Below are positions 1 through 64,000 of a stretch of 64,000 bases of DNA, one piece after another (position 1 is the stretch's first letter; every line of letters starts with the position of its first letter). Origin of the DNA: Sphingomonas sp. So64.6b (lineage in GTDB: Bacteria > Pseudomonadota > Alphaproteobacteria > Sphingomonadales > Sphingomonadaceae). The translations under genes were made by a program, and so were the position numbers. The notes beneath the pieces are model-generated. The model saw only the letters and a program-made list of their open reading frames with translations, was not told the DNA's origin and ran no database searches. Location: positions 3,038,001 through 3,102,000 of the forward strand of contig NZ_CP048817.1 of the NCBI RefSeq assembly GCF_014171475.1. Reading direction: 5' to 3'.

Positions 1-65
1 GTGTGCGAAAGGACATCGACGATCGCGTTGCCGATCGCGACGACGTCATAAGCTGGGGTGGTCAA
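1..65 (-). CDS. Sugar/adenosine kinase, PfkB family (5' end only)
   Basis: Only the first 21 codons lie in the window; the gene runs off the left edge. Read from a TTG at 65, it gives YDVVAIGNAIVDVLSH, which matches the N-terminal beta strand and AIGNAIVD motif of alphaproteobacterial PfkB-family adenosine kinases. A GGAGA-like ribosome site (complement of 73-77) supports the TTG start. The family phosphorylates adenosine or sugars in the cytoplasm. Family assignment rests on this short stretch, so the exact substrate is uncertain. Confidence 0.6.
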   Translation of the reverse strand, partial: MTTPAYDVVAIGNAIVDVLSH

Positions 66-91
66 AACAAGGTCTCCGGACATGTAAAAAT

Positions 92-180
92 CCGTTCGTC
101 CTGAGCTTGTCGAAGGACCATTCTTCCATTGCCGGGCAGGCAGGAAAGAACGGGGCTTCCACAAGCGCAACCCGAACGGG
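92..180. repeat. Imperfect intergenic palindrome, TTCG/CTTGTCGAA family
   Basis: The left arm begins CCGTTCGTCCTGAGCTTGTC and the right arm ends with AACCCGAACGGG. It is a decayed relative of the copies at 12257-12420 and 46551-46718. It lies between the divergent kinase and EI24 genes. Confidence 0.6.
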
Positions 181-259
181 AAAGGAATTGCCCTAAATTG
201 CGCGTCGCATTGGCGCAACCGCCGTTGACGTACCCCGCATCTCGACGCACCAAGCACGG

Positions 260-958
260 ATGATCCGCGCCTTCTTCCTGTCGGTCGGCCAACTCGGCGA
301 CAAGCGCATCATTCTGGTGTTCCTGAAATCGCTCGCGCTGACCGGCGTCATCCTCGCAGCGATCGGCGCGGGATTATGGTTCGGCGCGCAATCCTTGTTC
401 ACCTGGTTCGGCGCCAGCACGAGCGCGGCGGGACTGGCCGGGCTGGCCGCGGCGATCGGCGCGGTGCTTGCCGCCTGGCTGCTGTTCCGCGCCATCGCCA
501 TCGCGGTGATCGGCATCTTCGCCGACGAAGTGGTGCTGGCGGTCGAGCAGAAACATTATCCGCAGGCACTGGCGCAAGCGAAGGACGTACCGCTTGGCCG
601 GTCGATCGCGATGGGGCTCGGCTCGGCCGGGCGCACCCTGCTCTACAATGCGATCCTGTCGCCCGCCTATCTGTTGCTGATCGTTACCGGCGTGGGCACG
701 CCGATCCTGTTCTTCGCGGTCAATGGCTGGCTGCTCGGCCGCGATCTCGGCGATATGGTCGCGGCGCGGCACATGCCGGCCGAGGCGATGAAGGAGTGGC
801 GCGGATCGACCTGGGCGAGCCGTTATGCGCTCGGCCTGATCGGCACCGCCGTGTTCGTCGTGCCGATCGTCGCGATCCTCGCGCCGATCATCGGCGCGGC
901 AATGGCCACGCACTGGTTCCACGGGCGCGTGGGGTTTCACCAAGGACGTAAGACATGA
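260..958 (+). CDS. EI24 domain-containing inner-membrane protein (CysZ-like)
   Basis: A 232-residue polytopic membrane protein with hydrophobic segments near residues 25-48, 55-82, 130-160 and 195-222. The arrangement and the LLYNAILSPAYLLL stretch fit the EI24/CysZ family of small membrane proteins; CysZ proper moves sulfate, but most alphaproteobacterial members have no assigned substrate. The stop codon overlaps the start of the next gene (ATGA at 955-958), so the two are co-translated. The family call is made by eye from the topology and motifs. Confidence 0.7.
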   Translation: MIRAFFLSVGQLGDKRIILVFLKSLALTGVILAAIGAGLWFGAQSLFTWFGASTSAAGLAGLAAAIGAVLAAWLLFRAIAIAVIGIFADEVVLAVEQKHYPQALAQAKDVPLGRSIAMGLGSAGRTLLYNAILSPAYLLLIVTGVGTPILFFAVNGWLLGRDLGDMVAARHMPAEAMKEWRGSTWASRYALGLIGTAVFVVPIVAILAPIIGAAMATHWFHGRVGFHQGRKT

Positions 959-1329
959 AGAAATTGCTGATTGCCGGCGTGCCGGGCCTGCTGCTCGCGG
1001 GCTGCGCGACCACTGGCACCCCCGCTCCAGTGCATGTTCGCCCGCCATTCGTGCCGATCCCGGCCAACACCGTCGGCCTGGAACGCGTGATCGGCCAGAA
1101 TGCCCGCGGCCTGGTCGCGATGTTCGGTCGACCCGGCGCCGATATGCTGGAGGGCGATGCGCGCAAGCTGCAATTCCAAAGCGGGACCTGCGTGCTCGAC
1201 GCCTATCTCTATCCCAAGGGCAAGGCGGAACCGGTGGTCACCTATATCGACGCACGGCAAAGCGACGGCAGTCCGGTCGACCGCGCGAGTTGCGTGGCGG
1301 CGCTGTCGATGAAGGCGCAGGGGAAGTAA
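955..1329 (+). CDS. Small lipoprotein
   Basis: A 124-residue protein with a clear lipoprotein signal: MKK, a hydrophobic core and LLLAGC with the lipidated Cys at 17. After a Pro-rich linker comes a small domain (VIGQNARGLVAMFGRP, then FQSGTCVLDAYLYP) resembling the SmpA/BamE-type fold seen in many outer-membrane lipoproteins. It overlaps the upstream EI24 gene by four bases and probably works with or near it in the envelope. No specific function can be assigned. Confidence 0.75.
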   Translation: MKKLLIAGVPGLLLAGCATTGTPAPVHVRPPFVPIPANTVGLERVIGQNARGLVAMFGRPGADMLEGDARKLQFQSGTCVLDAYLYPKGKAEPVVTYIDARQSDGSPVDRASCVAALSMKAQGK

Positions 1330-1393
1330 GCGCGGCGGGCGGGGTTAGGCGGTTATGGGGGCGGCAACCATCACGCCGATAGGCTATCGGTAG

Positions 1394-1678
1394 TCAACTG
1401 CCGTTCGCTAGCGGGTCTTTATCAGGCGCGCTACCGTTCTGCAAAACCGTCCAGACGGCATCGCGCCAATCTGCCCAGAGAGCCCGATCTATTGGCTCAC
1501 CTTGCGGAGCGCTACCGTCCGATCCGTGCGTGCGATTAGTCGAACTAAGGATATTCGCGATATTATCCTCTGAACGCCCGCCCACTTCCCACCAGACCTC
1601 CAAGAAGCGCCGCATTGCGTCAAACGCCGCGAGTTCGTCCATGGTGCGGAGTGGCGGCGTGCCGGTCCAATCAGTCAT
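1394..1678 (-). CDS. Hypothetical protein
   Basis: A 94-residue soluble protein, acidic and rich in Trp (FLEVWWEVGG, ALWADWRDAVW). I chose the ATG at 1678 because the peptide starting MTDWTGTPPL has normal composition, while the 36 codons upstream look like untranslated sequence. It stands alone between two plus-strand genes. No family was recognised; the size and acidity would fit an immunity or regulatory protein, but nothing in the sequence shows that. Confidence 0.45.
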   Translation of the reverse strand: MTDWTGTPPLRTMDELAAFDAMRRFLEVWWEVGGRSEDNIANILSSTNRTHGSDGSAPQGEPIDRALWADWRDAVWTVLQNGSAPDKDPLANGS

Positions 1679-1868
1679 ACTGGATATTGTAAACCGGGTG
1701 GCAATGTCCGCAAGTGGGTCGATTGCCGACAGGCGGCTATTTCGCCCGAGATTTGTCGATCTGCCTTTAGAGCAGTCAGTCGCCATGATGACACGCTATA
1801 TCGAAGGCGCAAATGGTTGCCCGCTCCGTTCATTTTGCGGTCAGGTTTATCCGGCGTATAAGCGAGGG

Positions 1869-2279
1869 ATGACCCGTTTAACGCCCCCGCTCTTTCGTGC
1901 CTTCCCGATCGCGCTTGTCCTTGTCGCGGGAGTTTCCTGCTGGTCGACGGCGTCGTTGGCGCAATCGACACCGGCACCGGCGACGACAGAGCCCGCTCCC
2001 CCCTCGACCGGCGATACGATTCGCCTGACCGACGAGCAGCGCTGGGCGATCCTGAACAGCAACACCGAGGAAAGCGCCGCTGCTGCTCGCGGTGAAATGG
2101 TGGGATCGGAACGCGCCGGACGGGGCATCCATGGCGAAATGGGCGTCATGATCGGCACGCATGGCACGCGCAGCGTCTATGGCACGGCGGAGATTCCCCT
2201 TGGCGATAGCGCGGCGGCCACAGTGTCGTTCGAAAGCAGCCGCTTCGGATATCCGGCTCGGAAACCGAACTCGCGATAA
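1869..2279 (+). CDS. Secreted hypothetical protein
   Basis: A 136-residue protein with a Sec signal peptide ending at about SLA-QS (residue 31), followed by a Pro/Thr/Ala-rich linker and a small domain. The IHGEMGVMIGTHGTRSVYG stretch, alternating with GTAEIPLGDSAAATVSFE, suggests a beta-rich periplasmic or outer-membrane-associated domain. The reading frame extends upstream to 1530, but the ATG at 1869 places the signal sequence at the N-terminus. Function unknown. Confidence 0.65.
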   Translation: MTRLTPPLFRAFPIALVLVAGVSCWSTASLAQSTPAPATTEPAPPSTGDTIRLTDEQRWAILNSNTEESAAAARGEMVGSERAGRGIHGEMGVMIGTHGTRSVYGTAEIPLGDSAAATVSFESSRFGYPARKPNSR

Positions 2280-2436
2280 TATCTCGATTACCGGCCATAC
2301 CGTGCCGGGTGCATCACTCGACATCCTGCCGTCCTGAAGGCTCGCTCGTCCGCGAGCGGCGAAATGGTCGAAAGCGGATGCCGTCACGCGACGGTTCAAG
2401 CCAGAGCGCTTATGGGTTGAACGGAATTACCTCTTT

Positions 2437-2513
2437 CCGTTCGTTTCGAGCGAAGTCGAGAAACCTCGCACAGCGCTCATGGTCTGTTTCTCGACTTCGC
2501 TCGAAACGAACGG
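2437..2513. repeat. Intergenic palindrome with perfect 28-bp arms
   Basis: The arms at 2437-2464 and 2486-2513 are exact reverse complements. Each contains TTTCGAGCGAAGTCGAGAAA or its complement, around a 21-nt loop. It lies 3' of queG and could act as a bidirectional transcription end for the two convergent genes. Confidence 0.85.
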
Positions 2514-2543
2514 GGAATGAGCTGAACCCAAAAGCGTCTGGGA

Positions 2544-3728
2544 TCACACCCACTCAGCCACGACGTTCTCATCAGCCTCGGCAACGAGCCGCTCGTGCCG
2601 CTCAGCCATCCAGTGCGCCTGATCCAACCGCGAGAGCGCCCAGACCGCCGCGCCGCGCACCACTGCCGCCGGATCATCCAGCAACCCGGCCACCATGCCG
2701 ACCAGCTCGGCCTTCCCGCTATTGCCGGCCGCGATCAGTGCGTTGCGCACCATCCGGTCGCGCCCGATGCGCTTGATCGGCGAGCCCGCAAACACCTGGC
2801 GGAACCCCGCATCGTCGAGTGCCAGCAAGTCGGCGAGATAGGTCACCGCCAGTTCGGCGCGCGGCGCGAACGCCATGTTGGCATGGGCGGCCTCGGCGAA
2901 CTTGTTCCACGGGCACACCGCCAGGCAATCGTCGCAACCATAGATGCGGTTGCCAATCGCGGCGCGAAATTCGAGCGGGATCGGTCCGGCATGTTCGATC
3001 GTCAGATAGGAGATGCAGCGCCGCGCATCCAACCGGTACGGCGCGGGGAACGCATTGGTCGGGCAGGCTTGCTGGCACGCGTCGCACGACCCGCACGTAT
3101 CGCTGCCGCCACGATCGGTGGCGAGATCGGCGGTGGTGTAGATCGCGCCGAGGAACAGCCAGCTGCCATGGTCGCGGCTGACCAGATTGGTGTGCTTGCC
3201 TTGCCAGCCCAGCCCGGCCGCCTCGGCCAGCGGCTTTTCCATCACCGGCGCGGTGTCGACGAACACCTTGACGTCCGCGCCCTCGAGCTCGCCGACCAGC
3301 CAGCGCGCCAGCGCCTTCAGCGCGCGCTTCACCACATCGTGATAATCCTGCCCTTGCGCGTAAATCGAGATGCGCCCGACATCGCCTTCCCCCGCCAGCG
3401 CGAGCGGATCGCTTGCCGGCGCATAACTCATGCCGAGCGCGATCACGCTCTTCACCTCGGGCCATAAAGCGGCGGGGCTTTCGCGATGATGCGCGCGTGC
3501 CTCCATCCAGATCATCTCGCCATGCGCGCCCTCGGCGAGCCATTGGCGCAACCGCTCGGCAGTGCGCGGCGCGGCATCGGCACGCGCGACGCCGCATGCG
3601 GCAAAACCGAATTCGGCCGCCTTCGCCTTCAGGCGATCGGTGAACTGCCCATCCGCCGCCGGGCGATTCGTGAATTGCCCGTTCGCCGTCAGGCGATTCT
3701 TGATTTGCTTGTCTTCGCGCACTCGCAC
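2544..3728 (-). CDS. queG: Epoxyqueuosine reductase QueG
   Basis: A cobalamin-dependent iron-sulfur enzyme that reduces epoxyqueuosine to queuosine in the wobble position of tRNA. Two 4Fe-4S ligand motifs are visible, [12 protein letters not shown] at 212-223 and CDDCLAVCP at 265-273, as are the conserved VDTAPVMEK segment containing the acid Asp158 and a C-terminal HEAT-like region ([13 protein letters not shown]). The length, 394 residues, exceeds the usual 350-380 because the N-terminus carries an odd repeat, (N/D)GQFT(N/D)R, encoded by near-identical 30-nt units. The next in-frame start would be inside the fold, so 3728 is kept. Confidence 0.93.
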
Positions 3729-3763
3729 CCGCTACCACGGCCGGGCAAGGATCGTTACCCTCC

Positions 3764-3895
3764 CCCGTTCGTATTGAGCGACGTCGAGCCACCGGTTGCA
3801 CGGGGTTCCGCACGAGCCATTCGACGGGAAGAGTTAATCCTCGCTCGATAAGAATTCTCGACTTCGTCTAATCCCGGGCTCGAACCGAACGGAAT
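3764..3895. repeat. Decayed intergenic palindrome
   Basis: The left end reads CCGTTCGTATTGAGCGACGTC and the right end TCGAACCGAACGG, a degenerate relative of the 2437-2513 palindrome. The right end runs into the GAGG ribosome site of the ABC transporter gene. Confidence 0.5.
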
Positions 3896-3903
3896 GAGGT
3901 AGC

Positions 3904-4854
3904 GTGACGACCGACAAGAGCCTCGCGATCAGCGCGACCGGGCTGATCAAGAATTTCGGTGGCCGCCGCGTGGTCGATGGGATCGATATCGCGGTCCCGC
4001 GCGGCGTGATCTACGGCGTGCTCGGCCCCAATGGCGCGGGCAAGACGACGACCTTGCGGATGCTGCTCGGCATCATCGAGCCCGATGGCGGCAGCCGCAG
4101 CCTGCTCGGCCATGATCGCCCGCGCGAGGCAAGCGATCAGGTCGGCTATCTGCCAGAGGAACGCGGCCTGTACCCGGCGATGAAGGCCAAGGACGCGATC
4201 GCCTTTCTCGGCGCGTTGCGTGGCCTCGACCGCAAGACCGGCCGCAAGCGCGCGGTCGCGCTGCTCGAAGCGGCGGGCCTCGGCCATGCGATCGACACCA
4301 AGATCCGCAAACTGTCCAAGGGCATGGCGCAGCTCGTCCAGCTGCTCGGCTCGGTCGTGCATCAACCCGAACTGCTGGTGCTCGACGAACCCTTTTCCGG
4401 GCTCGATCCGGTCAATCAGGAACGGCTCGAAGCCCTGATCCTCGCCGAACGCGACCGCGGCGCGACGATCCTCTTCTCGACTCATGTCATGGCCCATGCC
4501 GAGCGGCTGTGCGACCGGCTGGCGATCATCGCCGGCGGCAAGCGCCGCTTCGAGGGCACTGTCAACGAAGCGCGCGGCACCTTGCCGATGCAAGCGCATT
4601 ACGTGCCCCATCATGACGGAGACGGCATCGCCGCGCTGCTTCCCGTCGACGCGTCGCGCGACAGCGACGGGTGGCGCTTCACCGTGCCGAACGAGGGAAT
4701 CGAGGCGTTGCTGGTCAAACTGATCGATGCCGGGTTCGGCATTTCCGGCCTGTCGATCGAACGGCCAAGCCTGCACGACGCGTTCGTGCGCATCGTCGGT
4801 CCGGACGCGTTGAACGACCAGCCCGACCGCGAAACGCAGGAGCAGGCGGCATGA
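3904..4854 (+). CDS. ABC transporter ATP-binding protein (NatA-like)
   Basis: A 316-residue ATPase with Walker A GPNGAGKTT (41-49), signature KLSKGMAQLVQL (137-148), Walker B LLVLDEP (157-163) and a C-terminal DUF4162-like tail, as in the NatA/CcmA export group. It powers the permease encoded directly downstream, with which it shares an ATGA overlap. The start is a GTG four bases after GAGG (3896-3899). The NatAB type was described as a sodium exporter; the substrate here is unknown. Confidence 0.9.
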   Translation: MTTDKSLAISATGLIKNFGGRRVVDGIDIAVPRGVIYGVLGPNGAGKTTTLRMLLGIIEPDGGSRSLLGHDRPREASDQVGYLPEERGLYPAMKAKDAIAFLGALRGLDRKTGRKRAVALLEAAGLGHAIDTKIRKLSKGMAQLVQLLGSVVHQPELLVLDEPFSGLDPVNQERLEALILAERDRGATILFSTHVMAHAERLCDRLAIIAGGKRRFEGTVNEARGTLPMQAHYVPHHDGDGIAALLPVDASRDSDGWRFTVPNEGIEALLVKLIDAGFGISGLSIERPSLHDAFVRIVGPDALNDQPDRETQEQAA

Positions 4855-6095
4855 GCAGCCCCCGTATCGGCAATACGCGCCGCCTGATCCGCCAGACCAT
4901 GACGATCGCACGGCGCGATTTCATCGCCACGGTATTCACCCCGACTTTCCTGATCTTCCTGTTCGCGCCGCTGATCATGGGGTCGTTCGGCGCGATCGGC
5001 GGCCTCGGCGCGATGAGCGTCGCGCAAGGGAGCGAGAGCAAGAACCGGATCATCGCGATCGCCGCACCGGATCAGGGGATGGTGATCACCGATCTCGACC
5101 AGCGGCTGCGGCGGATTTTCCGCACATCCGAAAGACCGCCCGAACTGATGGTCGAAACGCCCTCGACCGATCCGGCGGCGCAGGCCCGCGCGCTGTTCGA
5201 AACGAAGGAATTCGATGCCAAGGCAGTACTTTACGGCCCGCTCGACAAGCCGGTAATCCTGTATGGCGCAGACGGTCCGCGCTCTGCGGATTACCTCGCC
5301 CAACTGGCCGAGGATACCTTGCGCGCCGCGCGCAGCGGCGGCACCGCCCCGCTCAGCACGCCGACCAAGACCGCGATGGTGCGCGCGCGCGCCTCGCTCG
5401 GCGGACAGAATCAGGCCGCATTCTTCACCGTGTTCGGCATCTTCTTCCTGACGCTGCTGCTCGCCGGCCAGGCGGTCGGCACAATGGCCGAGGAACGCAG
5501 CAACAAGGTAATCGAAGTGCTCGCCGCCGCGGTGCCGCTCGAATCGGTTTTCCTCGGCAAATTGCTTGGCATGTTCGGCGTCGCGATCCTGTTCGTCGCC
5601 TTTTGGGGGACATTGGTCAGCCAGATCAGCGCGATCGCGCCCGGACTTGCCGGCGCGATCCAGGAAATCGGCCCGGCGGTCGGCATGCCGGTCTATGTCA
5701 TCCTGTTCTTCGCCTATTTCACCATGGCCTATATGCTGCTCGGTGCGGTGTTCCTCAGCGTCGGCGCCCAGGCTTCGACGATGCGCGAAATCCAGATGTT
5801 GTCGCTGCCGATCACCATCGTGCAGGTCGCGATGTTCGGGCTGGCGGCGACCGCGGCATCCCGCCCGGGCACCCCGCTCGCCACCTTCGCCGAGATATTC
5901 CCGCTCTCCTCGCCCTTCGCGATGGCGGCGCGCGCGGCCAACCAGCCGGAGATCTGGCCACACATCGCCGCCTTGCTGTGGCAGGCCTTGTGGGTCGCGA
6001 TCGTCATCACGATCGGCGCCCGCGCCTTCCGCCGCGGCGTGCTGCAATCGGGCAGCGGCAAGATGAACCTCAAGGCCATGTTCCGGCGAGGGTGA
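4851..6095 (+). CDS. ABC transporter permease (NatB-like, ABC-2 family)
   Basis: A 414-residue permease with one N-terminal membrane helix (about 32-58), a large extracytoplasmic domain (about 60-190) and a cluster of five or six helices in the C-terminal half. This is the usual topology of NatB/YhaP-type ABC-2 exporters. The motif EERSNKVIEVL before the second helix is characteristic. The ATG at 4851 overlaps the ATPase stop codon and is preferred over longer in-frame starts within the ATPase gene. Together with the ATPase it forms a complete exporter. Confidence 0.9.
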   Translation: MSSPRIGNTRRLIRQTMTIARRDFIATVFTPTFLIFLFAPLIMGSFGAIGGLGAMSVAQGSESKNRIIAIAAPDQGMVITDLDQRLRRIFRTSERPPELMVETPSTDPAAQARALFETKEFDAKAVLYGPLDKPVILYGADGPRSADYLAQLAEDTLRAARSGGTAPLSTPTKTAMVRARASLGGQNQAAFFTVFGIFFLTLLLAGQAVGTMAEERSNKVIEVLAAAVPLESVFLGKLLGMFGVAILFVAFWGTLVSQISAIAPGLAGAIQEIGPAVGMPVYVILFFAYFTMAYMLLGAVFLSVGAQASTMREIQMLSLPITIVQVAMFGLAATAASRPGTPLATFAEIFPLSSPFAMAARAANQPEIWPHIAALLWQALWVAIVITIGARAFRRGVLQSGSGKMNLKAMFRRG

Positions 6096-6100
6096 GTTTC

Positions 6101-6232
6101 CCTCTCCCATCGGGAGTGCAGCTGGAGGGAGCGCGAAGCGCGGAAGGGTGAGGGTGAGCCTGTCGCGACTCGTCACCCTCACCCTCCCACCGCTGCGCGG
6201 CGGGCCCCTCCCTCTCCCGATGGGAGAGGGTT
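6101..6232. repeat. CCCTCTCCC-type intergenic inverted repeat
   Basis: Nested palindromes: AGGGTGAGGGTGA (6145-6157) pairs with its complement at 6173-6185, and the outer arms contain CCCTCTCCC with GGGAGAGGG. The same family recurs at 7592-7757, 19556-19713, 32139-32265 and 33070-33229, always between genes. Confidence 0.85.
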
Positions 6233-6299
6233 TTCGAGCGGGCGCCGCCTATCCCTCTCCCCCCACCGCAAAAGGTTGCAAAACGCTATCGAATACTAT

Positions 6300-6313
6300 T
6301 GACAGCCTTGTCA
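6300..6313. promoter_or_regulatory. Palindromic operator candidate upstream of the P450 gene
   Basis: TGACAGCCTTGTCA is an inverted repeat with five-base arms, TGACA-N4-TGTCA, 32 bases upstream of the P450 start; the first arm overlaps a TTGACA that could be a -35 box. The arrangement fits a TetR-type repressor site, but no regulator gene lies nearby. Confidence 0.45.
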
Positions 6314-6344
6314 GTTAGCGCTCTTCTCCGACCAAAGGAGAGCG

Positions 6345-7589
6345 ATGATGGCCACGCTAGCGAGCGAACAATTGGCACCCCAGGCGGTCGATCCGCTCGA
6401 TGTGAGCCGCCCCGAGCTTTACCGCGACGACACCTGGCATGAACCCTTTCGCCGGCTGCGCGCCGAATCGCCAGTACATAAGGTCGAGCATAGCGACTTC
6501 GGTCCGTTCTGGGCGGTGTCGACCTACAAGCCGATCGTCGAGGTCGAATCGCTCCCCGATATTTATTCCTCGCAGGCCGGCGGCATCACCATCGCCGATT
6601 TCATCGAAGGCCGCGACGATGTGCGCATGCCGATGTTCATCGCGATGGACCGGCCCAAGCATACCGGCCAGCGCCGCACCGTCGCCCCCGCCTTCACGCC
6701 GAGCGAGATGGTGCGGATGAGCGATAATATCCGGACCCGCACCGCGGAGATTCTCGATACGCTGCCATGGGGCGAAGAATTCGACTGGGTCGATACCGTG
6801 TCGATCGAGCTGACCACGCAAATGCTCGCGATCCTGTTCGATTTTCCATGGGAGGATCGCCGCAAGCTGACCTTCTGGTCCGACTGGGCGGGCGATATCG
6901 AGCTGGTCAAGACCGAGGAACTGCGCCTGCAACGGCTGCAATATATGTATGAGTGCGGCGGTTATTTCCAGAAACTGTGGGACAGCAAGCTCGGCAAGCC
7001 GCCGACGCCCGACCTGATCTCGATGATGATGCATAGCGACGCGATGCGCGAAATGGATCAGATGGAATTTCTCGGCAATCTCATCCTGCTGATCGTCGGC
7101 GGCAACGACACCACGCGCAATTCGATGACCGCCGCGGCGTATGGCCTCGACCTGTTTCCCGACCAGCGCGAAAAGCTGGAGGGCGATCCGTCGCTGATCC
7201 ACAACACGGTCCAGGAAATCATCCGCTGGCAGACGCCGCTCGCCCATATGCGCCGCACCGCGACGCAGGACACGGTGCTGGAAGGGCAGCAGATCAAGGA
7301 GGGCGACAAGGTCGCGCTCTGGTATCTCTCGGCCAATCGCGACGAGAGCGTGTTCGAAAATGCCGACAAGATCCTGGTCGACCGCCCCAATGCGCGGCGC
7401 CACCTCGCCTTCGGGCACGGCATTCACCGCTGCGTCGGCGCGCGCCTGGCGGAATTGCAGATCGCAACGCTGCTGGAGGAGATGGCCAAGCGCCGCATGC
7501 GGGTGAATGTGGTGGGTGAGCCGGAGCGGGTCGCGGCGTGCTTCGTGCACGGGTATCGGAAATTGCCGGTGCAGATCAGCAAATACTGA
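6345..7589 (+). CDS. Cytochrome P450, CYP153 alkane/fatty-acid omega-hydroxylase type
   Basis: A 414-residue soluble P450. It shows the I-helix oxygen-binding motif GGNDTTRN (near residue 250), the K-helix EIIR, and the heme loop HLAFGHGIHRCVG with the thiolate Cys at 363. The surrounding LISMMMHSDAMREM, MRRTATQDT and VVGEPERV segments resemble CYP153 terminal alkane hydroxylases, which need a ferredoxin and a reductase. Neither partner is encoded nearby. AAGGAG at 6335-6340 precedes tandem ATG codons at 6345 and 6348. The enzyme would oxidise medium-chain alkanes or fatty acids at the end carbon. Confidence 0.9.
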   Translation: MMATLASEQLAPQAVDPLDVSRPELYRDDTWHEPFRRLRAESPVHKVEHSDFGPFWAVSTYKPIVEVESLPDIYSSQAGGITIADFIEGRDDVRMPMFIAMDRPKHTGQRRTVAPAFTPSEMVRMSDNIRTRTAEILDTLPWGEEFDWVDTVSIELTTQMLAILFDFPWEDRRKLTFWSDWAGDIELVKTEELRLQRLQYMYECGGYFQKLWDSKLGKPPTPDLISMMMHSDAMREMDQMEFLGNLILLIVGGNDTTRNSMTAAAYGLDLFPDQREKLEGDPSLIHNTVQEIIRWQTPLAHMRRTATQDTVLEGQQIKEGDKVALWYLSANRDESVFENADKILVDRPNARRHLAFGHGIHRCVGARLAELQIATLLEEMAKRRMRVNVVGEPERVAACFVHGYRKLPVQISKY

Positions 7590-7591
7590 AC

Positions 7592-7757
7592 CATCTTAAG
7601 CCCCTCCCCTTAAGGGGAGGGGTTAGGGGTGGGGCAGCGTCGCACGGGCTCGATGCCCGTTGCGGCGCTACGGACCTTGAGGAAACGATTCTTTGTGAGC
7701 GCGCAGACGCGCGCACCCACCCCAACCCCTCCCTTGAAAGGGAGGGGCTTAAGGTCG
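7592..7757. repeat. AAGCCCCTCCC-type intergenic inverted repeat
   Basis: The outer arms are TTAAGCCCCTCCC and its complement GGGAGGGGCTTAA. The left half also forms a local hairpin (CCCCTCCCCTTAAGGGGAGGGG). It separates the convergent P450 and 7758-8036 genes. Confidence 0.8.
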
Positions 7758-8036
7758 TTAGTTCGGCTTCAACACTTCCACCGGCACTTCATCCTCGCCC
7801 GAACAATCGCCATTCTCCCGCGCTACGACCGCTGCCGGTTTCTTGCGGCCCATCGTCCAGTTCGCCTGCAGCCGCACGCGCGGGTTGGGTGCGCACCAGA
7901 TCTCACCAGTGTCGTTGATCGCGGTGACCCAGATCAGATTATGCTCCTGCCCATAATCGATCACAGCAAAGGCGAACCCTGCGCCCTTGTCGAGCACATG
8001 GACGGGCAATGGTGGGTCAAGTTGTTGAAAAGACAT
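7758..8036 (-). CDS. Conserved-looking hypothetical protein
   Basis: A 92-residue soluble protein with a mixed alpha/beta pattern (PVHVLDKGAGFAFAVIDYG, then HNLIWVTAINDTGEIWCAPNP). The GGAG eight bases before the ATG supports the start. It is monocistronic and divergent from msrB. The QANWTMGR segment and acidic tail are not diagnostic of any family I recognise. The codon composition matches neighbouring core genes, so it is probably native. Confidence 0.6.
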   Translation of the reverse strand: MSFQQLDPPLPVHVLDKGAGFAFAVIDYGQEHNLIWVTAINDTGEIWCAPNPRVRLQANWTMGRKKPAAVVARENGDCSGEDEVPVEVLKPN

Positions 8037-8156
8037 GATGTCGCTCCGGTTTCACACGCTAAGCGCGCGGAACGGAACAGAGTTCCCGATGACCTGCATC
8101 TCGCGAGCGGAGACGGTCGTAACTATATCCCTGTTTGAGAACGGAACGAGGATCCT

Positions 8157-8651
8157 ATGACCCACAACCGACGCGCCTTCCTGACTCTGGCCGGTGGCAG
8201 CGCCGCCGCCCTCGCGCTGTTCGGCTGCCATGGCGCGACCGCCGGCGCGCCCGAAGCGTTCACCTATAAACTCACCGATGCGCAGTGGAAGGCAAAGCTA
8301 TCCCCCGCCGCCTATCAGACATTACGCCATGAGAGCACCGAGCAGCCCGGATCGAGCCCGCTTAACAAGGAGCATCGCCCCGGTATCTTTTCCTGCGCCG
8401 GCTGCGCGCTGCCGCTTTATTCGTCGAAGACCAAGTTCGACAGCGGCACCGGCTGGCCGAGCTTCTGGGCGCCGCTCGCCAATGCCGTGCGCACGCGGAA
8501 CGACAGCACGCTCGGCTTCAGCCGGACCGAAGTCCATTGCCGGCAGTGCGGCGGGCATCTTGGCCATGTGTTCGATGATGGGCCGAAGCCAACCGGCAAG
8601 CGCTATTGCATGAACGGTGTGGCGATGACGTTCCAGGCGGGCAAGGCGTAA
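8157..8651 (+). CDS. msrB: Peptide-methionine (R)-S-oxide reductase, exported
   Basis: Reduces methionine-R-sulfoxide in damaged proteins. The MsrB fold is clear: two zinc CxxC pairs (CAGC and CRQC), GTGWPSFW, and the catalytic Cys151 in RYCMNG. The N-terminus carries a twin-arginine signal (NRRAFLTLAGG) and a possible lipobox ending at FGC, so this copy is exported already folded and protects envelope proteins. The length, 164 residues, equals a standard MsrB plus the signal peptide. Confidence 0.93.
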   Translation: MTHNRRAFLTLAGGSAAALALFGCHGATAGAPEAFTYKLTDAQWKAKLSPAAYQTLRHESTEQPGSSPLNKEHRPGIFSCAGCALPLYSSKTKFDSGTGWPSFWAPLANAVRTRNDSTLGFSRTEVHCRQCGGHLGHVFDDGPKPTGKRYCMNGVAMTFQAGKA

Positions 8652-8666
8652 GGCCTAACCACCATC

Positions 8667-8775
8667 GTCATGCTGAACTTGTTTCAGCATCCATGCGCGG
8701 TCATTCGCTCCATGGGTGCCGCTCATTTGGCTACTGACCGCGCATGGATCCTGAAACAAGTTCGGGATGACGGCG
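8667..8775. repeat. Intergenic inverted repeat, GAACTTGTTTCAG family
   Basis: The arms contain TCATGCTGAACTTGTTTCAG and the complement of TGAAACAAGTTCGGGATGA around a 50-nt loop bearing ATGCGCGG. A second copy is at 45922-46032. It lies between the convergent msrB and CHAP genes. Confidence 0.8.
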
Positions 8776-8825
8776 GTATTTGGCTGCTTGAGGTACCCCG
8801 AACCATGTCCGGGGTGACGGGATAA

Positions 8826-9401
8826 TTAGAAAGCGACCCGGTCGACCAGCGACAGCACACCGATCGTGCCGTTGGTGCCATTCGATGCCCCATTCGATGC
8901 CAGGGTGAGCGAAGGCAGCGTGTCGGGTGTCTCGTCGCTCTTAGGCGCCGTGTCCGAATAGATGAAACCGTTGGCAACATAGGACGTCGTGCCGAGCCCG
9001 CCATTGCTGGCGAACCAGACCTTGACCAGGCTCCAGTCGCCCGCCGCCGACACGTCGACCGCGCGGACATTGCGCTCGATCCCGCCACGGCGCGACCAAT
9101 TGGCATGAGTCAGCAGGACTTCACGGTCGCTGACGATACCCGACACCATTGCGACATGGCCAAGGCGCATGCGGCCGTTGGAAGCGAAGGACAGAACGGC
9201 GCCGACCTTAGGTGCATGGCCACGAGCGTAGCGCCCTGCGGCCTGGCTCCACCAGGTGTTGGCGTTGCCATGGATATTGATGCCGGAAATGGTGCGTGCA
9301 TAGGGGGCGCACTGCCAGAACTGGGCGGCTGCCGGGGTCGCTGTCATCAGCGCGCACGTTACCACCAGCGCAAAACGCGCTGCCAAAGCCCGGAAATTCA
9401 T
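8826..9401 (-). CDS. Secreted CHAP-domain amidohydrolase
   Basis: A 191-residue protein with a Sec signal peptide (cleavage near PAAAQ, residue 26). It has a CHAP domain in which Cys31 (QCAPYAR), His82 (RLGHVAMV) and Asn101 (HANW) form the expected catalytic set. CHAP enzymes cleave peptidoglycan peptides or related amides in the periplasm. The C-terminal 50 residues (SNGASNGTNG) are low-complexity. It is monocistronic; its role in wall turnover is inferred from the family. Confidence 0.88.
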   Translation of the reverse strand: MNFRALAARFALVVTCALMTATPAAAQFWQCAPYARTISGINIHGNANTWWSQAAGRYARGHAPKVGAVLSFASNGRMRLGHVAMVSGIVSDREVLLTHANWSRRGGIERNVRAVDVSAAGDWSLVKVWFASNGGLGTTSYVANGFIYSDTAPKSDETPDTLPSLTLASNGASNGTNGTIGVLSLVDRVAF

Positions 9402-9585
9402 GAGACCCCCTCAGGTCGTAATCATGTGTCGCATTTGTCCAAAGCAGGTCGCGGCAGCGCTGGGAACCCCATGGCAGCGCCCGATGGAACCTTTTCCGAT
9501 GAAGCGAGTTGACCGCGCGATGACTGCCCGATGAACGGCGTTATGGGCCCCTGAAAACGCGCGGAAGAGCGAGTTTTGATTCGGC

Positions 9586-9657
9586 GCCGGCCCGCTCCCC
9601 CTCCCGGCCACCCATAGCGTATCCTGAATGGGTGGCCGGGAGGGGGAGCGGGCCGGC
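9586..9657. repeat. Perfect 29-bp inverted repeat, CCGGCCCGCTC family
   Basis: The arms 9586-9614 and 9629-9657 are exact complements around the 14-nt loop TAGCGTATCCTGAA. A second copy with the same loop core is at 12755-12846. It lies 3' of the M1 peptidase gene. Confidence 0.9.
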
Positions 9658-9685
9658 ACCGCCAAAATGCGCCTTCAGCGCATTT

Positions 9686-11614
9686 TCAAACAGGCGATTT
9701 CCATCCCACGATCTTGTCGACGGTGCCCGATGTGACGGGATGATAACCCGCGCGCGCCTCGGCATAGATTCGTTTTGCCATCGCCTGACCATATGCGCCG
9801 TCGCCCATCATCGTGGTGAACAAGGGCGCGACGAACTTGCGCCGGCCTTGTGCGAGCAGGAACTGCTCGGCCGACTTTTCACCGCGCGCATAGCGATTCG
9901 GCAGGACCAGCTGCAGCCACACGAAGCGGATTTCGCTATTGCCGGTGTCCGACCAGTCGAAACGGTCGTCGAGCGCCTTGATCCGCTCCAGGCTCAGCTT
10001 GCGCGGCAATTGCGCGATGAAACGCACCGTCTCCTGCGTCGTCACCCCGCCCGGCACCGCCGCCACCGCGCCGCCATCCGCAAAGGCCTTGGCCGCCGCG
10101 TCGATTGCCGGGAAAGCATCCGATTTCACATGCACCGCATTGGCCGGGATGCCGGGCTGATAGGCCCATTGGTCGATGCCGATCTTCGCTTCGAGGCCCT
10201 TGTCGCCCTTGATCAGATTCTCGCGCAGATCCTTCAGGAACCCGGCCGTGGTCTGCGGCTGAAAGGCATGGCGATCGAAATAAGCGCGCAGATAGGCGTC
10301 CCATTTATCGCGTCCGACCGCCGCCTCGATCGTGCGCAGAAAGGTCGCGCCCTTGTCATAGGCGATCTGCGTCATGCCATCGTCGGGCGAACGATTCGCC
10401 GCCAGATCGAGGTGCAACTGCGTATCCTTCGAGGTCGGTCCGCCCGCTTCCTTCACCGCGGCCTCCATGTCGCTCCATGACAGATCGGCCTCCATCGCGG
10501 CGCGTTTCGGGCCATAGAGTTTCTCCATGATCCGGTTCTCGAAATAGCTGGTGAACCCCTCGTTCAGCCAGAAATCATTCCATGTCGCATTGGTCACGAG
10601 ATTGCCCGACCAGCTATGCGCCAGTTCATGCGCGATCAGGCTGACCAGGCTGCGGTCGCCGGCGATCGCGGTCGGCGTGGCGAAGGTCAGGCGCGGATTT
10701 TCCATGCCGCCAAATGGGAAGCTCGGCGGCAGCACGAGCAGGTCGTAGCGGCCCCAGCGATACGGGCCGTACAGGCTCTCGGCGGCATCGACGAACTTCT
10801 CCAGCTCGCCGAATTCCTTGGCCGATTTCTCCAGCATCGACGGCTCGGTCCAGATGCCGGTGCGCGGGCCAGTCGCCTGGAAGCGCAAATCGCCGACCGC
10901 CAGCGCGATCAGATAAGGCGCGACCGGCTTATCCATCACATAGGTGAAGGTGCGCATATTGTTCGGCGCGGTCTGGCCGAGCGCCGATTTCGCCTCGCCG
11001 CTCATCACCGCAGTCAGGCCCTCGGGGACGGTGATCTTCGCTTCCCAGGTCTGGCGGATACCGGGCGAGTCCTGGGTCGGGATCCAGCTGCGGTTGAGGA
11101 TCGCCTCACCCTGGCTGAACAGATAGGGTAATTTCTTGCCTGCGGTCTGTGCCGGGGTCAGCCATTGCAGCGCGCCGGCATCAGGCGATGTCGAATAGGC
11201 GATCCTGATTTTGCGTGCGGTTCCCAGGGTGACGGTGAGCGGCGCGCCGTGGATCGGGTCGGCTGCGCCAAGCTGGAAGAGCAGCGCCTTGCCTGCATCG
11301 TCGGTCACCGCTGTGATGGTCAGGCCGCGCGTGTCAAGAATGACCTGCCTGGCATTGGCCGCGGCCTCGACGTCGAGCGTCGCACTGCCCGACAAGGTGT
11401 GCGCGGCGAAATCGGTGGTCAGGTCGATCGCGACATGCGTTACCCGCGCCTCGGCCGGGTTGGCATAGCTGTGAATGTCTTTCGCATCGGGGGTCAGCAA
11501 CACCTGCGCGACGGCCGGCGCATCGTCGGTCGCCTTTGCCGTGCCGTTTTTCGCGGCGGTGCAGCCGGCAAGTACGGTAACGAGTGCGAGCAGCGGAAGT
11601 GTGGCGATGCGCAT
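9686..11614 (-). CDS. M1 family metallo-aminopeptidase lipoprotein
   Basis: A 642-residue zinc aminopeptidase. The substrate motif GGMEN (302-306) and HELAH (329-333) with the third ligand Glu352 (WLNEGFTSYFE) are intact. The ATG at 11614 gives a lipoprotein signal with Cys18 (VLAGC); the frame extends further upstream without a plausible signal. Lipidation places it at the periplasmic face of a membrane, where it would trim peptides from their N-terminus. It is divergent from the 11754 gene. Confidence 0.93.
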   Translation of the reverse strand: MRIATLPLLALVTVLAGCTAAKNGTAKATDDAPAVAQVLLTPDAKDIHSYANPAEARVTHVAIDLTTDFAAHTLSGSATLDVEAAANARQVILDTRGLTITAVTDDAGKALLFQLGAADPIHGAPLTVTLGTARKIRIAYSTSPDAGALQWLTPAQTAGKKLPYLFSQGEAILNRSWIPTQDSPGIRQTWEAKITVPEGLTAVMSGEAKSALGQTAPNNMRTFTYVMDKPVAPYLIALAVGDLRFQATGPRTGIWTEPSMLEKSAKEFGELEKFVDAAESLYGPYRWGRYDLLVLPPSFPFGGMENPRLTFATPTAIAGDRSLVSLIAHELAHSWSGNLVTNATWNDFWLNEGFTSYFENRIMEKLYGPKRAAMEADLSWSDMEAAVKEAGGPTSKDTQLHLDLAANRSPDDGMTQIAYDKGATFLRTIEAAVGRDKWDAYLRAYFDRHAFQPQTTAGFLKDLRENLIKGDKGLEAKIGIDQWAYQPGIPANAVHVKSDAFPAIDAAAKAFADGGAVAAVPGGVTTQETVRFIAQLPRKLSLERIKALDDRFDWSDTGNSEIRFVWLQLVLPNRYARGEKSAEQFLLAQGRRKFVAPLFTTMMGDGAYGQAMAKRIYAEARAGYHPVTSGTVDKIVGWKSPV

Positions 11615-11753
11615 GGGTTTTGCCTTTGCGAGAATGATCGCCGACCTTGCTAGAACAGGGTGAACCGGGAATGAAGCCCGGACCTGCCGGCCGATCGCCG
11701 CAACCCCGCCCCAGCCTCTCGCCAAGCCCTCCGTCGGCCTCTAATATGGAGAC

Positions 11754-12233
11754 ATGAAATCGACCCTTCTGGCCCCGCGCCTGATCTTTTCCCTGACATT
11801 ATGCCTGTCGCCGATCGCCTGTTCCGACAGTCGGGGCATCGGTAACGACACCGGCCTGTTCGGCACCGACAACAGCGCGGCGATGTCGCCCGGCGTTCGC
11901 GCGGTCAGGGTCGGCGAAGGCGGTCCCGCCTTCAACGCCTGTGCGAATATCGGCCGCGTGGTCAATCTGTCGGCCTCGGGCGAGACCGACCTGCCGGTCC
12001 GCGCCGCGCCCTTCGTCGAAGCCGATGAAGTCACCCGCCTGACCAACGACCGGCGCATCTATGTCTGCACCCGTTCGATCGACCAGCGCTGGCAAGGCGT
12101 GGTCGTGCCGCCGGCCGACGCGCCCGACAGTGATTGCGGCGTGCTCGCGCCGGTGGAATCGCCGCGTAGTTATAGCGGCCCGTGCATCAGCGGCTGGGTA
12201 TCGAGTGCGTTCGTACGGCTGACCGCGAGCTAG
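11754..12233 (+). CDS. Lipoprotein with SH3-like domain
   Basis: A 159-residue lipoprotein with lipobox PIAC (Cys23). The mature part begins with a Gly/Asp-rich linker, and the C-terminal 80 residues (VVNLSASGETDLPVRAAPF, then CISGWVSSAFVRLTA) match the pattern of a bacterial SH3-like domain. Four later Cys suggest disulfides, consistent with a periplasmic location. It is divergent from the aminopeptidase. A wall-binding or inhibitor role is only inference from the domain. Confidence 0.75.
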   Translation: MKSTLLAPRLIFSLTLCLSPIACSDSRGIGNDTGLFGTDNSAAMSPGVRAVRVGEGGPAFNACANIGRVVNLSASGETDLPVRAAPFVEADEVTRLTNDRRIYVCTRSIDQRWQGVVVPPADAPDSDCGVLAPVESPRSYSGPCISGWVSSAFVRLTAS

Positions 12234-12256
12234 CGATTGGCGCGTTCGAGCTGAGC

Positions 12257-12420
12257 TAGAGCAGTTTCGAGTTGAATTGATCCACTCTCTTCCGTTCGGG
12301 CTGAGCTTGTCGAAGCCCCGTTCTCTCTTGCGGCAGAGGCAGAAGAAGAACGACCCCCTTCGACCGCCTGCCAAGGCAGGCGCTCAGGACAGGCTTCGAC
12401 AAGCTCAGGGCGAACGGAAG
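12257..12420. repeat. Long intergenic palindrome, copy 1
   Basis: Begins TAGAGCAGTTTCGAGTTGAA and has arms GGGCTGAGCTTGTCGAAGCC and the complement of GGCTTCGACAAGCTCAGGGC. A near-identical copy lies at 46551-46718, 34 kb away, with only a handful of differences, so one is probably a recent duplicate. Confidence 0.85.
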
Positions 12421-12754
12421 AGGTGATTCCACCCGAGCCGGCGTCGCTCTAGCACCTCTTATATCCGTTCGAAGCTCATCCAGGGTCAAGCGATCCGGCG
12501 GACCTGGCGCCGCAACGCACCGGCCCGCCGGGGTCGGCGTCGAGCTTTTTGGGGCTTTCGCCGGCCATAGCGTAGGCCGAGCCCTTGCTCGACGGAGTCG
12601 CTATTGCGGTGTCTGGCGCCGGCGAGGTAGTGGGGGCCACCTCGCCGGACATGAGCGGGTATGAACGACGCGGCGGATCGGCCAACGTCATTGCGACGAT
12701 CATCCCGGATACGCGACGAACGTCACGATCGGAGCGCCGGTGGAGTCTTTCCGG

Positions 12755-12846
12755 TTTAGTCGGTGCCGGCCCGCTCCCCCTCCCGACCGCCCACAGCGTA
12801 TCCTGAATGGGTGGCCGGGAGGGAGAGCGGGCCGGCACCGACTAAA
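12755..12846. repeat. Inverted repeat, CCGGCCCGCTC family, copy 2
   Basis: The outer arms extend to TTTAGTCGGTGCCGGCCCGC and its complement. The inner arms carry two or three mismatches, while the loop core GCGTATCCTGAA is shared with 9586-9657. Confidence 0.85.
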
Positions 12847-12871
12847 CGCAAGTCGGAAAGCCGCGGTCAGG

Positions 12872-13615
12872 CTATTTCTGGCACGCCACGATCGCGGCGA
12901 TGACCGACAATGTCTCCTGCGGATCGCGCACCCGCACGGTGTCGAGGCCCAGCTCCTTCGCCGGATAATCATTCCCGCCGGGGAAGATCGCATCGCCGAT
13001 GAACATCATCGCATCCAGCGCGATACCGCTCGCATCGCGCAATTTCTTCAGGCCATACGCCTTATCGACACCCTCGCGCGTGATGTCGATCGAGGTCGCC
13101 CCGCCCATATTGATCGACAGGCCGGGCAAGCGCTTGCGCAGATCGGCCTGGATCACCTTGCGCTTGGCGAAGTCGGGATCCCAATGTTCCTTGGCGTCAA
13201 GCGGCGCTTGCTGGCCGAGCGCGGAAAAGGTGATCTGGCTGCCGCGATCCTCGATCCGCTCGCCCCAGGTCTTTTCCGGCACGAAACCGGTCGCCTCCAG
13301 CGCGGCATCGAACGCGGTGAAGATCGCTGTTTTCTGCCCATCGTCGAACAGTTCGGCATAGACTGCACGCCATTCACCGTCGAAACGGTAGAGCTTGGTC
13401 CCGGTGGTCGGCATCAGCCACAGTCGGGTGCGATCGGCACGGGGCGGCAAGCGACTCGCCACCTGCTTTTCGAACTGTGGCCAGTCGCCGCCCGAAATCA
13501 CCGCGACATCCGCGACGCCAAGCAAGTCCGCCAGCGCTTCGCCCATCGGTTCCTGCAGCGGCTGCTTGCTCTCGGCCAGCGTGCCGTCGAGATCGAACGC
13601 GACGAGTTGTTTCAT
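12872..13615 (-). CDS. HAD-IIB family hydrolase (phosphomannomutase-like)
   Basis: A 247-residue HAD-superfamily protein with the DLDGT nucleophile motif (Asp8, Asp10), SGGDWPQFEKQV and FIGDAIFPGGND near the C-terminus. These match the eukaryotic-type phosphomannomutase/HAD-IIB branch found in some alphaproteobacteria. It would act on a sugar phosphate in the cytoplasm. Its start overlaps the stop of the next HAD gene (13612-13615), making it the last gene of the pentose-phosphate operon. Confidence 0.85.
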   Translation of the reverse strand: MKQLVAFDLDGTLAESKQPLQEPMGEALADLLGVADVAVISGGDWPQFEKQVASRLPPRADRTRLWLMPTTGTKLYRFDGEWRAVYAELFDDGQKTAIFTAFDAALEATGFVPEKTWGERIEDRGSQITFSALGQQAPLDAKEHWDPDFAKRKVIQADLRKRLPGLSINMGGATSIDITREGVDKAYGLKKLRDASGIALDAMMFIGDAIFPGGNDYPAKELGLDTVRVRDPQETLSVIAAIVACQK

Positions 13616-14457
13616 ATCGACTCCACGGCTTGCGGAAGGATCATCTCGTCGATCGCACGTGCGACGCCATCGGCATCGTTGGCGCTGGTGACATGATCGG
13701 CCAGCGCCCGGACCTCTTCCGGCCCTTGCCCCATCGCGATCGACAGGCCAGCGCGGGCGAACATCGGCACGTCATTGGCCTGGTCGCCAATCACCGCGAC
13801 CGCCGCCAGCGGCATATCGAGCGCCTTGGCCAGCGCCGCCACGCCATCGCCCTTGTTGGCGGCGAGCGCGGTCACATCGAGATAGTAATTCTGCGATTTC
13901 ATGATCGTCGCGCGCGACCCCAGCGTTGCCGCGCGCAGCTGAAGATCGTCGAGCAGCGCATGGTCGTCGCTGATGAAGGTCACTTTGTCGGCGCGATCGT
14001 AGAGCGACGAGAAATCATGTGTGACGATCGGCGCCTGGTTCGACGCGATCCGCTCGCTGCCGACATGCGCGCCGAGATCGGTGCTCGCGTACCACAGATC
14101 GTCGGCGAACAGCCAGCGATCGACCGGTGCGTCACCGACCAGGTCGAACATCGCCCGCACCACGTCAGGATCGATGCGGCGCTGGCAAATCACCGTGCCA
14201 TCGCGCTTGAACACCGTGCCGCCATTGAACGCGCCCATCGCATCGTCGATGCCAAGCGTGTCGGCGATCGGCATCATGCCCGATCGCGGCCGCGCACTGA
14301 TGATGGTGAAACCGATACCGGCCGCGCGCAGCCTTGCCACCGCGTCGATCGTCGAAGGGGCAAGTTTCTTCTGCTTGTCGACCAATGTCCCATCGACATC
14401 TGAAACGACCAGCCCGATCGCCTCACCCCCGCCTGATCTACCCAATGCTGAACTCAT
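13612..14457 (-). CDS. Cof-type HAD-IIB sugar phosphatase
   Basis: A 281-residue HAD phosphatase. DVDGT (Asp20, Asp22), ISARPRSGM and [12 protein letters not shown] are the catalytic and cap motifs of the Cof subfamily, which dephosphorylates sugar phosphates and similar metabolites. The ATG at 14457 overlaps the gnd stop and the 3' end overlaps the next HAD gene, so it sits inside the operon. The location suggests it relieves accumulation of pentose-phosphate intermediates; that role is inference. Confidence 0.85.
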
Positions 14458-15440
14458 TGCGGGATCTCGACATGGCCGCCGAATCCGAAGCGCATCGCCG
14501 AGAGCAATTTGTCGCCGAACGTATGCTCGACCCGGCTGCGATAGCGCGCGAACAGCGCGGCGGAGAGCACGTTGACCGGCACCGCCTCCTCCATCGCCGC
14601 TTCGATCGTCCAATGCCCCTCGCCCGAATCCGCGACGTTGCCGGAGAATTTCTCCAGCTTCTGGTCCTGCGCCAGCGCCGCGGCCGACAGGTCGAGCAGC
14701 CAGGAGGAGATCACGCTGCCGCGCCGCCATACTTCGGCGATGTCGGTCAGGTTGAGGTCGAAACGCTGATCCTCGGGCAGCTTGTCGGAGGATTTTCCCT
14801 TCAATATGTCGAAGCCTTCGGCATAGGCCTGCATCAGGCCGTATTCGATGCCGTTATGGACCATCTTGACGAAGTGTCCGGCGCCCGCCGGCCCGGCATG
14901 GATATATCCCTGCTCCGCGCGCGCATCTTCGCCCTCATTTGCCATGCGGTTGGGCGTACGCGGGATCGTGCCGAGGCCCGGTGCGAGTGCCTTCAGGATC
15001 GGGTCGAGATGGTCAACCGCGTCCTTGTCGCCACCGACCATCATGCAATAGCCGCGCTCCAGGCCCCATACTCCGCCCGATGTGCCGACATCGACATAGC
15101 GCGTATTCTTTTCGGCCAACTCCTTCGCACGCCGGATATCGTCCTTGTAGAAGCTGTTGCCGCCATCAATGACGATATCGCCCTCGCCGCAAAAGCCGCC
15201 GATCGTCGCGATGGTCTGTTCGGTCGGGTCGCCCGCCGGCAGCATCACCCAGAAAATCGCCGGGCTGTCGAGCTTGCCCTTCATCTCCTCGAGCGAAGCG
15301 GCACCGACCGCACCGTCCGCGACCAGCGCCTCGATCGCCTTGGCGTCGCGGTCGAACACCACCGTCTCATGCCCCGCGCGCATCAGCCGGCGCGCGATAT
15401 TGCCGCCCATCCGGCCAAGGCCGATGATACCGATCTTCAT
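14454..15440 (-). CDS. gnd: 6-phosphogluconate dehydrogenase, decarboxylating
   Basis: Oxidises 6-phosphogluconate to ribulose 5-phosphate and CO2 with reduction of NAD(P). The dinucleotide fold [10 protein letters not shown] (7-16), [10 protein letters not shown], the [10 protein letters not shown] loop and the catalytic [13 protein letters not shown] are all present. At 328 residues it belongs to the short YqeC/GndA type rather than the 470-residue enterobacterial form. It lies between tal and the HAD phosphatases in one minus-strand operon. Confidence 0.95.
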
Positions 15441-15483
15441 GTCAGTCTCCGAACTCGAGTCAGGTGGCGTATCAGGACGAGTT

Positions 15484-16599
15484 TCAGGCGCTCGCTTCGG
15501 CCGGATGCTTGGCGGCGATCGCGCCGAGCAGATCGTCGAACGCCTTGGCGAAGCTGTGCACGCCTTCCTCGACCAGAGTCGCGGTCACGCCGTCCAGGTC
15601 GAGCCCGAGCCGTTCGGCCTCGGCCAGCACATGGCGCGCGCCCTCGACATCGGCGGCCAGGGTCGCGGCGACCGTGCCGTGATCGCGGAACGCGTCCATC
15701 GTCTTGGGCGGCACGGTGTTGACCGTGTCCTTGCCGATCAGCGTGTCGAGATACAGCGTGTCGGGATAATCCGGGTTCTTGGTGCCGGTCGACGCCCAAA
15801 GCAGACGTTGCGGCATCGCGCCCCTGGCAGCCAGCGCCTGCCAGCGGTCCGAAGCGACGAAATCCTGATACCAGGCATAAGCGAGCTTGGCATTGGCGAT
15901 CGCGACCTTGCCGCGCACCGCCTTGGCGTCTTCTCCGCCGGTACCGGCATCGATCGCGTCGTCGATCTTGGTGTCGATCCGGCTGACGAAGAAGCTCGCC
16001 ACGCTGGCGATCCGGTCGATCGGCTCGCTCCGTTCCGCGCGCTTTTCAAGCCCCGCGACGAACGCCAGCGCGACCGCCTTATATGCCTCGATCGAGAACA
16101 GCAGCGTCACATTGACGTTGATCCCGGCGTCGATCGTCGCGGCGATCGCGGGCACACCGGCCGGCGTGCCGGGGATCTTGATCATCAGATTGGGCCGGTC
16201 GACTTCGCTCCACAGCTTGGCCGCTTCGGCGATCGTCGCATCGGTATCGTTGGCGAGATAGGGCGACACTTCCAGGCTGACATAGCCGTCCTTCGCACCC
16301 AGCCGGTCGTAAACCGGACGCAGCGTGTCGGCCGCGGCCTGGATGTCCTGGATCGCGAGATGTTCGTAACGCGCCATGGTCGAGGCATCGGGGTTGGCCG
16401 CGTCATATTCGGCAAGCGCCGCGTCATAGGCGTCGCCATGACCCATCGCCTTTTCGAAGATCGACGGGTTGGACGTGACGCCGGTCAGCCCGTCCTCGTC
16501 GACCAGCTTCTGCAAGCCGCCTTCGGCGAGGAATTTGCGATCGACGAAATCAAGCCAGACGGCCTGACCCTGCGCTTCGAGCTCGTTCAACAATCCCAT
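15484..16599 (-). CDS. tal: Transaldolase
   Basis: Transfers a dihydroxyacetone unit between sugar phosphates in the non-oxidative pentose phosphate pathway. The Schiff-base lysine lies in [12 protein letters not shown] (Lys141), and the N-terminal [12 protein letters not shown] motif is diagnostic. The length of 371 residues fits the long bacterial Tal class. Its ATG shares a base with the stop codon of tkt (16599), so translation is coupled. Confidence 0.95.
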
Positions 16600-18698
16600 T
16601 ACTTCGTCTCCAGCATCTCGCGGGCCACTTTGACGACATTATCGACGGTGAACCCGAATTTATCCTGCAATTTGGCGATCGGCGCGGACGCACCGAACGT
16701 CGACATGGTGATCGTGCGCCCGTCGAGCCCGACATAACGGTCCCAGCCAAGCTCGCCCGCCTGCTCCACCGCAAGCCGTGCGGCGACGCTGCGCGGAAAC
16801 ACTGAGTCGCGATAGGCCTTGTCCTGCTTCTCGAACAGATACCAGCTTGGCATCGATACGACGCGCGACCTGACACCCGCTTCGACCAGTTTCTCGTGCG
16901 CGGCGACGACCAGCGGCACTTCGCTGCCCGTGCCGATCAGGATGACCTCCGGATCGCCGCCTTCGGCATCGGCCAGCACATAGGCGCCCTTGGCCAGCCC
17001 CGATGCCGACGCATATTTGGTGCGATCGAGCGTCGGGATCGCCTGGCGTGAGAAGACCAGCACGCTTGGTTCATGCGTGTGGGTCAGCGCGACTTTCCAC
17101 GCCTCCACCGCCTCGTTGGCGTCGCCGGGTCGGATCGTGTCGAGCCCCGGAATCGCGCGCAAGGTCGCGAGATGTTCGATTGGCTGATGCGTCGGCCCGT
17201 CCTCGCCGACCCCGATCGAATCATGCGTGAAGACGAACACCACCGGCAATTCCATGATCGCGGCGAGCCGGATCGGCGCGCGCATATAATCGGCAAAGAC
17301 CAGGAATGTGCCGGTGTAGGAACGCATATAGGACAGCGCCATGCCGTTGGCGATCGACCCCATGGCATGTTCGCGGACGCCGAAATGCATGTTGCGCCCG
17401 CCATAATCGCCCGCCTCGAACGATCCCGCGCCGTCGAAGGTCAGATTGGTCTTGGTCGAAGGCGACAGGTCCGCCGCGCCGCCCATCAGCAGCGGCACGC
17501 GCTGCGCGATCGCGTTCAGCGCCTTGCCATTGGCCTCGCGCGACGCGATGCCCTTGGCGTCGGCGGGGAAGATCGGCGCATCCTTATCCCAGCCATCAGG
17601 CAGCTTGCCCTCACGCGCCAGGTCGAGTTCGGCCGCGAGATCGCCATATTCCGCGCGGTAGCGGGCGAACATCGCTTCCCATGCTTCGCGTAACGGTTTG
17701 CCACGCGCGGCAATGGCGTCATGGAAATGATCGGCCACGCCATCGGGCACGAGGAATTGCGCATCCTCCGGCCAGCCATAGGCTTTCTTGGTCGCGCGGA
17801 CATTGTCCTCGCCAAGCGGCTCGCCATGCGCCTTTTCACTGTTCGCGCGGGGGGAGCCCCAGCCGATGACCGAATGGACGATGATGAAGGTCGGCTTGTC
17901 GTCGGTCGCGCGGAACGTGTCGAGCGCGGCGGCGATCGCCGCGGTGTCGTTGGCGTCGTCGACATGGATGACGTTCCAGCCATAACCTTCGAAGCGCTTG
18001 CCGGTATCCTCGATAAAGGCGAGGTCGGTATGCCCCTCGATGCTGATCGTGTTGCTGTCGTAGATCCAGCACAGGTTCGAAAGCCGCAAATGCCCGGCGA
18101 GCGAGGCGGCCTCGCCCGACACGCCCTCCATCATGTCGCCGTCGCCGCACAACACATAGATGTCGTGATCGAACAGGTCGAAGCCGTCGCGATTGAAATG
18201 CGCCGCGAGATGCCGCTCGGCGATCGCCATGCCGACCGAATTGCCGCAGCCTTGGCCCAGCGGCCCGGTGGTCGTCTCGACCCCGGTGGTCATGCGATAT
18301 TCGGGATGGCCCGGCGTCTTCGAATCGAGCTGCCGGAAATTCTCGATATCGTTCAGGCTGATCGCCGGCTTGCCGGTCGGTTTGCCGTGCGCGTCGATCT
18401 CCTCGACCCCGGCGAGATGGAGCAGCGAATAAAGCAGCATCGACGCATGGCCGACCGACAGAACGAAGCGATCTCGATTGGGCCAGTCAGGCACCGCCGG
18501 ATCGGTGCGCAGGAATTGCGACCAGAGCGTGTAACCGACCGGCGCGAGCGCCATCGGCGTGCCGGGATGTCCGGAATTGGCTTTCTGCACCGCGTCCATC
18601 GACAGCGTGCGGATCGTATCGATCGTCAGCCGCTCGATCGATCCATCTTCATGAAGGCCATCGCTGCCCGGCCGCTCGCTGACTTCGCTGTCGCTCAT
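16599..18698 (-). CDS. tkt: Transketolase
   Basis: A thiamine-diphosphate enzyme that moves two-carbon ketol units between sugar phosphates. Visible motifs include SGHPGTPMALAP, the diphosphate-binding GDGDMMEGVSGEA, EDGPTHQPIEHL and VSMPSWYLFE. With the ATG at 18698 (preceded by AAGGAACG) it is 699 residues, slightly longer than the usual 660-670 because of an acidic N-terminal extension. It lies between rpiA (84 bases upstream) and tal (overlapping). Confidence 0.96.
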   Translation of the reverse strand: MSDSEVSERPGSDGLHEDGSIERLTIDTIRTLSMDAVQKANSGHPGTPMALAPVGYTLWSQFLRTDPAVPDWPNRDRFVLSVGHASMLLYSLLHLAGVEEIDAHGKPTGKPAISLNDIENFRQLDSKTPGHPEYRMTTGVETTTGPLGQGCGNSVGMAIAERHLAAHFNRDGFDLFDHDIYVLCGDGDMMEGVSGEAASLAGHLRLSNLCWIYDSNTISIEGHTDLAFIEDTGKRFEGYGWNVIHVDDANDTAAIAAALDTFRATDDKPTFIIVHSVIGWGSPRANSEKAHGEPLGEDNVRATKKAYGWPEDAQFLVPDGVADHFHDAIAARGKPLREAWEAMFARYRAEYGDLAAELDLAREGKLPDGWDKDAPIFPADAKGIASREANGKALNAIAQRVPLLMGGAADLSPSTKTNLTFDGAGSFEAGDYGGRNMHFGVREHAMGSIANGMALSYMRSYTGTFLVFADYMRAPIRLAAIMELPVVFVFTHDSIGVGEDGPTHQPIEHLATLRAIPGLDTIRPGDANEAVEAWKVALTHTHEPSVLVFSRQAIPTLDRTKYASASGLAKGAYVLADAEGGDPEVILIGTGSEVPLVVAAHEKLVEAGVRSRVVSMPSWYLFEKQDKAYRDSVFPRSVAARLAVEQAGELGWDRYVGLDGRTITMSTFGASAPIAKLQDKFGFTVDNVVKVAREMLETK

Positions 18699-18782
18699 GC
18701 TCGTTCCTTTGCTAGCCGGCCCAACGCGACGCGGACGACGTGGTTGCATGTCGGTCGCCGGCCCCACGCCAATCGGCCAGGT

Positions 18783-19454
18783 TCAACGGTCGAGACGAGT
18801 CACCACGCCGCCATCGGCACTATAGATCGTATCCACCTCGGTCAGGAACAACCCATGGCCGAGAATTCCCGGAATCGCCGACAAAGCTGCCGCCATCGCC
18901 ACCGGATCGGGCAGCGAAGCGAAAGCGCAATCGGCGATCAGATTGCCCTGATCGCTGCGATAATAAGCCCCTTCCGCCATGCGCAGGACCGGCCCGGCGC
19001 CAATCGCACGCAGTTCGGCGGTCACGAATTCGCGCGCAAAGGGCAGGATTTCGACCGGCACCGGCGCCCGCCCGATCGCGGCTCTGTGCTTCGATCCATC
19101 GGCGATCACGATCATCCGCCGCGACGCCGCCGCGACGATCTTCTCGCGCAGCATCGCCCCGCCCGCGCCCTTGATCGCGAACAGGCGGTCATCGAACTCG
19201 TCCGCGCCATCGACGGTGAGATCGACCGTGGCGATGTCCTCGAACGCGATGACCGGAATGCCGGCGGCCCGCGCGGCTTGTTCTGTGGCTAGCGAGGTCG
19301 CCACGGCGGTGACCGACAGTCCCGCCCGAACCCGCTTACCCAGATGCGCGGCGAAGAAGGCGGCGGTCGATCCCGTGCCCAGCCCGACCGTCATGCCGGC
19401 GACGACCTCCGCCAAAGCGGCGAGCGCCGCGACTTCCTTGTCTCCATCGCGCAT
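18783..19454 (-). CDS. rpiA: Ribose-5-phosphate isomerase A
   Basis: Interconverts ribose 5-phosphate and ribulose 5-phosphate. The phosphate loop GTGSTAAFF, the DGADEFD active-site segment (Asp82, Asp85, Glu86) and KGAGGAMLREK are conserved, and the length of 223 residues is normal. I chose the start at 19454 (MRDGDKEVAALAAL) because the longer upstream frame crosses a palindromic repeat. It is the first gene of the rpiA-tkt-tal-gnd operon, which gathers most of the pathway apart from glucose-6-phosphate dehydrogenase and lactonase. Confidence 0.93.
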   Translation of the reverse strand: MRDGDKEVAALAALAEVVAGMTVGLGTGSTAAFFAAHLGKRVRAGLSVTAVATSLATEQAARAAGIPVIAFEDIATVDLTVDGADEFDDRLFAIKGAGGAMLREKIVAAASRRMIVIADGSKHRAAIGRAPVPVEILPFAREFVTAELRAIGAGPVLRMAEGAYYRSDQGNLIADCAFASLPDPVAMAAALSAIPGILGHGLFLTEVDTIYSADGGVVTRLDR

Positions 19455-19880
19455 GCCGGCACGATGCCGTGATCGAGGCCCGATAACAAGCGCGCGGACG
19501 CCCGACACGAACCGGGCGCAGCCTATTCGATCGGGAATGCTGCGTGGATTCTTCTCCTTCTCCCGGTTTCTCCCTCTCCCCCTGTGGGAGAGGGAAGGGG
19601 CCCATCGCAAAGCGATGGGAAGGGTGAGGGGGATGCTAGCGTTTCGCACCCAACTCCCCCTCACCCTTCCGTCGCTTCGCTCCTCCCTCCCTCTCCCACA
19701 GGAGGAGAGGGAAATCTGGCCGACTAGGCCAACGCGCAGCGGTGATGGTGTCGCGCGTGCGAATGATGCACTAGATGGTTTGTCGGAGGGATAGGGTCGG
19801 GCTGGTCGATGATGATGCAGGGTCGCACGATCGTGGCAGCGCCTTCCGGTCGCGACGCGTGTCGCGGTCGCCGCTGACGC
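19455..19880. other. 426-bp divergent intergenic region
   Basis: Separates rpiA from the sigma-factor gene. Its centre is the inverted repeat at 19556-19713. The flanking bases presumably contain the promoters of both transcripts, but I see no convincing -35/-10 pair. Confidence 0.5.
19556..19713. repeat. CCCTCTCCC-type intergenic inverted repeat
   Basis: TCTCCCTCTCCCCCTGTGGG pairs with the complementary end CCCTCCCTCTCCCACAGGAG, and an inner pair consists of GAAGGGTGAGGGGGA and its complement. Same family as 6101-6232 and 33070-33229. Confidence 0.85.
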
Positions 19881-20450
19881 ATGGCGGATATCGCGGATGA
19901 TCCCGATAAGGACCTGCCCGATCGGGACTCGCCCGATACAGACCTTATCGCCGCCGCGATCGCCGGCGACCGCGACGCGTTCGGCGCGCTGTTGCAGCGT
20001 CACTATAACCGTATCCACGGCCTGGCCTGGCAGTTGACCGGTTCGCGCAGCGATGCCGACGATATCGCACAGGACGTGTGCTGCACGCTGGTCGAGAAGA
20101 TCGCGGGGTTTCGCGGCGAAGCGAAATTCACCACCTGGTTGTGCGGCATCGTGTTCAACGCCTGCCGCGACTTGCGCCGCCGCCGCCGCTCGTTCGGCGG
20201 TTTCACCGAAAAACTGGCGGTGCTCGCCGGGCTGGCGCGCGCGCCGGATGGCCGCGACCTGTACGACGCGGTGTGGGTGAAAAGCGCGATCGCCAAGCTG
20301 AAACCCGTCTATCGCGAGACGGTGGTGCTGATCGCCGGCCAGCAACTCACGCACGGCGAGGCGGCCAAGATACTGGGCGTGGCCGAAGCGACCATCTCCT
20401 GGCGCATGCACGAGGTGCGGCGGATGCTCACCGCACAGGGCGAGAGCTGA
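19881..20450 (+). CDS. ECF-type RNA polymerase sigma factor
   Basis: A 189-residue sigma-70-family protein. Region 2 covers about residues 20-95 ([45 protein letters not shown]) and region 4 about 130-180 ([32 protein letters not shown]). The extra-cytoplasmic-function class is clear. The vWA lipoprotein and TPR membrane protein downstream are its likely functional partners. Two Cys in region 2 (DVCCTL) are unusual. Confidence 0.92.
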
Positions 20451-20564
20451 GGGCTGGACCAGGCGGGCTTTTGACAAGCCCCCGCCGTCATCCCCGCTTT
20501 CTCAGGAACACCGAGGTTGCTGGCGCCGAGCCAGATCGCCTTCGAGGGCGCAATGACTGTCGGA

Positions 20565-21857
20565 CTAATTCAAAAACTGTCCGGTCGCGGCATCATATGT
20601 CCGGGAAGTCGATCCGTAATCGCTGTTAAACCCAACCGTGACAACCATGAATTTCTTCTCATCTATCGTAATGCCGGACGTGCTATTGACCCTTATTGTC
20701 GAGATTGCAGATCGATTGCGGAACCCGATATAGAAAAGCTGATTTTTGTCGCCGTGCATCAGCGCATCGCTCAGCGCATGTTCGAGCATCGCGAAATTCG
20801 TATCGGAGATGCGGAAAGTCTCTTCGGGCTTGATTGAAGCACTTGCCCCGTCCGGTCGGGAATCAACGACTGCGCCGCGCATGACGACGTCGTCATAAGC
20901 ATTTTTCCGAACTGGATTTTCGATCGTTAGCTTCACATACCCCTTGTAGATATTCATGCTATTGATTTGCCGGTTGCTCGCATAGGCCGCTGCACGATCA
21001 TATGCCTTGCGCAGCTTCTCTTTATCGAAGTTTCCTTCGTCTCGTCCGGTGAGCGTTTTCGGCAAGTCCTGTACGAATGTTGTCACCGTCTCAATCCCAC
21101 CTGTCACGAGGGCAAAGGGGGCCAGGAAACCAAGCACAAGGAAGACCAGCGTCGCGATTAAATTGGCGGTTAGCCGCGCCGGTGACATCCGGGCGGACAG
21201 ATGCCGTTCGCCGCCCAACAACCCCGTGCCTTTGTCGGGATATGATTTCTCGGCTTTCTGTGTCTTGTATGTGCCGGGCGGTTCAGCGGCCTTTTGCTGC
21301 CAATCCTCTGGCGGGTCTTTGTCGATGAGACCATAGCCGGGGTTCTCCGCATCTTCGACAAACACGACAAAGCGTCCAGTGTAGAAATTGGGCAACTCGC
21401 CCATGGTGATAAACTGGCGGGTCACCGTTTCGTAAGGGTCGCCATGTTCCGGAAACACCGTCAGCGTGAAGATGAACAGATGATTGAAGTTCGAAACCGT
21501 CAGCCCCGCTTCCTGAAGCTTGCCGACACGCGCCAGTACGCGTCTGCCAGGCGAAATTCCGCCCTTGGCGGACTCGAGAATCCGTTTCGCAATCCCGCCC
21601 TGCGCGGATTCAAGGACCGGTTTCAGATTGCGTAACATGTTCGCCACGAACACGCCGCTGAACAGGAAGCTTGCAGCGATGAATCCGATCACCACGAACG
21701 GTATCCACGAATCGGGCGCCACACCATTCGCGCCGGCGACGATAAAGCCGCAAAATGCCCCTATCGTTATCCACAGCGCGGCCAGAAAGATGAAGCGGCT
21801 CGGGTTGAATCTCGCCTTCGGCGAGGTTGGTGAGGATTTGCTTTGCATCAACATCAA
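20565..21857 (-). CDS. Membrane protein of unknown function
   Basis: A 430-residue protein with two N-terminal membrane helices (about 20-42 and 50-74), a cytoplasmic middle and a third helix pair around 228-255 (LIATLVFLVLGFLAPFALV), followed by a large C-terminal domain. A short internal repeat, ESAQGGI then ESAKGGI, lies near residue 85. It runs opposite to its neighbours and separates the sigma-factor gene from its presumed vWA/TPR partners, so it may be an insertion. No family recognised. Confidence 0.6.
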   Translation of the reverse strand: MMLMQSKSSPTSPKARFNPSRFIFLAALWITIGAFCGFIVAGANGVAPDSWIPFVVIGFIAASFLFSGVFVANMLRNLKPVLESAQGGIAKRILESAKGGISPGRRVLARVGKLQEAGLTVSNFNHLFIFTLTVFPEHGDPYETVTRQFITMGELPNFYTGRFVVFVEDAENPGYGLIDKDPPEDWQQKAAEPPGTYKTQKAEKSYPDKGTGLLGGERHLSARMSPARLTANLIATLVFLVLGFLAPFALVTGGIETVTTFVQDLPKTLTGRDEGNFDKEKLRKAYDRAAAYASNRQINSMNIYKGYVKLTIENPVRKNAYDDVVMRGAVVDSRPDGASASIKPEETFRISDTNFAMLEHALSDALMHGDKNQLFYIGFRNRSAISTIRVNSTSGITIDEKKFMVVTVGFNSDYGSTSRTYDAATGQFLN

Positions 21858-22193
21858 TATTGTCCGTCGTCAGAACATTTTGGCACAGTTCGCGGCGTAA
21901 ATTAGCGGAGTGCGGGCCTCATCGCGGGGTTGATATTAAGGGGCAAGCTTGCGGTGCAGCAAGCGCCGGTGTTCGATGGTTTTCCGTTTGACCGCACCCC
22001 TGATTTGTCCACGCCGCCTGGAAGCCGACTGACTGCAGCCGGCCAAACCACTACTATAGGTGTCCCCGCCTTTGCGGGGATGACAGCAATACACATCCGC
22101 AAAATAAATTTCGCTCCGACCCAAGGATCTCCCGCGCAGGCGCGTCCCAGTAATATGCGGACGATTGTGCCCGCAGTTTTCAGGGAGAATTTT
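21858..22193. other. 336-bp divergent intergenic region with a short palindrome
   Basis: Contains a REP-like palindrome near 22058-22084 (GTGTCCCCGCCTTTGCGGGG). The 90 bases before the vWA gene probably hold its promoter and include the ribosome site CAGGGAG. No other gene is supported. Confidence 0.5.
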
Positions 22194-23987
22194 ATGCCCC
22201 GCCTGCACCATGCGATCGCCACCGGGCTGGCCGTCATGCTCGTCGTGTCCTGCACCCGGTCGGGCGTCGACGACACGCCCGCGACGCCGTCCGACGCCGC
22301 CGGGGCCGGCAAGGCGGAGGACATCGTCGTGACCGGCGTGCGCCGCGATGGCGCGCCCGTCGCGCCGGCAGAGAGCCAGGAGGATATGGCGGAATATGCA
22401 GCGATCGCGCCGCCCGCCCCGCCCCCGCCGCCCTCATTGGTCGCGTCGCCCCAGGTGATGTCCAAGATGCTGGCGTCGCGCGCTTATGCCCCGATGAACG
22501 AAATGCGCAGCCCTATGCCGCCGCCCTATCACGATGAGGGGCGCGACAAATTCACCGCCACCTCGCAAAACCCGTTCAAGCTGGTGCGCGGCGAGCCCGT
22601 CTCGACCTTCTCGATCGATGTCGACACCGCTTCCTATGCTTTTGTTCGCGCCTCGCTCAATCGCAACACCCTGCCCCAGCCGGCGGCGGTGCGGACCGAG
22701 GAGCTGGTCAATTATTTCCCCTATGATTACGCCTCGCCGCGCAGCGCGGCGGAACCGTTCAGCACCAATGTCGCTGTGTTCCCCAGCCCCTGGTCGGTCG
22801 GGCGCAAGCTCGTGCGGATCGGCATCAAGGGCTATGCGGTACAACGCGCGACGCGGCCGCGCGCCAACCTCGTCTTCCTGATCGACACGTCGGGATCGAT
22901 GAACGAACCCAACAAGCTGCCTCTGGTCAAACAGTCGCTCGCCATGCTGCTCGATCAGCTCGACGGCGACGACCGGGTCGCGATCGTCACTTATGCCGGC
23001 AACGCCGGCACCGCGCTCGAACCGACCGCCGCCAGCCAGAAGAGCAAGATCCTGGCGGTGATCGACGGGCTCGGCGCGGGCGGCGGCACCGCCGGGGGCG
23101 AAGGCATCCGCCAGGCCTATAACCTCGCCGAACGAAATCTCGACCCGCGCGGCGTCAACCGCGTGATCCTGGCGACCGATGGCGATTTCAACATCGGCAT
23201 CACCAACCGGGACGAGTTGAAAGGCTTTGTCGAGCGCGAGCGCGGCAAGGGCGTGTTCCTGTCGGTACTCGGCTTCGGCATGGGCAATTACAACGATGCG
23301 CTGATGCAGGCGCTGGCGCAGAACGGCAACGGTGCCGCCGCCTATATCGACACGATCACCGAAGCGCGGAAGACATTGGTCGACGAAGCGAGTTCGACGC
23401 TGTTCCCGATCGCCAAGGACGTGAAGATCCAGGTCGAATTCAACCCCGCGACGGTCGCCGAATATCGCCTGATCGGATACGAAACGCGCATGCTCAACCG
23501 CGAGGATTTCGACAATGACAAGGTCGATGCCGGCGATGTCGGGTCGGGCCAGACGGTCACCGCGCTGTACGAAATCGTGCCGGTCGGCGGGCCGCGCGCG
23601 ATCGGCGACCTGCGTTACGACACGCCGGCGCCGATCGCCGAACGACGCTGCGCGCAATGCGGGCTGGGCAGCGAACTCGGCTTCGTGAAAATCCGCTACA
23701 AGCTGCCGAAATCGGACACCAGCCGGCTGATCTCGACGCCGATCGACCGCAGTCGGGAAGTGCGTCGCTTCGAGGATGCGCCGCAGGATGCGCGCTTCGC
23801 GACCAGTGTCGCGGTGTTCGCCGACCTGTTGCGTGGTGGCCGTTACAGCGGTGCGATGGGGTATGACGATGTACTGAGGATCGCGCTGGCGTCGCGTGGG
23901 CAGGACAGCTTCGGCTATCGCTCGGGCTTCGTCCAGATGGTCCGCGCCGCCAAGGGCGCGGGGTCGCTGGCGCAGCTGGAGCGGTGA
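22194..23987 (+). CDS. von Willebrand factor A (vWA) domain lipoprotein (YfbK-like)
   Basis: A 597-residue lipoprotein (lipobox ending Cys20) with an N-terminal Pro-rich linker, a DUF3520-type N-terminal region, and a vWA domain whose metal site begins LVFLIDTSGSM. The C-terminal domain (VRRFEDAPQDARFATSVAVF) is also typical of YfbK proteins. Unusually, residues 43-51 read DIVVTGVRR, the motif that opens the plug of TonB receptors in sphingomonads. GGGAG before the ATG supports the start. It is probably an envelope partner in the ECF sigma pathway. Confidence 0.88.
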   Translation: MPRLHHAIATGLAVMLVVSCTRSGVDDTPATPSDAAGAGKAEDIVVTGVRRDGAPVAPAESQEDMAEYAAIAPPAPPPPPSLVASPQVMSKMLASRAYAPMNEMRSPMPPPYHDEGRDKFTATSQNPFKLVRGEPVSTFSIDVDTASYAFVRASLNRNTLPQPAAVRTEELVNYFPYDYASPRSAAEPFSTNVAVFPSPWSVGRKLVRIGIKGYAVQRATRPRANLVFLIDTSGSMNEPNKLPLVKQSLAMLLDQLDGDDRVAIVTYAGNAGTALEPTAASQKSKILAVIDGLGAGGGTAGGEGIRQAYNLAERNLDPRGVNRVILATDGDFNIGITNRDELKGFVERERGKGVFLSVLGFGMGNYNDALMQALAQNGNGAAAYIDTITEARKTLVDEASSTLFPIAKDVKIQVEFNPATVAEYRLIGYETRMLNREDFDNDKVDAGDVGSGQTVTALYEIVPVGGPRAIGDLRYDTPAPIAERRCAQCGLGSELGFVKIRYKLPKSDTSRLISTPIDRSREVRRFEDAPQDARFATSVAVFADLLRGGRYSGAMGYDDVLRIALASRGQDSFGYRSGFVQMVRAAKGAGSLAQLER

Positions 23988-24010
23988 GGCACCGGCGCTA
24001 AGTCCGAATG

Positions 24011-24042
24011 GCCGCCGTTGCCCGCAGCATGGCAACGGCGGC
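24011..24042. terminator. Hairpin after the vWA gene
   Basis: GCCGCCGTTGCC (24011-24022) pairs perfectly with GGCAACGGCGGC (24031-24042) across an 8-nt loop, 24 bases after the vWA stop. There is no U-tract, so it could be an attenuating or stabilising hairpin rather than a true terminator. Confidence 0.5.
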
Positions 24043-24209
24043 TATGGGAGGACAGACCCATGAACGGGGCCGTTGCGATGATGATTTCGACCCCGGCGCA
24101 ATTGCCGCTATAAGGTTGGCCGATGCCTTTCTTGTCCCCCTGCCGCGCCGGATCGCTGCCGCCCAGCGCAGACCGCGCCAGCGTCGCGCGGGCCGGTGGA
24201 GAAGGCTGA

Positions 24210-25439
24210 ATGGCGATCGACGACGATAACGCCGGGCCGCTCCCGGACAGGGTACTGCCCGAACCGCCGCCGCCGAACCCGGCCCGGCGCCAGGCGGCGA
24301 TCGACGCGGCGATGCGGCGTTTCGATGGGGTCGATGAACGCCCCGTTCCTCAGGGCGCCCCCACTCGGTCCGGCTCCACTCGGTCCGGCTCCACTCGATC
24401 CGGCCCCTCTCTATCCGGCGGCGCCTCGCCCCCCCCCTGGTGGACTCGACTGGGCCGCCCGCAACTTGGCGCATTGGTGTCCGTCGCATTGATCGCGCTG
24501 ATCGGCCTGCCCGTCGCGATGGTCTCGTTCAACGATCCTTATGGCCCGATGAGCGTGCCGCGGCCCGCCGCCGTCGACGCGCCCGCGCCCACGTCGAAAT
24601 CGGCCGGCTCGATCGCCAGCCCCTCGACCATGATCGCACCGCCTCCACCCGTCGCGCCCAAACCCGTCTTCCCGCCAACGCTGGCAGAAATTCCGGCTGT
24701 CCGGACGCCCGACGCGCTGACCGACAGCAACGCCGACGCCGTGGCGAGTGCCCCGCCGATCGCCGCGCCGGCCATGAAAGTGGCGCGCGACGGTGCGGCG
24801 CCACCGGCGACACAGACAAGCCGGTCGGAACTGGCCTATCGCGCGGAGGGCAGCGCCAAGCCGCGACTTGCCGAAAGCCGTTTCGCATCGCCACCGGGCG
24901 CGGTGGCGCCGGCGCCACCTCCACCGCCGCCGCCAGCGGATATGGCCGCAGAAAGCGGCGCGAATGAGATCGTCGTGACCGGCATGCGCAGAGCGGCGCC
25001 AGTGCGATCGATCGGGCGCGGCGACTGGAACGCGTGCACGGTGAACGACCCCGGCCGCAGTCTCGCCGCGTGCCGCAAGCAGATCGATCCCGCCGCCAAA
25101 GGCGCGGCGGGACGCGCCGCGGCGCGCCTTGCCGACGGCCTGTCCCAGGCCTGGCAGGGCGATCTCGACGGCGCGATCGCCGCTTTCGACCAGGCGATCG
25201 CGATCGAGCCGCGTCAGCCCCTCGCTTATCTCAATCGTGGCCTCGCCTATCAGCGCAGCGGCGACCTCGATCGCGCGATCGCCGATCTCGACCGGGCGGT
25301 GACATATGCCCGCGGGTCGGCGCGCGGTTATTACAATCGCAGCGTGCTGCTCCGCCAGCGCGGCGACACCCGCCGCGCCACCGCCGATGAGGACCGCGCG
25401 GTCAGCCTCGACCTGCGGTACCAGGCAGTAGTGCGATAG
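24210..25439 (+). CDS. Membrane-anchored TPR protein with TonB-box-like motif
   Basis: A 409-residue protein: cytoplasmic N-terminus of 85 residues (with AARRQAAIDAAMRRFD-like anti-sigma character), one membrane helix (about 86-106), a long Pro/Ala-rich periplasmic linker, then three tetratricopeptide repeats (about 305-405). Residues 253-261 read EIVVTGMRR, shared with the vWA protein and TonB receptors. A 15-bp tandem repeat at about 24360-24405 encodes RSGST units. The topology suits an anti-sigma factor for the upstream ECF protein; that is inference. Confidence 0.8.
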   Translation: MAIDDDNAGPLPDRVLPEPPPPNPARRQAAIDAAMRRFDGVDERPVPQGAPTRSGSTRSGSTRSGPSLSGGASPPPWWTRLGRPQLGALVSVALIALIGLPVAMVSFNDPYGPMSVPRPAAVDAPAPTSKSAGSIASPSTMIAPPPPVAPKPVFPPTLAEIPAVRTPDALTDSNADAVASAPPIAAPAMKVARDGAAPPATQTSRSELAYRAEGSAKPRLAESRFASPPGAVAPAPPPPPPPADMAAESGANEIVVTGMRRAAPVRSIGRGDWNACTVNDPGRSLAACRKQIDPAAKGAAGRAAARLADGLSQAWQGDLDGAIAAFDQAIAIEPRQPLAYLNRGLAYQRSGDLDRAIADLDRAVTYARGSARGYYNRSVLLRQRGDTRRATADEDRAVSLDLRYQAVVR

Positions 25440-25581
25440 GGTCGCGTCGCGCGGGGAGTATAGCGGCATCTCCCATTCAGGAACCCATGTGCGCGACCCA
25501 ATCGTCCGGGCTTTTTCCGCAATTGGTGGGAAGTGGTCGGTCTGCTGTTACCCAGTATGTGCTGTCAGCTACCGTCGGTCT

Positions 25582-25926
25582 TTAAAGCTCAAGCTCGCAA
25601 GCATCGGCGTCGAAGACAAAGAAGCGTTTACCATTTAGAAATCGTGGCGTGTGCTCACGCCACCATGCAGCAGCCTCCGGATGAGCTTCGTTCAAACAAT
25701 CGACTGCTGTTTTGGCGTTCACAAGATAGCCTGTCACTTGGATGCTCCTGCCGGCGGCAAGCGCCCATAATTGAGCAAACCAAGTGTGTTGGCCACTAAG
25801 CACGCCTAGCCCTCTCCAAACACGCTGGCGCTTCGAAGCCGTTGGTAGTGAACGTCCGATCCAAGCATCCCTGACCCACTCAGGGGCTTCGCCAATAGGC
25901 CGCCTAACGATTTTAATGTTCATCAT
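25582..25926 (-). CDS. Hypothetical protein
   Basis: A 114-residue protein starting at MMNIKIVRRPIGEAP. It is Trp-rich in the middle (WFAQLWALAAG) with a C-terminal RFFVFDADACELEL. No family recognised. It lies in the scrambled 25.4-28.5 kb junction, directly downstream of a duplicated fragment of the symporter gene, and may have arrived with that duplication. Composition is only moderately GC-rich. Confidence 0.5.
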   Translation of the reverse strand: MMNIKIVRRPIGEAPEWVRDAWIGRSLPTASKRQRVWRGLGVLSGQHTWFAQLWALAAGRSIQVTGYLVNAKTAVDCLNEAHPEAAAWWREHTPRFLNGKRFFVFDADACELEL

Positions 25927-26011
25927 GCCATGCTGGCATCGCTGCCGAGTGTCCGCAATCGCTAACCAGCAATGTTGCATGGAACGGCAATGTTTCGGGC
26001 GATAGCAGTCG

Positions 26012-26128
26012 CTCAAGACTGGGGCGCTCACGGCGTATGCGTCGCCCCTTCCCGTTCGGCCGTCGCCAGCGCCACGAGCCGCGCATTATGTTCGACCCGG
26101 CCGATAAGGGGCTGAAGAGGAACGCGCC
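26012..26128 (-). pseudogene. 3' fragment of the GPH symporter gene, copy 1 (frameshifted)
   Basis: On the minus strand it reads GAFLFSPL, then after a one-base shift RVEHNARLVALATAEREGAT and HTP before a stop. This corresponds to the last 40 or so residues of the intact symporter gene at 28513-29988. Both this and the 27148 copy are followed by the shared sequence TAGCAGTCGCTCAAGACTGG (in plus orientation, on the left), showing a common duplicated unit. Confidence 0.75.
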
Positions 26129-26141
26129 GATTTCCGTGATT

Positions 26142-26168
26142 AGGGGGTTAAGTAAACTGTCACCGAAT
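26142..26168. repeat. Solo type A RAYT-element end
   Basis: Reads GGTTAAGTAAACTGTCACCG followed by AAT, the same end that borders RAYT units in the 37-45 kb array. It directly abuts the truncated symporter fragment and lies 79 bases before the 26247 gene. No transposase is left here. Confidence 0.8.
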
Positions 26169-26246
26169 CCACCATGAGCCCACTCCAACGCCTTAAGGAG
26201 AAATTGACTGAACAGCGCTTAGTGCCGTTCCGTGCAGGAGGGGCTG

Positions 26247-27035
26247 ATGGAGCTTGTAGCGTACGCAGTATTCATCCTGATGTTGGCAGCACCTTTTATG
26301 CTTGCTGCCGGCCTTTTGGGGCTGCTGCTTTTTGGTTTCAGGAGGATAGCCTCAGGGATCAGGCGCGAGCAACGTATCGATGTTTTAGGCACCGCGATCG
26401 TTGCCGCCGGGCTCTTGGCAGGGACGATATCATATCAATGGTTGCGTGGACCCGACGCGGAACTGGCGACATTGCAGCCGCTTGTTGTTGATCAGCAGCT
26501 TGCCGCGAGACTGCCCCAAACTTGGGTCGTGGACTACGCCGCCGCCTTTGCCGCGCTTGACCTTCTGCCGCGCAAATACGCCAGCCGGGTGCTCAATGCC
26601 CGGATTACAGACAGCGGTCTGCTTGCCTCAATTCCGGAGCAAGAGCGCGATGCGTTCATGGAGGAGGTCAAGCTCGTAGACTCCCCGTCCTGCAATGCCT
26701 TGATCGCGAGCGGGATTCGTGACGCCAGCCGACGGCTGGAGTGCGTGACGCATAGCGCCGTTAGCGAGGCCGATGTGGTTGCCAGCGGACCGTATCTAAC
26801 GGTGCGCAGTAACACCACCAATGACGCGCAGATAATGAATTTTGCGTTGGCTGCTGGAGGCAGCATACGGCCGATCGCGCGATGCGTGGGGCGGGCACCC
26901 AAGGAGGCCAACCCGTTACTGGCGCTGATCCGAGGGGATCGATCCCTCGACGTCGCATCTTCCATGTACAAATGTAAGATGCGCGCGGCAGCCGGTGCCT
27001 TGGCGCGCGTTATTGCCACGGGTGCGGTAGGTTAG
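26247..27035 (+). CDS. Hypothetical membrane protein
   Basis: A 262-residue protein with two N-terminal membrane helices (about 3-30 and 45-65), then a soluble domain containing a few Cys (SPSCNALI, RRLECVTH, ARCVGRAP, YKCKMR). The start at 26247 follows GGAGG with normal spacing and puts the helix at the very N-terminus. No family recognised. It lies between two copies of the symporter 3' fragment and right after a RAYT-type end, so it may be transferred cargo. Confidence 0.6.
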   Translation: MELVAYAVFILMLAAPFMLAAGLLGLLLFGFRRIASGIRREQRIDVLGTAIVAAGLLAGTISYQWLRGPDAELATLQPLVVDQQLAARLPQTWVVDYAAAFAALDLLPRKYASRVLNARITDSGLLASIPEQERDAFMEEVKLVDSPSCNALIASGIRDASRRLECVTHSAVSEADVVASGPYLTVRSNTTNDAQIMNFALAAGGSIRPIARCVGRAPKEANPLLALIRGDRSLDVASSMYKCKMRAAAGALARVIATGAVG

Positions 27036-27526
27036 CTTCGATTCTGCCGAATGTCATATGAACGAACGACCGGTTTACGCATTCGGAGCGGCTCGCCGGA
27101 ACGGGTAAAATAGGTCGTTAGCAGTCGCTCAAGACTGGATCGCTCACGGCATATGCGACGTCCCTTCCCGCTCCGCCGCCGCCAGCGCCGCGAGCTGCGC
27201 ATTATGTTCGACCCGTCCGAATGGGGAGCGGTTGAAGAGGAACGCGTCGGTCGCACCGAGCGCGATATAGGCGATGATGAACACGATGGTCAGCCGGTTG
27301 ATCGATCGTTGCGGCCTTGCACTCGCCGCCTGGATGCGCTTACCATAATGGCGTTCGCCGACCGGGCATGACCGGTTGGCCTACAGGAGATCGCCTTTGC
27401 TCACCCCCATCGCATTCGACCGCTTCAGCGGCCGGGCGTCGGCGTGCGTGAGCATGACCGGGCGCTAACGGCGCGCGAAGCGACTGCGGGACGTCATCGC
27501 GTCCCTCACTCCATTCGAGAGATATA
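27036..27526. other. 491-bp region with a gene fragment, no intact gene
   Basis: Apart from the symporter 3' scar (27148-27310), the stretch 27311-27526 shows no gene that I can support. The last bases hold GAGAGATATA before the acetyltransferase ATG. Confidence 0.5.
27148..27310 (-). pseudogene. 3' fragment of the GPH symporter gene, copy 2
   Basis: The minus strand encodes RLTIVFIIAYIALGATDAFL and continues in frame to SHMP and a stop, closely matching the last 55 or so residues of the intact symporter. No upstream part of the gene is present, so this is a 3' scar. It differs from the intact gene at many positions and therefore comes from an older duplication or a related strain. Confidence 0.8.
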
Positions 27527-27994
27527 ATGATCCTGGAAACGAGCGGGGAGGATTATGCCTCCCTTCTGCTCGGCCATGCGCCGAGGAACTTCACCTTGTC
27601 CGCCACGTCGATCGCGCCGGTCGAGGTGCTGCGGATGCTGGCCGATGTTGCCGCCAATGTGCGCGCAACCTTCTCGCCCGCATCCTGGCTGATCGTCGAG
27701 GGCGCGGAACTCGTCGGCTTATGCTCGGTCACCCGTCCGCCCGACGGGAGCGTGATCGACATCGGCTATGGAATCGCACCGGACCGGCGGGGGCGCGGCA
27801 GCGCCAGCCGAGCCATCGGTGAGATCGTCGGCTGGGCGCGGGACAGCGGCCGGGTCGCCGCGGTGACCGCGGAAACGTCGGTCGCGAATATCGCGTCGCA
27901 ACGCGTCCTGAGCCGCAATGGCTTCGCACGCGTCGGCGAGCGGATCGATGACGAGGATGGCCCGCTCATCTGCTGGCGTCACCAGCTGATGTAA
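27527..27994 (+). CDS. GNAT family N-acetyltransferase
   Basis: A 155-residue acetyltransferase. The acetyl-CoA loop is visible as YGIAPDRRGRGSASRAIGEI (about 85-104), followed by VAAVTAETSVANIASQRVL and NGFARVGE, the usual motif B region. The substrate is unknown; the family acetylates amines on small molecules, ribosomal proteins or antibiotics. It sits alone in the variable junction but has GC-rich codon usage like the core genome. Confidence 0.88.
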   Translation: MILETSGEDYASLLLGHAPRNFTLSATSIAPVEVLRMLADVAANVRATFSPASWLIVEGAELVGLCSVTRPPDGSVIDIGYGIAPDRRGRGSASRAIGEIVGWARDSGRVAAVTAETSVANIASQRVLSRNGFARVGERIDDEDGPLICWRHQLM

Positions 27995-28095
27995 CGGGCA
28001 CCCTGCCGGGGCGGGAAACCGCTCCGGCAGGCTGTTTGGCGCCGCGATGTGGAAGCCAGATGGCGGTGTTGGTTCATCCCTCCTCGGTGGTCCTT

Positions 28096-28190
28096 GCGGC
28101 ATCCTCCGCTACGCGGCGACACCTGCCACGCCACCGCCGACGAGAACCGCGCCGCCAGCCTCAATCTGCGTTATCAGGCGGTGGCTCGAT
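28096..28190 (+). pseudogene. 3' fragment of the TPR gene
   Basis: In one frame it reads GDTCHATADENRAASLNLRY and QAVAR, matching the last 26 or so residues of the TPR protein that ends at 25439 (GDTRRATADEDRAVSLDLRY). The stop is lost and nothing upstream remains. The copy lies at the far side of the junction from its parent. Confidence 0.75.
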
Positions 28191-28213
28191 GGGGTTGCAA
28201 CGGCAGGCGCCGC

Positions 28214-28474
28214 TCAAGGCCGCACTTCTTTTCCCGCTGCATATCGAGGCAAATCGGCGGCTGCATTCGCGAACGCCGCCTTGATCTCCGATTGACTAAA
28301 GGACCGATCCCACAGCTCGGTCGCCAAGGTGTTGATCGCTTGGCCCAGAACGGCCTAGTCCGGCCATGGGTTGGTTGCGTTCAAATCCCTGAGTTCGACC
28401 GAAAGGCGGTAGACCGCCTCGTAAAGCCGCGTCTGCCACTCGTCGTCCAGTGCTTGATCCGGCAAATCTGTCAT
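28214..28474 (-). pseudogene. Hypothetical gene with one in-frame amber codon
   Basis: From the ATG at 28474 the frame reads MTDLPDQALDDEWQTRLYEA and stays open for 86 codons except for a single TAG at codon 40 (28355-28357). After the stop it continues AVLGQAINTLATELWDR to a TGA. The composition on both sides is protein-like. It lies 38 bases downstream of the symporter stop, with AGGAAG upstream, so it looks like a third gene of the SDR-symporter operon that has recently been inactivated. Confidence 0.65.
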
Positions 28475-28512
28475 ATGGCGAGCATCTTCCTCATCATGCC
28501 TTGCTCCGGCGC

Positions 28513-29988
28513 TCATGGCGTATGCGTCGCCCCCTCCTGCTCCGCCCCCTCCTGCTCCGCCGTCGCCAGCGCCGCGAGCCGCGCATTATGTTCGACCCGG
28601 CCGAATGGGAACCGGCTGAAAAGGAACGCGCCCGTCACCCCCAGCCCGATATAGACCAGGATAAACACGATGGTCAGCCGGTCGACCGTCGCGATCGGCA
28701 CCTGCCCGGGCTTTGCCGCCTCGGGAAAGCCCGCGATGGCTAGGATCAGTCCGGCCAGCGCGATGCCGAAGCCGCTGGTGCATTTCTGGATGAAGAATGA
28801 GCCAGCGAAGAACACCCCTTCCGAGCGGCGCCCGGTCCGCGCCTCCGAATCCTCCACCACATCGGCCATCATCGATGCGCCGAGGATCATCGCCGACACG
28901 TTGCACGCGGTATTGAACGAGAAGATGGTCAGCAGCAGTGGCACCATCCGCGCATCGTCCGGCGCCGGAAACCAGCCCGCCAGCCGCAACCAATAGGGCA
29001 GGGTCAGCAGGAACACCGCGCCGGTCATCGCCACCGCCGCCGCGCGTGGCTTGCCGAAGCGCCGCCCGATCCGCGGCGCCGCGACGAACGCCATGCCCGC
29101 GCCCGCGAACAGCGCGAAGGGCAGCAGGATGAACGCGCCCTTCCCGAAATGCCAGACATAGGCATAGAGATAGTTGGACAGCGCAAAGCTGATCCCCTGA
29201 TTGGTATAGACCATCAGCCCGGCCCCGATCAGCACCAGGAAACCGCGATTCTTGATCGTCGCAATCAGTTCGCCAAAGCCAGCCCCGAGCGAGCCGTTGG
29301 TGGGCGTTTTGGGCAGCCGCCTGATCTCGGGATGCGTGCCGATCGCCGAGGTCAGGATTGCCATAAGCATCACGCCCGCCGCGACCCACGACATCTGGAC
29401 ATAGCCCGCCCGCTCCAGCAGTCCTTTGGGATGCGCGGCGTCGGTCGGCAGGAAGATCGTATAGGCGGCAAGCAGCATGCCGAGCCCGCCGGCCCAGCCG
29501 AACAGGTAACGATAGGCGCTGATCCGCGTGCGTTCGTCATAATCGGCGGTCAGTTCGGAGGTCAGCGCCTGTGAAGGCACCTCATAGGCGGAGACCGCGC
29601 TGCGCACGAGGATCGCGGTGACGAACAGCCACAACAGAGTCATCGGCTCGCTCAGCGCGGGCGGGTTCCAGATCAGCAGCCAGCCGACCGCGATCGGTAT
29701 GGCCGAGCCGTACATCCAGGGATGGCGCCGACCCCAACGGCTGTGCGTCCGGTCGGAGAAGAAGCCGATCGAGATGTCGACCAGCGCATCGGCGACCAGC
29801 GCGACCATGATCACCAGTCCGACGGTCGCCGCGGGCAGGCCAAGCACCTGATTGTAGAACAGCAGCAGGAAGGTCCCGAAACCGCTGTCCTTCACACCAT
29901 ATGCGACCGCGCCAAAACCGTAACTGAGCGTGGTGCGGGGGGAGAGCCGGCGCGCGGGCGGCGCTGCGCCCTGGATCGCCACGGTCAC
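28513..29988 (-). CDS. GPH-family (MFS) sugar/cation symporter
   Basis: A 491-residue protein with twelve predicted membrane segments. LSYGFGAVAYGVKDSGFGTF at the N-terminus and DRTHSRWGRRHPWM in the first cytoplasmic loop are hallmarks of the glycoside-pentoside-hexuronide:cation symporter family. It would import a glycoside or related compound with Na+ or H+. Its start overlaps the stop of the SDR gene upstream (29985-29988), so both probably serve one catabolic route. Its 3' end has been copied twice into the adjacent junction. Confidence 0.9.
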   Translation of the reverse strand: MTVAIQGAAPPARRLSPRTTLSYGFGAVAYGVKDSGFGTFLLLFYNQVLGLPAATVGLVIMVALVADALVDISIGFFSDRTHSRWGRRHPWMYGSAIPIAVGWLLIWNPPALSEPMTLLWLFVTAILVRSAVSAYEVPSQALTSELTADYDERTRISAYRYLFGWAGGLGMLLAAYTIFLPTDAAHPKGLLERAGYVQMSWVAAGVMLMAILTSAIGTHPEIRRLPKTPTNGSLGAGFGELIATIKNRGFLVLIGAGLMVYTNQGISFALSNYLYAYVWHFGKGAFILLPFALFAGAGMAFVAAPRIGRRFGKPRAAAVAMTGAVFLLTLPYWLRLAGWFPAPDDARMVPLLLTIFSFNTACNVSAMILGASMMADVVEDSEARTGRRSEGVFFAGSFFIQKCTSGFGIALAGLILAIAGFPEAAKPGQVPIATVDRLTIVFILVYIGLGVTGAFLFSRFPFGRVEHNARLAALATAEQEGAEQEGATHTP

Positions 29989-30818
29989 GACACGAACGCC
30001 TCCAATGAGGTGAACAGCGAGGGGACATTGGGATCCCAGCTATGGCGCGGGCCGATCGTCATGCCGCCATCGACGGTGATGTGCGTGCCGGTCACGAAGC
30101 TCGCATCGTCACTGGCGAGATAGGCGACGGCGGCGGCGATATCCTCGGGCCGGCCGGCGCGTTGCAATGGCTGCGCCGTCCCGGCGATATGGCTGATCGC
30201 GCCATTGGCCTGCGCGCGCTTCTCGCCCGCGATACCCAGTGCCGAGGTGAAGATGTTGGTCGTGATGAAACCCGGGCAGATCGCGTTGACGCGGATATTG
30301 TGCCGCGCGAGGTCGGCCGCGGCCATCGTCGTCAGGTGCAGCACGCCCGCCTTGGCGACCGAATAGGCGGTTGGCGCCGCGCCGGTCTGCAAGGCGGCGA
30401 TTGAGGCGGTGTTGACGATCGCCCCGCCCCCGCGCGCGATCATCAACGGTGCCGCATAACGGATGCCGAGCGCGACCGAGCGTAGCAGCAATGCCTGGGT
30501 ACGGTCCCAGTCCTCCGGGCTGATGACATCGATCGGATCGCGCGACCCGCCCGCGCCGGCATTGTTGAACACCACGTCGAGTCCGCCCGCCGAATCCGCC
30601 GCGCGCATCAGCGCCTCGATCTCGCCGGCCTGCATCACATCGGTGCGTTGGAAGCGGATCTTGCCGTTCGACAGCGCGGCGACCTCCTGTCCTCCGGCTT
30701 CGTCGATATCGCCGATCCACACCTCGGCGCCCTCTTCGGCGAGTCGCAGCGCGGTCGCGCGGCCGATACCCGAAGCGCCGCCGGTAACGACGGCATTCTT
30801 GCCGGTAAAACGCATCAC
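29985..30818 (-). CDS. Short-chain dehydrogenase/reductase
   Basis: A 277-residue classical SDR: cofactor motif TGGASGIG (about 13-20), NNAGAGG, catalytic Ser in NTASIAA and YSVAK, and CPGFITTNIF. An acidic residue after the second beta strand (WIGDIDEAG) favours NAD over NADP. The gene is translationally coupled to the GPH symporter, so it probably oxidises the imported compound or its product. Substrate unknown. Confidence 0.88.
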   Translation of the reverse strand: MMRFTGKNAVVTGGASGIGRATALRLAEEGAEVWIGDIDEAGGQEVAALSNGKIRFQRTDVMQAGEIEALMRAADSAGGLDVVFNNAGAGGSRDPIDVISPEDWDRTQALLLRSVALGIRYAAPLMIARGGGAIVNTASIAALQTGAAPTAYSVAKAGVLHLTTMAAADLARHNIRVNAICPGFITTNIFTSALGIAGEKRAQANGAISHIAGTAQPLQRAGRPEDIAAAVAYLASDDASFVTGTHITVDGGMTIGPRHSWDPNVPSLFTSLEAFVS

Positions 30819-30986
30819 ATTCTCCTGGGGCGATATTCTTGGGGTCGTGTTTTGGGTAGCATAGTATGGGGTTCAGCGCGGTCAATCGCGCGCTTTTGGA
30901 ATTTCGGGTTTGCGGGACGCGTTGCCCGACACTACCACGTCCGGATCGGCGCGGGCTTGGCCCCATGCTCAAGACGATGAGGATTT

Positions 30987-32132
30987 ATGGCACTCGATCC
31001 CGAAACCTTCGACGCGTTGATCGACACCGTGCGCCGCTTCGTGGCCGAACGGCTCCGCCCGCTCGAGGGCGCGGTCGAGGAGGCCGACGCGATCCCGCCG
31101 GAGGTGATCGCCGAGATGCGCGAAATGGGCCTGTTCGGGCTGTCGATCGCGGAGGAATATGGCGGTCTCGGCCTGACCATGGCGGAGGAAGCGCGCGTCG
31201 CGATCGAGCTCGGCCGCACCACGCCAGCGTTTCGCTCGAGCTTCGGCACCAATGTCGGGATCGGCAGCCAGGGGCTGGTGATGGCCGGCAATGACGAGCA
31301 GAAATCGGCCTGGCTGCCGCGCATCGCCAGCGGCGAGATCATCACCAGCTTCGCGCTGACCGAACCCGATGTCGGTTCCGATTCGGGCGCGGTGAAGACC
31401 CGTGCGGTCAGAGACGGCGATGTCTATCGCCTGTCGGGCACCAAGCGTTACATCACCAATGCCGACAAGGCCGACCTGTTCACGGTCATGGCGCGCACCG
31501 GCGAGGAAGCCGGCGGGCGCGGCGTTTCCGCCTTCCTCGTACCACGCGACCTGCCCGGCTTGTCGATCGGCGAATCCGAAAAGAAAATGGGGCAAAAGGG
31601 CGCCAAGGTCGCGGATGTGATCTTAGACGACGTCCCCGTGCCCGCCGCCAACCGATTGGGCGCGGAGGGCGAAGGCTTCAAGATCGCGATGCGCGTGCTT
31701 GATCGTGGGCGGTTGCACATCTCCGCGGTGTGCGTCGGCGTCGCCGAGCGGCTGATCGCCGACTGTGTCGCCTATGCGACCGAGCGAAAGCAATTCGGTA
31801 AGGCGATCTCCGAGCATCAGCTGATCCAGGCGATGATCGCCGATTCCAAGACCGAAGCGCTCGCCGCGCGCGCGCTGGTGCTCGAAACCGCCGCCGCCAA
31901 GGACGCCGGCAAGGACGTGGTGATGGAATCGGCGGCGGCCAAATATTTCGCCAGCGAGATGGTCGGCCGCGTCGCCGACCGCGCGGTGCAGATCTTCGGT
32001 GGCGCAGGCTATATCGCGGATTACGGCATCGAACGCCTCTACCGCGACGTCCGCCTGTTCCGCATCTACGAAGGGACCAGCCAGATCCAGCAACTGATCA
32101 TCGCACGCGAGACGATCAAGCGCGGGGGATGA
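30987..32132 (+). CDS. Acyl-CoA dehydrogenase
   Basis: A 381-residue FAD enzyme that makes the alpha,beta double bond in acyl-CoA. Signature stretches are SFALTEPDVGSDSG, LSGTKRYITNADKADLF and QIFGGAGYIADYGIERLYRD, and the catalytic base is Glu362 in IYEGTSQIQ. It is followed by an SDR gene on the same strand, with a palindrome between. Likely part of fatty-acid or branched-chain breakdown; chain preference cannot be read from the sequence. Confidence 0.92.
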   Translation: MALDPETFDALIDTVRRFVAERLRPLEGAVEEADAIPPEVIAEMREMGLFGLSIAEEYGGLGLTMAEEARVAIELGRTTPAFRSSFGTNVGIGSQGLVMAGNDEQKSAWLPRIASGEIITSFALTEPDVGSDSGAVKTRAVRDGDVYRLSGTKRYITNADKADLFTVMARTGEEAGGRGVSAFLVPRDLPGLSIGESEKKMGQKGAKVADVILDDVPVPAANRLGAEGEGFKIAMRVLDRGRLHISAVCVGVAERLIADCVAYATERKQFGKAISEHQLIQAMIADSKTEALAARALVLETAAAKDAGKDVVMESAAAKYFASEMVGRVADRAVQIFGGAGYIADYGIERLYRDVRLFRIYEGTSQIQQLIIARETIKRGG

Positions 32133-32138
32133 CGCTTT

Positions 32139-32265
32139 CTTAGCCCTCTCCCTCCGGGGAGAGGGCAGACGAGCGAAGCGAAGTCGGGAGAGGGGCAGTC
32201 CGGCACAGTCATTGAAACACACTGCCCCTCTCCCAACCCTCTCCCCGGAGGGGAGAGGGCTATTT
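32139..32265. repeat. CCCTCTCC-type intergenic inverted repeat
   Basis: GCCCTCTCCCTCCGGGGAGA at the left pairs with its complement at the right end (CTCCCCGGAGGGGAGAGGGC), with an inner pair around CACTGCCCCTCTCCC. It lies between the acyl-CoA dehydrogenase and SDR genes. Confidence 0.85.
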
Positions 32266-32278
32266 CAGGAGACTCACT

Positions 32279-33067
32279 ATGGACACCACCAACCTCTTCC
32301 GCCTCGACGGCCGCGTCGCGCTCGTCACCGGCGGCTCGCGTGGCATCGGCAAGATGATCGCGGCGGGTTTCATCGCTCAAGGCGCGACCGTCTATATCTC
32401 GGCGCGCAAAGCCGATGCCTGTTTCGAGACCGCCAAGGAACTGGGCGAGAAGTGCATTGCCTTGCCGCAGGACGTGTCGACCGTCGCCGGCTGCAAGGCG
32501 CTTGCCGCGCAGCTTGCCGAACATAGCGACAGCCTCGATATCCTGGTCAACAATGCCGGTGCGGCTTGGGGTGAACCGTTCGAGGATTTCCCCGAAAAAG
32601 GCTGGGACAAGGTGATGGACCTCAACGTCAAATCGCCCTTCTTCCTGACTCAGGCGCTGCATCAGGCGCTGAAGAACGCCGCCCGCCCCGACCGCCCGTC
32701 CAAGGTGATCAACATCACCTCGATCGACGGCCAGCGGCTCAACCCGTGGGAGACATACAGCTATCACGCGTCGAAATCTGCGCTGATCTACCTGACCAAG
32801 CGCATGGCCGCGCGACTGGTGCAGGATTCGATCAACGTCACCTCGATCGCGCCGGGCGCCTTTGCCAGCGAGATGAACAAGGCCGCGCGCGACCATGGCG
32901 CAGAGATCGCCAAGGGCATCCCGGCGAAGCGCATCGGCGTCGCCGAGGACATGGCCGGCGCCGCCATCTACCTCGCCAGCCGTGCGGGGGATTACGTCAT
33001 CGGCGACACGATCACCGTCGATGGCGGGCTGGTGCATGCGGCGGTCGGGACAAGCATCGACGCGTGA
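32279..33067 (+). CDS. Short-chain dehydrogenase/reductase (RhlG-like)
   Basis: A 262-residue SDR with TGGSRGIGK (17-25), NNAGAAWGEPFEDFPEKGWD, ITSIDGQR carrying the catalytic Ser, YSYHASKSA and PGAFASEMNK. These resemble RhlG/FabG-like 3-ketoacyl reductases. SARKAD after the second strand suggests NADP(H). The gene follows an acyl-CoA dehydrogenase, consistent with fatty acyl metabolism, but the two are separated by a palindromic repeat and need not be one transcript. Confidence 0.88.
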   Translation: MDTTNLFRLDGRVALVTGGSRGIGKMIAAGFIAQGATVYISARKADACFETAKELGEKCIALPQDVSTVAGCKALAAQLAEHSDSLDILVNNAGAAWGEPFEDFPEKGWDKVMDLNVKSPFFLTQALHQALKNAARPDRPSKVINITSIDGQRLNPWETYSYHASKSALIYLTKRMAARLVQDSINVTSIAPGAFASEMNKAARDHGAEIAKGIPAKRIGVAEDMAGAAIYLASRAGDYVIGDTITVDGGLVHAAVGTSIDA

Positions 33068-33069
33068 CT

Positions 33070-33229
33070 CCTTCTCCCCCTGTGGGAGAAGGATACGGAG
33101 GCTTGAGAGCGAAGCGAACTAGCCGAAGTTGGATGAGGGGGAGTGGCGGGAGCGGCACCGCGCCGTCCCCCTCACCCTTCCGCAACTGCGTCGCTCCCTC
33201 CCTCTCCCACAAGGGGAGAGGGGAAAAGC
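33070..33229. repeat. CCCTCTCCC-type intergenic inverted repeat
   Basis: CTTCTCCCCCTGTGGGAGAA at the left and CCCTCTCCCACAAGGGGAGA at the right, with an inner GATGAGGGGGAG and CCCCCTCACC pair. It lies between convergent genes and is closely related to 19556-19713. Confidence 0.85.
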
Positions 33230-33232
33230 GAG

Positions 33233-33859
33233 CTACCCCACCGCCTGCGGGTGGTGCGGTTGCAGGATCAGCGTGCGGCCTTCGACCCGCCACGACTTCA
33301 GCCGCGACAGGAAATTCATCCCCAGCACGTCCATGTCGCCGAACGCCGGCGACACGACGATCGGCAAGTCGCGCGCGACGATGTTGCCGATGCGCAGTTC
33401 GGGCGCGGTCGCGGTCATCGCCGGGATCGATCCGTTGGCGGTCTGCAGCACGACCGGAAAGACCGACCGCTCCAGCTCGAGCCCGGCCGCCTCGGCGCTT
33501 CGCTGCGACATCGCGGTGACCGTCGCGCCGCTGTCGACCAGCATGCGCCGTTCGGCATCACCGATCCGCACCTTGACCCAGAAATGCCCATCGCGCGCCA
33601 TCGGCACGCGCATCTCCTTGCCGACCACCTGCTGCTCCGAACCGCCGAGGTTGAGCGCCTTGACCACTCGCTCGAACGCCGGATCGACCTTGGCGCGCTC
33701 GGTCGCCAGCGGGATCAGCAGCGCCAGCGTCACCCCGACCAGGCCGATCGTCAGCAGCGCGCCGACGATGCGGATCCGGCGCGCCAGCACGACCAGCACC
33801 GCGACACCGGCAATCAACAGATAGAAGGGCATGCCGCCCGGCGTGAGATCGGTCATCAA
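33233..33859 (-). CDS. Membrane-anchored retropepsin-like aspartic protease (TIGR02281 type)
   Basis: A 208-residue protein with two N-terminal membrane helices (about 11-27 and 32-52) and a periplasmic retropepsin-like domain. The single catalytic motif is LVDSGAT (Asp109), followed by GNIVARDLPIVVSP and DVLGMNFLSRL, the pattern of the TIGR02281 family. Such proteins act as dimers like retroviral proteases; their targets in alphaproteobacteria are unknown. Confidence 0.85.
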   Translation of the reverse strand: MMTDLTPGGMPFYLLIAGVAVLVVLARRIRIVGALLTIGLVGVTLALLIPLATERAKVDPAFERVVKALNLGGSEQQVVGKEMRVPMARDGHFWVKVRIGDAERRMLVDSGATVTAMSQRSAEAAGLELERSVFPVVLQTANGSIPAMTATAPELRIGNIVARDLPIVVSPAFGDMDVLGMNFLSRLKSWRVEGRTLILQPHHPQAVG

Positions 33860-33953
33860 TTCGGTCCATGAGCGTGCGGTCCGGAAGTCAGGACCGCTAC
33901 GACGACCGATATGTATGATCGCTGACCCGGCGATTGAAGGACGTCACATGAAT

Positions 33954-33974
33954 CCCTCTCCCAAAGGGAGAGGG
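33954..33974. terminator. Perfect hairpin 3' of maeB
   Basis: CCCTCTCCC (33954-33962) pairs with GGGAGAGGG (33966-33974) over an AAA loop, five bases beyond the maeB stop. No U-tract follows. It is the core hairpin of the dispersed CCCTCTCCC family, here isolated. Confidence 0.55.
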
Positions 33975-33979
33975 TGGCC

Positions 33980-36241
33980 TCAGCGCGCGATGCCGCCTGC
34001 TGCCAGCACCGCCAGCGTGACCAGTTCGCTTGCCGTGCTGGTCATCGGCGCGATCTGGACCGATTTCTCCATGCCGACCAGCATCGGGCCGATCACCGCG
34101 TCGCCGCCCAGTTCGCGCAGCAGCTTGGCCGAGATGTTGGCGCTTTGCAGCCCCGGCATGATCAGCACATTGGCCGGGCCGGAGAGCCGCGCGAAGGGAT
34201 AGTTCGCCAGCTGTTTCGGGTTGAGCGCAACGTCCGGCGCCATGTCGCCTTCATATTCGAAGCTGACACCCCGCCCGTCGAGCACGCCGACCGCGGCGCG
34301 GATATTCTCCAGCCAGCGCCCCTCGGGATTGCCGAAGGTCGAATAGCTGAGGAACGCGACGCGCGGTTCGTGACCCATGCGCCGCGCGACCGTCGCGGTC
34401 CCTTCGGCGATGTCGGCCAGTTCCTCGGCGCTTGGCCGTTCGTTGATCGTGGTGTCGGCCATGAACACGGTATGGCTTTGCCCGACCATCAGATGGATGC
34501 CGAACGGAGTGCGCCCGACCTCCGGATCGATTACGCGGCGCACTTCGCGCATGGTGTGCGCATAGGTCCGCGTGATGCCGGTGATCATCGCATCGGCATG
34601 GCCGAGCTGAAGCAGCACCGCGCCAAAGATGTTGCGGTCCTGATTGATCATCCGCTCGCAATCGCGGCGCAGATAACCGCGCCGCTGCAGCCGGCCATAG
34701 AGGAAATCGACCATCTCGGGTACGAGCGGCGAATTGCGGCTGTTGTGCAGTTCGTAGCTCTCCGGGTCCTGCACGCCGAGCGCCTTCAGCCGTTCCGGCA
34801 CATCGTCGCGCCCGACCAGGACCGGCGTGCCGTAACCGCCCTCGCGGAAGGCGATCGCCGCGCGCAGCACGACTTCCTCCTCGCCCTCCGCGAACAGCAC
34901 GCGCTTGGGATGCGCGCGCGCGCCTTCATACGCGAGCGTCAGCACCGACGTGGTCGGGTTCAATCGCCCGCGCAGCGTCTGGCGATAGGCCTCCATGTCG
35001 AGGATCGGCTTGGTCGCGACGCCCGAATCCATCGCCGCCTTCGCCACCGCGACCGGCACATTCTCCATCAGCCGCGGGTCGAACGGCGCGGGGATGATAT
35101 AGGCCGGGCCGAAGCTGTGCTGCACGCCATAGGCCGCGGCGACCTCCTCCGGCACGCGTTCGCGCGCCAGTTCGGCGATCGCGTTGGCGGCGGCGATCTT
35201 CATCGCATCGTTGATCCCCGTCGCGCGCACGTCGAGCGCACCGCGGAAGATGAACGGGAAGCCGAGCACATTGTTGACCTGGTTGGGATAGTCCGACCGC
35301 CCGGTCGCGACGATCGCGTCGGGCCGCGCGGCCATCGCCTCGGGCGGGGTGATCTCCGGATCCGGGTTGGCCATCGCGAAGATGATCGGGCGCGGCGCCA
35401 TGTCCTTGACCATTTCGGGCTTGAGTGCACCCGCCGCCGACAGGCCGAGGAACACGTCGGCGCCGACCAGCGCCTCGGTCAAAGTGCGCGTCGTGGTGTT
35501 GGCGGCATGCGCCGACTTCCACTGGTCCATGCCCTCGGTACGGCCCTGATAGATCACGCCGGAACGGTCGCACATGATGACATTGTCGGCGCGCACGCCC
35601 ATCGCCTTGATCAGCTCGGTACAGGCGATCGCCGCCGCGCCTGCGCCGTTGACCACCACCTTGACCTCGCTCATGTGGCGTCCGGTGAGCAGGCAGGCGT
35701 TGATCAGCCCGGCCGCGGTGATGATCGCGGTGCCGTGCTGATCGTCATGGAACACCGGGATGTTCATGCGTTCGCGCAGCGTCTGTTCGATGATGAAGCA
35801 TTCCGGCGCCTTGATGTCCTCAAGGTTGATCCCGCCAAAGCTCGGCTCCATCAATTCGACCGCGTCGATGAAGCGGTCGACATCCTCGGTCTTCAGCTCG
35901 ATATCGATCGCGTCGACATCGGCGAAGCGCTTGAACAGGACCGCCTTGCCTTCCATCACCGGCTTCGAGGCGAGCGCGCCGAGATTGCCCATGCCGAGAA
36001 TCGCGGTGCCGTTGGAGATGACCGCGACGAGATTGCCCTTAGCGGTATAGTCGTACGCGGTCGCGGGATCCTCATAGATCGCGCGCACCGGCACCGCGAC
36101 GCCAGGCGAATAAGCGAGCGCGAGGTCGCGCTGCGTCGCCATCGGCTTTGACGCGATGATCTCGATCTTGCCCGGCCGTCCTTCGGAATGGAACAGCAGC
36201 GCCTCGCGCTCGGAAAACTGGACGTTGCTATCTTCTGACAT
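33980..36241 (-). CDS. maeB: NADP-dependent malic enzyme (MaeB type)
   Basis: Oxidatively decarboxylates malate to pyruvate, supplying NADPH. The 753-residue length is that of the MaeB class: an N-terminal malic enzyme domain ([32 protein letters not shown] region, [13 protein letters not shown]) and a C-terminal phosphotransacetylase-like domain (about 430-753, [20 protein letters not shown] end). The C-terminal domain is regulatory in characterised members, responding to acetyl-CoA. The gene is monocistronic. Confidence 0.95.
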
Positions 36242-36829
36242 CTTGGCCTCTCGATCCTGGCCTCGTCTTTAGGAGGGACGCGCGGATATGCAAACCGGGT
36301 TGGTGTGCGCCACGCGACGGATTTTTCATGCGGCATTCCGCACGGTGCCGGCGGGTTCCCGGACAGAGCCGCCCGCCGGCGTCACGCCCGGCGCGTTTCG
36401 GGCAGATTGAGTCGGGCCGATATGACGGGTCGATCCGGCCGCTTCGCCGCGTGCCGGATTCGCGCCGCTGCGGGAGGTTTACGGGACAATGGTTTTTTGG
36501 GGGTTTTACGGGATTCCACGGGAGATTTTACTGGAAAATCGGCGCGGCGGCGCGGGAATCTTACGGTGCGCTTACGGGAATATCGGGAGGGGTCGGGGGT
36601 GGCGGTCATGCTCGGTCCTGTCGGGGTTCCGCTCGGTTTCGGGGCCGGTCGATTCAACGGGTCGGCCGGATCGATTGTCACGCGAGATGCGCCGCGCGGG
36701 AAGCAGGCATGGCCGCGCCGGGAATTGATGTGAATCGAGCCTGGCATGCGACAGGAGGGTGATGTTGCGGGCTTTGCCCGACCGGTGAAACTTGTTGGTA
36801 GCCAATCCGCTGCTAAGCATGTCGCCGCC
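36242..36829. other. 588-bp intergenic region rich in TTACGGG words
   Basis: No gene supported. Between 36476 and 36582 the words TTTACGGGA, TTTTACGGGA, TTTTACTGGAA, CTTACGGTG and CTTACGGGAA recur five times in about 100 bases, and a T-run and G-run (TTTTTTGGGGG) interrupt them. The copy of GGTGAAACTTGTTGGTAGCC that opens the duplicated gene unit starts at 36784. Confidence 0.5.
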
Positions 36830-37102
36830 ATGGTCAAACCCTTCGCCACGACATTGCGCTGCCGGATTTTCGGGCATCAGGGCGGCGCGCCGGTCCTGAA
36901 CGAGGGGCTGTATTTCACCCGCTGCGAACGCTGCGAACGCGACCTCATCCGGCAGCGCGGCGGGGACTGGTATGCGGTGCCGCCAGGCCTGCGCGTGGTG
37001 TGGAGGGAAGAGGGTCCCCACGCCGTCGCGCCGATGGATGCGCTGAACCTCGCGCATGGTGGGCGATGGGCGCAGATGAGCAAGGGGCGGTCGCGGGGTT
37101 AG
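36830..37102 (+). CDS. Small Cys-rich hypothetical protein, copy 1
   Basis: A 90-residue protein with LRCRIFGHQGG near the start and CERCERD, a CxxC pair that with the first Cys could bind zinc. RGGDWYAVPPGLRVVW and MDALNLAHGGRWAQM complete a compact fold. The ATG at 36830 is the common start with the second copy at 39597, which is about 90 percent identical by eye. The unit containing it runs from 36784 to about 37183, where a degenerate RAYT-type end follows. Function unknown. Confidence 0.65.
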   Translation: MVKPFATTLRCRIFGHQGGAPVLNEGLYFTRCERCERDLIRQRGGDWYAVPPGLRVVWREEGPHAVAPMDALNLAHGGRWAQMSKGRSRG

Positions 37103-37167
37103 TGGGGGAAGCTACTTCGGTTACGCGATGTCACTGTAATGCGTGCCTCAGTCGAAGGGCGCACTCC

Positions 37168-37183
37168 ACACGTGCCACCGAAC
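37168..37183. repeat. Degenerate type B element end
   Basis: CACGTGCCACCGAACT resembles the CACGTGTCACCGTAATT end of the array. It marks the left limit of the AT-rich DNA, and the same GCACTCCACA sequence precedes the end of the second gene copy (39951-39981). Confidence 0.5.
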
Positions 37184-37190
37184 TCTATTC

Positions 37191-37508
37191 TTATTTGATT
37201 TTCTTGATCATGTACTTCCAAGAAACTGACATACCGTAGGATAACAAGAAAAAAACTATAAGAACTCCCGCTAAGATCTTTAGCAATATTGATGCTTCAA
37301 CAAAAAAGACAAAATATGAGAGAGATCCCAAACAAATTAAAGAAACAGCTCTAATGGATTTATTGTATAAAATTAAATTTCCATACAGCCTCCCTAGATT
37401 ATTAGAGCTTTGTATATTTTCAAATACCGGAGGATTATATTTTATCCTCGACTCTTGGAGACGAGCGGATGAATACAGAAAAATAAATATAATCAAAATT
37501 TCAATCAA
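37191..37508 (-). CDS. Small AT-rich membrane protein
   Basis: A 105-residue protein with a hydrophobic N-terminus (IEILIIFIFLYSSARL) and two membrane helices around 52-72 and 76-96, ending in Lys-rich KYMIKKIK. The codons are strongly AT-rich, unlike the flanking genome. It is the leftmost cargo of the array, bounded by 37168-37183 and 37549-37562. No family recognised; small membrane proteins of this kind are common among mobile cargo. Confidence 0.55.
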   Translation of the reverse strand: MIEILIIFIFLYSSARLQESRIKYNPPVFENIQSSNNLGRLYGNLILYNKSIRAVSLICLGSLSYFVFFVEASILLKILAGVLIVFFLLSYGMSVSWKYMIKKIK

Positions 37509-37548
37509 TTTTTTCTACCTTACAGAAAATTTCATATTATTAGCATAG

Positions 37549-37562
37549 AATTACGGTGACAG
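37549..37562. repeat. Core element end
   Basis: AATTACGGTGACAG, followed 12 bases later by the full type A end. It is the first of two stacked ends on the left of the ankyrin unit. Confidence 0.75.
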
Positions 37563-37576
37563 TTTGAATTACGGGA

Positions 37577-37600
37577 TACGGTGACAGTTTACTTAACCCC
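37577..37600. repeat. Type A element end (left end of ankyrin unit)
   Basis: Contains TACGGTGACAGTTTACTTAA followed by CCCC. It is the inverted partner of 39526-39550. In RAYT orientation it follows the RAYT stop codon, which lies inside the repeat. Confidence 0.85.
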
Positions 37601-37684
37601 TAATTTCTTCGGCACAGGCCCACGCCTGTCGGGTGCCGACGTCCTGCCCTTGCGTACGTCGAGAGTTGTGAGCCATTCGATTCG
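37589..37684 (-). pseudogene. RAYT 3' scar (last 31 codons)
   Basis: Minus-strand frame RIEWLTTLDVRKGRTSAPDR followed by RGPVPKKLGVK and a stop. This matches the C-terminal WLxxLExxxGRxLAPxRRGPxPK pattern of REP-associated tyrosine transposases such as the one at 40467-41132. The rest of the gene is absent; the ankyrin lipoprotein gene ends 11 bases upstream of it. Confidence 0.7.
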
Positions 37685-37694
37685 GCACACATAA

Positions 37695-39317
37695 CTACTG
37701 GATGCCGTGCTCATCGAGCCAGTTTAGCGTTCCTGGCCAGTGTCGTTTGCGGGCCTGTTGTCGCAATGTACCGTCACGATCCTTTGCCTTCGGATCGGCA
37801 CCCGCACGAAGCAAGGTAAGCACGACCCGGTCGTCATCCACAGACAGCACGACGGTCGTCCCGTCGCCGTCTTTGGCGTTGGGGTTGGCTCCTGCGTTCA
37901 GGAGAATCCGCGTCACTGCCGGATCATCGCAACCCATCAGTGGCGTCCAACCAATATTGTCTTTGGCCTCCAACGGAACACCGAGAGCGACAAGCGCTGC
38001 GGCCATTTCAACCCGTTTGGCGCTCCCTGCATAGGCACAACGTCCGTAGCTGCTCCGGAGCGCATGCAACGCATTTCCGTTTTCGCCAACGGCCTTGGGA
38101 TTTGCTCCGGCTTCAACGAGAGCTTTGGCAATGCGGGCGCTGCACCCCATGCCACTAAGCAATGCCGAATCGAGGCTCTTCTTGCTCATCCGCGCGACTT
38201 GCCCTGCGCGCGACATGTCCTCGAACAACGCTTCGTTTCCGGTTTCTGCCGCATAAGATGCGATCACGGAGCCGATGGTTGCGGTTTCTTTCGACCGCCC
38301 GCGAACCCCTATGTTGACGGAAGTTGAAAAATCCAACCCGTTTGCGATTGCTGCCTGGATCAGTTCATTGGCACCAGCCTGGTTTGGGGGCCAATTGTTC
38401 AACTGGATCGCGGATCGGACGAGCTGCGCAGCGTCTCGTGACTTGAAGTCGAAGCCCTGGGCCTTGAGCAACGCGATCGTTTGAGCGTTCCCGCGAACCC
38501 ATCGATCAGTTCCCGCCAGTTGATCCACGGCATTTTCCAGAGCCGTGACGCCAGCAGGCATTCCTGCCTCCTTGCCGACATAATCGACCACGCGCTTGGT
38601 CGTTTTCCCAACGCGGAGCGTCAAAGCATAAGTCGGATTGTCGGTTACCCCGGCGAAATATTCCGGCTTCATGCCCATGAAGTGAGCGTCCCGAAATCTC
38701 TCAATCAGGACTGCAACGGCTTGCGGGCTGACCTCGGCGTCATGCGTCCCCGCCCACAGGACGTTCTCGCCGTTGAACATCCTGTGCACCTCCGCTGCAG
38801 TGCCGGGAAAATTCATTGTGCGGGTGGAGAAGCGGACCTTTCCGTCGTCCGTAATAGTCACCCGGTAATCCGGGCAAGTCCCGAAACAAGCGCTTCGTTC
38901 GAGGGTGATTTCAATGTCCCCCGGCGCAGCGGTCGGGAACGGCACGGACGCGTCAGGTGAAAATTCCGGGGGATCAAATTCAATCGTAATTTCGCCTAGC
39001 GCCTGAATCGGTTTGCCGTCGAAAGATTGCGGCCGGAACTTCCATTCCTTCGCAGCGGCCAAAGCGGCGCTGGCATCACCCTTGAACCTGTCGTCCACGA
39101 CCTTTGCATCGACGACATTCCCGTCCACATCGACGGTCACCAAAACTGAAACTTGGGCAAATCCGGACACCCCAGGCGCACGCACGGACTCGGCACCGGA
39201 GATGCGTTGAGACGACAAGCCATAGACACCAATTTTCGGTGCGGTTTGCGAGGACGCCGAGCAGCCCTGAAACGCGAGAAGCGCTATCGAAGCGTATGCA
39301 AAGCCCTTCAAATTCAT
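37695..39317 (-). CDS. Ankyrin-repeat lipoprotein with TonB-C-like and DUF6438 domains
   Basis: A 540-residue lipoprotein (LLAFQGC, Cys19). The domains in order are a TonB C-terminal-like fold (about 50-115: VSVLVTVDVDGNVVDAKVV, then AAAKEWKFRPQ), a DUF6438-type domain (about 130-245: ERSACFGTCPDYRVTITDDG) and ankyrin repeats (about 380-530: ALVEAGANPKAVGENGNALH, DDPAVTRILLNAGANPNAKDG). Lipidation suggests a periplasmic or surface role. It lies exactly between the N- and C-terminal scars of a RAYT gene in the same orientation. Codons are GC-richer than those of other cargo. Confidence 0.85.
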   Translation of the reverse strand: MNLKGFAYASIALLAFQGCSASSQTAPKIGVYGLSSQRISGAESVRAPGVSGFAQVSVLVTVDVDGNVVDAKVVDDRFKGDASAALAAAKEWKFRPQSFDGKPIQALGEITIEFDPPEFSPDASVPFPTAAPGDIEITLERSACFGTCPDYRVTITDDGKVRFSTRTMNFPGTAAEVHRMFNGENVLWAGTHDAEVSPQAVAVLIERFRDAHFMGMKPEYFAGVTDNPTYALTLRVGKTTKRVVDYVGKEAGMPAGVTALENAVDQLAGTDRWVRGNAQTIALLKAQGFDFKSRDAAQLVRSAIQLNNWPPNQAGANELIQAAIANGLDFSTSVNIGVRGRSKETATIGSVIASYAAETGNEALFEDMSRAGQVARMSKKSLDSALLSGMGCSARIAKALVEAGANPKAVGENGNALHALRSSYGRCAYAGSAKRVEMAAALVALGVPLEAKDNIGWTPLMGCDDPAVTRILLNAGANPNAKDGDGTTVVLSVDDDRVVLTLLRAGADPKAKDRDGTLRQQARKRHWPGTLNWLDEHGIQ

Positions 39318-39403
39318 GCCAATCGCCCCCGTCTTCAACGAGCAATTGATGGACGGACTGATCGGCATTCGCAAGGTTGTCCCTGCGCCAGATGCGATGA
39401 TGG

Positions 39404-39502
39404 CTATTTGCCATCCTCGAAGAACACCCGCTGGCGCCGGTTGCCGCGCTGCGTCACGTGATGGGCCAAGCCGGGCAGGACGAGGCGGGACAGGCGGGCC
39501 AT
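39404..39502 (-). pseudogene. RAYT 5' scar (first 32 codons, then stop)
   Basis: Reads MARLSRLVLPGLAHHVTQRG and NRRQRVFFEDGK followed by TAG. It is the unmistakable N-terminus of a REP-associated tyrosine transposase, cut off right after FFEDG. The upstream side carries the usual type A end. Together with 37589-37684 it shows that the middle of this RAYT gene has been replaced by cargo. Confidence 0.85.
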
Positions 39503-39525
39503 TGAGAGGCGTTAGACAGTTTAGA

Positions 39526-39550
39526 GGTTAAGTAAACTGTCACCGTAATT
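39526..39550. repeat. Type A element end (right end of ankyrin unit)
   Basis: GGTTAAGTAAACTGTCACCG followed by TAATT, the inverted partner of 37577-37600. The duplicated gene unit (copy 2) starts immediately after it at 39551. Confidence 0.9.
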
Positions 39551-39596
39551 GGTGAAACTTGTTGGTAGTCAATCCGCTGCTAAGCATGTCGCCGCC

Positions 39597-39869
39597 ATGG
39601 TCAAACCCTTCGCCACGACGTTGCGCTGCCGGATTTTCGGGCATCAGGGCGGCGCGCCGGTCCTGAACGAGGGGCTGTATTTCACCCGCTGCGAACGTTG
39701 TTCGCGCGATCTCATCCGGCAACCCGGCGGGGACTGGTATGCGGTGCCGCCGGGCATGCGCGTGGTGTGGAAGGAAGAGGGTCGCCATGCCATCGCGCCG
39801 ATGGACGCGCTGAACCTCGCGCATGGCGGGCGATGGGCGCAGATGAGCAAGAAACCGCCGCGCTCCTGA
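39597..39869 (+). CDS. Small Cys-rich hypothetical protein, copy 2
   Basis: A 90-residue near-duplicate of the protein at 36830, with CERCSRD in place of CERCERD and conservative changes elsewhere (PPGMRVVWKEEGRHAIAP). The nucleotide identity begins at GGTGAAACTTGTTGGTAG (39551), immediately beyond the type A end, and runs past the stop. Copies 1 and 2 are 2767 bp apart and flank the ankyrin unit. It is the only array gene on the plus strand. Confidence 0.65.
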   Translation: MVKPFATTLRCRIFGHQGGAPVLNEGLYFTRCERCSRDLIRQPGGDWYAVPPGMRVVWKEEGRHAIAPMDALNLAHGGRWAQMSKKPPRS

Positions 39870-39966
39870 CAGGCGGGGTGTCGCGGTAATTCGCGGTCGG
39901 GTCATGTGGTTTGGGAGGCCGTGTTAACTGTGTCTCATCACGGGGGTGCACTCCACAGTCCACACA

Positions 39967-39995
39967 TGTCACCGTAATTCCGTGTCACCGTAATC
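39967..39995. repeat. Two tandem core ends
   Basis: TGTCACCGTAATTCC is followed directly by GTGTCACCGTAATCC. They separate gene copy 2 from the next AT-rich stretch. Confidence 0.8.
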
Positions 39996-40099
39996 CCAAG
40001 TCGCGGCCATCGCAAAGGATCAGATGCCCAGAGACGTGTGAGACATCATGCACAATAATTTGTGTACGATGCAAATCATGGATTGCAGAAGCGCACCTC

Positions 40100-40342
40100 T
40101 CAAAGTATACATTCTCCAAATGTAACACAATGATTTGAAGGTAGAAATGCAGTAATGGGAGAAATTAGTATTGGTATAATACTAATGTAAAAAAGTAATA
40201 AATTCAGCACACGATTGCGCGCGCAGAAACTTACAAACATCCAAATTAATAACATGACTATAGAAAGTATCCAACCATAAATAGGGTGGATATGCCAATT
40301 CTTTAATGTGACAGTAAATGTAATCGATGCAACCGAAATCAA
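40100..40342 (-). CDS. Small AT-rich membrane protein
   Basis: An 80-residue protein with two hydrophobic helices (about 22-40 and 48-66: GWILSIVMLLIWMFVSF, LLLFYISIIPILISPI). The DNA is strongly AT-rich. It lies in a cargo position between the tandem ends at 39967-39995 and the RAYT unit at 40438. No ribosome site is convincing, and an overlapping frame starts at 40370, so the start is uncertain. Function unknown. Confidence 0.4.
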   Translation of the reverse strand: MISVASITFTVTLKNWHIHPIYGWILSIVMLLIWMFVSFCARNRVLNLLLFYISIIPILISPITAFLPSNHCVTFGECIL

Positions 40343-40437
40343 AATAGAGACAATCCTGGGTATTTAACAACCATTGAAGCCGTAGCTAGCTGGGCATCCT
40401 TCACCATCTAATCCTCGCTTTTTAGTATATCTATGAA

Positions 40438-40466
40438 GGAATTAAGGTGGCACGTGCAATAACCCC
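40438..40466. repeat. Type B element end (left)
   Basis: GGAATTAAGGTGGCACGTGC then AATAACCCC; two changes relative to the right-hand end. It abuts the RAYT stop codon. Confidence 0.8.
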
Positions 40467-41132
40467 TTAACTCTCCTTCGGCGCCGGCCCGCGCTTGCGC
40501 GGCGTAAGGGGCAGGCCGCTGCGCTCCTCCATATCCGCCAGCCACTCCTTCGAACCGACCGGGCGCCCGATACTCTCGGCCTTGCGCAGCGCGGCATAGC
40601 CCATTGCATCGTCGAACGCCCCGCCCAGGAAAGTCGTAAAGTCGCCCACCCGCTCCAGCGCCGGCGCGACATCGACGAAGCGATCCCCCTCGCCGGCAAT
40701 ATGCGCCGTGGTGCTCGACCAGCGCCAGTCCTCGGCCCGATCGGTCAGCTTCGCCCGGACCGGATTGAGCGCGACATAACGCAGCGCGCTGACCAGATGC
40801 GCTTCGTCCATCGCCACCGAGCTGAAGCGGCCCTGTCACAAATGCCCGGTCACTCGCAGGCGCGCGTTGATATAGCCGGTGTAATGGCGATGGACGTACC
40901 GGAACGTCCGGCGCAGCCCGTCCTCGTCGCTCGGCACGGCGATGATGTGGACATGGTTGGGCATCAAGCAATAACCCCAGATCGCCACCCGCGACCGCTC
41001 CGCCGCCTCGGCGAGCAGATCCAGGTATAGCGCATAATCGCCATCCTCGAAGAACACCCGCTCGCGCCGGTTACCGCGCTGCGTCACGTGATGCGGGATA
41101 CCCGGAAGGACGATGCGCGCGAGTCTGGCCAT
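40467..41132 (-). pseudogene. REP-associated tyrosine transposase (RAYT) with one TGA codon
   Basis: A 221-codon HUH transposase frame. It begins MARLARIVLPGIPHHVTQRG, carries the HUH motif MPNHVHIIAV, and ends LTPRKRGPAPKES. Codon 99 is TGA (40836-40838) where both other RAYTs have TGG (GHLWQGRF), a single G-to-A change. The downstream frame is otherwise intact (ALRYVALNPVRAKL, DDAMGYAALRKAESIG). RAYTs cut single-stranded DNA at palindromic ends. It is either a very recent pseudogene or a sequencing error; reading through would restore the full protein. Confidence 0.85.
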
Positions 41133-41166
41133 TGGATCAGGCTAGCGACACGCAGCGCCGAACAAA

Positions 41167-41195
41167 GGGGTTATTGCACGTGTCACCGTAATTCC
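41167..41195. repeat. Type B element end (right)
   Basis: GGGGTTATTG followed by CACGTGTCACCGTAATTCC. It forms the 5' boundary of the complete RAYT unit and interrupts the next RAYT gene at codon 127. Confidence 0.9.
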
Positions 41196-41577
41196 GCGCT
41201 CGCACCGGATTGAGACTCACATAGCGCAGGGCATGCGCCACATGCGCGTCGTCCATCGCCACCGACCCGAACCGCCCCTGCCACAAATGCCCGGTCCGTC
41301 GCGCGCGCGCATTGATGAAGCCGGTATAGCGCCGATGCAGGTCGCCGAAGGTGCGCCTGAGCCCGTCCTCATCCGAGGGCACGACGATTGCGTGGACGTG
41401 ATTGGGCATCAGGCAATAGCCCCACACCTCGACATTCGCGCGCTCAGCGGCTTGCGCGAACAGGTCGAGATACAGCGCGTAGTCGCCATCCTCGAAGAAC
41501 GTCGCCTGACGACCATTGCCGCGCTGCGTCACGTGATGCGCGAGACCGGGGACTACCAAGCGGGACAGACGGGCCAT
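41196..41577 (-). pseudogene. RAYT, truncated after 127 codons
   Basis: Begins MARLSRLVVPGLAHHVTQRG, with MPNHVHAIVVPSDEDG and GHLWQGRFGSVAMDD, and is intact to LNPVRAR, where the type B end of the neighbouring unit begins. The reading frame then runs on to a stop at 41137 as NYGDTCNNP, which is repeat sequence. It is nearly identical to the RAYT at 43513-43907 and belongs to a different subgroup from 40467-41132. The 3' half of the gene is not found next to it. Confidence 0.85.
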
Positions 41578-41600
41578 GAATGAGGGCTAGGTGAGTTTGG

Positions 41601-41626
41601 GGGTTAAGTAAACTGTCACCGTAACC
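41601..41626. repeat. Type A element end
   Basis: GGGTTAAGTAAACTGTCACC then GTAACC, 24 bases upstream of the truncated RAYT start. Its other side is a lipoprotein cargo gene. Confidence 0.85.
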
Positions 41627-41641
41627 CCACACGTAATGCAC

Positions 41642-42073
41642 TCAATTTACGATTGGCTTATTATAATTCCATCGATCCTGCGTGCATCTATTCGCAGAAC
41701 AAAGGAGACTGTTACTCACTATCTCACCAATATCTTTAATAGTGTCGCATGATACTTCAGGTTCAATGTGTATAACCAGCTTTCCGGCGGCAGCAGGCAT
41801 TTTTGAAAGCTCAAGCATGTATCTCCTTAAAGTTTCGTTATCTACATCCTGACCATTCCATATTTTATTACCATACTTACTTACTAGTAAATGCCAGTAC
41901 TCGTATTGAGATTTATCATTGACTTTCGGTATATTTAGGCGGGTAGCACAACTGCGAGACGCCTCACTCTTATTCTCAGAATGAGCCTTTTCTCGCGAAG
42001 GGGAGCACGCTACCGGAAGAGCCGCTAATATGACGGCCGACATAATCGGTCGGAATTTCACCTTATGGTTCAT
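41642..42073 (-). CDS. Small lipoprotein, possible ExbD-like domain
   Basis: A 143-residue lipoprotein (ALPVAC, Cys23). After a Ser/Lys/Glu-rich linker, the segment RRYMLELSKMPAAAGKLVIH followed by IEPEVSCDTIKDIGEIV resembles the periplasmic alpha/beta domain of ExbD/TolR proteins, though without their membrane anchor. Four Cys in the C-terminal third could form disulfides. The DNA is AT-rich. It lies between a type A end (41601-41626) and a type B end (42153-42178), a typical cargo position. Confidence 0.65.
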   Translation of the reverse strand: MNHKVKFRPIMSAVILAALPVACSPSREKAHSENKSEASRSCATRLNIPKVNDKSQYEYWHLLVSKYGNKIWNGQDVDNETLRRYMLELSKMPAAAGKLVIHIEPEVSCDTIKDIGEIVSNSLLCSANRCTQDRWNYNKPIVN

Positions 42074-42152
42074 ATATTTACCTACAATTAATATGGCTTT
42101 TGCTGGAAAAACACGTCACCTGAGTATTTCTAGGACTTGCAGTTGCTTTTCC

Positions 42153-42178
42153 ATTACGGTGACACGTGCAACAACCCC
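42153..42178. repeat. Type B element end
   Basis: ATTACGGTGACACGTGCAAC then AACCCC, followed by TTAACTCTCCTTCGG, which is the last 15 bases of a RAYT gene (compare 40467-40481). It is the inverted partner of 42302-42330. Confidence 0.85.
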
Positions 42179-42191
42179 TTAACTCTCCTTC

Positions 42192-42282
42192 GGAATTACG
42201 GTGACAGTCCACTTTTCTATGCCGCAACGCATCATAAGCTACTCGCGGGCGACGGCAATTAGTGGACTGTCACCGTAATTCC
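42192..42282. mobile_element. Miniature inverted-repeat element, copy 1
   Basis: A 91-bp element whose ends are perfect 22-bp inverted repeats beginning GGAATTACGGTGACAGTCCA, around a GC-rich 47-bp middle. It has no coding capacity. It sits inside the remnant of a RAYT unit, right after the RAYT terminal bases CTCCTTCGG, so it is nested. The outer core AATTACGGTGACAG is shared with the RAYT ends. Confidence 0.9.
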
Positions 42283-42301
42283 GATGCATGACGTGGAGTA
42301 A

Positions 42302-42330
42302 AGGGGTTGTTGCACGTGTCGCCGTAATTT
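42302..42330. repeat. Type B element end
   Basis: GGGGTTGTTGCACGTGTCGC then CGTAATTT, inverted relative to 42153-42178. Between the two only RAYT scar bases and the miniature element remain. Confidence 0.85.
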
Positions 42331-42364
42331 TCACGTATTCCTACACGTTTTACCGTAATTAAAA

Positions 42365-42760
42365 TTATTTTAGGCTATCGGTGTAGATATATATTTCTGA
42401 TGTTTTTATCAATGGATTCCCATTTGGATCGTTTCTAAATATAGTACCTTTTATTTTTACTTTGGCTGAAACAGTGACTGCCATTTGATCGTGAGATCTT
42501 TTCTCCTCTAAAAAATCTTTTATTATAGTAAATTTATCGTTCGGTATAACCGCAGCCCCAATGGATTCTTTTGGGCATTTTCTATTAAGCAACAATGTGC
42601 CAGCTTTATAAAAATAAACAAGCTCCGCAGTCCCCTCTACTGCGGAATCATTCTTTAAATACCCCCAACAATCATCAATAGATATCCTCGTTATTTTTTG
42701 AGAAAACCCGCATCCATAGATCATTAAAGCTAAAGGTATAGCCATCAGAATCCTGAACAT
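42365..42760 (-). CDS. Small AT-rich lipoprotein
   Basis: A 131-residue lipoprotein (ALMIYGC, Cys17). The mature part alternates beta-like stretches (GTAELVYFYKAGTLLL, MAVTVSAKVKIKGTIF) and has three Cys after the lipid site or near it. No family recognised. Strongly AT-rich codons contrast with the GC-rich flanks. It lies between a type B end on its 3' side and the second miniature element on its 5' side. Confidence 0.65.
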   Translation of the reverse strand: MFRILMAIPLALMIYGCGFSQKITRISIDDCWGYLKNDSAVEGTAELVYFYKAGTLLLNRKCPKESIGAAVIPNDKFTIIKDFLEEKRSHDQMAVTVSAKVKIKGTIFRNDPNGNPLIKTSEIYIYTDSLK

Positions 42761-42861
42761 CTAGCCTCCGCTATACTGTAATTCATTCCACTGTCTTTTC
42801 TTAATCCCTTAGCGCAAGAGCTCATGGCCCTCGGTTTAACCCATCCGCTAAGAGGGTTTAC

Positions 42862-42951
42862 GAATTACGGTGACAGTCCACTTTTCTATGCCGCAACGCA
42901 TCATAATCTACTCGCGAGCGACGGCAATTAGTGGACTGTCACCGTAATTCC
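42862..42951. mobile_element. Miniature inverted-repeat element, copy 2
   Basis: 90 bp, identical to copy 1 except for a missing outer G and two substitutions in the middle (CTACTCGCGAGCG for CTACTCGCGGGCG, and one T for G). The inverted ends are intact. It separates two lipoprotein cargo genes. The near identity of the copies points to recent movement or gene conversion. Confidence 0.9.
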
Positions 42952-42957
42952 GTAATT

Positions 42958-43362
42958 CTAGAAATCTATGGTAGGCAGAAGATGGAATTTCCAAACGATA
43001 GCTGTCACAACCTCATTTTTCCGAAGTAGAAAGACACGGCCTCGCCGAAAGGTACTGCTTAATGCGTAAGCATCACTTTGCTGATCGGAGCGGCAACTCA
43101 CAGCTTCGTCAATAGTGAAGCCGCATTCACCCCCATCAAGATATTCTAATCCTTGTTTTTCAAGTACAGCCCTCGCCGTTCTCCGATTCATTCCAACGGT
43201 CACATCGAACTTGCTACCGCTTGTAATGTAACCCGCATAATAGCCATTCGTGCCTTGCGGAATCTAGCGAGAGGTGCCGCAACCCTCCGCTAAAAACAAC
43301 ACCACCCCAACCAAGGCGACAGCCAAACTTCGGGTTATAGTCGGCCATCTTTGAAGCCACAT
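42958..43362 (-). pseudogene. Lipoprotein gene with one in-frame amber codon
   Basis: From the ATG at 43362 the frame reads MWLQRWPTITRSLAVALVGV with lipobox LAEGC (Cys28) and GTSR, then TAG at codon 33 (43264-43266). It continues without another stop for 101 codons (IPQGTNGYYAGYITSGSKFD, VEK-like middle, ending LLPTIDF). The part after the stop could restart only from a GTG at 43203, without a signal peptide. One nucleotide change would restore a normal 134-residue lipoprotein, like its neighbours in the array. Confidence 0.75.
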
Positions 43363-43486
43363 AATCAACAAGCCAACTGCTGGGTGCACAGGTCATATGC
43401 GCGAGGCGGCGGGGGTGGGGCACGACCGACCTGCCCCGACTGATTAAATCCAGGAGTAAATCTGGAGGTATTAATTTCTGAGCTCG

Positions 43487-43512
43487 AATACGGCGACACG
43501 TGCAATAACCCC
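43487..43512. repeat. Type B element end
   Basis: AATACGGCGACACGTGCAAT then AACCCC. It truncates the adjacent RAYT gene four codons beyond the point where the 41196-41577 copy is cut. Confidence 0.85.
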
Positions 43513-43907
43513 TCTGCGACCAGCCGCGCTCGCACCGGATTGAGGCTCACATAGCGCAAGACATACGCCACATCTGCGTCGTCCATCGCTACCGATCCCA
43601 ACCGACCCTGCCACAAATGTCCGGTCCGTCGCGCGCGCGCATTGATGAAGCCGGTATAGCGCCGGTGCAGATCGCCAAAGGTCCGCCTCAGCCCATCCTC
43701 ATCCGAGGGCACGACGATCGCATGGACGTGATTGGGCATCAGGCAATAGCCCCACACCTCGACATTCGCGCGCACGGCGGCTTCGGCGAACAGGTCGAGG
43801 TACAGCGCGTAGTCGCCGTCCTCGAAGAACGTCGCCTGACGGCCATTGCCGCGCTGCGTCACATGATGTGCGAGACCGGGGACGACGAGGCGGGACAGGC
43901 GAGCCAT
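43513..43907 (-). pseudogene. RAYT, truncated after 131 codons
   Basis: MARLSRLVVPGLAHHVTQRG, MPNHVHAIVVPSDEDG and GHLWQGRLGSVAMDD are intact up to NPVRARLVAE, then the type B end begins. The open frame reads on through the repeat to 43365 as a meaningless tail. Very similar to the copy at 41196-41577. Both lost their last 90 or so codons at almost the same place, which argues for a shared mechanism rather than random decay. Confidence 0.85.
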
Positions 43908-43930
43908 GAGCGAAGGTTAGGCGAGTTTAG

Positions 43931-43955
43931 GGATTAAGTAAACTGTCACCGTAAT
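43931..43955. repeat. Type A element end
   Basis: GGATTAAGTAAACTGTCACC then GTAAT, 23 bases upstream of the RAYT start. The TGA stop of the next cargo gene is formed by the TTACGGTGA of this repeat. Confidence 0.85.
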
Positions 43956-44431
43956 CGCCCGTAATTCTCTGTCACATGATCCTGCACGGGCAAATTTACG
44001 ACGGCACTCAATATTAAAATAGGTTTTATATTGGTTGATGGAACAGTTGATAAACTACAATCAAATAGCACGACTTGAAAATAGAAATTATTTTGCATTA
44101 CAGAGTCTTTAGGGATTTCAACATTAATAGAATAACCGAGGATTCCGCTTCGAGGTTTGGATGATATGTCATTTAGACCTTCTACGTCTTTTGCAGATAC
44201 CTTCTTAATATGCACAGGATGCTTTGCGTTGACACCATCAACTATTAAGTACCCATTCGTTAAAATGGATTCTGGAGAATAGCATAGCCCATTTATATGC
44301 GTCGAATTAACAGTCACAAGAAAGCTATCTCGGCGCTCAGCTACAGATACTGACCCTTGCTCAGAGGGGAAGCAAGAATTCAAGCCAGCCACAGCCCATA
44401 GAGCGGCTGCCCAACCGACGAAATTCTTCAT
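43946..44431 (-). CDS. AT-rich exported protein, probable lipoprotein
   Basis: A 161-residue protein with a signal peptide ending GLNSC (Cys20, an acceptable lipobox). The mature domain is beta-rich (DSFLVTVNSTHINGLCYSPE, YSINVEIPKDSVMQNNFYFQ) with a later Cys pair candidate. The codons are AT-rich. The frame ends inside the type A repeat, whose bases supply the last residues GRLR and the stop, so the original C-terminus may have been replaced at the junction. No family recognised. Confidence 0.6.
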   Translation of the reverse strand: MKNFVGWAAALWAVAGLNSCFPSEQGSVSVAERRDSFLVTVNSTHINGLCYSPESILTNGYLIVDGVNAKHPVHIKKVSAKDVEGLNDISSKPRSGILGYSINVEIPKDSVMQNNFYFQVVLFDCSLSTVPSTNIKPILILSAVVNLPVQDHVTENYGRLR

Positions 44432-44457
44432 AAATAATTCCCTATGGTCCTGCTACG

Positions 44458-44485
44458 ATTACGGTAACATTTTACCTAACCACCA
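44458..44485. repeat. Degenerate type A element end
   Basis: GATTACGGTAACATTTTACC then TAACCACC, a type A end with four or five changes. It separates two AT-rich cargo genes. Confidence 0.65.
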
Positions 44486-44507
44486 ATACTATAGGTTCAA
44501 TACAGCA

Positions 44508-44924
44508 CTATAGATCATACCAATCCGTTTCAATTAAATCTGTGCTTATATCACTGAGTAATAGTAATTTTGATGGCGGGGGGATTATGTCGGAATTCCG
44601 GACGCATATCCAGGCATCGTAGTCAAAACCAAAAGATAAAAAACGGCAATCACTTCCTTTAATCTTAATTTCCATTTCGCCACTGACGGCTGGATAGACT
44701 ATTTTGTTCACATCTCTATCGATAATTATATGTCCGTCCACAAATACCGGTGAGATGTCTGTAGAATCTGGTACGCAATATTTGACTTTTAGGTCAACTA
44801 TTGAGTTAATATTGATAAGTTCCCTAATAAAAACTACCATAGAAGAACAATATTCCTCAAGATCGTCCTGCCTTAGTCTGGATCCGGATATCTGGACAGA
44901 TGGAGAAATATCCCATAAACGCAT
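44508..44924 (-). CDS. AT-rich hypothetical protein
   Basis: A 138-residue soluble protein without a signal peptide: MRLWDISPSVQISGSRLRQD, SIVDLKVKYCVPDSTD, SGEMEIKIKGSDCRFLSFGF and an acidic end (TDLIETDWYDL). It looks like a compact alpha/beta protein of the size common among immunity proteins, which is only a guess. The strongly AT-rich codons mark it as foreign. It is the rightmost complete cargo, bounded by 44458-44485 and 45017-45079. Confidence 0.55.
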   Translation of the reverse strand: MRLWDISPSVQISGSRLRQDDLEEYCSSMVVFIRELININSIVDLKVKYCVPDSTDISPVFVDGHIIIDRDVNKIVYPAVSGEMEIKIKGSDCRFLSFGFDYDAWICVRNSDIIPPPSKLLLLSDISTDLIETDWYDL

Positions 44925-45016
44925 GATTACTCACCAACTCGGTTTAAATCTCTGTCATACGTACCTAATCTGACATCTCTATTGCGGAAACCTGATGGCA
45001 CGGGCGATGCTTTCCA

Positions 45017-45079
45017 GATTACGTTGACAGTTTAGATTACGGTGACAAGATTACGGTGACAGTTTACTTAACCCCTAAA
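45017..45079. repeat. Three stacked element ends
   Basis: GATTACGTTGACAGTTTA, GATTACGGTGACA and a full GATTACGGTGACAGTTTACT lie head to tail within 63 bases. Stacked partial ends like this suggest repeated insertion or excision at one boundary. Confidence 0.85.
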
Positions 45080-45114
45080 CTCTTCGGTGCCGGCCCGCAC
45101 TTCGCCGGGGCAAG
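45064..45114 (-). pseudogene. RAYT 3' scar (last 16 codons)
   Basis: Frame LAPAKCGPAPKSLGVK then stop, matching the end of the RAYT family and almost identical in form to the scars at 37589-37684 and 56819-56866. Nothing upstream of it is RAYT; a secreted-protein gene start is fused there instead. Confidence 0.65.
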
Positions 45115-45208
45115 TGTCCCACCATAATTTCTGCGCCAGCGCGACCGCCGGGCCCCCGACCAGCGTGAGGCAGGCAGCACCCGCCAAAAGCTTCTGTTTT
45201 TGTTGCAT
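45068..45208 (-). pseudogene. Truncated secreted protein fused to RAYT scar
   Basis: From the ATG at 45208 a good signal peptide (MQQKQKLLAGAACLTLVGGP, cleavage near ALA-QK) is followed by only 20 residues (LWWDTCPGEVRAGTEEFRG) that are encoded by a degenerate type B end, the RAYT scar and the type A end. The stop comes from the repeat. It appears to be the 5' end of a host gene that lost its body when the array formed. Confidence 0.6.
45110..45131. repeat. Degenerate type B element end (right limit of array)
   Basis: GGCAAGTGTCCCACCATAAT resembles TTGCACGTGTCACCGTAAT. To its right the sequence becomes GC-rich and core-like. Confidence 0.5.
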
Positions 45209-45413
45209 GCTGCCCCCCAGATCGATCGCGCACCGACCCACGGATCAGCATAAACACCAATCCAATCGGCGCCAGACCTCGATCGCCATCATATCCAAAT
45301 CGGTTCCATCGCCTGATCGGCCATCCAGTGCTCTCCAGCCACTCACCCACACCAAACAGCCGTTCGCCCGCAACCACGCAGCTTGGCCCGCCGCGTGGCG
45401 GCACTGGGCCGCT

Positions 45414-45902
45414 ATGACCTTGGACTTTCCCCCGGCGCGACGCCTTGTGGCGGCGAACCGGTTGGGGAGGGGTCGCTTGGCATCATCGGCGTTTTTCGGG
45501 GAGCGGCCGGGCGCGCGCTGGCGACCGGTGATCGACTGTCGGACGGCGATCGCGCGGCGTGGTGCGCTGACCCTGATGGACGATCCGATCGAGATATTGC
45601 GTCACGGCGTGCCGATGGGCCTGTCGCCGACCGAGACGGCGTTGATTGCGCTGCTCGTGCGGCGCGGCCGCGCGACGCAAGGGGAGATCGCCGCGTTGTT
45701 CGCTGACGTCGGCTCCAGCGCGGCCCATCTGTCGGTCAACATATTCCGCATCCGGCGCAAGTTCGCCGCGGCCGGCGCGCCCGATCCGGTCGAGGTGTTG
45801 CGCGGGTGGGGCCTGAGGCTGCGCGTCGAGCCCGATGCCAGGGGGTCGACATCGTTATGGATCGGCGGGTCGGGCGATATCGCCGCGGGGATGACAAGGT
45901 GA
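45414..45902 (+). CDS. Winged-helix (OmpR/PhoB-type) DNA-binding protein
   Basis: A 162-residue protein whose C-terminal 75 residues form an OmpR-like winged helix: LSPTETALIALLVRRGRATQ, then GEIAALFADV, HLSVNIFRIRRKFAAAGAPD and EVLRGWGLRL. The N-terminal 70 residues are basic and do not form a receiver domain, so it is a stand-alone regulator. I chose the ATG at 45414 because the longer upstream frame runs through the truncated secreted gene on the other strand. Targets unknown. Confidence 0.7.
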   Translation: MTLDFPPARRLVAANRLGRGRLASSAFFGERPGARWRPVIDCRTAIARRGALTLMDDPIEILRHGVPMGLSPTETALIALLVRRGRATQGEIAALFADVGSSAAHLSVNIFRIRRKFAAAGAPDPVEVLRGWGLRLRVEPDARGSTSLWIGGSGDIAAGMTR

Positions 45903-45921
45903 TTGTCCCCTCCAGCCGAAC

Positions 45922-46032
45922 ACCGTCATGCTGAACTTGTTTCAGCATCCATGCGCGGCCAGTTGCCAAAAAGACGACACCCAAGGGGCGGATGACCGCG
46001 CCTGGATGCTGAACCAAGTTCAGCATGACGGC
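45922..46032. repeat. Intergenic inverted repeat, GAACTTGTTTCAG family, copy 2
   Basis: CCGTCATGCTGAACTTGTTT at the left and its complement at the right (AACCAAGTTCAGCATGACGG). Same family as 8667-8775. Confidence 0.85.
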
Positions 46033-46085
46033 AGTAGTTGGGTCAACGGTATAGCCATGCGCACGATAATGGGGCGAATGAATTC

Positions 46086-46553
46086 ATGACGCTCGAACGG
46101 TCACGCGCGGCGGTCACGGCGACCCTGGTGTGTGGCGCGCTCGACATTCTCAGCGCGTTCGTGTTTGCCGGAATCAGGGGAACGACGCCGGTGCAAGTGC
46201 TGCGCACCGTCGCCTCCGGGCCGTTCGGCGCGGGCATGCGCGATACCGGCCTGGCCGGTGCGGCGATCGGCCTGCTGACCCATTTCGCGATCATGGCGGT
46301 GATGGTTGCCGTGTTCGTCCATGCGGCAAGCCGCATTGCGGCGATCCGGGTCCGGCCAATGCTGGCGGGGACCGGTTATGGCCTGTTGCTCTACGGCGTG
46401 ATGTACTGGATCGTGGTACCGCTTCGCTGGGGCAATTTCCCGCGCCTCGCACCATGGCCGATCGGCACCGCGCTGTTCGCGCACATCGTCTGTGTCGGCA
46501 TTCCGATGGCGCTGATCACGCTGCGGTATCTCAGGGCTGACGATCGGCGCTAG
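46086..46553 (+). CDS. Hypothetical four-helix membrane protein
   Basis: A 155-residue protein with four membrane segments (about 10-30, 55-85, 97-115, 125-147). SGPFGAGMRDTGLAGAAIGL and MYWIVVPLRWGNFPR are conserved-looking loops of a family seen widely in alphaproteobacteria but without assigned function. The ATG at 46086 places the first helix at the N-terminus. Flanked on both sides by palindromic repeats, so probably monocistronic. Confidence 0.7.
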   Translation: MTLERSRAAVTATLVCGALDILSAFVFAGIRGTTPVQVLRTVASGPFGAGMRDTGLAGAAIGLLTHFAIMAVMVAVFVHAASRIAAIRVRPMLAGTGYGLLLYGVMYWIVVPLRWGNFPRLAPWPIGTALFAHIVCVGIPMALITLRYLRADDRR

Positions 46554-46718
46554 AGCAGTTTCGAGTTGAATTGATCCACCCTCTTCCGTTCTGGCTGAGC
46601 CTGTCGAAGCCCCGTTCTCTCTTGCGGCAGAGGCAGCAGAAGAAGAACGGCCCCCTTCGACTGCCTGTCAAGGCAGGCGCTCAGGACAGGCTTCGACAGG
46701 CTCAGGGCGAACGGAAGG
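46551..46718. repeat. Long intergenic palindrome, copy 2
   Basis: Near-identical to 12257-12420, starting with TAGAGCAGTTTCGAGTTGAA. It begins exactly at the stop codon of the upstream membrane protein gene (the TAG is its first three bases). Confidence 0.85.
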
Positions 46719-46799
46719 GAGTGGATCAACTCAGATCGAATTTGCTTAAGCGGAACCCCGCCCAACGTCGCTTTGCTGCGGGTGAGCGTCGGTCGACAC

Positions 46800-47957
46800 A
46801 TGGACAGCGATTTGCGACACACGAGTCCGATGGATGGGCTGAACCCGGATCATGGGCGCGAGCCCTTTTATGTCGAGGAATCGACGGTGCAGCGCGGTCG
46901 CGTCCAGACCGCGGCGGAGATGCGCGCCAAGATCAGCCTGACACTGACGATGTGGGGCGCGAACTATGTCATCATCACCATCGGCAGCATACTTGATGGC
47001 GGCACCCAGCCGATCGCCGCGGCCGGGGTGCGGGCCTTTGTCGTCATGGTCGGGATCGCCTTGTGCTACGGCCTTCACCGGCTGCTGCGCCGCCTGGCGC
47101 ACCGTCCGTTCCGCGCCCGCGCGCTGATCCTCGCCGCGACCGCCGCGGTCACCGCAGAAAGCTATGCCTGGTTCACCTATTTCTGCTTCGCCTGGTTCAG
47201 GGGCAAACCCTTTCACCTCGCCATTCTCGACTGGACCAGCGCCTTTTCCACACTGCAGCTCTGGACCTGGTTCTTCATCGCCTGGACCGGCCTGTATCTG
47301 GCGATCGAATACAGCTTCGACGCCAAGGACGAAGCGCAGCGATCGGCCGAGCTGCGCAACTTGGCGCACAATGCCAAGCTGCGCGCGCTGTCCAACCAGA
47401 TCAATCCGCATTTCCTGTTCAACAGCCTCAATTCGATTTCGTCGCTGATCCTCGACGGCAAGAGCGCGGATGCCGAACGCATGCTGACCGGCCTGTCGAC
47501 CTTTTTCCGGTCGACCCTGTCGATCGATCCGCTGATCGATGTCGCGCTGGCGCAGGAATTCGACTTGCACCGGCGTTATCTCGCGATCGAACAGATGCGC
47601 TATCCCGACCTGGCGGTCAGCTTTACGCTGCCCGACGATCTCGCCGCCGCCGCGGTGCCTGCGCTGATCCTGCAGCCGCTGGTCGAGAATGCGATCAAGC
47701 ACGGCGTGGCGAAATCCTCGCCACCGACCGCGATCACGATCGCCGCGCGGCGCGAGGGCGAGCGGCTGGCGATCAGCATCACCAATAGCGGCACTATCAA
47801 TGCCGGGCTGGACGAAGCGCCGAACCATGGCATCGGCCTGGCCAATGTGCGCGAGCGGCTGGACGAACATTATGGCGCGGCACAAAGCCTGACCGTGCTG
47901 CCCGGGGCGGATGCGTTCGAAGTCCGCATCATCTTGCCGCTCGGTTTCGTGCGATGA
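46800..47957 (+). CDS. Sensor histidine kinase, LytS/YehU type
   Basis: A 385-residue kinase with four membrane helices in the N-terminal half (about 48-160), a short coiled linker, the His_kinase motif NQINPHFLFNSLNSISSLI carrying the phosphorylated His, and a C-terminal ATPase domain (LVENAIKHG, GIGLANVRERL). No extracytoplasmic sensor domain is evident, so it probably senses through the membrane. The start at 46800 is uncertain (46773 and 46830 are possible). It overlaps the LytTR regulator gene by four bases. Confidence 0.9.
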   Translation: MDSDLRHTSPMDGLNPDHGREPFYVEESTVQRGRVQTAAEMRAKISLTLTMWGANYVIITIGSILDGGTQPIAAAGVRAFVVMVGIALCYGLHRLLRRLAHRPFRARALILAATAAVTAESYAWFTYFCFAWFRGKPFHLAILDWTSAFSTLQLWTWFFIAWTGLYLAIEYSFDAKDEAQRSAELRNLAHNAKLRALSNQINPHFLFNSLNSISSLILDGKSADAERMLTGLSTFFRSTLSIDPLIDVALAQEFDLHRRYLAIEQMRYPDLAVSFTLPDDLAAAAVPALILQPLVENAIKHGVAKSSPPTAITIAARREGERLAISITNSGTINAGLDEAPNHGIGLANVRERLDEHYGAAQSLTVLPGADAFEVRIILPLGFVR

Positions 47958-48790
47958 CCGGGTTCGGCGCCTCCGCCGGGCTGAGCGGCTTTGACATCGT
48001 CACGGTCGATGACGAGCCGCTTGCGCTGCGCCGGCTGGAGATCGTGCTGCGCGGCGTGCCCGGTGCGCGGCTGGTCGGATCGGCGAGCAGTTGCGACGCG
48101 GCGGTCGCGCTGATCGCGGAGCGGCGGCCGGATATCGTGCTGCTCGACATCCGCCTGCGCGACGGCACCGGCTTCGACATTCTCGACCGGCTGCCGAAGG
48201 ACGTGACGCCGGCGGTGATCTTCATCACCGCGTTCGACCATTTCGCGATCCGCGCGTTCGAGGTTTCGGCGGTCGATTATGTGCTGAAACCGATCGACCC
48301 GCCACGCCTGGCCGAAGCGATCGAGCGCGCCCGGGCGCGGCTGCTCGCCGACACCTCGGTCGGCCAGGTGCGGGAGATGCGCGCGATCATCAGCGACCTG
48401 CGCGCCGAGTTCCACGACAAGGCTCGGTCGCCCTATGAAACCGAATTGTGGATCCGTGGCGTGACCGGTAATCTGATGCGGGTCTCGCTCGACCTGATCG
48501 ACTGGGTGAGCAGCGAGGATGATTATGTCCGGCTGCATACCGGCACGACTTCGCATTTGCTGCGCCTGTCGATCCGCGCGTTCGAGGCGCGGGTCGATCC
48601 CGCGCAATTCGTGCGCGTGCGCCGCGCGGCGCTGGTGCGGGTGTCGCGCATCGCCGAGATTCGCCGCACGCCCGCCGGGCGGCGCGACGTCATCCTGACC
48701 GACGGTACGCGGATTGCGACGGGGCGGGTCTATGCGCGGCGATTGCGAGAGTTGTTGCTCGAGCCGGATGGTGGGTCGGAAAAGGACTGA
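47954..48790 (+). CDS. LytTR family response regulator
   Basis: A 278-residue regulator: receiver domain (about 12-130) with acidic pocket VDDEP, phosphoacceptor Asp in IVLLDIRLRDGTG and Lys in YVLKPID, then a LytTR DNA-binding domain (about 165-270: IDWVSSEDDYVRLHT, FVRVRRAALVRVSRI). It forms a two-component pair with the kinase gene it overlaps. The TonB receptor gene convergent with it is a plausible but unproven target. Confidence 0.93.
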   Translation: MTGFGASAGLSGFDIVTVDDEPLALRRLEIVLRGVPGARLVGSASSCDAAVALIAERRPDIVLLDIRLRDGTGFDILDRLPKDVTPAVIFITAFDHFAIRAFEVSAVDYVLKPIDPPRLAEAIERARARLLADTSVGQVREMRAIISDLRAEFHDKARSPYETELWIRGVTGNLMRVSLDLIDWVSSEDDYVRLHTGTTSHLLRLSIRAFEARVDPAQFVRVRRAALVRVSRIAEIRRTPAGRRDVILTDGTRIATGRVYARRLRELLLEPDGGSEKD

Positions 48791-48798
48791 CCCACACT

Positions 48799-48872
48799 CT
48801 CCGTTCGCCAAGAAGAAGAACGGTGGTTGGCCTACGGACGCTTTCGGCCCGACAAGCTCAGCACGAACGGGG
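48799..48872. repeat. Decayed intergenic palindrome
   Basis: CCGTTCGCCAAGAAGAAGAA at the left and CGACAAGCTCAGCACGAACGG at the right, a shortened relative of 46551-46718, located between convergent genes. Confidence 0.55.
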
Positions 48873-48996
48873 ATGGGTGGCGCTCGCCAATTTGTACTTA
48901 CGCTGAAACGCACGCGAAAAGGGCGGATGCCTTGCGACATCCGCCCCTTCCCGCTTCAGGTCGCCCGGCGCGGCATCGCCACGCCGGACGTGACGG

Positions 48997-51900
48997 TCAG
49001 AAGTTGAACTTCGCCCCGGCGCGGAACTGGCGGCCGAGAATGCCATTGCCGCCCTGCACCGCATTGTAGAGCGTCGCACCATAGGTCACGACATCGACCG
49101 GCGGCAGCGTGTCGAACAGATTCAGGACGTTCACATAGAAAGTGAAATGGTCGTTGACCTTGACGCTGCCTACCGCGTCGAGCGTGATGTAGCGCTTCAC
49201 GTCGCAGGGCACGTAACGCGGCTTCGGCGCCAGGCCGCAACCGCCCGACGAGCCTGGCCCATTGCCTGGCCCATCCTGATCCTCCGCCGACAGGTTATAG
49301 CCACCGAAATAATTCGCGGTGGCGCTGAGGGTGAAGGGATCGACCGTCAGCGTGTTCTGCCAGCTGCCGCGCCATTTCGGCGTGCCCGAGCCGGCGGTCA
49401 GGTTGAAATTGCCGAGCGTCCCTTCATAGGATTGTACCGTGCCATCGGAAAAGCTGGTGCTGAGATCCAGGATGAGGCTTGCCTCCAGCGAGGTGCTGAA
49501 ATGGATCCGGTCGCTGAGGTCGAATGACCCGCTGGCCGAGAAGTCGATGCCCTCGGAGCGGATCGTGTCCGAATTGATCAGCTGCGACTGCACAAAGGCG
49601 ATGCGCGGCCGGGCATTGGGGAAAGCGGGAGACGGCGCATCGGCAATCACCTGGAACCCGGCCGGAATAGGCTGGCCGGCATAATAGGCCGCGATCGCAG
49701 CGCTGGTCGAGGCTTGGGTGATCGCGCCGGTCTTCTTGATATTATAATAGTCGACCGTGAAGGTCAGGTTGCGGATCGGCTCGAACACGATCCCGGCGGT
49801 GAAGCTGCGCGACTTTTCCGGCTTCAGATCGGGTGACGCCAGGACTGTCTGACCAAGGGTCGCCGCGGTCAGATAGGCCGGGCAGGCGGGCGTATTGGTG
49901 TTAGTGCAGGCCGCGCCATATTGCTGCAGGAACGAATTGGGCAGGCTCGCCGGCAGGAGCGGCACGAAGCCGGTGGTGGGCAGCGCATTGGCCTCGGCAA
50001 AGCTCGGGATGCGGAAACCGCGCGAATAGGTGCCGCGAATGGCGACCTGCTTGATCGGCGTGAATTTGGCGCCGATCTTGGGCGAGAAAGTGCTCTGTCC
50101 GCTCGAATATTTATCGTAGCGGCCGGACAGGTTGACCTCGAACTGTTCGACGATCGGCGCATTCAGCTCGGCAAAGGCCGAATAGACCGTGCGGCTGCCC
50201 GAGGTGCCGAAGGCGTTGAGCGTGAAATAGCGCTGAGTCGGGCCGTTATAATCGTCATTCGCGCTGGGCGCATCGATCGCCTCGTAGCGGATTGACGCAC
50301 CCACGCCGAGCTGCAGCGGACCGCCGGGCAGGTCGAACAGCGCCTTACCCAGTGTCACCTGCCCCTGGTAAAGGTCGGAGGACGCATCGGTGACGTTTTC
50401 CGGCGAGAGATAATCGCGCACCGCCTGGCTGTTGAGCTGCGGGTTGACGAAATTATAGCTGCCATCGGCAATCACATCGAGCAGATGCTGAATATAGACA
50501 TAGCCATTGGTGGTGCGGCGCAAGTCGTTGTGCATTGCCGTCGCTTCGACCTTGTAATCCCAGTCGCCGAACATCGTACCGCTGATCCCGGCGGCGACGC
50601 GGTATACCCGGCTGCGTGTCTCGTTCTGAGTGAGCGTGTCGCTCAGCCGGCCGGAGAGACGGGCGACCTGGCCCAGTGCCGCGAACGGATTGTTGGGATT
50701 GAGCGTGCCGTTCACCGCATTGCAGTTCACCCGCGCTGCACAGACATACACCGGCAAGGTCAGCGGACCGGATCCCGGCGCGTTCGCCGCGCCGCCGGCC
50801 GAGGTCGAAAAGCGCGGGTACAGGATGCCGGCATTGGCATTGGCGCGGACCACCGCCGGCAGCCCGGTGAACGCGCTTGAGCTCTGCTGGAAATTGAACA
50901 GGATATAGGCTTCGGCATCGTCGCCGACCTTGGCGGTAAAGCGCGCCGATCCGCCAAAGCGTTCGAGCGCCGGCGTCACCTGGCCATAGCGCAAGGTCTG
51001 ATCCTCCTCGCACGCGAAGGTCGGGTTGGCGGCGCTGTTCGCCAATTCGGCGGGGGTCAGAATATGGCCCGGACCATTAAGGCATCCGCGCGCCGGGTTG
51101 AGCAGTTGCGGGCGGCCCAGCGCATTGGCGTTCGCCGCATCGAACGGCGTAACGTAGAAATCGCTGACCACCGGGTTGAAGATGCCGAACGCGCCGTCTT
51201 CGTCCAGGCCATTAAGGACATTGTTCGGCCCGCAGGCGATGCTGTTGCAAATGCCGCGCTGATCATCCGTCCTGTACGGCGCGGGTATGTCCCGATTGTA
51301 GAGCGCTTCGCTGCGCACGTAGAAGCCGCTGATATAGGCGTTGAAGCCCTTGTCATCGAGATCGCCGATGCCGGCGGTCAAGGTCAGCCGCTGATTGGCG
51401 GCATTGCCGTCCTGCGAAATGCCGGCTTCCGCACGACCGGAGACGCCCTTGAACTGGCGCTTTGTAATGACGTTGACCACGCCGGCGATCGCGTCCGCGC
51501 CATAGCTGGACGAGGCGCCATCGCGCAGCACTTCGATCCGCTCAACGATATCGTCAGGGATGGTGTTGAGATCGACGAAATTGCGCGTGCCGTCATCCGA
51601 CAGCGGGAAATAAGCGGCGCGCAGGCCGTCGAACAGGACCAGCGTCGAGCTGGTCGACAGGCCGCGCAGCGACACCGCTGAGGCACCGCCGGCAAAGGCT
51701 CCGTTCGCGGTGAATGAGTTGGTCAGCGCCGGGCCGTTGTTCGAGGTCAGCTGCTGAATCGCGTCCTGCACGGTCGAGATGCCGCGCTGGTCGAGCGTTT
51801 CGGCGGACAAAACAGTTACCGGCGACGGCGTCGCGGTGCTGGTCTGGCGCAGGATCGATCCGGTCACGACAATGTCGGGACCAACATCGGCTTCCTGTTC

Positions 51901-52020
51901 GGGCGCGGCGGGCGGCGGTGCCTGATCTTGCGGCGCCGCTTCCTGGGCAAAGGCCGGCGCGGCGGCACCGATCAGCAAAAGAGTGGTGGCAAGCAGTCGC
52001 GCACGGATACTGATAGTCAT
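48997..52020 (-). CDS. TonB-dependent outer-membrane receptor
   Basis: A 1007-residue receptor with a signal peptide (cleavage near AFAQE), an acidic Pro-rich linker, DIVVTGS at about 50 (the sphingomonad TonB-box/plug start), a plug domain (VSLRGLSTSSTLVLFDGLRA, IERIEVLRDGASSSYGADAI) and a 22-strand barrel ending in the aromatic GRQFRAGAKFNF. It imports an unidentified ligand using TonB energy. The long loops with paired Cys (CNSIACGPNN, CTNTNTPACP) are typical of receptors for carbohydrates or peptides. Monocistronic. Confidence 0.93.
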   Translation of the reverse strand: MTISIRARLLATTLLLIGAAAPAFAQEAAPQDQAPPPAAPEQEADVGPDIVVTGSILRQTSTATPSPVTVLSAETLDQRGISTVQDAIQQLTSNNGPALTNSFTANGAFAGGASAVSLRGLSTSSTLVLFDGLRAAYFPLSDDGTRNFVDLNTIPDDIVERIEVLRDGASSSYGADAIAGVVNVITKRQFKGVSGRAEAGISQDGNAANQRLTLTAGIGDLDDKGFNAYISGFYVRSEALYNRDIPAPYRTDDQRGICNSIACGPNNVLNGLDEDGAFGIFNPVVSDFYVTPFDAANANALGRPQLLNPARGCLNGPGHILTPAELANSAANPTFACEEDQTLRYGQVTPALERFGGSARFTAKVGDDAEAYILFNFQQSSSAFTGLPAVVRANANAGILYPRFSTSAGGAANAPGSGPLTLPVYVCAARVNCNAVNGTLNPNNPFAALGQVARLSGRLSDTLTQNETRSRVYRVAAGISGTMFGDWDYKVEATAMHNDLRRTTNGYVYIQHLLDVIADGSYNFVNPQLNSQAVRDYLSPENVTDASSDLYQGQVTLGKALFDLPGGPLQLGVGASIRYEAIDAPSANDDYNGPTQRYFTLNAFGTSGSRTVYSAFAELNAPIVEQFEVNLSGRYDKYSSGQSTFSPKIGAKFTPIKQVAIRGTYSRGFRIPSFAEANALPTTGFVPLLPASLPNSFLQQYGAACTNTNTPACPAYLTAATLGQTVLASPDLKPEKSRSFTAGIVFEPIRNLTFTVDYYNIKKTGAITQASTSAAIAAYYAGQPIPAGFQVIADAPSPAFPNARPRIAFVQSQLINSDTIRSEGIDFSASGSFDLSDRIHFSTSLEASLILDLSTSFSDGTVQSYEGTLGNFNLTAGSGTPKWRGSWQNTLTVDPFTLSATANYFGGYNLSAEDQDGPGNGPGSSGGCGLAPKPRYVPCDVKRYITLDAVGSVKVNDHFTFYVNVLNLFDTLPPVDVVTYGATLYNAVQGGNGILGRQFRAGAKFNF

Positions 52021-52239
52021 GAAATGCCCCTTTTTTGGTTATGGGGCGACTGAGTGAAGCGCGGCGCGCGCGATCCAATGCCGGCGCGGTCCAGCGCCGC
52101 GATTTAGCCGCCGAGTGTTTCGGCGTGCCGCGATCGACATCGGGCGGCCGGATAAAGCCGTTCAGGGTCACCATGGGTCGTCAGAACAGGCCGAACGTCA
52201 TTCGATATCGGTCGAATGCCAGTCAGGGCGATGCGCCCC

Positions 52240-55095
52240 CTAGCCGATCAGCTCGCGGATCCGCCCGCTCAGCGCGTCCATCGCGAACGGCTTGGTCAGG
52301 ATGTGCATGCCGGGGTCGAGATGACCGTTGCCGATCACCGCATTCTCGGCATAGCCGGTGATGAACAGGATCTTGAGATCGGGCCGGCGGATGCGCGCGG
52401 CGTCGGCGAGTTGGCGGCCGTTCATGCCCTTGGGCAAGCCGACATCGGTGATCAGCAAGTCGATCCGCGCGGACGATTCGAGGATCGCGAGGCCGGCCGG
52501 GCCGTCGCTCGCCTCCAGCGCGTGATAGCCATGTTCGGCCAGCACATCGGTGACCAGCATGCGTACCGCCGCTTCGTCGTCGACGACCAGCACGGTTTCC
52601 CCGCTCTCCGCGGACCGCGGCGCCATACCGGCCACTTCGGTTTCATCGCCGGCATCGGCGCCGTGCGCGCGCGGGAAATAAAGGCACATCGTCGTGCCCT
52701 GCCCGACTTCGGAATAAATCCGCACCTGGCCGCCCGACTGGCGTACGAAACCATAGATCATCGACAGGCCGAGCCCGGTCCCCTCACCCAGCGGCTTGGT
52801 GGTGAAGAAGGGGTCGAAGGCGCGCTCGATCGTCTCCGCATCCATGCCCGATCCCGTGTCGGTGACGCACAGCGTGACATATTGCCCGGGCGGCAGATCG
52901 CGATCCTGCGCCGATTTGCGGTCGAGCCATTTGTTCGCCGTCTCGATCGTGATGCGCCCTTCGCCCGCCATTGCGTCGCGCGCGTTGATGCACAGGTTGA
53001 GCAGCGCGTTTTCGAGCTGGTTGGGATCGAGCAAGGTCGTCCACAATCCGCCCGCGCCGACGATTTCGACCTCGATCGTCGGACCGACCGAGCGGCGCAG
53101 CAGATCGTCCATCCCGATGAGCAGCCGGTTGATCGAGATCGGCCGCGGATCAAGCGTTTGGCGACGCGAGAAGGCGAGCAGCCGGTGAGTCAGCGAGGCG
53201 GCACGGCGCGCGGCCTGCTGCGCGGCATCGACATAACGCGGAATCTCCGCCGAACGCCCTTGCGCGACGCGCACCTGCATCAGTTCGAGGCTGCCCGAAA
53301 TGGCGGTAAGCAGATTGTTGAAGTCGTGCGCGATGCCACCGGTAAGCTGGCCGACCGCCTCCATCTTCTGCGCCTGGCGGAGCTGTTCCTGCGCGCCCTC
53401 GAGTTGCAGCTGTGCCTCCTTCTCGGCGGAGATGTGCCGGCCGCTGGCATAGACCCGGCCCTCCCCGAACGATGCGACCCAGGAAACCCAGCGATAAGAC
53501 CCGTCCTTGTGGCGCACGCGGTTCTCATACTGGCGCAAATCACCGTTTTGCACGCGGTGATAAGCGTCGTCGCTCAAGGCCTGGTCATCAGGATGGCTGA
53601 AGGCGAGATGATCGCGCCCAACGACTTCGTTCGGCTGCCAGCCGAGGATCGTCGTCCAGGCGGGGTTGGCCGCGATGAACCGGCCGTCTTCCGCGACCAC
53701 CGCAAGCAGGTCCTGCGAATTTTGCCAGGTGCGGTCGCGTTCGCGGGTGCGCTCCTCGACCTGGCGTTCGAGCGTCGCGGCGAGATCGGCGAGCGATTGT
53801 TCGGCATGGTGGCGCTCGATCGCCGCCTGGGTGCGGTAGGCTACGTCACGGACAAAGGCGAGGTCGTCGGCCGGCCAGTCATGCACCTGGCCATGGTTCA
53901 GGAAGAGCAGCGCAACAAAGTCGCCATTGTCGACGATCGGCATGTTGAGCACGGCGCGAGCGCTGATCGCTTCAAGCGCGGCGGCGCGTTTGCGGGTGCG
54001 CGGATCCTGTCGCGCGTCGGCGATCGTCACCGTGTCGCCGCGCTTCAGGTCCTCGATATAGGAGCCATAGTCGCGGAACGAGAGAATGCCCGCGAGGCTC
54101 TTGACGCCGGGCCGGTTCCAGTCGCGATCGATCGTGATCGTCTCACGCAGCGGATCGATCACGCCATAGCCGGCGCGATCGACGCCGAGCGTTTCGCCGA
54201 GGATGCGCGCGGCGAGGATCGACATGTCCGCCGCGTCGGTCATCTGGCGCAGCCCGTCGCCAAGTGCGAGCAAGGCCGCCTGGCGAGCCTCGACCCGGCG
54301 GCGTTCGGTAATCTCATGCGAGACGCCGACGACGCGAGTGACGGCGCCGACGGGATCATGTTCGACGCGGCCGTTGATCTGCACCCAATGGATCGACCCG
54401 TCCGGCCAGCAGCAGCGATATTCGACATCGTAATCCGCGCCGGTATCGAGCGAGTGCCGCACCGCGCGCTGCATGTCCTCCCGGTCGTCGTCATGGATGC
54501 AAGTGAGCAGTTCGTCATAGCTGAACGCGTCATCGGCGCCGCGCCCGAAATGCGCCTTGCACTGATTGTCAGCGGTCAGCGTGACGGTCGCCACATCGAG
54601 CGTCCAGGCGCCGAGGCCACCGGCGGCGAGCGCCAGTTCGAGCCCCTCACGCCCGGCGCGGATGTCGTCGAGCCGCGCACGCGCCTCATATTGGCGCAGC
54701 CGTGCGCGCCGTGCAGAGCGCGCCAGGCTGATCAATGTCGTCGGATGGAAGGGCCGTTCGAGGAACGTGACGTTACCGAGCGTGTCGAGGAAGCGCACCG
54801 CGCCGGGATTGCGCTCGGGCCCGCCGCCGCGCTCGGTGAGCAGGATGAAGGGGAAATCGGACCATTCCGCCTGATCTTTCAGAAAATCCACCAGGCCGCG
54901 CAGATCAGCGCCACGCAGCGCTTCTTCGGTAAGGATCGCGAACCCCGCACCGCCGCGCAATCCCGTCACCAGCGCGGGCAGATCGGGCACCGCCCGTGCA
55001 CCCAACCCGGCCTCGCGCAGCATCGCACAGGCGACTGCGCCGTCGCGGCCCCGAGGCGCAAAAATGATCGCCTCTTCTGTTGACGTACGATTCAA
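52240..55095 (-). CDS. Hybrid sensor histidine kinase with PAS-GAF-PAS sensors
   Basis: A 951-residue soluble kinase. In order: an N-terminal receiver-like domain lacking the Asp (about 8-130), PAS (about 150-265), GAF (about 275-430), a coiled segment, a second PAS (about 455-575), HisKA with His in [11 protein letters not shown], the ATPase domain ([21 protein letters not shown]) and a C-terminal receiver (about 833-951, Asp in LLITDVGLP). It starts seven bases after the KaiC-like gene and is in its operon. No membrane helix, so it senses a cytoplasmic cue. Confidence 0.92.
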
Positions 55096-55102
55096 CGCGC
55101 GC

Positions 55103-56581
55103 TCAAGCCCCTGTTGCGTTCAACAATCCTGCGCCGTTTCCCACCAGTTCGGGCACGCCCCGCAATACGCCCTGGAACTGCGTCAAGGGATCACCGAGCG
55201 TGATGCCGTTGGCGCCGATCATGAACTCGCGGATCGTATCCTCATGAGGACCGGTCCGCTTCTTAACGACCGAAATCGCTCTTCGGACGCGTCCCGTTGC
55301 TTCGAAATATCTCAACAGCACGACGGTGTCGGCGAGATAGGTGACATCCACCGGCGACTTCATGTCGCCGACCAGGCCGTGCTGCGCGACGGTCAGGAAC
55401 GTCATCGCCCCCTGGCGATTCAGATATTGCAGCAATTCGTGCATGTGCAGGATCAGCGCCTGCTCCTCGGGCATGGCTGCCTGATAGCCGTTGAGACTGT
55501 CGATCACGACGGTGCGCGCCTGTTTGGCCTCGACACAGGCGCGCACGCGTTCGGAGAATTCGCCCGGGGTCAGTTCGGCCGCATCGATCTGCTCGATCAG
55601 CAGCCGGCCGGTGTCGAGCAGCGCCTGCAGATCGATGCCAAGCCCCTTGGCGCGCTGGAACAACAAGCCCAGTTCCTCGTCGAAGATGAACATCGCCGCA
55701 CATTCGCCGCGAGCGATTGCCGATTTGACGAAACTCAGCGTGAGCAGCGACTTGCCGGTGCCGGCCGGGCCGAGGATCAGCGTGCTGGCGCCGCGTTCGA
55801 AACCGCCGCCGAGCAAAGTGTTGAGCGGGCCATTGTCGATCGCCACCGTCTCGCGATCGAACTTGCCCTTATACTCGGCCGAGACGAGCCGCGGAAAGAC
55901 CCGCACGCCGCCGGTATCGATGACGAAGTCGTGAAAGCCGCCGCGATAGCGCCGGCCGCGATATTTGAGCACGCGCAGGCGGCGGCGTTCCGCGCCATAA
56001 GTGGGCGACAATTCCTCCAGCCGGATCACCGCATGGGCGACGCTGTGCACGGTCTTGTCCATCATATCGGCGGTGAGATCGTCGAGCATCAGCACGGTCG
56101 CCTGATGCCGCGAGAAATAATGCTTCAGGGCGAGGATCTGACGCCGGTAGCGCAGTGAGCTTTGCGCGAGCAGGCGGATTTCCGACAGGCTGTCGAGCAC
56201 GACGCGCGCCGGCTTTATCCGTTCGAACGCGTCGAAGATCCGCCTGGTGGTTTCGCCCAGTTCGAGATCGGAGGAATAAAGCAGGCTCTGTTGCTGCTCC
56301 TCGTCGAGCAGGCTTTCCGGCGGGGCCAGTTCGAACACGTCGAAATTGTCGCCGAATTCCCAGCCATGCGACGCAGCACCGTCGCGCAGCTCCTCGTCGG
56401 TTTCGGACAGAGTGATATAAAGCCCTCGCTCGCCCGCCGCCGCGCCGGCCATCAGAAACTGGCTGGCGATGGTGGTTTTGCCGGTGCCGGGGTTCCCTTC
56501 GAGCAGGAACAACCGGCCGGGCGCGAAGCCCCCGGCGAGGATTTCGTCGAGGCCAGATACCCCTGTGGCGCAGTTGGTCAT
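55103..56581 (-). CDS. KaiC-like double-domain ATPase
   Basis: A 492-residue RecA-fold protein with two KaiC domains: Walker A GNPGTGKTT (29-37) and GPAGTGKSL (271-279), Walker B-like RVVLDSLSEIR and TVVIDSLNGYQ, and catalytic acidic pairs in ITLSETDEEL and FIFDEELGLL. In non-cyanobacteria such proteins are paired with histidine kinases and take part in light, redox or stress signalling rather than a proven clock. It shares an operon with the hybrid kinase. The ATG at 56581 follows GCGAGAAAG. An FNR-type box lies 61 bases upstream. Confidence 0.92.
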   Translation of the reverse strand: MTNCATGVSGLDEILAGGFAPGRLFLLEGNPGTGKTTIASQFLMAGAAAGERGLYITLSETDEELRDGAASHGWEFGDNFDVFELAPPESLLDEEQQQSLLYSSDLELGETTRRIFDAFERIKPARVVLDSLSEIRLLAQSSLRYRRQILALKHYFSRHQATVLMLDDLTADMMDKTVHSVAHAVIRLEELSPTYGAERRRLRVLKYRGRRYRGGFHDFVIDTGGVRVFPRLVSAEYKGKFDRETVAIDNGPLNTLLGGGFERGASTLILGPAGTGKSLLTLSFVKSAIARGECAAMFIFDEELGLLFQRAKGLGIDLQALLDTGRLLIEQIDAAELTPGEFSERVRACVEAKQARTVVIDSLNGYQAAMPEEQALILHMHELLQYLNRQGAMTFLTVAQHGLVGDMKSPVDVTYLADTVVLLRYFEATGRVRRAISVVKKRTGPHEDTIREFMIGANGITLGDPLTQFQGVLRGVPELVGNGAGLLNATGA

Positions 56582-56641
56582 GCTTTCTCGCTTGTGCGGT
56601 TCACCAAGAAACAAGACTAGCGGGACGGCCGGCGGTTCCCA

Positions 56642-56655
56642 TTGATGCGCATCAA
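56642..56655. promoter_or_regulatory. Perfect FNR/FixK-type box
   Basis: TTGATGCGCATCAA matches the consensus TTGAT-N4-ATCAA exactly. Its centre is about 67 bases upstream of the KaiC-like start, a distance compatible with activation at about -41 if the leader is short. It suggests oxygen- or NO-responsive control of the KaiC-kinase operon. Confidence 0.65.
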
Positions 56656-56801
56656 CCGGCGCGCGCGCCGTGTAGTGACACCCGCGATCCGTCGTCTTCG
56701 AGATCGGAGCATTGGGGGTTGAAAGAGGCGGACGATGTCCGAACCCGAGCGACGGTCGACAAGGGTGGCGGCGTCGGCAAGCAGGGCGCGCTTCTATTCG
56801 G

Positions 56802-56826
56802 TATTACGGCGAGTTTACTTAACCCC
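56802..56826. repeat. Type A element end (outlying copy)
   Basis: TATTACGGCGAGTTTACTTA then ACCCC, a type A end with a two-base deletion, 11.7 kb outside the main array. Confidence 0.8.
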
Positions 56827-56866
56827 TAATCTTTTTTGGCACAGACCCGCGCCTGGCCGGCGCCAG
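56819..56866 (-). pseudogene. RAYT 3' scar (last 15 codons)
   Basis: Frame LAPARRGSVPKKIRG then stop, the same C-terminal pattern as the scars at 37589 and 45064. It lies immediately 3' of the STAS-like gene, in the same orientation. Confidence 0.65.
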
Positions 56867-56894
56867 AATGAATGCGATGATGGGGAGTCGTGCG

Positions 56895-57287
56895 TCAGAC
56901 GTCCGGTTCGAACAGCCAGGTCATCGCCTCGGCCCGGTCGTCGAACACGCCATAGCCGGGGGCAATGCGGCGCGTCTGAAGCTTCGAAAGCGTGCTCGAC
57001 ACGAGCACTGCGATGCGGCGCGAGCCGATCGACCGGTCCGCGGCCATGCCCGCGAGGTGCGTGGTCACGTCCTGCGCCTGGACGGCATAGCCGGTCGAAT
57101 CGAACAGCGTGTTCTGCTCGCCGATCGGGCATCCACCCTTGGTCAGCGCCGGCAACAAGCGGCGCAGTTCGTGGTCGAACCGTTTGGCGGTCACCTCGTC
57201 CCACAGGCCGAGCAGGCAGATTTCGACATATTTTCGCAGCGCGTCGATCCGAATCGTGAAGGACGGGTCTGTGATCTGTGGCATCAA
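56895..57287 (-). CDS. STAS/SpoIIAA-like domain protein
   Basis: A 130-residue protein with the alternating pattern of a SpoIIAA-like STAS domain: YVEICLLGLWDEVTAKRFDH near the start, LFDSTGYAVQAQDVT in the centre, RRIAVLVSSTLSKLQTRR and VFDDRAEAMTWLFE at the end. Such proteins bind partners or membranes in regulatory roles. It is bounded by a RAYT 3' scar with a type A end on one side and a core end (57406-57418) on the other, the same layout as the ankyrin unit. The codons are GC-rich. Confidence 0.7.
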   Translation of the reverse strand: MMPQITDPSFTIRIDALRKYVEICLLGLWDEVTAKRFDHELRRLLPALTKGGCPIGEQNTLFDSTGYAVQAQDVTTHLAGMAADRSIGSRRIAVLVSSTLSKLQTRRIAPGYGVFDDRAEAMTWLFEPDV

Positions 57288-57405
57288 AATTCCGTAACAC
57301 GGGTCGCCCTAAGCCTTGCTTACGTAATGATACGGAGGCCCTGGCGGGCGCGGCCCAAAAATTCGCCGCCTGCAATTGGGCGCTTAGTGGGCCGCTTGTG
57401 GCGAT

Positions 57406-57418
57406 AATTACGGTGATG
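57406..57418. repeat. Core element end (partial)
   Basis: AATTACGGTGATG, ten bases of the shared core. It marks the upstream limit of the STAS unit. Confidence 0.5.
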
Positions 57419-57448
57419 TTGTAGATGGCACTCTGTATTCTATTTAGA

Positions 57449-58345
57449 TCAGTGTTTGAAGCAATGGTCGCGATGCCATTGCAGGAAGTGCGGATGCGGA
57501 CGATCCATCGCGCGAAGCGGCAGGAATGCGCGGCCGGTGCGGTTGATCATCGCGCGCACACTTTCAGCATCGTTGGCCTGACGCGAGACGAGGATGTCGA
57601 GATCGTCGGACAAGCTGATCAGGCCGCGATCGAACATCCAGTGCACGGTGCCCGATAGCGCGAGGCCGTTGCTGACAATGTCGGGTCCGTTGGCCCCGAC
57701 CGGGCGGATATGCGCCGCTTCCGCCTCGGCGCGGCCACCACCGTTGATGAGGCGCAGGCCGGTGATGGCGCAACGCTCGCCATAGGCGCGCAGCACGATT
57801 TTGCGGAATACGCGGTCGCGGACGATCCGGCTACTGTAGAAGGCAATTCTTTCCCGCTCCTGATCATAGCTGAACGATGCGCGCTCCTCACGCAGCGATG
57901 ACGCGTCAGGCAGATCGATACGGGGCAGCAGGTCATCCCGGTCGGCGAAACCGAGATCGATAATGCGGTTGAAATCCTGTGGCGAAATCGGCCTCACCGC
58001 TGCCTGAGCCCGACCTGAAAGCCGCTGTTCGTCGTTCAGCAGACCTTGTTCATGATGGCCGTCCGGGCCTTTAAACGCCACCGGGTTGGCGAATTCCAGA
58101 TAGCTGCCGGGCTCGATCACCGCGATGTACATTTTTGCTATCGTCGGATCGGGGAGGATTCGCTGTACGCGCGCCATGGCGAAATAACCGCGCGAGTTCT
58201 TCACCTTCACTGGCTCGTAATAGAGAATCCATTGACCGACACATGGTTCTGCGCGCCCGAGATAGGGGGCGGGAAATTGATATTGCTCCGCCGGACTGTC
58301 GGCATAGATCGAGTCCTCGCGGTGGACAAAGACGCCTAGCGACAT
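57449..58345 (-). CDS. HNH endonuclease with N-terminal reader-like domain
   Basis: A 298-residue protein. The C-terminal HNH_2-type nuclease spans about 190-275 (AYGERCAITGLRLINGGGRA, EAAHIRPVG, NGLALSGTVHWMFDRGLISL). The first 130 residues (GQWILYYEPVKVKNSRGYFA, MARVQRILPDP) resemble a PUA/EVE-type fold, which in related proteins reads modified bases. That combination would fit a modification-dependent restriction enzyme, but the N-terminal assignment is by eye only. The ATG at 58345 is preferred over the upstream frame. Confidence 0.75.
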   Translation of the reverse strand: MSLGVFVHREDSIYADSPAEQYQFPAPYLGRAEPCVGQWILYYEPVKVKNSRGYFAMARVQRILPDPTIAKMYIAVIEPGSYLEFANPVAFKGPDGHHEQGLLNDEQRLSGRAQAAVRPISPQDFNRIIDLGFADRDDLLPRIDLPDASSLREERASFSYDQERERIAFYSSRIVRDRVFRKIVLRAYGERCAITGLRLINGGGRAEAEAAHIRPVGANGPDIVSNGLALSGTVHWMFDRGLISLSDDLDILVSRQANDAESVRAMINRTGRAFLPLRAMDRPHPHFLQWHRDHCFKH

Positions 58346-58480
58346 GGGGATCGACCTCCTGACCGACGTGATATCGGAGGTGACACGAAAAGGGGCATCG
58401 ATAAAAGGGGCATCGGTAAAAATGGCCGCATCGGCACAACCACCTGTCTTCGCGCGTTCGGTTCGGGCAATGATGGGGAG

Positions 58481-59221
58481 ATGAGCGGACGCCCCGCTCG
58501 TTCGAACCTGTCCGACCAAGGATTGAGTGACGACATGTCAGGCGGAGAAGCGCCATCCGATCCGGGCGCCGGACCGGCACCACCGGAACGTGCGCCGCGC
58601 CGCAACCTGTTGCTGGCCGCGACGATCGACGCTCCGGGCCTGCACGCGCCGGTGCGCATCCGTAACCTGTCGGAAAGCGGCGCGATGCTGGAAGGCGCGG
58701 TGTTTCCGGATATCGGCGAGCCCTTCACGCTGCGCCGCGCCGAGTTGAGCATTACGGCGACGGTGGTGTGGCGCGCCGGGTCGCGCTGCGGCGTCAGGCT
58801 CGACGGGGTGGCGACGGTCGCCGACTGGGTCGCGGGCAAGCGCGTGGATCCGGGGCCGGGCGCGGGCCGCAATCAGCAATATGTCGACCGGGTCCAGGCC
58901 GCGGTGCGCGCCGGCACGGTCTATCCCGACACGCAGCAACCCCCCGCCCCGGCGGGCAAGATGAGCGAGGCGGACCTCACCGCGCGGCTGGCGCAGGAGC
59001 TCGCCTATGTCAAACGCTTGCTGGAGGCGGTCGGCGACGAGCTGACCGATGACGGCCTGATCGTGCAGAAACATTCCAGATCGCTGCAGGATTTCGACCT
59101 GGCCTGCCAGATCCTCGGGCATCTCGCGGCGATCCTGGCGGCGCCCGACCGGGGCGCGGCAGTCGATGCGGTCGCGCTGCAGGATCTGCGCGCGCGGTTG
59201 CAGCGCGGGGCTATTTTCTAG
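58481..59221 (+). CDS. PilZ domain protein
   Basis: A 246-residue protein with a PilZ domain at about 38-115: RNLLLAATIDAPGLHAPVRI, RNLSESGAMLEG and VVWRAGSRCGVRLDG. The canonical RxxxR is replaced by APRRN and the (D/N)xSxxG motif is present as NLSESG, so c-di-GMP binding is possible but not certain. The C-terminal 90 residues are helical. An alternative start at 58535 would drop 18 residues. Probably cytoplasmic and monocistronic. Confidence 0.82.
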   Translation: MSGRPARSNLSDQGLSDDMSGGEAPSDPGAGPAPPERAPRRNLLLAATIDAPGLHAPVRIRNLSESGAMLEGAVFPDIGEPFTLRRAELSITATVVWRAGSRCGVRLDGVATVADWVAGKRVDPGPGAGRNQQYVDRVQAAVRAGTVYPDTQQPPAPAGKMSEADLTARLAQELAYVKRLLEAVGDELTDDGLIVQKHSRSLQDFDLACQILGHLAAILAAPDRGAAVDAVALQDLRARLQRGAIF

Positions 59222-59331
59222 AACGGCGCCGCGGGTCAGTGCTGTTCGGGGACAGTATCCGATCGAAAAAACATACTTCTACTGAACAGAATTTTTCTGA
59301 TAGTGGAAAAGAAATCAGGGGGATTTTGACA

Positions 59332-59754
59332 ATGATTCGTCGCGCTATCGCGGCTGCCACTCTTCTGGCCATCATGCCTTCATCGGCGATGGCGAAAGAA
59401 GAGAAGAGCAGCCTTACACACGGCATGGTCCAGCTTAACGTAAAGGTCGGCACGACTACGCAGGCCGAAATAATCGAGTCATTCGGTGCGCCGAATATCA
59501 CGACAATCGACGGATCGGGCCAGGAAATGTGGGTCTATGACCGCCATGCCACCGTCAGCTATGACAAGTCGTCGGGCTTTTCGATCGGCTTGCTGCTCGG
59601 CGGCGGCGGCGGTGATGTCGGCGGTGGCGGCGGACTTGGTTTCAGTTCGAAAAAATCGACGTCAAGTGAGTCGAGCCGCTCCATGACGCTGATCATCAAG
59701 TTCGATGCGAACAAGGTGGTCAGCGATTTCAGAAGCCGTAGCAGTTCGTTTTAA
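59332..59754 (+). CDS. Secreted BamE/SmpA-like protein
   Basis: A 140-residue exported protein (signal peptide cleaved near AMAKE). VQLNVKVGTTTQAEIIESFG and APNITTIDGSGQEMWVYDR match the SmpA/OmlA/BamE fold. A Gly-rich loop (LLLGGGGGDVGGGGGLGF) and a Ser-rich segment lie in the middle, where BamE proteins have none. AGGGGG before the ATG at 59332 supports the start. It is 15 bases from the next gene and probably co-transcribed. It lacks a lipobox, unlike BamE. Confidence 0.78.
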   Translation: MIRRAIAAATLLAIMPSSAMAKEEKSSLTHGMVQLNVKVGTTTQAEIIESFGAPNITTIDGSGQEMWVYDRHATVSYDKSSGFSIGLLLGGGGGDVGGGGGLGFSSKKSTSSESSRSMTLIIKFDANKVVSDFRSRSSSF

Positions 59755-59769
59755 TCCGGGGGGTCGGTC

Positions 59770-60327
59770 GTGAATAAATTTATATTGTCAGCGCTTTTAG
59801 GTTCCGTCGTTGTTGCGAGTTCGCCAGCGGATGCGAAGAAGAAGCCGGTTGCTCCAAGTGCTTTGGAACTGCAGCAGCTCCAGTCGCGTGATATCGAGGG
59901 CACCAAGGATCAGATTTTCGGCGCAGTAATGTCCGTTCTTCAGGACTCGGGCTATCGCATCCAGGCGGCCGATAAAGACACGGGTCTGATCACCGGCATT
60001 GCGTCGACCACTGGCAAAATGACCTACAGCCTGTGGACCGGTTTCGGAAAATCGAAAAAGTCGCCGATCGTCTCGGCCTTTATCGAGCAACGCGGCCCCG
60101 GCATGACACGGGTTCGATTGAGCTTCGTCATGGGCAAGGTCAAATCGACGATCTACGGATCGGGCGCGCAAGACGAAGAGCCGATTTACGATCCGGCGGT
60201 TTATCAAAAAGCGTTCGAACAGATCAACCAGACGCTGTTCATTCGCGCTGGCATGGATGCTCCTGCGGCGACCGCCGCATCAACGGCGGCACCAGTGGTC
60301 GATCCGACCGGAGCGGTCAAACCCTGA
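59770..60327 (+). CDS. Exported hypothetical protein (lipoprotein-like fold without lipobox)
   Basis: A 185-residue protein starting at GTG 59770, with a signal peptide ending near ADAKK. The domain LQSRDIEGTKDQIFGAVMSV followed by LQDSGYRIQAADKDTGLITG is shared with a family of small periplasmic lipoproteins whose role is unknown. The C-terminus is Ala/Thr-rich. It forms a two-gene unit with the BamE-like gene, suggesting a joint envelope function. Confidence 0.72.
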   Translation: MNKFILSALLGSVVVASSPADAKKKPVAPSALELQQLQSRDIEGTKDQIFGAVMSVLQDSGYRIQAADKDTGLITGIASTTGKMTYSLWTGFGKSKKSPIVSAFIEQRGPGMTRVRLSFVMGKVKSTIYGSGAQDEEPIYDPAVYQKAFEQINQTLFIRAGMDAPAATAASTAAPVVDPTGAVKP

Positions 60328-60363
60328 ACGAGCGGGGCTTCACCATTCGATCCTAACCGGGCG

Positions 60364-60396
60364 GCCGAGTCCGCCGGCCTTCGCCGGCGGCTCGGC
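60364..60396. terminator. GC-rich hairpin after the two-gene unit
   Basis: GCCGAG-T-CCGCCGGC pairs with GCCGGCGG-CTCGGC over a CTTC tetraloop, 37 bases after the stop. CTTC-type loops are stabilising. There is no U-run. Confidence 0.6.
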
Positions 60397-60544
60397 CCGG
60401 CCGGTCGCGCCCTGCGCTCGGACCGCCGCAGCGCGGTTTCGGCCGATCCCGTTGCGCGGGCCGGTCGGCGCATGACGTCGGTATCGCCGGCATTCGCGCC
60501 TATATGCGCTCACGCAATCTTCCCGATGCCATCGGAGGTTTCGT

Positions 60545-60691
60545 ATGCGTACTGAGTTGGGCTATTTGATCTTGATCCTCGTGCTGGTGGCGCTGGCGCT
60601 GGCCTCGTTCGGTGCGCGCGCATGGGTGTCGCGGGGGCGGGAGCGGTCGTTCCGGTATGAATTTGGCGGGCGCGACGAACGCAAGCGCTGA
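60545..60691 (+). CDS. Single-helix membrane micropeptide
   Basis: A 48-residue protein with GGAGG (60535-60539) at ideal spacing before the ATG. One membrane helix (GYLILILVLVALALASF) is followed by a strongly basic tail (RAWVSRGRERSFRYEFGGRD, then ERKR). The GC-rich composition matches the core genome. Function unknown; it could be an assembly or regulatory subunit of a membrane complex. Confidence 0.65.
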   Translation: MRTELGYLILILVLVALALASFGARAWVSRGRERSFRYEFGGRDERKR

Positions 60692-60726
60692 ACGCTGGGG
60701 GGCCGGGTACCAATAAGACGCCCTGG

Positions 60727-61068
60727 TCAAAAGATCCCCCACAGCTTCGGCCGCGCCTTCTTCACCGCCGCCGCATCGCGCGCTTCGCAGCGCGACACGA
60801 TCGCGATGGTATCCGCGGTGCGGCCATTGGCCTTGTCGAGCTGACCCGTTTGCGCATCGCCGAACGCCACCCAATCACCGACGCTCTTCCCCTGCGGGAG
60901 CGGCGCGCCGGCGACCGGCACGCGCCAGTTATCGGGGATCAGGCTGCTGCACGCATTGGGGGTCGCCACGATAAGCGGCGCGGCGGCACAGGCCGGCAAG
61001 GCCAGCATCGCGCACGCCGGCAGCAACGGGCGCAGCAGCGCCATCGGCGGAACGGATCGCATCGTCAT
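60727..61068 (-). CDS. Rz1-like outer-membrane spanin lipoprotein
   Basis: A 113-residue lipoprotein (MLALPAC lipobox at about residue 26) starting at ATG 61068 behind AGGGAG. Its first 140 bases overlap the preceding gene out of frame, the classic arrangement of phage Rz/Rz1 spanins. The mature part is longer than typical Rz1 and contains VGDWVAFGDAQTGQLDKANG and CEARDAAAVKKARPKLWGIF. It would fuse the outer membrane to the inner membrane during lysis; the call leans on context. Confidence 0.65.
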   Translation of the reverse strand: MTMRSVPPMALLRPLLPACAMLALPACAAAPLIVATPNACSSLIPDNWRVPVAGAPLPQGKSVGDWVAFGDAQTGQLDKANGRTADTIAIVSRCEARDAAAVKKARPKLWGIF

Positions 61069-61327
61069 TCTCCCTGGTGAGATGGTCGCCGGCGGCATCG
61101 GCCGCCATACGGTTACCGAGCGTTTCGACCGCGTCGGCGCCGCTGTGCAGCGCGGCACCGGCCTGGCCGGTGGCAAGCCGGGTTTCGGTCTGCGCGGCCC
61201 GGGCGCGCTGCCATTGCTGCCAGCCGAACAGCGCAAGCACGACGGCCAGCGCGGTCATGATCAATGTTGGAATCGGGGCGGGAATCAAATGGGTTCTTAT
61301 CCAGGCGCCGATCGGCAATGGGATCAT
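60929..61327 (-). CDS. Rz-like inner-membrane spanin
   Basis: A 132-residue protein with one N-terminal membrane helix (LIMTALAVVLALFGWQQW, about 22-40) followed by a helical periplasmic segment (RARAAQTETRLATGQAGAAL, TLGNRMAADAAGDHLTREND), the layout of Rz. It overlaps the holin-like gene by four bases and the Rz1-like gene by 140 bases. The C-terminus is Cys-containing, and its frame lies within the Rz1 coding region. Confidence 0.68.
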   Translation of the reverse strand: MIPLPIGAWIRTHLIPAPIPTLIMTALAVVLALFGWQQWQRARAAQTETRLATGQAGAALHSGADAVETLGNRMAADAAGDHLTRENDDAIRSADGAAAPVAAGVRDAGLAGLCRRAAYRGDPQCVQQPDPR

Positions 61328-61692
61328 GGCCGATCCTCCTTCTGTGCCGTCTCGCCGGGCCTGAGCATCACGTCAGGCGTGGGGGCGGGTGTATTGCCCG
61401 CCTGCGCCGTGGCGGTGATCGCGGCGAAGGCGGCGGCGGTGTTGCGGGTCTTGTCCTCGTCACCCTTGTTGGCGGCGAAGTGGAACGCGAAGATCATGTT
61501 GAGCAGGCCAGTCAGGGTGACCGCCTGAATGATCACCTTGAACACCTCGACCTCCCATAGCGCGGGTTCGTGCATCGCCATGCCGAGCAGCAGCGCGGCG
61601 AGCGCGAAGGCGCCGATCGTCACCCATTGCCGCTCGCTCGGCCAGCCGGGCAGGCGATCGAGACAGCGGTCGAGAAAGGCCCAGAAGGTCAT
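61324..61692 (-). CDS. Holin-like membrane protein
   Basis: A 122-residue protein with three hydrophobic stretches (about 20-40 VTIGAFALAALLLGMAM, 50-72 VFKVIIQAVTLTGLLNMIFAF, and a weaker 85-100) and a charged tail ending RPGETAQKEDRP. In the position between endolysin and spanin genes this fits a holin, which makes membrane holes to release the endolysin. It overlaps both neighbours by four bases. Confidence 0.65.
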   Translation of the reverse strand: MTFWAFLDRCLDRLPGWPSERQWVTIGAFALAALLLGMAMHEPALWEVEVFKVIIQAVTLTGLLNMIFAFHFAANKGDEDKTRNTAAAFAAITATAQAGNTPAPTPDVMLRPGETAQKEDRP

Positions 61693-62342
61693 GCCCCCGC
61701 GCCTTCCGCATCGGCCACCCCTTTGGCATCCGCAGCGCCGAGATACATTGCGCGTTCCACCGCGCGCCGGCGGGTGAGGCCGTTCAGCACCTTGCCGGCC
61801 TGCTTGTTCCAGCGCGGGAACTGATCGGCGGCCTCGGCATAACGGCCCGCGAGATGGAGGCGCAGCAGCGTCGAATTGCCCAGCGCCGCCGTGCCGATAT
61901 TATAGGCGAGGCTGACCATCGCGTCATATTGGCCCTGCGTGGTCCACGGGCTTTGCGCGTCGGGGTTTTGCGCAGCGGGACGTTGCGCGGGGACGCCGAG
62001 CAATGCCGCGACCGTGCCGCCGAACCGGTCGAGATCCGCCGCAAACGCGGTGTCGGCCTGTGCCTGAGTCCATACCAGCCCGAGCCGGATGCCGGGACCG
62101 GTCGTGCCCCAGCCGATCGTCGGCACATCGTCGGGCGTCGGCAGATAGGCGGTCAGCCGGCATTGCTCGAAGCCCTTGATCAGGCGGGCGCAAGCGGCGG
62201 AGGGGGCGAGCGCGGGCTGGCCAGCGGGTGGCGGTAGCGGAACACTGGCCAGCACGGTATTCACCGCGGTCACGTCCGCCGCGGTCAGGGCCTTGCCCTT
62301 GATCTGGCGGATCGCGTCGAACAGCAGCTTTGCGGCGGTCAT
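61689..62342 (-). CDS. GH24 phage-type endolysin (lysozyme)
   Basis: A 217-residue muramidase. The catalytic Glu59 is in LIKGFEQCRLTAY and the downstream TIGWGTTGPGIR holds the conserved Thr; DAMVSLAYNIGTAALGNSTL and RRAVERAMYLG are typical of the T4/P22 lysozyme family. It has no signal peptide, so it depends on a holin. The first 45 residues (IKGKALTAADVTAVNTVLAS) may be a wall-binding helical region. It is central in the lysis cassette, overlapping both neighbours. Confidence 0.9.
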   Translation of the reverse strand: MTAAKLLFDAIRQIKGKALTAADVTAVNTVLASVPLPPPAGQPALAPSAACARLIKGFEQCRLTAYLPTPDDVPTIGWGTTGPGIRLGLVWTQAQADTAFAADLDRFGGTVAALLGVPAQRPAAQNPDAQSPWTTQGQYDAMVSLAYNIGTAALGNSTLLRLHLAGRYAEAADQFPRWNKQAGKVLNGLTRRRAVERAMYLGAADAKGVADAEGAGA

Positions 62343-62647
62343 GGCGTCACCTTTCCGGAGAGCAGCGCCCAGGCGGTGACGGCGGCGCCGACCAGCCAGC
62401 CGAGCGCGGGCGATTTGAGCAGCATCCGGCCGATCGTCCTGGCCCCTTCGCTGCGGTTATTGGCCGCCTCGAGCGTCGCGAGGCGGATCTTGAGATCGGC
62501 GATGTCGGAGGCGAGCGGCCCGAGCCCGACCACCTCGCGCGTCAGCCCATCGAGTTTGGCGGAGAGATTATTGACCGAATGCACGACCTCCCGCAGCTGC
62601 CCGCGCATTTCGCCCAGGATCATGCTGTTTTCATTGAGGGTCGGCAT
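62339..62647 (-). CDS. Coiled-coil membrane protein of the lysis cassette
   Basis: A 102-residue protein with a long coiled coil (MILGEMRGQLREVVHSVNNL, DIADLKIRLATLEAANNRSE) and one C-terminal membrane helix (LGWLVGAAVTAWALLSG). This resembles phage-associated holin-superfamily or DUF1515-type proteins next to endolysins. The ATG at 62647 is preferred over the upstream frame. It overlaps the endolysin start by four bases and heads the cassette. Confidence 0.65.
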   Translation of the reverse strand: MPTLNENSMILGEMRGQLREVVHSVNNLSAKLDGLTREVVGLGPLASDIADLKIRLATLEAANNRSEGARTIGRMLLKSPALGWLVGAAVTAWALLSGKVTP

Positions 62648-63421
62648 GGGGTGTTCGGTGGTGGCGCGCGGCGGACTCAAAGCGGATACTCCCGTTGCTG
62701 GAGTTTCGCGATAACGCCACCGCAACACGGGTTGAATCGACGGTGGCCAGAGCATCGAGCGCTATTTCAAACGCATGGCAGCGGCTCTGGTCAGGCGCGA
62801 GGCCCGGATGCTCTCAGCCGAGCGGCAATCCCGTTTGGGTCGGAGATATGGGACACCGGTCGGTGCATATCTTCGCCCGGGATCGGGAGCGATCGAGTCA
62901 CGCCGGGCCGAATGGGCGGTCGAGAGAGATATGGGACACCCCTGGTTGTATATCTCCGGAGGTGAGATGGCCGTATTATTCCTTATTAATCAACGACTTA
63001 TATAGATTTCAACATTGCCACATCGTGGCGGGATCAGAGGAATCCACAGCCAGCATCACGCTGATGCGATCGGGCCGAAACGTGATTGCATTGATAGCAT
63101 TGATTGCATTTGGTCACGGCCATCGTCACCGGTCAGCCGAAATCAACACCGCCGTTTGTTCGAGATGAAGTTCGGGCCGGCTACGAACCAGCGAACCGCC
63201 AGAGCAGCTATGATTTGGGTGGCTTCACTACCACTTCCAGCGGTCTCCCTGCGGGACCTCTTCCGTCATGGTACCGTAGGCCATAAACCCAACAAACAAC
63301 GCCAGGGTACGCCGAGCATGATCGCCGCACCGTAGCGCACCCATCAATGCGATGCTCCCGTTGCTGGAGCAGCGTGATGGCGCTACGGCGGCGCAGGTTG
63401 AGTCGATTGGTAAGGCGAAAG
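62648..63421. other. 774-bp region with paired hairpins and a duplicated motif, no supported gene
   Basis: GATATGGGACACC occurs at about 62846 and 62929, each time closed by an inverted CATATC or TATATCTC to form a hairpin. A 55-bp motif around CTCCCGTTGCTGGAG occurs at 62689 and again at 63355. The open frames here have no ribosome site or protein-like composition. Confidence 0.55.
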
Positions 63422-63568
63422 ATGAAACGCAGCTTCTGGGATCGCTTTGGTGCGGCCATCATTCTGGGCGGCATTCTGGCGCTGTTCGCGGGCCTGATGA
63501 TCTATGGCAACGCAACACAGGAAATCGAGCGAGGGAACGATCGGCCTATGGGCGGCGCACATCAGTAG
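63422..63568 (+). CDS. Single-helix membrane micropeptide
   Basis: A 48-residue protein, MKRSFWDRFGAAIILGGILA, with one membrane helix (about 9-30) and a charged C-terminus (EIERGNDRPMGGAHQ). A GAAAG precedes the ATG. Its end abuts a fragment of an acyltransferase gene, which may indicate local rearrangement. Function unknown. Confidence 0.45.
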   Translation: MKRSFWDRFGAAIILGGILALFAGLMIYGNATQEIERGNDRPMGGAHQ

Positions 63569-63724
63569 TTGCGCCACATTCCCGGTCTCGATGCGATTCG
63601 ATTCGCATGTGCAGCGATCGTCGCCCTCGGTCATTATTATGTCGACTGGGCAGCTCAACTTGCCTTTTTAGGCGCGACGCCCGCAAGGCTGATAGGTGAC
63701 AGGGATCAAAACGCAATCGGCTGA
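63569..63724 (+). pseudogene. N-terminal fragment of an acyltransferase-3 family gene
   Basis: From a TTG after the previous stop, the frame reads LRHIPGLDAIRFACAAIVAL and GHYYVDWAAQLAF, the signature start of membrane O-acyltransferases (GLDxxRxxA). It ends at a TGA after 51 codons with no further membrane helices in any frame. A remnant. Confidence 0.55.
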
Positions 63725-63759
63725 TCAAGAAGGCGATCAATGCTGTTGGCCTGTGGCAA

Positions 63760-63960
63760 TTGTTCGATCTCGCGATGACGCGCGGCAAGGGATACCATTT
63801 CTCCCCCGGCGACGGCATCTTCTACAGCTATTCGGTCTTCAATGACGTGCCGGTCGTGCGCGCGAAGTTCCCGGCACTGCGCTTCATGAGCACGATGACG
63901 ACCGAAGGCCCAAGCCTTTACCGGCAAGCACCTCACGTCGCGGTATTCGGGCAGCGCTGA
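63760..63960 (+). CDS. Hypothetical protein fragment
   Basis: An open frame of 66 codons from a TTG (upstream codons remain open to a stop near 63690): TRGKGYHFSPGDGIFYSYSV, FNDVPVVRAKFPALRF, ending HVAVFGQR. The composition is protein-like, but there is no ATG or ribosome site, so it may be the 3' end of a broken gene. No family recognised. Confidence 0.35.
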   Translation: MFDLAMTRGKGYHFSPGDGIFYSYSVFNDVPVVRAKFPALRFMSTMTTEGPSLYRQAPHVAVFGQR

Positions 63961-64000
63961 TCCGCACACGTCCCGACATTCCGGAAACCAGCGCTAGGCC

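Follow-up and report, generated by a model that had tools for sequence, protein, structure and literature searches.

Background

REP-associated tyrosine transposases (RAYTs) are usually regarded as domesticated movers of tiny non-coding repeats, and their benefit to the host is uncertain. Integron cassettes consist of a gene and a site, carry orphan and defence cargo and are swapped as units; in the minimal mobile elements of Neisseria, different single genes lie between the same conserved genes from strain to strain. REPtrons reportedly do not seem to transpose as a unit (in the sections of PMC6006769 dealing with them), and a TIRtron, or TIRYT, is a RAYT-like gene between long terminal inverted repeats, as defined in parts of PMC3733652. 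The array described below, together with its relatives in other genomes, suggests a previously unrecognised route by which genes are collected.

An array of single-gene units

We analyzed a 64,000-nucleotide stretch of Sphingomonas sp. So64.6b (the window). The original prediction, made from the sequence alone, of an array of single-gene units between short repeats proved real: 21 copies of a repeat, here called END, are confined to the array, and all eight minus-strand genes were found. The features are given below; cargo genes were assigned from open reading frame and GC content, cargo gene 2 from open reading frame and family scan.

36784–37084, plus: first copy of a host-like, GC-rich gene segment that is present twice, at the left edge of the range first proposed
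37191–37508, minus: cargo gene 1, 105 aa, membrane-like by reading, GC 0.30, no Pfam family
37549–37603, plus: tandem type A ENDs, cores at 37550 and 37575
37575–39550, no strand: type A element with outward cores and a lipoprotein gene in place of the RAYT core (RAYT 3' remnant at 37577–37650, 5' remnant at 39405–39510)
37695–39374, minus: cargo gene 2, encoding a lipoprotein that contains TonB_C, DUF6438 and ankyrin repeats
39518–39550, minus: END type A
39551–39851, plus: copy 2 of the duplicated segment, starting at the END
39963–39995, minus: two tandem END cores, 3' of cargo gene 3
40100–40342, minus: cargo gene 3, 80 aa, membrane-like by reading, GC 0.32
40441–41194, minus: R1, a RAYT element whose ends are of type B and whose RAYT gene (40467–41132) is interrupted by one TGA
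41194–41577, minus: RAYT R2, without its C-terminal part
41594–41626, minus: END type A
41642–42073, minus: cargo gene 4, 143 aa, lipoprotein by reading, GC 0.42
42152–42329, no strand: type B END doublet enclosing a nested type C doublet (42193–42283)
42365–42760, minus: cargo gene 5, 131 aa, lipoprotein by reading, GC 0.35
42862–42952, no strand: the type C doublet again (98% identity)
42958–43203, minus: cargo gene 6, 81 aa, GC 0.47
43487–43957, minus: RAYT R3 (43518–43907, without its C-terminal part) and its flanking ENDs, type B (43487) and type A (43923–43957)
43946–44431, minus: cargo gene 7, 161 aa, lipoprotein by reading, GC 0.41, 3' end overlapping an END core
44458–44490, plus: degenerate END separating cargo genes 7 and 8
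44508–44924, minus: cargo gene 8, 138 aa, GC 0.38
45018–45125, plus: three tandem END cores (45018, 45036, 45050), then a RAYT 3' remnant, where the array ends on the right

Seven of the eight genes have a GC content of 0.30–0.47, compared with 0.64 in the rest of the window, and fit the expectation of small, AT-rich genes; the gene at 37695–39374, with 559 codons from a TTG (an ATG at 39317 is the likely start by reading) and a GC content of 0.58, does not. The first ~300 bases of the proposed range are a duplicated plus-strand, GC-rich segment (94% identity over 301 bp between the two copies) and do not form a cassette like the others. The seven cargo proteins scanned (all except that of cargo gene 3) matched no defence family, and no homologues of cargo genes 5 and 7 were found.

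Interleaved RAYTs, intact or broken, had also been expected, and only broken ones are present: R1 is interrupted by an in-frame TGA, the C-termini of R2 and R3 are missing, and the other three pieces are short remnants. The only full RAYT of this genome sits 428 kb away. R1 matches the intact element at locus L001 with 91.6% identity over 753 bp; the 221-aa protein of that element contains, read directly, HVH and RYVTLNPVRA, the HUH and catalytic tyrosine motifs. PF01797 (Y1_Tnp) was found above the Pfam cut-off in R3 and in the N-terminal piece of R1, and five proteins scored 72.3, 56.7 (truncated R3), 76.7, 70.5 and 80.0 bits against NF047646 (cut-off 80); these two were the only families matched. 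Since four of the five fall under this NCBI RAYT cut-off and single ENDs are not stable hairpins (see below), RAYT-like is the more exact name.

Sequence and orientation of the ENDs

The sequence AATTACGGTGACA has 14 copies in the window at no more than one mismatch (8 exact), all within 37549–45061, against a chance expectation of 0.04 (100 shuffles). Under a wider definition (at most one mismatch, or two with a typed extension), the array has 21 copies and the rest of the window has none. Repeats scattered at random over the genome without cargo would have spoken against the proposed capture. However, 13 of the 19 exact genome-wide copies of the 12-mer ATTACGGTGACA lie inside the 8-kb array, and ENDs are strict in orientation. 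Across 61 + 15 genomes, the exact 12-mer occurs 0–23 times per genome, which is not the high-copy dispersed repeat typical of RAYTs.

Profiling of 115 A-type copies delimited the END as a 33-bp repeat with sharp edges. Its outer edge, ...AACCCC[T/C]AA, is the border of the inserted unit, and its core, AATTACGG, points toward the gene in cassettes. Three end types (A, B and C) were counted in the array instead of the two proposed. A GT[AG]G foot is absent from the 115-copy profile. Five single ENDs folded no better than their shuffles (z −1.2 to +1.4), so that hairpin recognition of single ENDs is unsupported; the type C doublet folds into one long hairpin (z −8.7). Of 187 ENDs examined, 146 have an intact CCCC, and 35 of these show a GAGT foot in its expected position. 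GAGT was therefore dropped as a strict target, although it suits the empty cobT site described below, and retained as a preference.

Next, we considered 83 neighbouring END pairs spaced 200–3000 bp apart. Pairs without a RAYT between them comprise 39 inward, 2 outward and 22 tandem arrangements (inward versus outward, p = 7.8e-10 against 1:1), and both outward exceptions hold RAYT remnants; no solitary outward pair free of such remnants was seen in this set. Pairs enclosing a RAYT are outward in 16 of 20 cases and tandem in 4, with none inward, corresponding to the gene between inverted repeats that defines a TIRYT or TIRtron. Among the 78 outer sides of the 39 inward units, 32 have neither a partner END nor a RAYT within 1 kb, and the others are bordered by a RAYT (26), a partner END (16) or a contig end (4). 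Eight of the 39 units are solitary on both sides. Such solitary sides are not explained by whole-element insertion beside a gene.

Base composition changes at the same borders. After leaving out 48 of 151 ENDs with a RAYT on one side, mean GC is 0.506 on the core side versus 0.577 outside, and the core side is the lower in 77/103 ENDs (73/95 without those of the window). Values below 0.50 occur on 47/103 core sides, 15/103 outer sides and in 1.6% of 2169 control windows.

Units and slots in other genomes

In Sphingopyxis, Novosphingobium, Sphingorhabdus and Sphingomonas alike, ENDs enclose units that are for the most part single genes of low GC content. The families adjacent to ENDs elsewhere include DRT, GmrSD, AbiJ, PD-T7-4, PD-T4-10 and immunity-protein families. 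Related 8xMP/SLATT cargo (54% identity) is present at unrelated loci of two genera (L004 and L155), with ~600 bp between gene and END in L155. The single orientation proposed for the cargo holds in the window; outside it the bias is weak (48/73 adjacent ORFs; 38/62 for free ends, p = 0.098), and a strong one-way orientation is unsupported as a general rule.

Comparison of fixed slots showed exchange of cargo. In the nrdB slot, fetched regardless of ENDs, 33/40 species have a low-GC ORF, and 8/40 score as END+ and 0/40 as END−. Cargo in this slot differs between Sphingopyxis species; for example, L134 and L138 share flanks of about 84–90% identity around unrelated cargo, and L202 has ENDs without cargo. 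A typed END is missing from 32/40 slots, 26 of which have a low-GC ORF, indicating that some other process fills the nrdB slot too. The fixed left border of this slot, at the stop of a 76-aa gene, was rejected as evidence for a precise insertion site because coding DNA is conserved and the intergenic DNA after it is not.

Two sites without the unit were found. At the cobT slot, G161 has neither insert nor END, and three species (G100, G110 and G093) diverge from the host at one place, between ...GGCGAG and T, at the END start. The left END is clear in G100 (27/31) and degenerate in G110 and G093, where it was equalled by 0/1000 and 7/1000 shuffles, respectively; these two fall under the END detection limit used here. 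No END was found at the right side of the G110 insert, and G134 holds a different insert with no END in the 1.5 kb seen. At the hup slot, G159 is without the 2.07-kb two-cassette array of G090. At both empty sites, the right junction can be placed only to within tens of bases. Gene plus site may be the exchanged unit; slots occur with and without it, with an END on at least one side. For the single-lipoprotein unit in L007, no relative with both flanks was found among 131 genomes searched for an empty site.

For the window itself, the genomes searched include no near sister strain. Conservation of the same gene order across the genus would have argued against capture, and beside maeB, 34 genus genomes had neither the array nor a typed END nor any of the cargo (examined on one side, over at most ~13 kb; 5/34 genomes on short contigs), apart from one 26-residue RAYT-like match in L067 and one core match put down to chance. 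None of the 34 has the window's right-flank genes right of maeB. Among 61 genus genomes, a close relative of the window's histidine kinase is kept only in G070 (69%), where homology with the window starts at 45510.

ENDs occur in 10/13 genomes with a RAYT or its fragments versus 14/67 without (Fisher 1.9e-4), or in 10/15 versus 14/65 when RAYT matches of 43–44% are counted (p = 1.3e-3). No support was found for a plasmid or viral vehicle: RAYT matches in plasmids do not reach 60% identity, none of the plasmids matches the element itself, and no exact A-type END was found in viral contigs.

Weighing the explanations

Taken as a whole, the data are best explained by END-bounded cassettes moved by a RAYT in trans, a reading we consider somewhat probable. 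The array is a chain of cassettes, each with one gene (sometimes two) between two 33-bp ENDs. RAYT-like HUH elements carry these ENDs as well, with their cores pointing outward, so that a cassette and a neighbouring RAYT element have an END in common and the two kinds of unit alternate. The mover is most likely a RAYT acting in trans, encoded 428 kb away in this genome, which would nick single-stranded DNA at the ENDs and move or join cassettes, with a preference for END-adjacent sites or a GAGT-like target. Units with their boundaries, END orientation, swapped cargo and two sites lacking the unit are direct observations; the RAYT's role as mover, the benefit, the target preference and the strand chemistry are inferred. 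The contents, orphan lipoproteins here and partly phage-defence, TIR or immunity genes elsewhere, may be retained for the cargo's own benefit. That unrelated foreign genes are captured by RAYT-recognised ends, as originally predicted, agrees with ends bounding single foreign genes, unrelated genes in one slot and sites without the unit; against the RAYT's part in it, no RAYT is detectable in 14 of the 24 Sphingopyxis genomes bearing A-type ends. More tentatively, one might speak of a full HUH-transposase gene-cassette system, in which single genes between 33-bp ENDs would be cut out and inserted by RAYT-like proteins and joined at END doublets, and by which sphingomonads would collect and swap one-gene phage-defence and immunity functions at fixed slots.

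The main rival is homologous exchange in the flanks after DNA uptake, in the style of minimal mobile elements, with the ENDs as older RAYT debris travelling along. Long, conserved flanks, cargo without a typed END in most nrdB slots and the fact that no mobility gene was noticed in most slots all suit this rather unlikely but serious alternative. It does not account for the 39 to 2 excess of inward pairs, nor for host identity stopping at the END start in three species at cobT (two of these ENDs being degenerate). Related 8xMP/SLATT cargo at unrelated loci and the concentration of ENDs, rare per genome, at the borders of cargo likewise argue against it.

Ordinary RAYT/REPIN insertion between the genes of an AT-rich foreign island would turn the cassettes into mere gaps, and would alone be enough to yield inward cores around them. 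RAYT elements and END doublets do lie between genes in the window, L101 and L120, and the two 91.6% identical copies in this genome indicate that the element spreads. The solitary ENDs, the lack of solitary outward pairs without RAYT remnants, outer sides closer to host GC and the joint absence of unit and ENDs at two sites make this improbable. A degenerate chromosomal integron or another site-specific recombinase, with sites resembling RAYT ends, would fit the orphan lipoprotein genes, their single orientation in the window, the gene-plus-repeat units and the END doublets folding as long hairpins. However, the RAYT element ends in the same repeat, the array contains no Rfam family or tRNA, and no integrase was noticed among its ORFs, so we regard this explanation as very improbable.

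If RAYT relatives do move genes as END-bounded cassettes, this would give a concrete form to their host benefit and constitute a gene-capture route without integrases. The 33-bp end would then be a handle for new single-gene defence systems in sphingomonads, with END-adjacent proteins lacking family matches as candidates.

Comparison with known systems

The locus resembles RAYT/REPtrons (TnpA-REP) with their REPINs in its Y1 transposase (PF01797), in inverted repeats flanking the gene and in non-autonomous doublets of one repeat. It differs in that its 33-bp inverted repeats replace the GTAG-footed REP hairpins of REPtrons, copies are few per genome, the ends bound cargo, and single ENDs do not beat shuffles in folding, whereas the REP substrates of known RAYTs fold. 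In addition, the element is present at two loci of one genome, unlike the REPtrons in the sections of PMC6006769 cited above. With the TIRtron/TIRYT, as far as parts of PMC3733652 describe it, it shares a RAYT-like protein, terminal inverted repeats unrelated to GTAG, and moderately abundant repeats found singly, as dimers and in groups; in contrast, cargo is not described in those parts, and the END does not contain GGGGWSAS. Integron cassettes appear to work alike, with one gene plus a site, orphan and defence cargo, a single orientation (here in the window) and swapped units, but the ends here are common to an HUH transposase and units are also solitary at many loci. The minimal mobile elements of Neisseria likewise place different single genes between the same conserved genes, whereas here a defined 33-bp end is often at the border and the same end is found on a transposase.

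A cassette array in the window

The window (G000:C1:3038001-3102000) belongs to a single-contig genome of 5.06 Mb, and its array lies between two neighbours:

maeB-like gene, ends at 36241: left neighbour of the array
ORF, 45087-45902 (start position tentative): right neighbour of the array

Between them we found eight minus-strand genes and about 21 repeat copies, in line with the original prediction of at least eight genes, nearly all on the minus strand; the 13-mer that was given there for the short repeats occurs in 14 copies at no more than one mismatch, against 0.04 expected. These genes had also been described as mostly AT-rich, and seven of the eight indeed show a GC content of 0.30-0.47 versus 0.64 outside the array. 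Four have lipoprotein-like N-termini by reading. Two lipoprotein-like proteins matched only themselves in a search of 5.8 billion proteins, and in a Pfam scan of seven of the eight cargo proteins, the DUF6438 protein was the sole one with a match. REP-associated tyrosine transposases (RAYTs) are represented by three larger pieces (R1-R3) and three short remnants, two of which may be parts of one gene. Of the interleaved intact or broken RAYTs that had been predicted, only broken ones are present in the window; the sole full copy found in this genome is located at 428 kb (L001, 221 aa).

As a side observation, the window has two copies, 94% identical, of a GC-rich plus-strand gene segment (36784-37084 and 39551-39851), the latter beginning at the core edge of the repeat at 39549. 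Long inverted repeats (39 nt 92%, 64 nt 81% complementary) are found outside the array at 45923-46031 and 46548-46752.

The END repeat and its orientation

Alignment of 115 type A copies from this genome and others, keeping only those without an indel before CCCC, defined the type A END as a 33-bp repeat, GGA-ATTACGGTGACAGTTTACTTAACCCC[T/C]AA[A]..., with conservation dropping to background on either side. Types B (...CACGTGCAATAACCCC) and C (...GTCCACTTTTC) have the core in common with type A. The five single ENDs tested folded poorly, while three tested END doublets form one long hairpin (z -8.5 to -12.2), as expected of any inverted pair. Type A ENDs were present in 25 stretches of the genome collection, labelled Sphingopyxis, Sphingorhabdus, Novosphingobium, Sphingomonas, Sphingomonadaceae or Sphingomonadales; all carriers are sphingomonads where order, family or genus is given, two being labelled just Pseudomonadota or Alphaproteobacteria. 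Translated in frame, the END core reads NYGD or NYGR (window 41137-41577 and 43946-44431; locus L089), and therefore some ORFs read into ENDs and take their last residues from them.

END orientation distinguishes cassettes from RAYT elements, which bear ENDs with outward cores. We counted 83 neighbouring END pairs, 200-3000 bp apart, in the window and at loci picked by repeat and not by cargo. RAYT-free DNA lay between inward cores in 39 cases, outward in 2 and tandem in 22; for RAYT-containing DNA, the corresponding numbers were 0, 16 and 4. Both outward RAYT-free exceptions contain RAYT remnants. One of them is the window unit 37575-39549, where a TonB_C/DUF6438/ankyrin lipoprotein gene replaces the RAYT core. 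Core to core, over 753 bp, the broken R1 shows 91.6% identity to the intact L001; their surroundings are unrelated.

Inward cores around gaps would also be expected if whole elements had merely inserted side by side. However, 32 of the 78 outer sides of the 39 inward units are solitary (window pieces 43955-45036 merged in one unit), and 8 of the 39 are solitary on both sides.

ENDs also mark the borders of low-GC DNA. Over 400 bp, GC averaged 0.506 on the core side, 0.577 on the other side and 0.638 in controls more than 2.5 kb off. Of 151 ENDs, the 48 adjoining a RAYT were left out; 77 of the remaining 103 showed the drop toward the core side (73/95 without the window), and sites within one array are non-independent. 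Tandem partial ENDs, probably scars of repeated events, cluster 3' of cargo (L084, L091, L134, L146, L147, L152, L163 and the window).

Array borders commonly have an N-terminal piece of a RAYT, some 22-54 codons long, beside an END (L137 6409, L121 484, window 39405). END-bounded units often adjoin housekeeping genes (L134, L138, L089, L086, L137, L163), namely nrdB, EF-Tu and ribosomal genes, GroEL, HU and TyrS, as named from ORF starts.

Variable slots in related genomes

Unrelated genes in homologous units, as the cassette reading proposed, were observed beside nrdB. In Sphingopyxis we read 47 slots, 7 found via their END and 40 fetched regardless of ENDs out of 77 genomes with a match. 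Behind the 76-aa gene that comes after nrdB, 33 of the 40 contain a low-GC ORF 80 aa or more in length, some possibly non-genes; a typed END in plus orientation occurs in 8/40 and in minus orientation in 0/40. The cargo is unlike in most Sphingopyxis species, and loci L134 and L138 have common flanks with unlike cargo. Some cargo is shared: MT-A70-like genes recur in four species, two species have 271-aa proteins with 95% identity, and a DUF4145/PD-T7-4-like group is present in several. At L202, ENDs are present and cargo is absent. Sphingorhabdus (L113) and the genus of the window (L079) likewise have END-bearing units next to nrdB. The Sphingopyxis slots (L166-L205) are hypervariable and defence-rich even without a recognised END, with restriction, AbiC, PIN and ParA-like genes.

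Insert-free relatives, for which the proposed check was also to look, were found at two loci outside the window, whose cobT and HU-like hup genes were named from reading. Comparing 80 genomes with the joined cobT flanks of the G100 unit, G161 alone among the matches listed matches them unbroken (91%). G112 is insert-free too, with diverged intergenic DNA; in many other genomes the two genes lie closer together and the spacers differ. Compared with G161, the host sequence breaks off at one shared point, GGCGAG|T, in G100, G110 and G093, and an END starts there; this left END is clear in G100 and degenerate, below the detection limit used, in G110 and G093. G093 has an extra typed END pair further in that encloses a 251-aa ORF, and the END+ of this pair lies at the right border; G110 has no right-side END. 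The insert in G134 is a different one, and no END was seen in the 1.5 kb covered there. At hup, G159 lacks the 2.07-kb array of G090, in which two cassettes and ENDs accompany a RAYT that reads in two frames; the flanks are 92-96% identical, and the border is blurred across about 50 bp. G159 is the only genome among the matches listed with both hup flanks adjacent. Within the genus of the window, an MFS/AraC-like flank of L004 is 91% identical to that of G070; the END-bounded neighbours of the two differ, and so do their far flanks.

Cargo functions

We scanned two sets of proteins. The first comprised 78, selected by hand, that adjoin ENDs or lie nearby: 66 of the 73 adjacent ORFs, after 7 doubtful ones had been removed, and 12 additions. 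The second comprised 50 proteins from nrdB slots, most of which are END-free: 49 out of 54, and one more. Pfam results are member counts. Families in the first set (25 of 36 listed) include GmrSD, Abi_C, RelA_SpoT, NYN, HEPN_Swt1, CAP12 TIR, reverse transcriptase, Imm26, Imm39 and Imm70, and those in the second (25 of 32 listed) BglII, NaeI, Vsr, C5 methylase, BrnT, AbiC, ThsB TIR and PIN. PADLOC matched 8 of 20 singly scanned proteins, which were hand-picked and give no unbiased rate: Drt6/Drt4, HEC-06, PDC-S33, an AriA/GajA-type ATPase, AbiJ, PD-T4-10_B (L006, in the genome of the window) and PD-T7-4 (two proteins, one weak).

Candidate mover and relation to known systems

Within Sphingopyxis, type A ENDs occur in 24 of 80 genomes and this RAYT family or its fragments in 13, or 15 if G145 and G148, set aside at only 43-44% identity, are counted. 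ENDs and RAYT are found together in 10 genomes (Fisher 1.9e-4 with 13 RAYT genomes, 1.3e-3 with all 15). No RAYT was detected in 14 END-bearing genomes, and therefore action in trans, later RAYT loss or another mover has to be assumed. No exact type A END was detected in viral contigs and no RAYT element in plasmids. Altogether, the cassette structure and its presence or absence across species are well supported; for the agent and chemistry of movement, we infer that a RAYT may be involved.

We found no account of RAYT-bounded genes among the papers listed in searches of the freely accessible, non-preprint literature. The portions consulted of PMC6006769, PMC8049555, PMC8266576 and PMC3733652 make no mention of cargo. 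As described there, REPtrons apparently do not transpose as a unit (PMC6006769), RAYTs are domesticated, single-copy and vertically inherited genes (PMC8049555, PMC8266576), and RAYT-like genes flanked by terminal inverted repeats have been named TIRYTs (PMC3733652).
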